Assembly (NCBI GenBank): GCA_013696235.1
Contig: JACCYY010000008.1
Span: 1 to 14,416 of the forward strand
Direction of reading: 5' to 3'
Length of the DNA stretch: 14,416 nt
Source: Sporichthyaceae bacterium
GTDB taxonomy: Bacteria; Actinomycetota; Actinomycetes; JACCYY01
Made by a program: the position numbers and the translations under genes. The notes under the pieces are model-generated. The model was given only the letters and a program-made list of their open reading frames with translations. It did no database searches and was not told the origin of the DNA. Positions 1-14,416 of this stretch are shown in pieces (within the stretch, counting starts at the first letter, position 1; each line of letters opens with the position of its first letter).

Positions 1-870
1 CACCGGGACCCCGCCGTCGAGGGCGGCTGGGCCCGGCTGGTCGAGGCGTGCCGCGAGTGGGACGGGCCGTCGATCATCTCGCAGGAGCTCTTCAGCCCCG
101 CAAGTCCCGAGCAGGTCGACACCGCGATTGCCGACCTCGCGTTCGCCGACGTGCATCTGGTCTACACCGCTCGGATGCTCGCCCTGCAGATCCCGGCGGC
201 CTGGCAGGAGGATCTGCGAAACCGGTTCAGTCCGAGACTCGACGAGTTCGTCGCAGCAGTCCGCCACCCTGACCAAGACAGGCAGGGTCTCGGCCGGATG
301 TTCTGGTCCATGCAGGATGCGACAGAGGTGCTGCGGCGATGGGGTCGAGATCTCCCGCGGGACCGGGTTCACGTCATCACAGTGCCCGGTCGCGCGAACC
401 CGCCCGACCTTCTGTGGCGCAGGTTCGCCACTGTCGTCGGGTTGGACCCCGACGCGTTCGACATCGATGGGTCGTACCAGAACTCCTCGCTCGGCGCCGC
501 CGAGGCCGCTGTGCTGCAGCGTCTCAACCTCGCGCTGAACGAGGAGATCGGATGGCCCCTCTACGGCGAGATGATCAAGCATCACCTCGCCGAGACGCTC
601 GCCGGGCGGCCCGGGTCGACCCGCATCCAGCTCGGGCGGGATGACGCGGCCTGGGCGGCTGAGCGCGGCGAGGAGATCATCGTCGGCCTCCGGAAGGCCG
701 GGTACGACGTGGCGGGCTCGCTCGACGAGCTCCGTTCGGCGCCGCCTTCCCCCGATGCGCCACCCGACGCACCGCAGGCGCCGGTGGAGGAGCAGCTCGA
801 CGTAGCCGTGGAGGCGATCGCCGCTTTGCTGCTGCGGATCTCCCGGCTGCGGAGGGGGGTCCGGCAATGA
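1..870 (+). CDS. Sulfotransferase-fold protein, array member 1 (5' end cut off)
   Basis: The reading frame is open from the first base of the window, so the N-terminus and the nucleotide-binding loop lie outside; 289 residues are visible. It aligns by eye with the four following genes: S-Q-E-L-F at visible residues 27-31, an R-M-L-A-L-Q-I-P-A-A-W-Q block from residue 58, an L-W-R-R-F-A-x-x-V-G-L-D-P-D block, and N-S-S-L-G followed by L-Q-R-L-N. The C-terminal end carries the paralogues' G-[YF]-D-[VI]-x-G-[SD]-x-[DE]-[DE]-L pattern. In PAPS-dependent sulfotransferases an Arg and a Ser eight residues later bind the 3'-phosphate; here the Arg is present but the Ser position is Ala (A66), and the usual R-D-L-A-R has become R-M-L-A-L. 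It may have reduced or changed cofactor binding. The stop overlaps the next start (ATGA, 867-870). Family assignment rests mainly on its paralogues. Confidence 0.8.
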   Translation, partial: HRDPAVEGGWARLVEACREWDGPSIISQELFSPASPEQVDTAIADLAFADVHLVYTARMLALQIPAAWQEDLRNRFSPRLDEFVAAVRHPDQDRQGLGRMFWSMQDATEVLRRWGRDLPRDRVHVITVPGRANPPDLLWRRFATVVGLDPDAFDIDGSYQNSSLGAAEAAVLQRLNLALNEEIGWPLYGEMIKHHLAETLAGRPGSTRIQLGRDDAAWAAERGEEIIVGLRKAGYDVAGSLDELRSAPPSPDAPPDAPQAPVEEQLDVAVEAIAALLLRISRLRRGVRQ

Positions 871-1958
871 ACGGGGGACCGCCGAGGATCTTCCTGCACA
901 TCGGGACGATGAAGAGTGGGACCTCCTACGTCCAAGGAATGCTCTGGCGCAGTCGGGTGGAACTCCGGGCCGGAGGGGTGCTCTACCCGGGCGAGGCGAG
1001 CTGGCTGGAGCAGGTGGAGGCGGTGCGCGACGCGATCGGCGTCGGCGGGCCTGAGCGGCGACCGGTCCAGGTCGGTGCCTGGCACGAGCTGACCCAGCAG
1101 CTTCTCGGCTGGTCCGGGCCAGTCGCAATCGTGTCGATGGAGCTGCTGAGCTTCGCCGGCAGGTCGAAGGTGGGCGAGATCGTCGAGTCCCTGCGGCCCG
1201 CCGAGGTCCACGCCGTCATCACCGCCCGCGACCTTGCTCGGGTGATCCCGTCGGCCTGGCAGGAATCGACCCAGAACCGCCAGACCTGGACCTGGCCCGA
1301 CTATCTCGCTTCCCTCACCGGCGACGGCACGCAGGAGCCCACGGCGTACCGGCGTTTCTGGAAGCACCACGACCTCGCCGTGATCGCCGACCATTGGGCG
1401 GCGGCGATCGGTGCGCAGAACGTCCACCTCGTGACGGTCGCGCCGGCCGGCGGTCCGCGCGACCAGCTCTGGCGTCGGTTCGCGACTGCCGTCGGGCTGG
1501 ACGCCGACCGCTACGTCGTCCCGGACGCCGTCCGGGGCAATCCCGCGGTCGGCGCGGCGTCCGCCGAGTTCCTCCGGCGGCTCAACGAGGGACTCATCGA
1601 CCTCGATCCAACGGCGTATGAGCGGCTGGTGAAGAAGTTCCTGGCAAAGCAGACGCTCGCCCACCGCACGGACGAGCCGCGCCTGGCACTCCCGGCGCGC
1701 TACCAACCTTGGGTTCTCGCCCGAGCCGCGACGATGGTCGAACAACTCAGGACCAGCGGGATCGACATCGTCGGCGACCTCGAGGACCTGCGACCGAGGT
1801 TCGACGGTGACGCCTCCGATCCCGACGCCGTGACTGAGCGAGAGGTCGCCGGCGCCGCAGTCCATGCCGCGCACGCACTTGTGCTCGAGCTCGCGGCCGA
1901 GCATGCCGACGGCGGCGGCGCACGGCGACCGCGGTCAAGGCGGGGCAGGCGCGGATGA
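867..1958 (+). CDS. Sulfotransferase-fold protein, array member 2
   Basis: This 363-residue cytoplasmic protein, with no signal peptide or membrane segment, begins with an H-I-G-T-M-K-S-G-T-S loop at residues 11-20. That matches the P-loop-like 5'-phosphosulfate site of PAPS-dependent sulfotransferases, with K16 as the expected cofactor lysine. R121 and S129 are eight residues apart, as in the classical 3'-phosphate site. E92 in S-M-E-L-L-S is conserved across the array and is a candidate catalytic base (inference). The L-W-R-R-F-A and R-R-L-N blocks follow. The last dozen residues are a basic tail rich in Arg. The ATG overlaps the upstream stop and has a strong GGAGGGGGG ribosome site at 851-859, seven bases away. 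The likely role is transfer of sulfate from PAPS to a glycan made by the downstream genes. The acceptor cannot be read from the sequence; a non-sulfating relative of this fold is possible. Confidence 0.82.
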   Translation: MNGGPPRIFLHIGTMKSGTSYVQGMLWRSRVELRAGGVLYPGEASWLEQVEAVRDAIGVGGPERRPVQVGAWHELTQQLLGWSGPVAIVSMELLSFAGRSKVGEIVESLRPAEVHAVITARDLARVIPSAWQESTQNRQTWTWPDYLASLTGDGTQEPTAYRRFWKHHDLAVIADHWAAAIGAQNVHLVTVAPAGGPRDQLWRRFATAVGLDADRYVVPDAVRGNPAVGAASAEFLRRLNEGLIDLDPTAYERLVKKFLAKQTLAHRTDEPRLALPARYQPWVLARAATMVEQLRTSGIDIVGDLEDLRPRFDGDASDPDAVTEREVAGAAVHAAHALVLELAAEHADGGGARRPRSRRGRRG

Positions 1959-3133
1959 CGAGCCCACGGCCCACGGCGCGCGCTCCCCGCACGCATCGCG
2001 ACGGCGTGCAACGGGTCTTTCTCCACATCGGCGCACCCAAGACGGGCTCCACCTACCTCCAACAAGCCCTGTGGCGCAACCGTGCGGCGCTCGCCGAGGG
2101 CGGCGTGTGCTATCCGCTGGACAGCGAGCACGCTCACTTCGCCGCCGCCCTCGACGTCTCGCGCCGTCCCTGGGGCGGCTCGTGGAACCCGGAGTGGGAC
2201 GGCGCGTGGGACCGCGTCTGCGGCAACATCCGCACGTCGACCGGACACCTGGCCGTCTTCTCCGACGAGCTGTTCGGTCTCGCCTCGCCGGCGCAGGCCG
2301 CCGCTGCGGTGCGCTCCCTCCGGCCGGCCGAGGTCCACCTCGTCTTCACGGCGCGCGATCTCGCCCGGCAGATATCAGCCGACTGGCAGGAGCAGATCAA
2401 GCACCGTCACACCGTTCCGTTCCGACGATTCGTAGACGACCTGGTCCGATGCGGGATCGACGCGCCGGAGCCATTCGGCGAGCTCTTCTGGGGTCTGCAC
2501 GACCCCGTCTACGTGCTGGACAAGTGGTGCGACGCAGTACCGCCGGAGCGCATCCACCTGATCACCGGTCCCCGCTCGACCGCACCGCGCGAGCTGCTCT
2601 GGCGGCGGTTCGCCACCACAGTCGGGATCGACCCGGACGCGTACGACGTCGAGGTCGACCTGGACAACCGTACGATGGGACTCGTCGAGGCCGAGTTCTT
2701 CCGGCGCTTCAACCTGGCCACGCGCGAACAGATGAGTCGTCACCATGGTCCTGTCCTCAACCGCGTGCTCGGCCAGGCGATCTTGTCCCGGCGCCCCGGC
2801 TCCCAGCCGATCCGGCTTCCGGCCGAGCACGCCGAGTGGGCACGGCAACGTTCGGCGCTGATGCGAGACGAACTGATTGCGCGCGGGTTCGACATCGTCG
2901 GCGACACGGACGAGCTCATCCCGCAGCAAGACGACGCGGTTCCGCAGGAAGACCCGGAGAAGTTCCCGCCCAGCGCGATCAACGCGGTCGCGTACGACGC
3001 AGTCGCCGGCCTGGTCGACCAGGTGGTGTCGCTTCGCGGTCGCGCCCGGAACCTCGCCGCCTGGATCGAGGACCGAGAACGGGGCGCGGTCGACCGGCTC
3101 GACAAGATGCACCGAGGAGATGAGCCCAGATGA
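1955..3133 (+). CDS. Sulfotransferase-fold protein, array member 3
   Basis: This is a 392-residue paralogue of its neighbours. A basic, Pro/Arg-rich leader of about 20 residues precedes the H-I-G-A-P-K-T-G-S-T loop at residues 24-33. S-D-E-L-F follows at 103-107 and R-D-L-A-R-Q-I-S-A-D-W from residue 134. The Ser of the 3'-phosphate motif sits at +7 (S141) and the +8 position is Ala (A142), unlike members 2, 4 and 5. The L-W-R-R-F-A-T-T-V-G-I-D-P-D block and a D-N-R-T-M-G ... F-R-R-F-N segment match the family's C-terminal half. By eye it is closest to member 1: they share E-L-F, A-S-P-x-Q and V-H-L-V-[FY]-T-A-R. The start was chosen for its ATGA overlap; the ribosome site is weak (GGGG at 1942-1945), and a GTG at 2006 is an alternative. 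Sulfotransfer to a glycan is inferred. Confidence 0.8.
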   Translation: MTSPRPTARAPRTHRDGVQRVFLHIGAPKTGSTYLQQALWRNRAALAEGGVCYPLDSEHAHFAAALDVSRRPWGGSWNPEWDGAWDRVCGNIRTSTGHLAVFSDELFGLASPAQAAAAVRSLRPAEVHLVFTARDLARQISADWQEQIKHRHTVPFRRFVDDLVRCGIDAPEPFGELFWGLHDPVYVLDKWCDAVPPERIHLITGPRSTAPRELLWRRFATTVGIDPDAYDVEVDLDNRTMGLVEAEFFRRFNLATREQMSRHHGPVLNRVLGQAILSRRPGSQPIRLPAEHAEWARQRSALMRDELIARGFDIVGDTDELIPQQDDAVPQEDPEKFPPSAINAVAYDAVAGLVDQVVSLRGRARNLAAWIEDRERGAVDRLDKMHRGDEPR

Positions 3134-4389
3134 TCGACGAACCGACCGTCGATGACCGCCCGCCGGGTGGCAACCGGGCGGTCTATCTCCACATCGGCAC
3201 GCTGAAGACGGGCACCTCGTTCATCCAGTCGGTCCTGCTGCGCAACGTCGACCGGCTCCACCATGACGGGATCCTCTTCCCGATCGACCAGACCCGGTGG
3301 GCACTGCAGGTTCGAGCGGTCCGCGACGTGCTCGACCGCAAGGGACAGACGCCGGTCCGCGGCGACTGGGACAGGCTGGTCGCCCAGATCACCGAGTGGC
3401 CTGGCCGCGCCTCCGTCGTGTCCATGGAGTTCCTCAGTCTTGCCACCACCGCGCAGGTGGAGACGATCGTCGGATCGCTGCAAGCAGTGGACGTCCACGT
3501 CGTGCTGACGCTGCGCGATCTCGCCCGGGTCCTGCCGTCGGCCTGGCAGTCGATGATCAAGCAGGGCAGACCATGGTCGTTCGAGGAGTTCGTCGCCGGC
3601 GTCACTGCCGACGATCCGAGGTCCAATGAACCGGGTCAACGGTTCTGGCTGCACCACGACGCGGTCACCATCGCCGAGCGGTGGCTCGCCGCGGTCGGTC
3701 CGACGCGGCTGCACGTCGTGACGGTCCCTCCGTCGTCAAGGCCACCGTCACTGCTGTGGCAGAGGTTCTGTGAGGTCCTCGCCCTGGATGGCGACGCGTA
3801 TGACATCACCCAGGACCAGAAAAGCAACTTCTCCCTCAGCTACAGCGACACCGAGTTGCTGCGACAGGTGAACGTCGAGCTCGCGACGATGCCCAAACGG
3901 GACCACAAGCGATGGGCGACCCGGTTCCTCGCCAACCGCGTCCTGCGGGCCGCGTCGAGCGAGGACATCGCCGACGACCGACCGGAGGTCGACGATGCAA
4001 CCAGGGATTGGGCGGTCCGACGGAGCGAGCTCTTGATCGAGGCACTGCGAGCGCTCGACCTCCACGTCGTGGGTGACCTCGAGGAGCTGCTCCCCCAGCC
4101 GCAGTCGAGCGACCGGGCAACGGCCGGCACGAAGATCGTCTACCCGGACCGCGCAGCGTACGTCCTCGCGTCCATGATCCGGAAGCTGGTCGAGATCGAG
4201 AGCGACAGGTCGGCCCGATCGACGGGCCAGGTCGCGACAGCGCCACTCCGACGCCGTCACAGACCCGGCGGCACCAGGCCGGCCGGCGACGGTGCATCTG
4301 ATGACCATGACGACGATGAAGACGACTTCTACGACCAGGAGGCGATCGACGAGGACCGTCCGCGACGGCCAGGAGAGCGGTCGCGGTGA
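3130..4389 (+). CDS. Sulfotransferase-fold protein, array member 4, with acidic tail
   Basis: At 419 residues this is the longest of the complete array members. H-I-G-T-L-K-T-G-T-S lies at residues 21-30 (K26), S-M-E-F-L-S at 98-103 (E100), and R129 with S137 give the canonical Arg-plus-eight-Ser 3'-phosphate pair. The later D-Q-K-S-N-F-S-L-S-Y and T-E-L-L-R-Q-V-N segment is almost the same as in member 5, so these two look like the most recent duplicates. After about residue 385 a linker leads to a very acidic patch (D-D-H-D-D-D-E-D-D) followed by a short Arg-rich end; the other members lack this. The start overlaps the previous stop (ATGA) and has GAGGAGA at 3114-3120, nine bases upstream. 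Cytoplasmic PAPS-dependent modification of the locus polysaccharide is inferred; the acidic tail might mediate protein contacts. Confidence 0.82.
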   Translation: MIDEPTVDDRPPGGNRAVYLHIGTLKTGTSFIQSVLLRNVDRLHHDGILFPIDQTRWALQVRAVRDVLDRKGQTPVRGDWDRLVAQITEWPGRASVVSMEFLSLATTAQVETIVGSLQAVDVHVVLTLRDLARVLPSAWQSMIKQGRPWSFEEFVAGVTADDPRSNEPGQRFWLHHDAVTIAERWLAAVGPTRLHVVTVPPSSRPPSLLWQRFCEVLALDGDAYDITQDQKSNFSLSYSDTELLRQVNVELATMPKRDHKRWATRFLANRVLRAASSEDIADDRPEVDDATRDWAVRRSELLIEALRALDLHVVGDLEELLPQPQSSDRATAGTKIVYPDRAAYVLASMIRKLVEIESDRSARSTGQVATAPLRRRHRPGGTRPAGDGASDDHDDDEDDFYDQEAIDEDRPRRPGERSR

Positions 4390-5510
4390 GCGTCGATCTC
4401 CCCGGCGTCGCAGACGTCTACCTGCACATCGGCACCATGAAGACCGGGACCTCCTATCTCCAGCAGGTGCTCGAGAGTCATCCCGAACAGCTCGCGGAGG
4501 AGGGCGTGCTCTACGTCAACCGGGGCCGCGACGCCGCCGGGGCGGTGCGGGACGTGCTGAGCCTGTCGAACCGACAACGCAACGTCGCCGGTGCGTGGGA
4601 GCGGATGGTCGGGCGGACCCATGCCTGGCCGGGCCGAGCGGTCGTGATCTCCAGCGAGCTGCTGAGCTTCGCCGACGACGCGACCGCCGAACGCGTGGTG
4701 GAGTCTCTCCGGCCGGCTCGGGTCACCGTGCTCGTGACCGCCCGCGACCTGGCCCGGTTGCTCCCCTCGGCGTGGCAGAACAAGATCAAGCACGGGCGCA
4801 GCTGGTCGCTGCACACGTATCTCGAGGCGGTGATGGCCGCTGACGCGGACCCCCGTGGTTCCGGGCGCAGCTTCTGGCATCACCATGACCTCGGGCAGAT
4901 CGTCGGTCGCTGGGTGCGCGCCGCCAGCGCGGCGGATGTGGTCGTCATCCCGGTCCCGCCGGACGGTTCGGAGCCCCGCTTGCTCTGGCGACGGTTCGCC
5001 GAGGTCATCGGGCTCAACGTCGACGCGTACGAGACGAACCAGGACCAGCGGAGCAACTTCTCGCTCGGGTACCCCGAGACCGAGCTGCTGCGGAGCGTCA
5101 ACCGCGAGCTCAAGACGACGTTCGACAGCGAGACCCACCGGCAGTACGTGCTCAAATACCTGGCGAACGAGGTGCTCCGCCCGGACCCGTCGTCCGGCGC
5201 CGTGCCGGACCGCGCGGTTCTCCCCCCAGCTGTCTACGACTGGGCGGTCGTGCGCAGTCGCGAGCTCGCCGACGAGGTGGTCGCGCTCGGCGTGCGGGTT
5301 CAGGGGGACATTGACGATCTGGTACCGATCCTCCTCACGGATGAGGAGCGAGCCACCGTGGCTACCGACACGAACGGGGAGCTTCCGGCCTGGGCGGTGC
5401 GCTTGGTGACCACGCTCGTGACTCGGCTCGCCGAGGCCGAGTCGTCGGCTCCGCAAGATTCGGCTGGTCCACGTCAGCGGAGGGCTCGGCCGGCCGGGCC
5501 GGAGGCATGA
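4386..5510 (+). CDS. Sulfotransferase-fold protein, array member 5
   Basis: This 374-residue paralogue starts with GTG in a GTGA overlap with the previous stop; AGGAG at 4371-4375 is a plausible ribosome site. The cofactor loop H-I-G-T-M-K-T-G-T-S is at residues 14-23 (K19). S-S-E-L-L-S is at 90-95 (E91), and R120 with S128 form the canonical 3'-phosphate pair within R-D-L-A-R-L-L-P-S-A-W. F-W-H-H-H-D, L-W-R-R-F-A-E-V-I-G-L and S-N-F-S-L-G-Y ... E-L-L-R-S-V-N complete the family pattern and pair it with member 4. The C-terminus is a short Arg/Pro-rich tail. Its stop overlaps the start of the galactofuranosyltransferase-like gene, so it is probably translated with the glycan-polymerising genes. 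That is the main reason for assigning a polysaccharide-modifying role (inference). Confidence 0.82.
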   Translation: MSVDLPGVADVYLHIGTMKTGTSYLQQVLESHPEQLAEEGVLYVNRGRDAAGAVRDVLSLSNRQRNVAGAWERMVGRTHAWPGRAVVISSELLSFADDATAERVVESLRPARVTVLVTARDLARLLPSAWQNKIKHGRSWSLHTYLEAVMAADADPRGSGRSFWHHHDLGQIVGRWVRAASAADVVVIPVPPDGSEPRLLWRRFAEVIGLNVDAYETNQDQRSNFSLGYPETELLRSVNRELKTTFDSETHRQYVLKYLANEVLRPDPSSGAVPDRAVLPPAVYDWAVVRSRELADEVVALGVRVQGDIDDLVPILLTDEERATVATDTNGELPAWAVRLVTTLVTRLAEAESSAPQDSAGPRQRRARPAGPEA

Positions 5511-6445
5511 CGCGGTATCCCGGCGCACGTCCGCCGGGCGCGTTGAAGGTGATCGCGGTGGTCGTCTCGTTCAACCGTCGCGATCTCGTTCTCGAGGTGC
5601 TCGGCGCCATCGCCGCGCAGACCCGACCACCGGACCACGTCGTCGTGGTGGACAACGCGTCGGGCGACGGCAGCGCGCGTGCGGTCCGGTCGGCCTTTCC
5701 GCAGGTCGAGGTGATCCAGCTCGGGCGGAACGTCGGAGGCGCGGGCGGGTTCGCACTCGGGCTCTCGCGCTCGCTCGACGAAGGTGCTGACGCGGTCTGG
5801 CTGCTCGACGATGACGCCGTCCCGAACCCTGACGCGCTCGGCGCGCTGGTCCGGGCCTGGACCTCGTACGACGGGGCACCGCCGGCGGCCGTGGCGAGCC
5901 GAGTCGTCTGGGTCGACGGCACGGAGCACCGGATGAACATCCCGCGGCGCCGACGAGGGGGGTCAGCGAACCAGGCGCTGCGAGCGCGTGCCGTCGGCTG
6001 TGAGCCGATCCGCTCGGCCTCGTTCTGCTCGATCCTGCTCGATGGTGACGCTGCACGGCAGGAGGCTGCCCCGATCGCCGACTACTTCCTCTGGAACGAC
6101 GATTTCGAATACACCGCCCGACTGCTGCGACGGCGGACCGGGCTGCTCGCCCCGGCAAGCGTTGTCGTGCACAAGACGGTGGACCACTACAACAGCGGCA
6201 GCAACCCCGGACCGCGCTTCTTCTACGACGTCCGCAACATGGTGTGGATGCTCGGGCGCAGCGCAGCCCTCTCCCCGTCGGAGCGCGCGTTCTTCGCGAT
6301 CGTCACATCCCGGCGGGTGGTGCGGACGATCGCCCGCTCGGCCAACCGTGCCACACTGGTGCGCCAGCTCCTCCGCGGATTGCGGGCTGGCCTGGTGTCC
6401 GGTCCGCGCCCCACCGAGGAAGTCCTCGCAACGGTACGGCGCTAG
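5507..6445 (+). CDS. glfT1: GT2 glycosyltransferase, GlfT1-like galactofuranosyltransferase
   Basis: The 312-residue protein has a GT-A fold pattern: V-V-S-F-N-R-R-D near residue 20, V-D-N-A-S at 48-52 (D49) for nucleotide binding, and N-V-G-G-A-G-G-F-A-L-G at 75-85. L-L-D-D-D lies at 99-103, where the Asp triplet would bind metal and UDP, and W-N-D-D-F-E-Y at 196-202 resembles the GlfT2 W-D-D-A-D catalytic site. Length and the G-G-A-G-G-F-A-L-G to D-D-D spacing resemble mycobacterial GlfT1 (about 304 residues), which adds the first galactofuranose residues to the lipid-linked primer of galactan. The sugar specificity is inferred from that likeness and from the neighbouring glf and glfT2. The ATG overlaps the upstream stop; GGAGG lies only one base before it, so translational coupling probably decides the start. 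TTG 5543 or GTG 5549 are alternatives. Confidence 0.75.
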   Translation: MTRYPGARPPGALKVIAVVVSFNRRDLVLEVLGAIAAQTRPPDHVVVVDNASGDGSARAVRSAFPQVEVIQLGRNVGGAGGFALGLSRSLDEGADAVWLLDDDAVPNPDALGALVRAWTSYDGAPPAAVASRVVWVDGTEHRMNIPRRRRGGSANQALRARAVGCEPIRSASFCSILLDGDAARQEAAPIADYFLWNDDFEYTARLLRRRTGLLAPASVVVHKTVDHYNSGSNPGPRFFYDVRNMVWMLGRSAALSPSERAFFAIVTSRRVVRTIARSANRATLVRQLLRGLRAGLVSGPRPTEEVLATVRR

Positions 6446-9710
<3,265 letters not shown>

Positions 9711-9711
<1 letters not shown>

Positions 9712-9746
9712 TGAGGCATTCTCGTCGGTTGGACATCCGCGGGTGA
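9711..9746 (+). CDS. Possible 11-residue coupling micro-ORF before wzm
   Basis: The frame encodes M-R-H-S-R-R-L-D-I-R-G. Its ATG shares one base with the glfT2 stop (TGATG, 9709-9713) and its stop overlaps the wzm GTG (GTGA, 9743-9746). It has the best ribosome site in the area. No other start codon in the wzm frame lies between the two genes. It may act as a leader whose translation carries ribosomes into wzm; whether the peptide itself matters is unknown. It could also be a chance frame, as it is very short and strongly basic in composition. Confidence 0.35.
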
Positions 9747-10666
9747 CCACGCTCGACACCCGGACTGAGATCGAGTCCGACGACCTGGCGACCGGCGGCA
9801 AGCACCGGTTGCACGAGCCCGGCGGCCGGGGTGGCCTGATCGAGGTCGTCCGCCACCGCACGGTGCTCTCCATGCTCGCCCGCAGAGACGTCCGGATGCG
9901 CTACCGGTACTCCTCGCTGGGGTTCGCGTGGGCGTACGTCAAGCCGACGATCCAGTTCCTGGTCTACTACTTCATCATCGGTGTCGTCCTGGGGCTCGAG
10001 CGGCGGGTCGAGAACTTCGCCGTCTACGTGTTCTCCGGTCTGTGCCTGCTGTTCTTCTTCAACGAGACGATCGGCAACGCCACTCGCTCGATCGTCAAGA
10101 ATCGCGCGATCGTGAAGAAGATCTGGCTGCCTCGGCAGGTGTTCCCGATCGCCGGTGTCATCGTCGCCGCCAGCCGCTTCGTGCCGCAGTTCTTGATCCT
10201 CATGATCGGCGCGACCGCGACCGGCTGGTACTTCACCTGGACCGGGCTGGCCGCGGCCGTCGCCGGGGTGGGGGTCGTCGTCGTCTGGGGTCTCGCGCTG
10301 GGCCTCCTGCTGTCCGCAGTGAACGTGTACCTGCGGGAGGTCCAGAACTTCCTGGAGCTCACCGGCTTCCTCACGCACTGGTTGACGCCGATGATCAAGC
10401 CGTGGACCCTCGTGGCGAGCCGTCTGGTCCCGGACTTGGGGCTGGCTGGTGTCATGCTCTTGACCGCCTACCTCTGGAACCCGCTCACCACGGCCGTGGA
10501 GTTGTTCCACCTCGCCTTCTGGTCACCGACCGTGGACTACTACTTCGAGCTCTCGCCGTACCTGTGGACACGCGCGTACGTGTTCTTCGGACTCGGCGTC
10601 GTCGTCCTGGCCGGCTCCCAGTGGTTGTTCAAGCGCCTGCAGGTTCGATTCGCCGAGGAGCTCTGA
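9743..10666 (+). CDS. wzm: ABC-2 type polysaccharide export permease (Wzm/TagG family)
   Basis: This 307-residue integral membrane protein should form, as a dimer, the channel that moves lipid-linked polysaccharide across the cytoplasmic membrane. A soluble N-terminus of about 50 residues ends in the family-typical R-M-R-Y-R-Y-S-S-L-G-F-A-W segment (about 51-63). About six hydrophobic spans follow, near residues 66-84, 92-108, 136-160, 168-192, 232-250 and 278-297. A charged K-N-R-A-I-V-K-K-I-W-L-P loop between spans two and three is characteristic of these permeases. The GTG start overlaps the micro-ORF stop; translation probably depends on coupling. The next gene encodes its ATPase three bases downstream. 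The substrate is most likely the galactofuran made by glfT1 and glfT2 (inference from context). Confidence 0.9.
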   Translation: MTTLDTRTEIESDDLATGGKHRLHEPGGRGGLIEVVRHRTVLSMLARRDVRMRYRYSSLGFAWAYVKPTIQFLVYYFIIGVVLGLERRVENFAVYVFSGLCLLFFFNETIGNATRSIVKNRAIVKKIWLPRQVFPIAGVIVAASRFVPQFLILMIGATATGWYFTWTGLAAAVAGVGVVVVWGLALGLLLSAVNVYLREVQNFLELTGFLTHWLTPMIKPWTLVASRLVPDLGLAGVMLLTAYLWNPLTTAVELFHLAFWSPTVDYYFELSPYLWTRAYVFFGLGVVVLAGSQWLFKRLQVRFAEEL

Positions 10667-10669
10667 ACC

Positions 10670-11404
10670 GTGTCATCGGCGGTGATCGTGCGCGAGGCCA
10701 GCAAGAGCTTCCAGCTCAGGCACGACTTCACGATTCGCGATGCCTTGGCCAATCGCCGCAAGCGCCAGGATCCCAGCAACATCGTGCAAGCGCTCGAGGA
10801 CGTGAGCTTTCACGTGGACCAAGGTGAGGGACTGGCCCTCATGGGCCAGAACGGTTCTGGCAAGAGCACTCTGCTCAAGTTGATCTCAGGCGTTATGCAG
10901 CCAGACTCAGGCACGGTGCACGTTCGTGGGACGATCGCCGGCCTGATCGACGTCGGTGCTGGCCTGCATCCCGAGCTGACCTGCCGCGAGAACATCTACC
11001 TCAACTCCGCGATCCTCGGCATGACCCGTGCCCAGACGGCGACCAACTTCGACGCGATCGTCAGCTTTGCAGGCCTCGAACGCTTCCTCGACACCCAGGC
11101 GCGGTTCCTGTCCTCCGGCATGTTCAGCCGGCTCGGATTCTCGGTGGCGATCCACACCGAGCCCGACATCTTCCTGGTCGACGAGGTCCTCGCGGTCGGC
11201 GACGGGCAGTTCAAGCGCAAGTGCAGGCGCGCCCTGATCGCCCAGCGCGTGAAGGGTATGACGTTGATCATCGTCGCTCACGAGGTCGACCTGCTGCGTC
11301 GGCTGTGCTCGAACGCCGTGGTGCTGGACCAGGGGCGGGTCGTGTTCCAGGGTCCGCTCGCCGACGCGGAGAAAGTCACCGGCGATGACGACGATGGGAA
11401 CTAG
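10670..11404 (+). CDS. wzt: Polysaccharide export ABC transporter ATPase (Wzt/TagH family)
   Basis: The 244-residue ATPase powers the permease encoded just upstream. Walker A is G-Q-N-G-S-G-K-S-T at 59-67. The signature region L-S-S-G-M-F-S-R-L-G-F-S-V-A (around 148-151) is the S-S-G-M form typical of polysaccharide exporters. Walker B is I-F-L-V-D-E ending at D171-E172, and the switch His is H204 in V-A-H-E. The protein stops soon after the nucleotide-binding domain, so it lacks the C-terminal carbohydrate-recognition domain of O-antigen Wzt proteins that sense a capped chain end. Export is then probably coupled to synthesis or independent of a cap (inference). The start is GTG, with GAGGAG at 10655-10660 nine bases upstream. 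The 3' end overlaps the next gene by 20 bases. Confidence 0.93.
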   Translation: MSSAVIVREASKSFQLRHDFTIRDALANRRKRQDPSNIVQALEDVSFHVDQGEGLALMGQNGSGKSTLLKLISGVMQPDSGTVHVRGTIAGLIDVGAGLHPELTCRENIYLNSAILGMTRAQTATNFDAIVSFAGLERFLDTQARFLSSGMFSRLGFSVAIHTEPDIFLVDEVLAVGDGQFKRKCRRALIAQRVKGMTLIIVAHEVDLLRRLCSNAVVLDQGRVVFQGPLADAEKVTGDDDDGN

Positions 11405-12473
11405 CCCGGCGTCGTCCCGTCCCGTTCGCGACGGCGCAACGGGACAGAGTCGGCTCCTGCACGTCCCGCCGGACGAAGTGATCGCCCCGCTCCACATGGA
11501 CCTACCGGTCGCGCTCAGCACGTACGACGACGCCATCGCCTTCCCGCTCACGACCAGGCCGGGTAAGCCCCGCATCTTCGGCGCGGTGTACGAGCGAGAC
11601 GGCCGGCTCGTGCCCGACAGCGAGCGGCCGAAACGCAACCGGTCCTGGCGGCCCAACCCGAGCCGGCTGCGCGGGACCGGTTCGAGCTCCCCGGTGCGGG
11701 TGCCGGGACGGACGTTCTATGCCGGGCACTTCCGTCCAGGCTTCGGCCACGTCCTGGTGGAGACCTTGCCGCGGTTCTGGCCGGACCTCGACTACGACAC
11801 GTTCGACCAGTTCGCGCTCTATCCCACCCGCGCCGGCCAGACCAGGACTGCGCCCAACCTCCCGCGGTACGCAGTCGACCTGCTGCACGCGCTCGGGGTC
11901 CGACCGGACCGGTCCCTCCTGGTCAGCACGCAGGCCCTCCAGTTCGAGGAGCTCGTGGTGGCGACCCCGGCGTTCTGGCTCAGGCGCGGCAGCAACCCGG
12001 TGTGCGCCGAGCCGTTCCGGCGCATCGGTGACGCGCTGGACGACCGGCCCGACCACGATCGGCTGCCGACGGACTCGCGGCGCATCTACCTCAGTCGGGC
12101 CAGGCTGCGGCCGCCGCAGCGCCGCGCACTCAACGAGGCGGGCATCGAGGACCTCATGCGCCTGGCCGGCTTCGCGGTGATCCACCCGCAGGAGCACCCG
12201 GTGCAGACGCAGATCCGGATGATCCGGCGAGCAGACGCGATCGCCGGCTGCGACGGCTCGGCCCTGCACCTCGGTGCGTTCGCCCGACCGGGTACGACGC
12301 TGCTGGCGATCGACTCGCGCACCGTGCTGAACCAGCTCATCATCGACGAACTCAGCGGTCTTGACGCGGTGCACGTGTATGCCGTCGACCACGCCATCGT
12401 GGGTCGCACGGGGGAGTGGGAAGCCGACCTCGACCGCGTCCGCGAGGCGATGGCGGCCGCCGGACTCGACTGA
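11385..12473 (+). CDS. GT61-family glycosyltransferase
   Basis: The 362-residue protein shows the pattern of bacterial GT61 (DUF563) enzymes, found in capsule and surface-glycan loci. F-G-H-V-L-V-E-T-L-P-R-F-W lies at 120-132, R-I-Y-L-S-R-A-R-L begins at 233 and is followed by R-R-A-L-N-E, and Q-I-R-M-I-R-R-A-D-A-I-A-G-C-D-G-S-A-L-H-L runs across about 276-297. There is no signal peptide or membrane span, so it should act in the cytoplasm, probably adding a side-branch or terminal sugar before export. The sugar cannot be predicted. It overlaps wzt by 20 bases; GGAGAAAG at 11368-11375 is a suitable ribosome site, and a second ATG three codons on is an alternative. It is the last gene of the plus-strand run and converges with metF. 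Confidence 0.82.
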   Translation: MTTMGTSPASSRPVRDGATGQSRLLHVPPDEVIAPLHMDLPVALSTYDDAIAFPLTTRPGKPRIFGAVYERDGRLVPDSERPKRNRSWRPNPSRLRGTGSSSPVRVPGRTFYAGHFRPGFGHVLVETLPRFWPDLDYDTFDQFALYPTRAGQTRTAPNLPRYAVDLLHALGVRPDRSLLVSTQALQFEELVVATPAFWLRRGSNPVCAEPFRRIGDALDDRPDHDRLPTDSRRIYLSRARLRPPQRRALNEAGIEDLMRLAGFAVIHPQEHPVQTQIRMIRRADAIAGCDGSALHLGAFARPGTTLLAIDSRTVLNQLIIDELSGLDAVHVYAVDHAIVGRTGEWEADLDRVREAMAAAGLD

Positions 12474-12493
12474 GCTCGACTGGATCTCGACTG
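12465..12493 (+). repeat. Three spaced copies of CTCGACTG at the end of the operon
   Basis: CTCGACTG occurs at 12465-12472, 12475-12482 and 12486-12493, with periods of 10 and 11 bases. The first copy spans the stop of the GT61 gene. This looks like small local duplication; no function is evident. Confidence 0.5.
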
Positions 12494-12500
12494 GATCCTG

Positions 12501-12518
12501 GCCGGCGGGCTAGCCGGC
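12501..12518. terminator. Possible bidirectional terminator hairpin between convergent genes
   Basis: GCCGGC at 12501-12506 can pair with GCCGGC at 12513-12518 around a six-base loop. It lies between the converging ends of the GT61 gene and metF and includes the metF stop. There is no T-run on either side, so a Rho-independent terminator is only a weak suggestion. Confidence 0.3.
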
Positions 12519-13415
12519 GAGGTGCCGAGACCGGTCGAGCCCGAGCTCGGCATAGATCTCCCTCGTCGCGGTCGAGTTGTTGAGCGTGTAGAAATGCAGC
12601 CCCGGTGCGCCCTCGGCCAGCAGCCGCTGGGCCATGTCGGCGGCGTGCGCGGCGCCCACCGAACGGACCGCCTGGGGGTCGTCGGCCACCGCGGCGAGCC
12701 GGGCGGCGAGGTCAGCCGGCAGGCTGGCACCGGAGAGGACGGCGAACCGCTCGATCTGCGCGAGGTTCGTGACCGGCATGAGCCCGGGGATGATCGGTAC
12801 GTCGCAACCGGCAGCTACCACGTCGTCGCGCAGTCGCAGGTAGTCCTCGACCCGGAAGAACATCTGGGTCACGGCGAAGTCGGCACCGGCCCGAACCTTC
12901 GAGACGAGGTGCGCCACGTCCGTGGCCCGGTCCGGCGATCGGGGATGCTTCTCCGGGAACGCCGCGACGCCGACGCTGAACGACCCGCTGGCCCGGACCA
13001 GGGCGACGAGCTCGGCCGCGTATCCGAGACCGTGCGGATGGCGGACCCAGTCGCCGGCGGGGTCCCCGGGAGGATCCCCCCGGAGCGCGAGCACGGTCCG
13101 GACCCCCGCGTCTGCGTACTGCCCGATCACGTGGCGGAGCTCGCTCACTGAGTGGGAGACCGCAGTGAGGTGCCCCACCGGCGTCAGCGTCGTGTCGGAG
13201 GCGATGCGAGCGGTCGTCCGAACGGTGCGATCGCGGGTGGCACCACCGGCACCGTAGGTGACCGACACGAACGTGGGTCTGAGCGCCTCCAGCTCGCGAA
13301 TCGCCCGCCAGAGCGCGACCTCGCCGGCCTCGGACCGTGGCGGCATGAACTCGAAGGAGAAGGCGGGCTCGCCGCGGCGCAGAAGATCACCGATGGACGG
13401 TGCCAGATCGGCCAT
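12510..13415 (-). CDS. metF: Methylenetetrahydrofolate reductase
   Basis: MetF reduces 5,10-methylenetetrahydrofolate to 5-methyltetrahydrofolate using FAD, supplying the methyl group for methionine synthesis in the cytoplasm. The 301 residues match the usual bacterial length and the single TIM-barrel domain. F-S-F-E-F-M-P-P-R at 19-27 holds the catalytic Glu (E22), and [12 protein letters not shown] is at 50-61. V-L-A-L-R-G-D-P-P at 108-116 carries the flavin-site Asp (D114), and [10 protein letters not shown] and I-P-G-L-M-P-V-T follow. The ATG has a GAGAGGAGA ribosome site (13425-13433 on the complement), nine bases away. It is convergent with the galactan operon and divergent from a sulfotransferase gene, and has no evident functional tie to either. 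It seems to be a housekeeping gene lying within the surface-glycan locus. Confidence 0.96.
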
Positions 13416-13466
13416 CCGGGCGGCTCTCCTCTCGCACCAGGTGGTCCCAGTCGTCCCCGATCGACC

Positions 13467-13472
13467 AGGTTA
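13467..13472 (-). promoter_or_regulatory. Possible -10 element for metF
   Basis: On the minus strand this reads TAACCT, a form of the actinobacterial TAnnnT -10 hexamer, about 50 bases before the metF start. No clear -35 box is visible. The same hexamer occurs on the plus strand at 13525-13530, giving a mirrored divergent arrangement. Confidence 0.3.
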
Positions 13473-13524
13473 GCGACCGCGAGTCGTCTCGGGAGCGCGC
13501 CCGGCAGCGCCGACCGCCCGCAGA

Positions 13525-13530
13525 TAACCT
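13525..13530 (+). promoter_or_regulatory. Possible -10 element for the downstream sulfotransferase
   Basis: TAACCT, preceded by AGA, lies eight bases before an ATG at 13538. That is the spacing expected if transcription starts at or next to the ATG, giving a leaderless transcript. No convincing -35 box is seen. Confidence 0.3.
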
Positions 13531-13537
13531 CGCCGTC

Positions 13538-13552
13538 ATGGGTGCGACGTGA
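13538..13552 (+). CDS. Possible four-codon leader (M-G-A-T) before the sulfotransferase
   Basis: The ATG at 13538 opens a four-codon frame whose TGA overlaps the GTG start of the next gene (GTGA, 13549-13552). With the -10 hexamer just upstream it could be a leaderless start that delivers ribosomes to a GTG that has no ribosome site. It is short enough to be chance. Confidence 0.2.
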   Translation: MGAT

Positions 13553-14397
13553 GGACCATCATCGTGCTCGGGATGCACCGCAGTGGTACCTCGGCCATCG
13601 CGCGCGCGCTGGGGCGCCTCGGTGCCGAGACCGGAGCGCCGGACCAGCTCGGCCACCTCGTCGAGCACCGCGGGCTGCGGACGGTGAACCGACAGCTCAT
13701 CAGCCGCGCCGGCGGGACCTGGGACGGGCCACCGCCTGGCGCGCACTGGCTCGATGACCCGCACCTGGAGCGCTTCGATGCCCGCGCCGCGGAAGCGATG
13801 CGGGCGGCGTTCGAGGACGCGGACGTCGTGGTCTGGAAGGACCCGCGCACCTGCCTCACCCTGCCGCGCTGGCTGCCGCATCTCGGCGATCGGCCGGTCG
13901 CGGTCATCATTCACCGGCACCCCGTCGAGGTGGCCGCATCCCTGGAGGTGCGCAACCGGATGGGCGCGAGCCTGTCGTTCGCAGTTTGGGAGCGCTACAA
14001 CGCCGAGGCACTCCGGCACGCGGCGGGCCTTCCGACCTTCGTCGTCGAGTACAGCCAGACGGTCAACGAACCGCGTGAATCCATCGTCGCCCTCGCCGAG
14101 GCGCTGGCGACCTGGGGGGTCACTCTGCCGAACGACCCGCGGACGACCGATGTCGGGCTCGTCGCCACCGAGCGCCATCACCAAGCCGACCTCGTCGATC
14201 GCTTCGACCACCCGGACGCGACGCCGTCACAGCTCGCGCTCTTCGAGCACCTCAGGCGGCTCGGGGGGGCGCATGACCTGCTCATCCCCCCGACTCCGGC
14301 TCCTGAGCCGAGCCAGGCCAGCGTCGACCTCATGCGACGCGCGGCTCGAAGGCGGCTGGAGCGCCGCACGCCATCTCGACCTCATCCGGTCCGATGA
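13549..14397 (+). CDS. Sulfotransferase family protein of the G-M-H-R-S-G-T-S subfamily
   Basis: This 282-residue cytoplasmic protein opens directly with the PAPS-binding loop G-M-H-R-S-G-T-S at 8-15. It has a W-K-D-P-R motif at 96-100 and R123 with S131 in H-R-H-P-V-E-V-A-A-S, the canonical 3'-phosphate pair eight residues apart. The loop sequence, the W-K-D-P-R motif and the shorter length separate it from the five array members, so it is not a recent copy of them. Related proteins are commonly found in bacterial surface-polysaccharide clusters. The GTG start lacks a clear ribosome site; no earlier in-frame start is available nearby. Its stop overlaps the ATG of another gene at 14394, suggesting a second operon of the same locus. 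Acceptor unknown. Confidence 0.85.
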   Translation: MRTIIVLGMHRSGTSAIARALGRLGAETGAPDQLGHLVEHRGLRTVNRQLISRAGGTWDGPPPGAHWLDDPHLERFDARAAEAMRAAFEDADVVVWKDPRTCLTLPRWLPHLGDRPVAVIIHRHPVEVAASLEVRNRMGASLSFAVWERYNAEALRHAAGLPTFVVEYSQTVNEPRESIVALAEALATWGVTLPNDPRTTDVGLVATERHHQADLVDRFDHPDATPSQLALFEHLRRLGGAHDLLIPPTPAPEPSQASVDLMRRAARRRLERRTPSRPHPVR

Positions 14398-14416
14398 CCG
14401 AGCGCGATGACGGACT
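14394..14416 (+). CDS. Start of a further gene (cut off)
   Basis: An ATG in an ATGA overlap with the preceding sulfotransferase stop opens a frame reading M-T-E-R-D-D-G up to the window edge. The overlap follows the style of the other genes here, which is the only support. Nothing can be said of its function. Confidence 0.45.

Follow-up and report, generated by a model that had tools for sequence, protein, structure and literature searches.

What do five sulfotransferase-fold proteins do in an operon for galactofuran synthesis and export? The locus that raises this question lies in the window, the whole stretch of DNA analysed, which is the entire 14,416-base contig C65 of a metagenome-assembled genome (MAG; 1.92 Mb in 384 contigs, 73% complete). 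All operon genes, from the first array gene to a GT61 glycosyltransferase gene, are on the + strand between positions 1 and 12473. The array comprises the sulfotransferase-fold (ST) paralogues ST1 (1–870), ST2 (867–1958), ST3 (1955–3133), ST4 (3130–4389) and ST5 (4386–5510); ST1 and ST2 score 323 and 424 bits against the family profile. All ten pairs matched by BLASTP at 33–43% identity (worst E 2e-31), confirming that the five are diverged mutual paralogues. A 4-base overlap was found at every array junction, including that between ST5 and the start of glfT1 at 5507 (ATGA four times, GTGA once). The preliminary description of this DNA had the five genes running head to tail with such overlaps straight into the galactofuran genes; this held as far as glfT1, but a gap of some 70–150 bases, the glf start being uncertain, separates glfT1 from glf, and the chain is not unbroken. 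The array may exceed five genes because the contig begins inside ST1, the N-terminus of which is lost at the contig edge. A gene at 13549–14397 was considered as a sixth array member and rejected, having no match to the ST family profile.

Downstream of the array, glfT2 and glf are securely assigned, since their specific Pfam domains clear the cut-offs by a wide margin and both products have matches among solved chains at E 1e-142 or better. The galactofuran polymerase gene glfT2 (7762–9711) encodes both PF17994 and PF19320 above cut-off (Glft2_N, 117.9 bits against 26.1; GlfT2_domain3, 146.5 bits against 27), and phmmer matched its product to the galactofuranosyltransferase 9dtp (E 1.4e-148) and to GlfT2 4fix (E 4.7e-142). 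The glf gene for UDP-galactopyranose mutase (about 6515–7765, with the start at 6515 or 6596) scored 273 bits for PF03275 and 332 against 303.75 for TIGR00031, and solved UDP-galactopyranose mutase chains matched its product at E 1e-142 or better. The three remaining core genes fall under the NCBIfam equivalog cut-offs, were assigned by best match and position, and are named as "like" only: a GlfT1-like GT2 glycosyltransferase, the putative galactan initiator (5507–6445; PF00535, 68 bits; best NCBIfam model GlfT1, 83 of 330 bits), a wzm-like ABC permease of the polysaccharide exporter class (9743–10666; phmmer matches to solved transport permeases, 6oih at E 9e-11; NF050109, 30 of 380 bits; no Pfam match at E 0.001) and a wzt-like ABC ATPase (10670–11404; PF00005; best model NF050108, 157 of 400 bits). 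The operon closes with the GT61 glycosyltransferase gene (11385–12473; PF04577, 71.5 bits). In mycobacteria, GlfT1 and GlfT2 use UDP-Galf made by Glf to build the polymer on a lipid carrier on the inner side of the membrane, and Wzm/Wzt then export it. The window has in common with this arabinogalactan galactan pathway a GlfT2 with both specific Pfam domains, Glf and an ABC exporter. It differs from the mycobacterial locus, as had been proposed, in the five ST-like genes of the operon, and also in the GT61 gene and in that its GlfT1, Wzm and Wzt miss the NCBIfam equivalogs.

The identity of the array proteins was then evaluated from profiles, structure models and motifs. None of the five passed a curated Pfam or NCBIfam cut-off, and the sole Pfam sulfotransferase match, of ST5 to Sulfotransfer_3, reached 15.2 of the 27 bits required; they are therefore not filed in the Pfam sulfotransferase families. 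The structure models nevertheless showed the alpha/beta fold of PAPS sulfotransferases, leaving the earlier reading of the array unrefuted, and the nearest structures were glycan-sulfating enzymes, with moderate Foldseek matches (best E 2e-5 to 3e-4). These were the heparan-sulfate N- and 3-O-sulfotransferases NDST1 and 3-OST-1/3/5, the aligned parts being only 10–17% identical. When solved chains were searched with a profile, 3rnl matched at E 0.0026 and the chains of NDST and 3-OST were absent up to E 10; the likeness to the animal enzymes is one of working alike, not of sequence membership. Moreover, the window STs differ from NDST1 and 3-OST in being bacterial, in lacking a membrane segment and in a presumed furanose acceptor.

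The motifs bore out the preliminary description, which saw them in most of the five. A P-loop is present in all four complete STs (KTGTS in ST4 and ST5, KSGTS in ST2, KTGST in ST3; the ST1 loop is off the contig) and the 3'-phosphate-site Arg in all five, whereas Ser eight residues after this Arg is found only in ST2, ST4 and ST5, ST1 and ST3 having Ala instead. Across the 86 stretches of the family alignment the P-loop Lys, a Glu and the Arg are conserved, with Lys in 73 stretches (gap in 6 more) and Arg in 84, and the Ser site holds Ser in 30 and Ala in 51. In PAPS sulfotransferases this Ser usually binds the 3'-phosphate. The change to Ala counts against a sulfotransferase and needs explaining.

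The recurrence of the array was assessed in named genomes, in 80 loci that represent the best 80 of 583 matches confirmed for the window GlfT2. A six-frame search with the ST family profile found members in 39 of the 80; these labels replaced those of a simple gene caller (36 of 82 sources, including the window and L129), and loci labelled as lacking STs may hold arrays past contig ends, as in L069, which starts inside glfT2. Among these best 80, the 39 loci hold 87 ST open reading frames over 50 bits, one to eight per locus. In every one of them glfT2 and its nearest ST are no more than 2.6 kb apart, and in 33 no more than 2 kb. This recurrence of the linkage to glfT2 likewise leaves the earlier reading unrefuted. 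Cultured strains among the bearers, such as Actinoallomurus spadix (L016), have one or two array genes beside glfT2, and Actinoallomurus iriomotensis (L017) showed no array within 10 kb of it. In the GlfT2 tree of 86 rows, the array trait needs five changes: the window falls in a clade of 40 rows (support 99), 36 of them array-bearing, and a second clade of uncultured Actinomycetes carries the array in five of five rows, two of which are identical and probably one genome. The Arthrobacter, Demequina, Actinomyces and Kineococcus loci among the best 80 showed no array in the DNA retrieved, some of these absences possibly reflecting contig ends.

Gene order and the ST tree pointed to array members shared with other families. 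The ST tree, a quick tree with one kind of support, has 81 rows, 4 of the 85 family hits being left out; of the set of 83 proteins, 6 were left out of A2 and 19 out of A3. ST1 falls in an orthologue group of 10 rows (support 99) with Thermomonosporaceae genes, from Thermomonospora, Actinoallomurus and Actinomadura, and ST3 in an orthologue group (support 99) with genes of Thermomonosporaceae, here Actinomadura, and of Nocardioidaceae/Propionibacteriales. A gene from contig C38 of the window's own genome joins ST4 and ST5 in one group (support 99), and ST2 adjoins them at 83. By best BLASTP match, the transcription order ST1-type, ST3-type, glfT1 of the window was seen in all 11 Thermomonosporaceae loci with glfT1 and two STs, and in 17 of 20 loci of this family glfT1 has an ST as its neighbour on the same strand (both within the best 80 of 583); of the three exceptions, two have no visible glfT1 on a short contig and L016 has its ST elsewhere. 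The ST–glfT1 genes are continuous with glf–glfT2 in the window and divergent from them in Thermomonosporaceae. In addition, 10 of the 39 array loci among the best 80 showed no glf and no wzm in the DNA retrieved, some of them being on short contigs; these ten are Nocardioidaceae and Propionibacteriales MAGs, with STs flanking glfT2, often on the opposite strand, and they count against a role of the array in galactofuran decoration.

APS kinase makes PAPS, which is cytosolic, and the supply of this donor was compared between genomes with and without the array. A strong APS kinase was present in 39 of 39 array genomes and 11 of 41 array-less genomes behind the best 80 of 583 GlfT2 loci (Fisher p 4e-13), the line of E < 1e-10 having been chosen after the scores were known (of the array-less genomes, 11 scored at least 60 bits and 30 either scored no more than 28 bits or had no match). 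The array genomes comprise 38 at 187 bits or more and one with the gene split in two pieces (96 + 84 bits); the 11 array-less ones comprise 9 at 186 bits or more and 2 partial. A tree-based test of array against APS kinase was not significant because it found only four pairs, one or two agreeing and none opposing, the rows being related. Furthermore, APS kinase is common in the class in any case, being over cut-off in 253 of 296 genomes drawn from it, weak P-loop hits counted. The preliminary description had proposed a check of the source genome for PAPS genes, and there the result was negative: in the MAG, 73% complete, neither APS kinase nor a PAPS_reduct-family (CysD-like) gene was found and no CysN match passed the cut-off, which at this completeness may reflect one operon missing from the assembly. 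Inside the 80 loci (best 80 of 583), no sulfate-activation gene matched two Sat/APS-kinase seeds. Both negatives count against sulfation.

Unguided clustering of genes in the loci (clusters in at least four loci) ranked a sulfatase first after the STs. Its profile matched 17 of 39 array loci and none of 41 others among the best 80 of 583; all 17 are Thermomonosporaceae, with the gene on either side of the operon. The active-site motif reads CCPSR in 4 and CCTSR in 10 of the 17 and is unmatched by pattern in 3, one of which (L024) has CCTSR by eye; the pattern was loosened, a stricter version having matched 0 of 18. A lipobox-like stretch in 10 of the 17 suggests that the Thermomonosporaceae sulfatase is apparently a lipoprotein. 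A GH43 enzyme with CBM35 was found in ten loci, all ten with the array (best 80 of 583). A single 7.1-kb contig of the window's own genome encodes a further ST and two divergent relatives together with a group-1 glycosyltransferase; it also holds a CCPSR sulfatase gene that is truncated at the contig end.

The predicted fold, the linkage to glfT2 and the co-occurrence of APS kinase and sulfatase agree in supporting the sulfated galactofuran suggested earlier. From them, together with the motifs and gene order, we infer activity, acceptor, position and timing as follows, with a probability of roughly 0.6: the STs are cytosolic PAPS-dependent carbohydrate sulfotransferases that decorate galactofuran or its side sugars before export by Wzm/Wzt. 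Glf would supply UDP-Galf, from which GlfT1 and GlfT2 would build galactofuran on a lipid carrier; the STs would sulfate the chain, or a side sugar, for example one attached by the GT61 enzyme, during synthesis; and Wzm/Wzt would export the sulfated chain. The STs would act before export because they look soluble and need cytosolic PAPS.

Different paralogues would have different hydroxyls or zones of the chain as their targets. At least two enzymes, those of the ST1 and ST3 groups common to other families, form a core that probably sets two kinds of sulfation site, and ST2, ST4 and ST5 look like additions of the window's own lineage that may cover further positions or zones. In Thermomonosporaceae, the sulfatase encoded nearby could trim sulfate outside the cell. 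More tentatively, and at a little under even odds, we propose that in Thermomonosporaceae, Nocardioidaceae and several lineages of uncultured actinomycetes the wall contains a sulfated galactofuran whose variable multi-site pattern is written in the cytoplasm by the NDST/3-OST-like array and edited by a surface sulfatase, a heparan-sulfate-like logic on a furanose. Five or more enzymes are many for a single polymer, a point against sulfation.

True PAPS sulfotransferases might instead serve another envelope acceptor (a glycolipid, a teichuronic-type polymer or a protein glycan) encoded in the same envelope island. Such an acceptor would suit the ten of 39 array loci (best 80 of 583) without detected glf or wzm and with STs often opposite glfT2, the extra STs on other contigs of the window's own genome, and the related STs in 4 of 39 relatives drawn for comparison (G008, G013, G028 and G035), none with a GlfT2 match; these relatives were all "same class", none being from the MAG's own genus or family, and the STs of G013, G028 and G035 form a separate clade (the G008 row is outside the tree). 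It is nonetheless unlikely, given that in the best 80 loci an ST is never more than 2.6 kb from glfT2 in the 39 bearers, that glfT1 has an adjoining ST in 17 of 20 loci of Thermomonosporaceae and that the array occurs in two separate GlfT2 clades (36 of 40 and 5 of 5 rows), and that ST5 overlaps glfT1 in the window.

The retained P-loop Lys, Glu and Arg, the strong APS kinase in all 39 array genomes and the sulfatase near 17 of the 39 arrays (best 80 of 583) make it improbable that the fold was recruited for another job, with another donor or as binding without catalysis, even though this would accommodate Ala in place of Ser in 51 of 86 stretches, the failure of all five STs to reach any sulfotransferase Pfam cut-off and the PAPS supply genes not found in the 73% complete MAG. 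An array that was misassembled or came from a contaminant is scarcely credible. The MAG is in 384 contigs and 73% complete, and the window is an entire contig cut within ST1, but misassembly was rejected because isolate genomes such as Thermomonospora catenispora (L006) and Nocardioides aequoreus (L025) have the same linkage; moreover, the ST on contig C38 is the sister of window ST5 (83, within the group at 99).

Sulfated polysaccharides are regarded as rare in bacteria. If sulfation of galactofuran is correct, a group of cultured actinomycetes has an anionic wall polymer that has been overlooked, the product of an enzyme family outside Pfam. The locus would then open sulfation before export to genetic study and supply sulfotransferases that act on furanose sugars. 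A literature search, with subscription journals mostly outside its reach, found no published account of sulfotransferases in a GlfT2 locus. In its available text, a 2026 paper describes sulfated polysaccharides in bacteria as confined to cyanobacteria (PMC13390465). Synechan of Synechocystis, a sulfated exopolysaccharide with a defined gene set, resembles the proposed polymer in being a sulfated bacterial polysaccharide and differs from the window in being cyanobacterial (PMC8205485, available text). The closest of the published systems found is the wps-1 cluster of Actinoplanes missouriensis, also an actinomycete, for which a sulfated polysaccharide, possibly with galactofuranose, is predicted; it encodes two predicted STs, of which one contains a heparan-sulfate ST domain, and loss of the adjacent sulfate adenylyltransferase/APS kinase gene harms sporangia (PMC13390465). 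In contrast to the window, wps-1 follows a Wzx/Wzy route, its STs come from two families without a tandem paralogue array, and the available text mentions no GlfT2 polymerase or ABC exporter (PMC13390465). The capsule of Cobetia marina KMM 1449, with an established sulfated structure, an ABC exporter, STs and PAPS genes, shows that sulfation is compatible with export of a bacterial polysaccharide by an ABC transporter (PMC11766843, available text). Unlike the window, it is a rhamnose-mannose polymer of another phylum, with PAPS genes within the cluster and, in the text available, no galactofuran (PMC11766843). Loci for sulfated polysaccharides are already known as a kind of system; by its enzyme family, galactofuran setting and array, the one proposed here would be a new variation on it.

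The array sulfotransferase family, to which the five tandem paralogues joined to the galactan genes belong, probably has roles in other pathways as well, because sequences from four loci (L130, L131, L132, and L133) form a separate clade of the family and their genomes contain no match to GlfT2. Divergent relatives were also found in the genome of the window itself, where contig C38 carries two tandem genes (L124:1412-2449 and L124 about 2449-3500) downstream of a sulfotransferase gene of the array family; these matched the family with scores of only 106 and 36 bits.

Beyond the galactan operon, the 3' end of the window carries a methylenetetrahydrofolate reductase gene on the opposite strand (12510-13415, minus), followed by a gene for a 282-aa protein on the plus strand (13549-14397). 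This protein, separate from the array, gave a weak Sulfotransfer_3 score (26 of 27 bits), and the array-family profile did not match it.

Array size and the galactan genes detected varied among loci. The highest number of array genes was seen in a Propionibacteriales MAG (L020:1-13110), in which eight surround a single glfT2. Neither glf nor wzm was detected in the fetched DNA of L005, L007-L013, L020, and L062, although the array and glfT2 were both present there. In the second GlfT2 clade, an additional gene adjoining the array (L129:16982-17704) belongs to a different sulfotransferase family, PF03567 (24.7 bits against a cut-off of 22), and its relatives also adjoin the array in L063, L064, and L076.

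Moreover, a large conserved protein is encoded close to the galactan cluster at 16 loci (15 Thermomonosporaceae and L033); a Pfam search of the L014 member (L014:10186-11868) returned no match. The usual sulfatase active-site motif, which undergoes conversion to formylglycine, is C-x-P-x-R. In contrast, the sulfatases encoded near the array in L018, L022, L023, L027, L028, L030-L032, L038, and L046 show CCTSR as the active-site motif.
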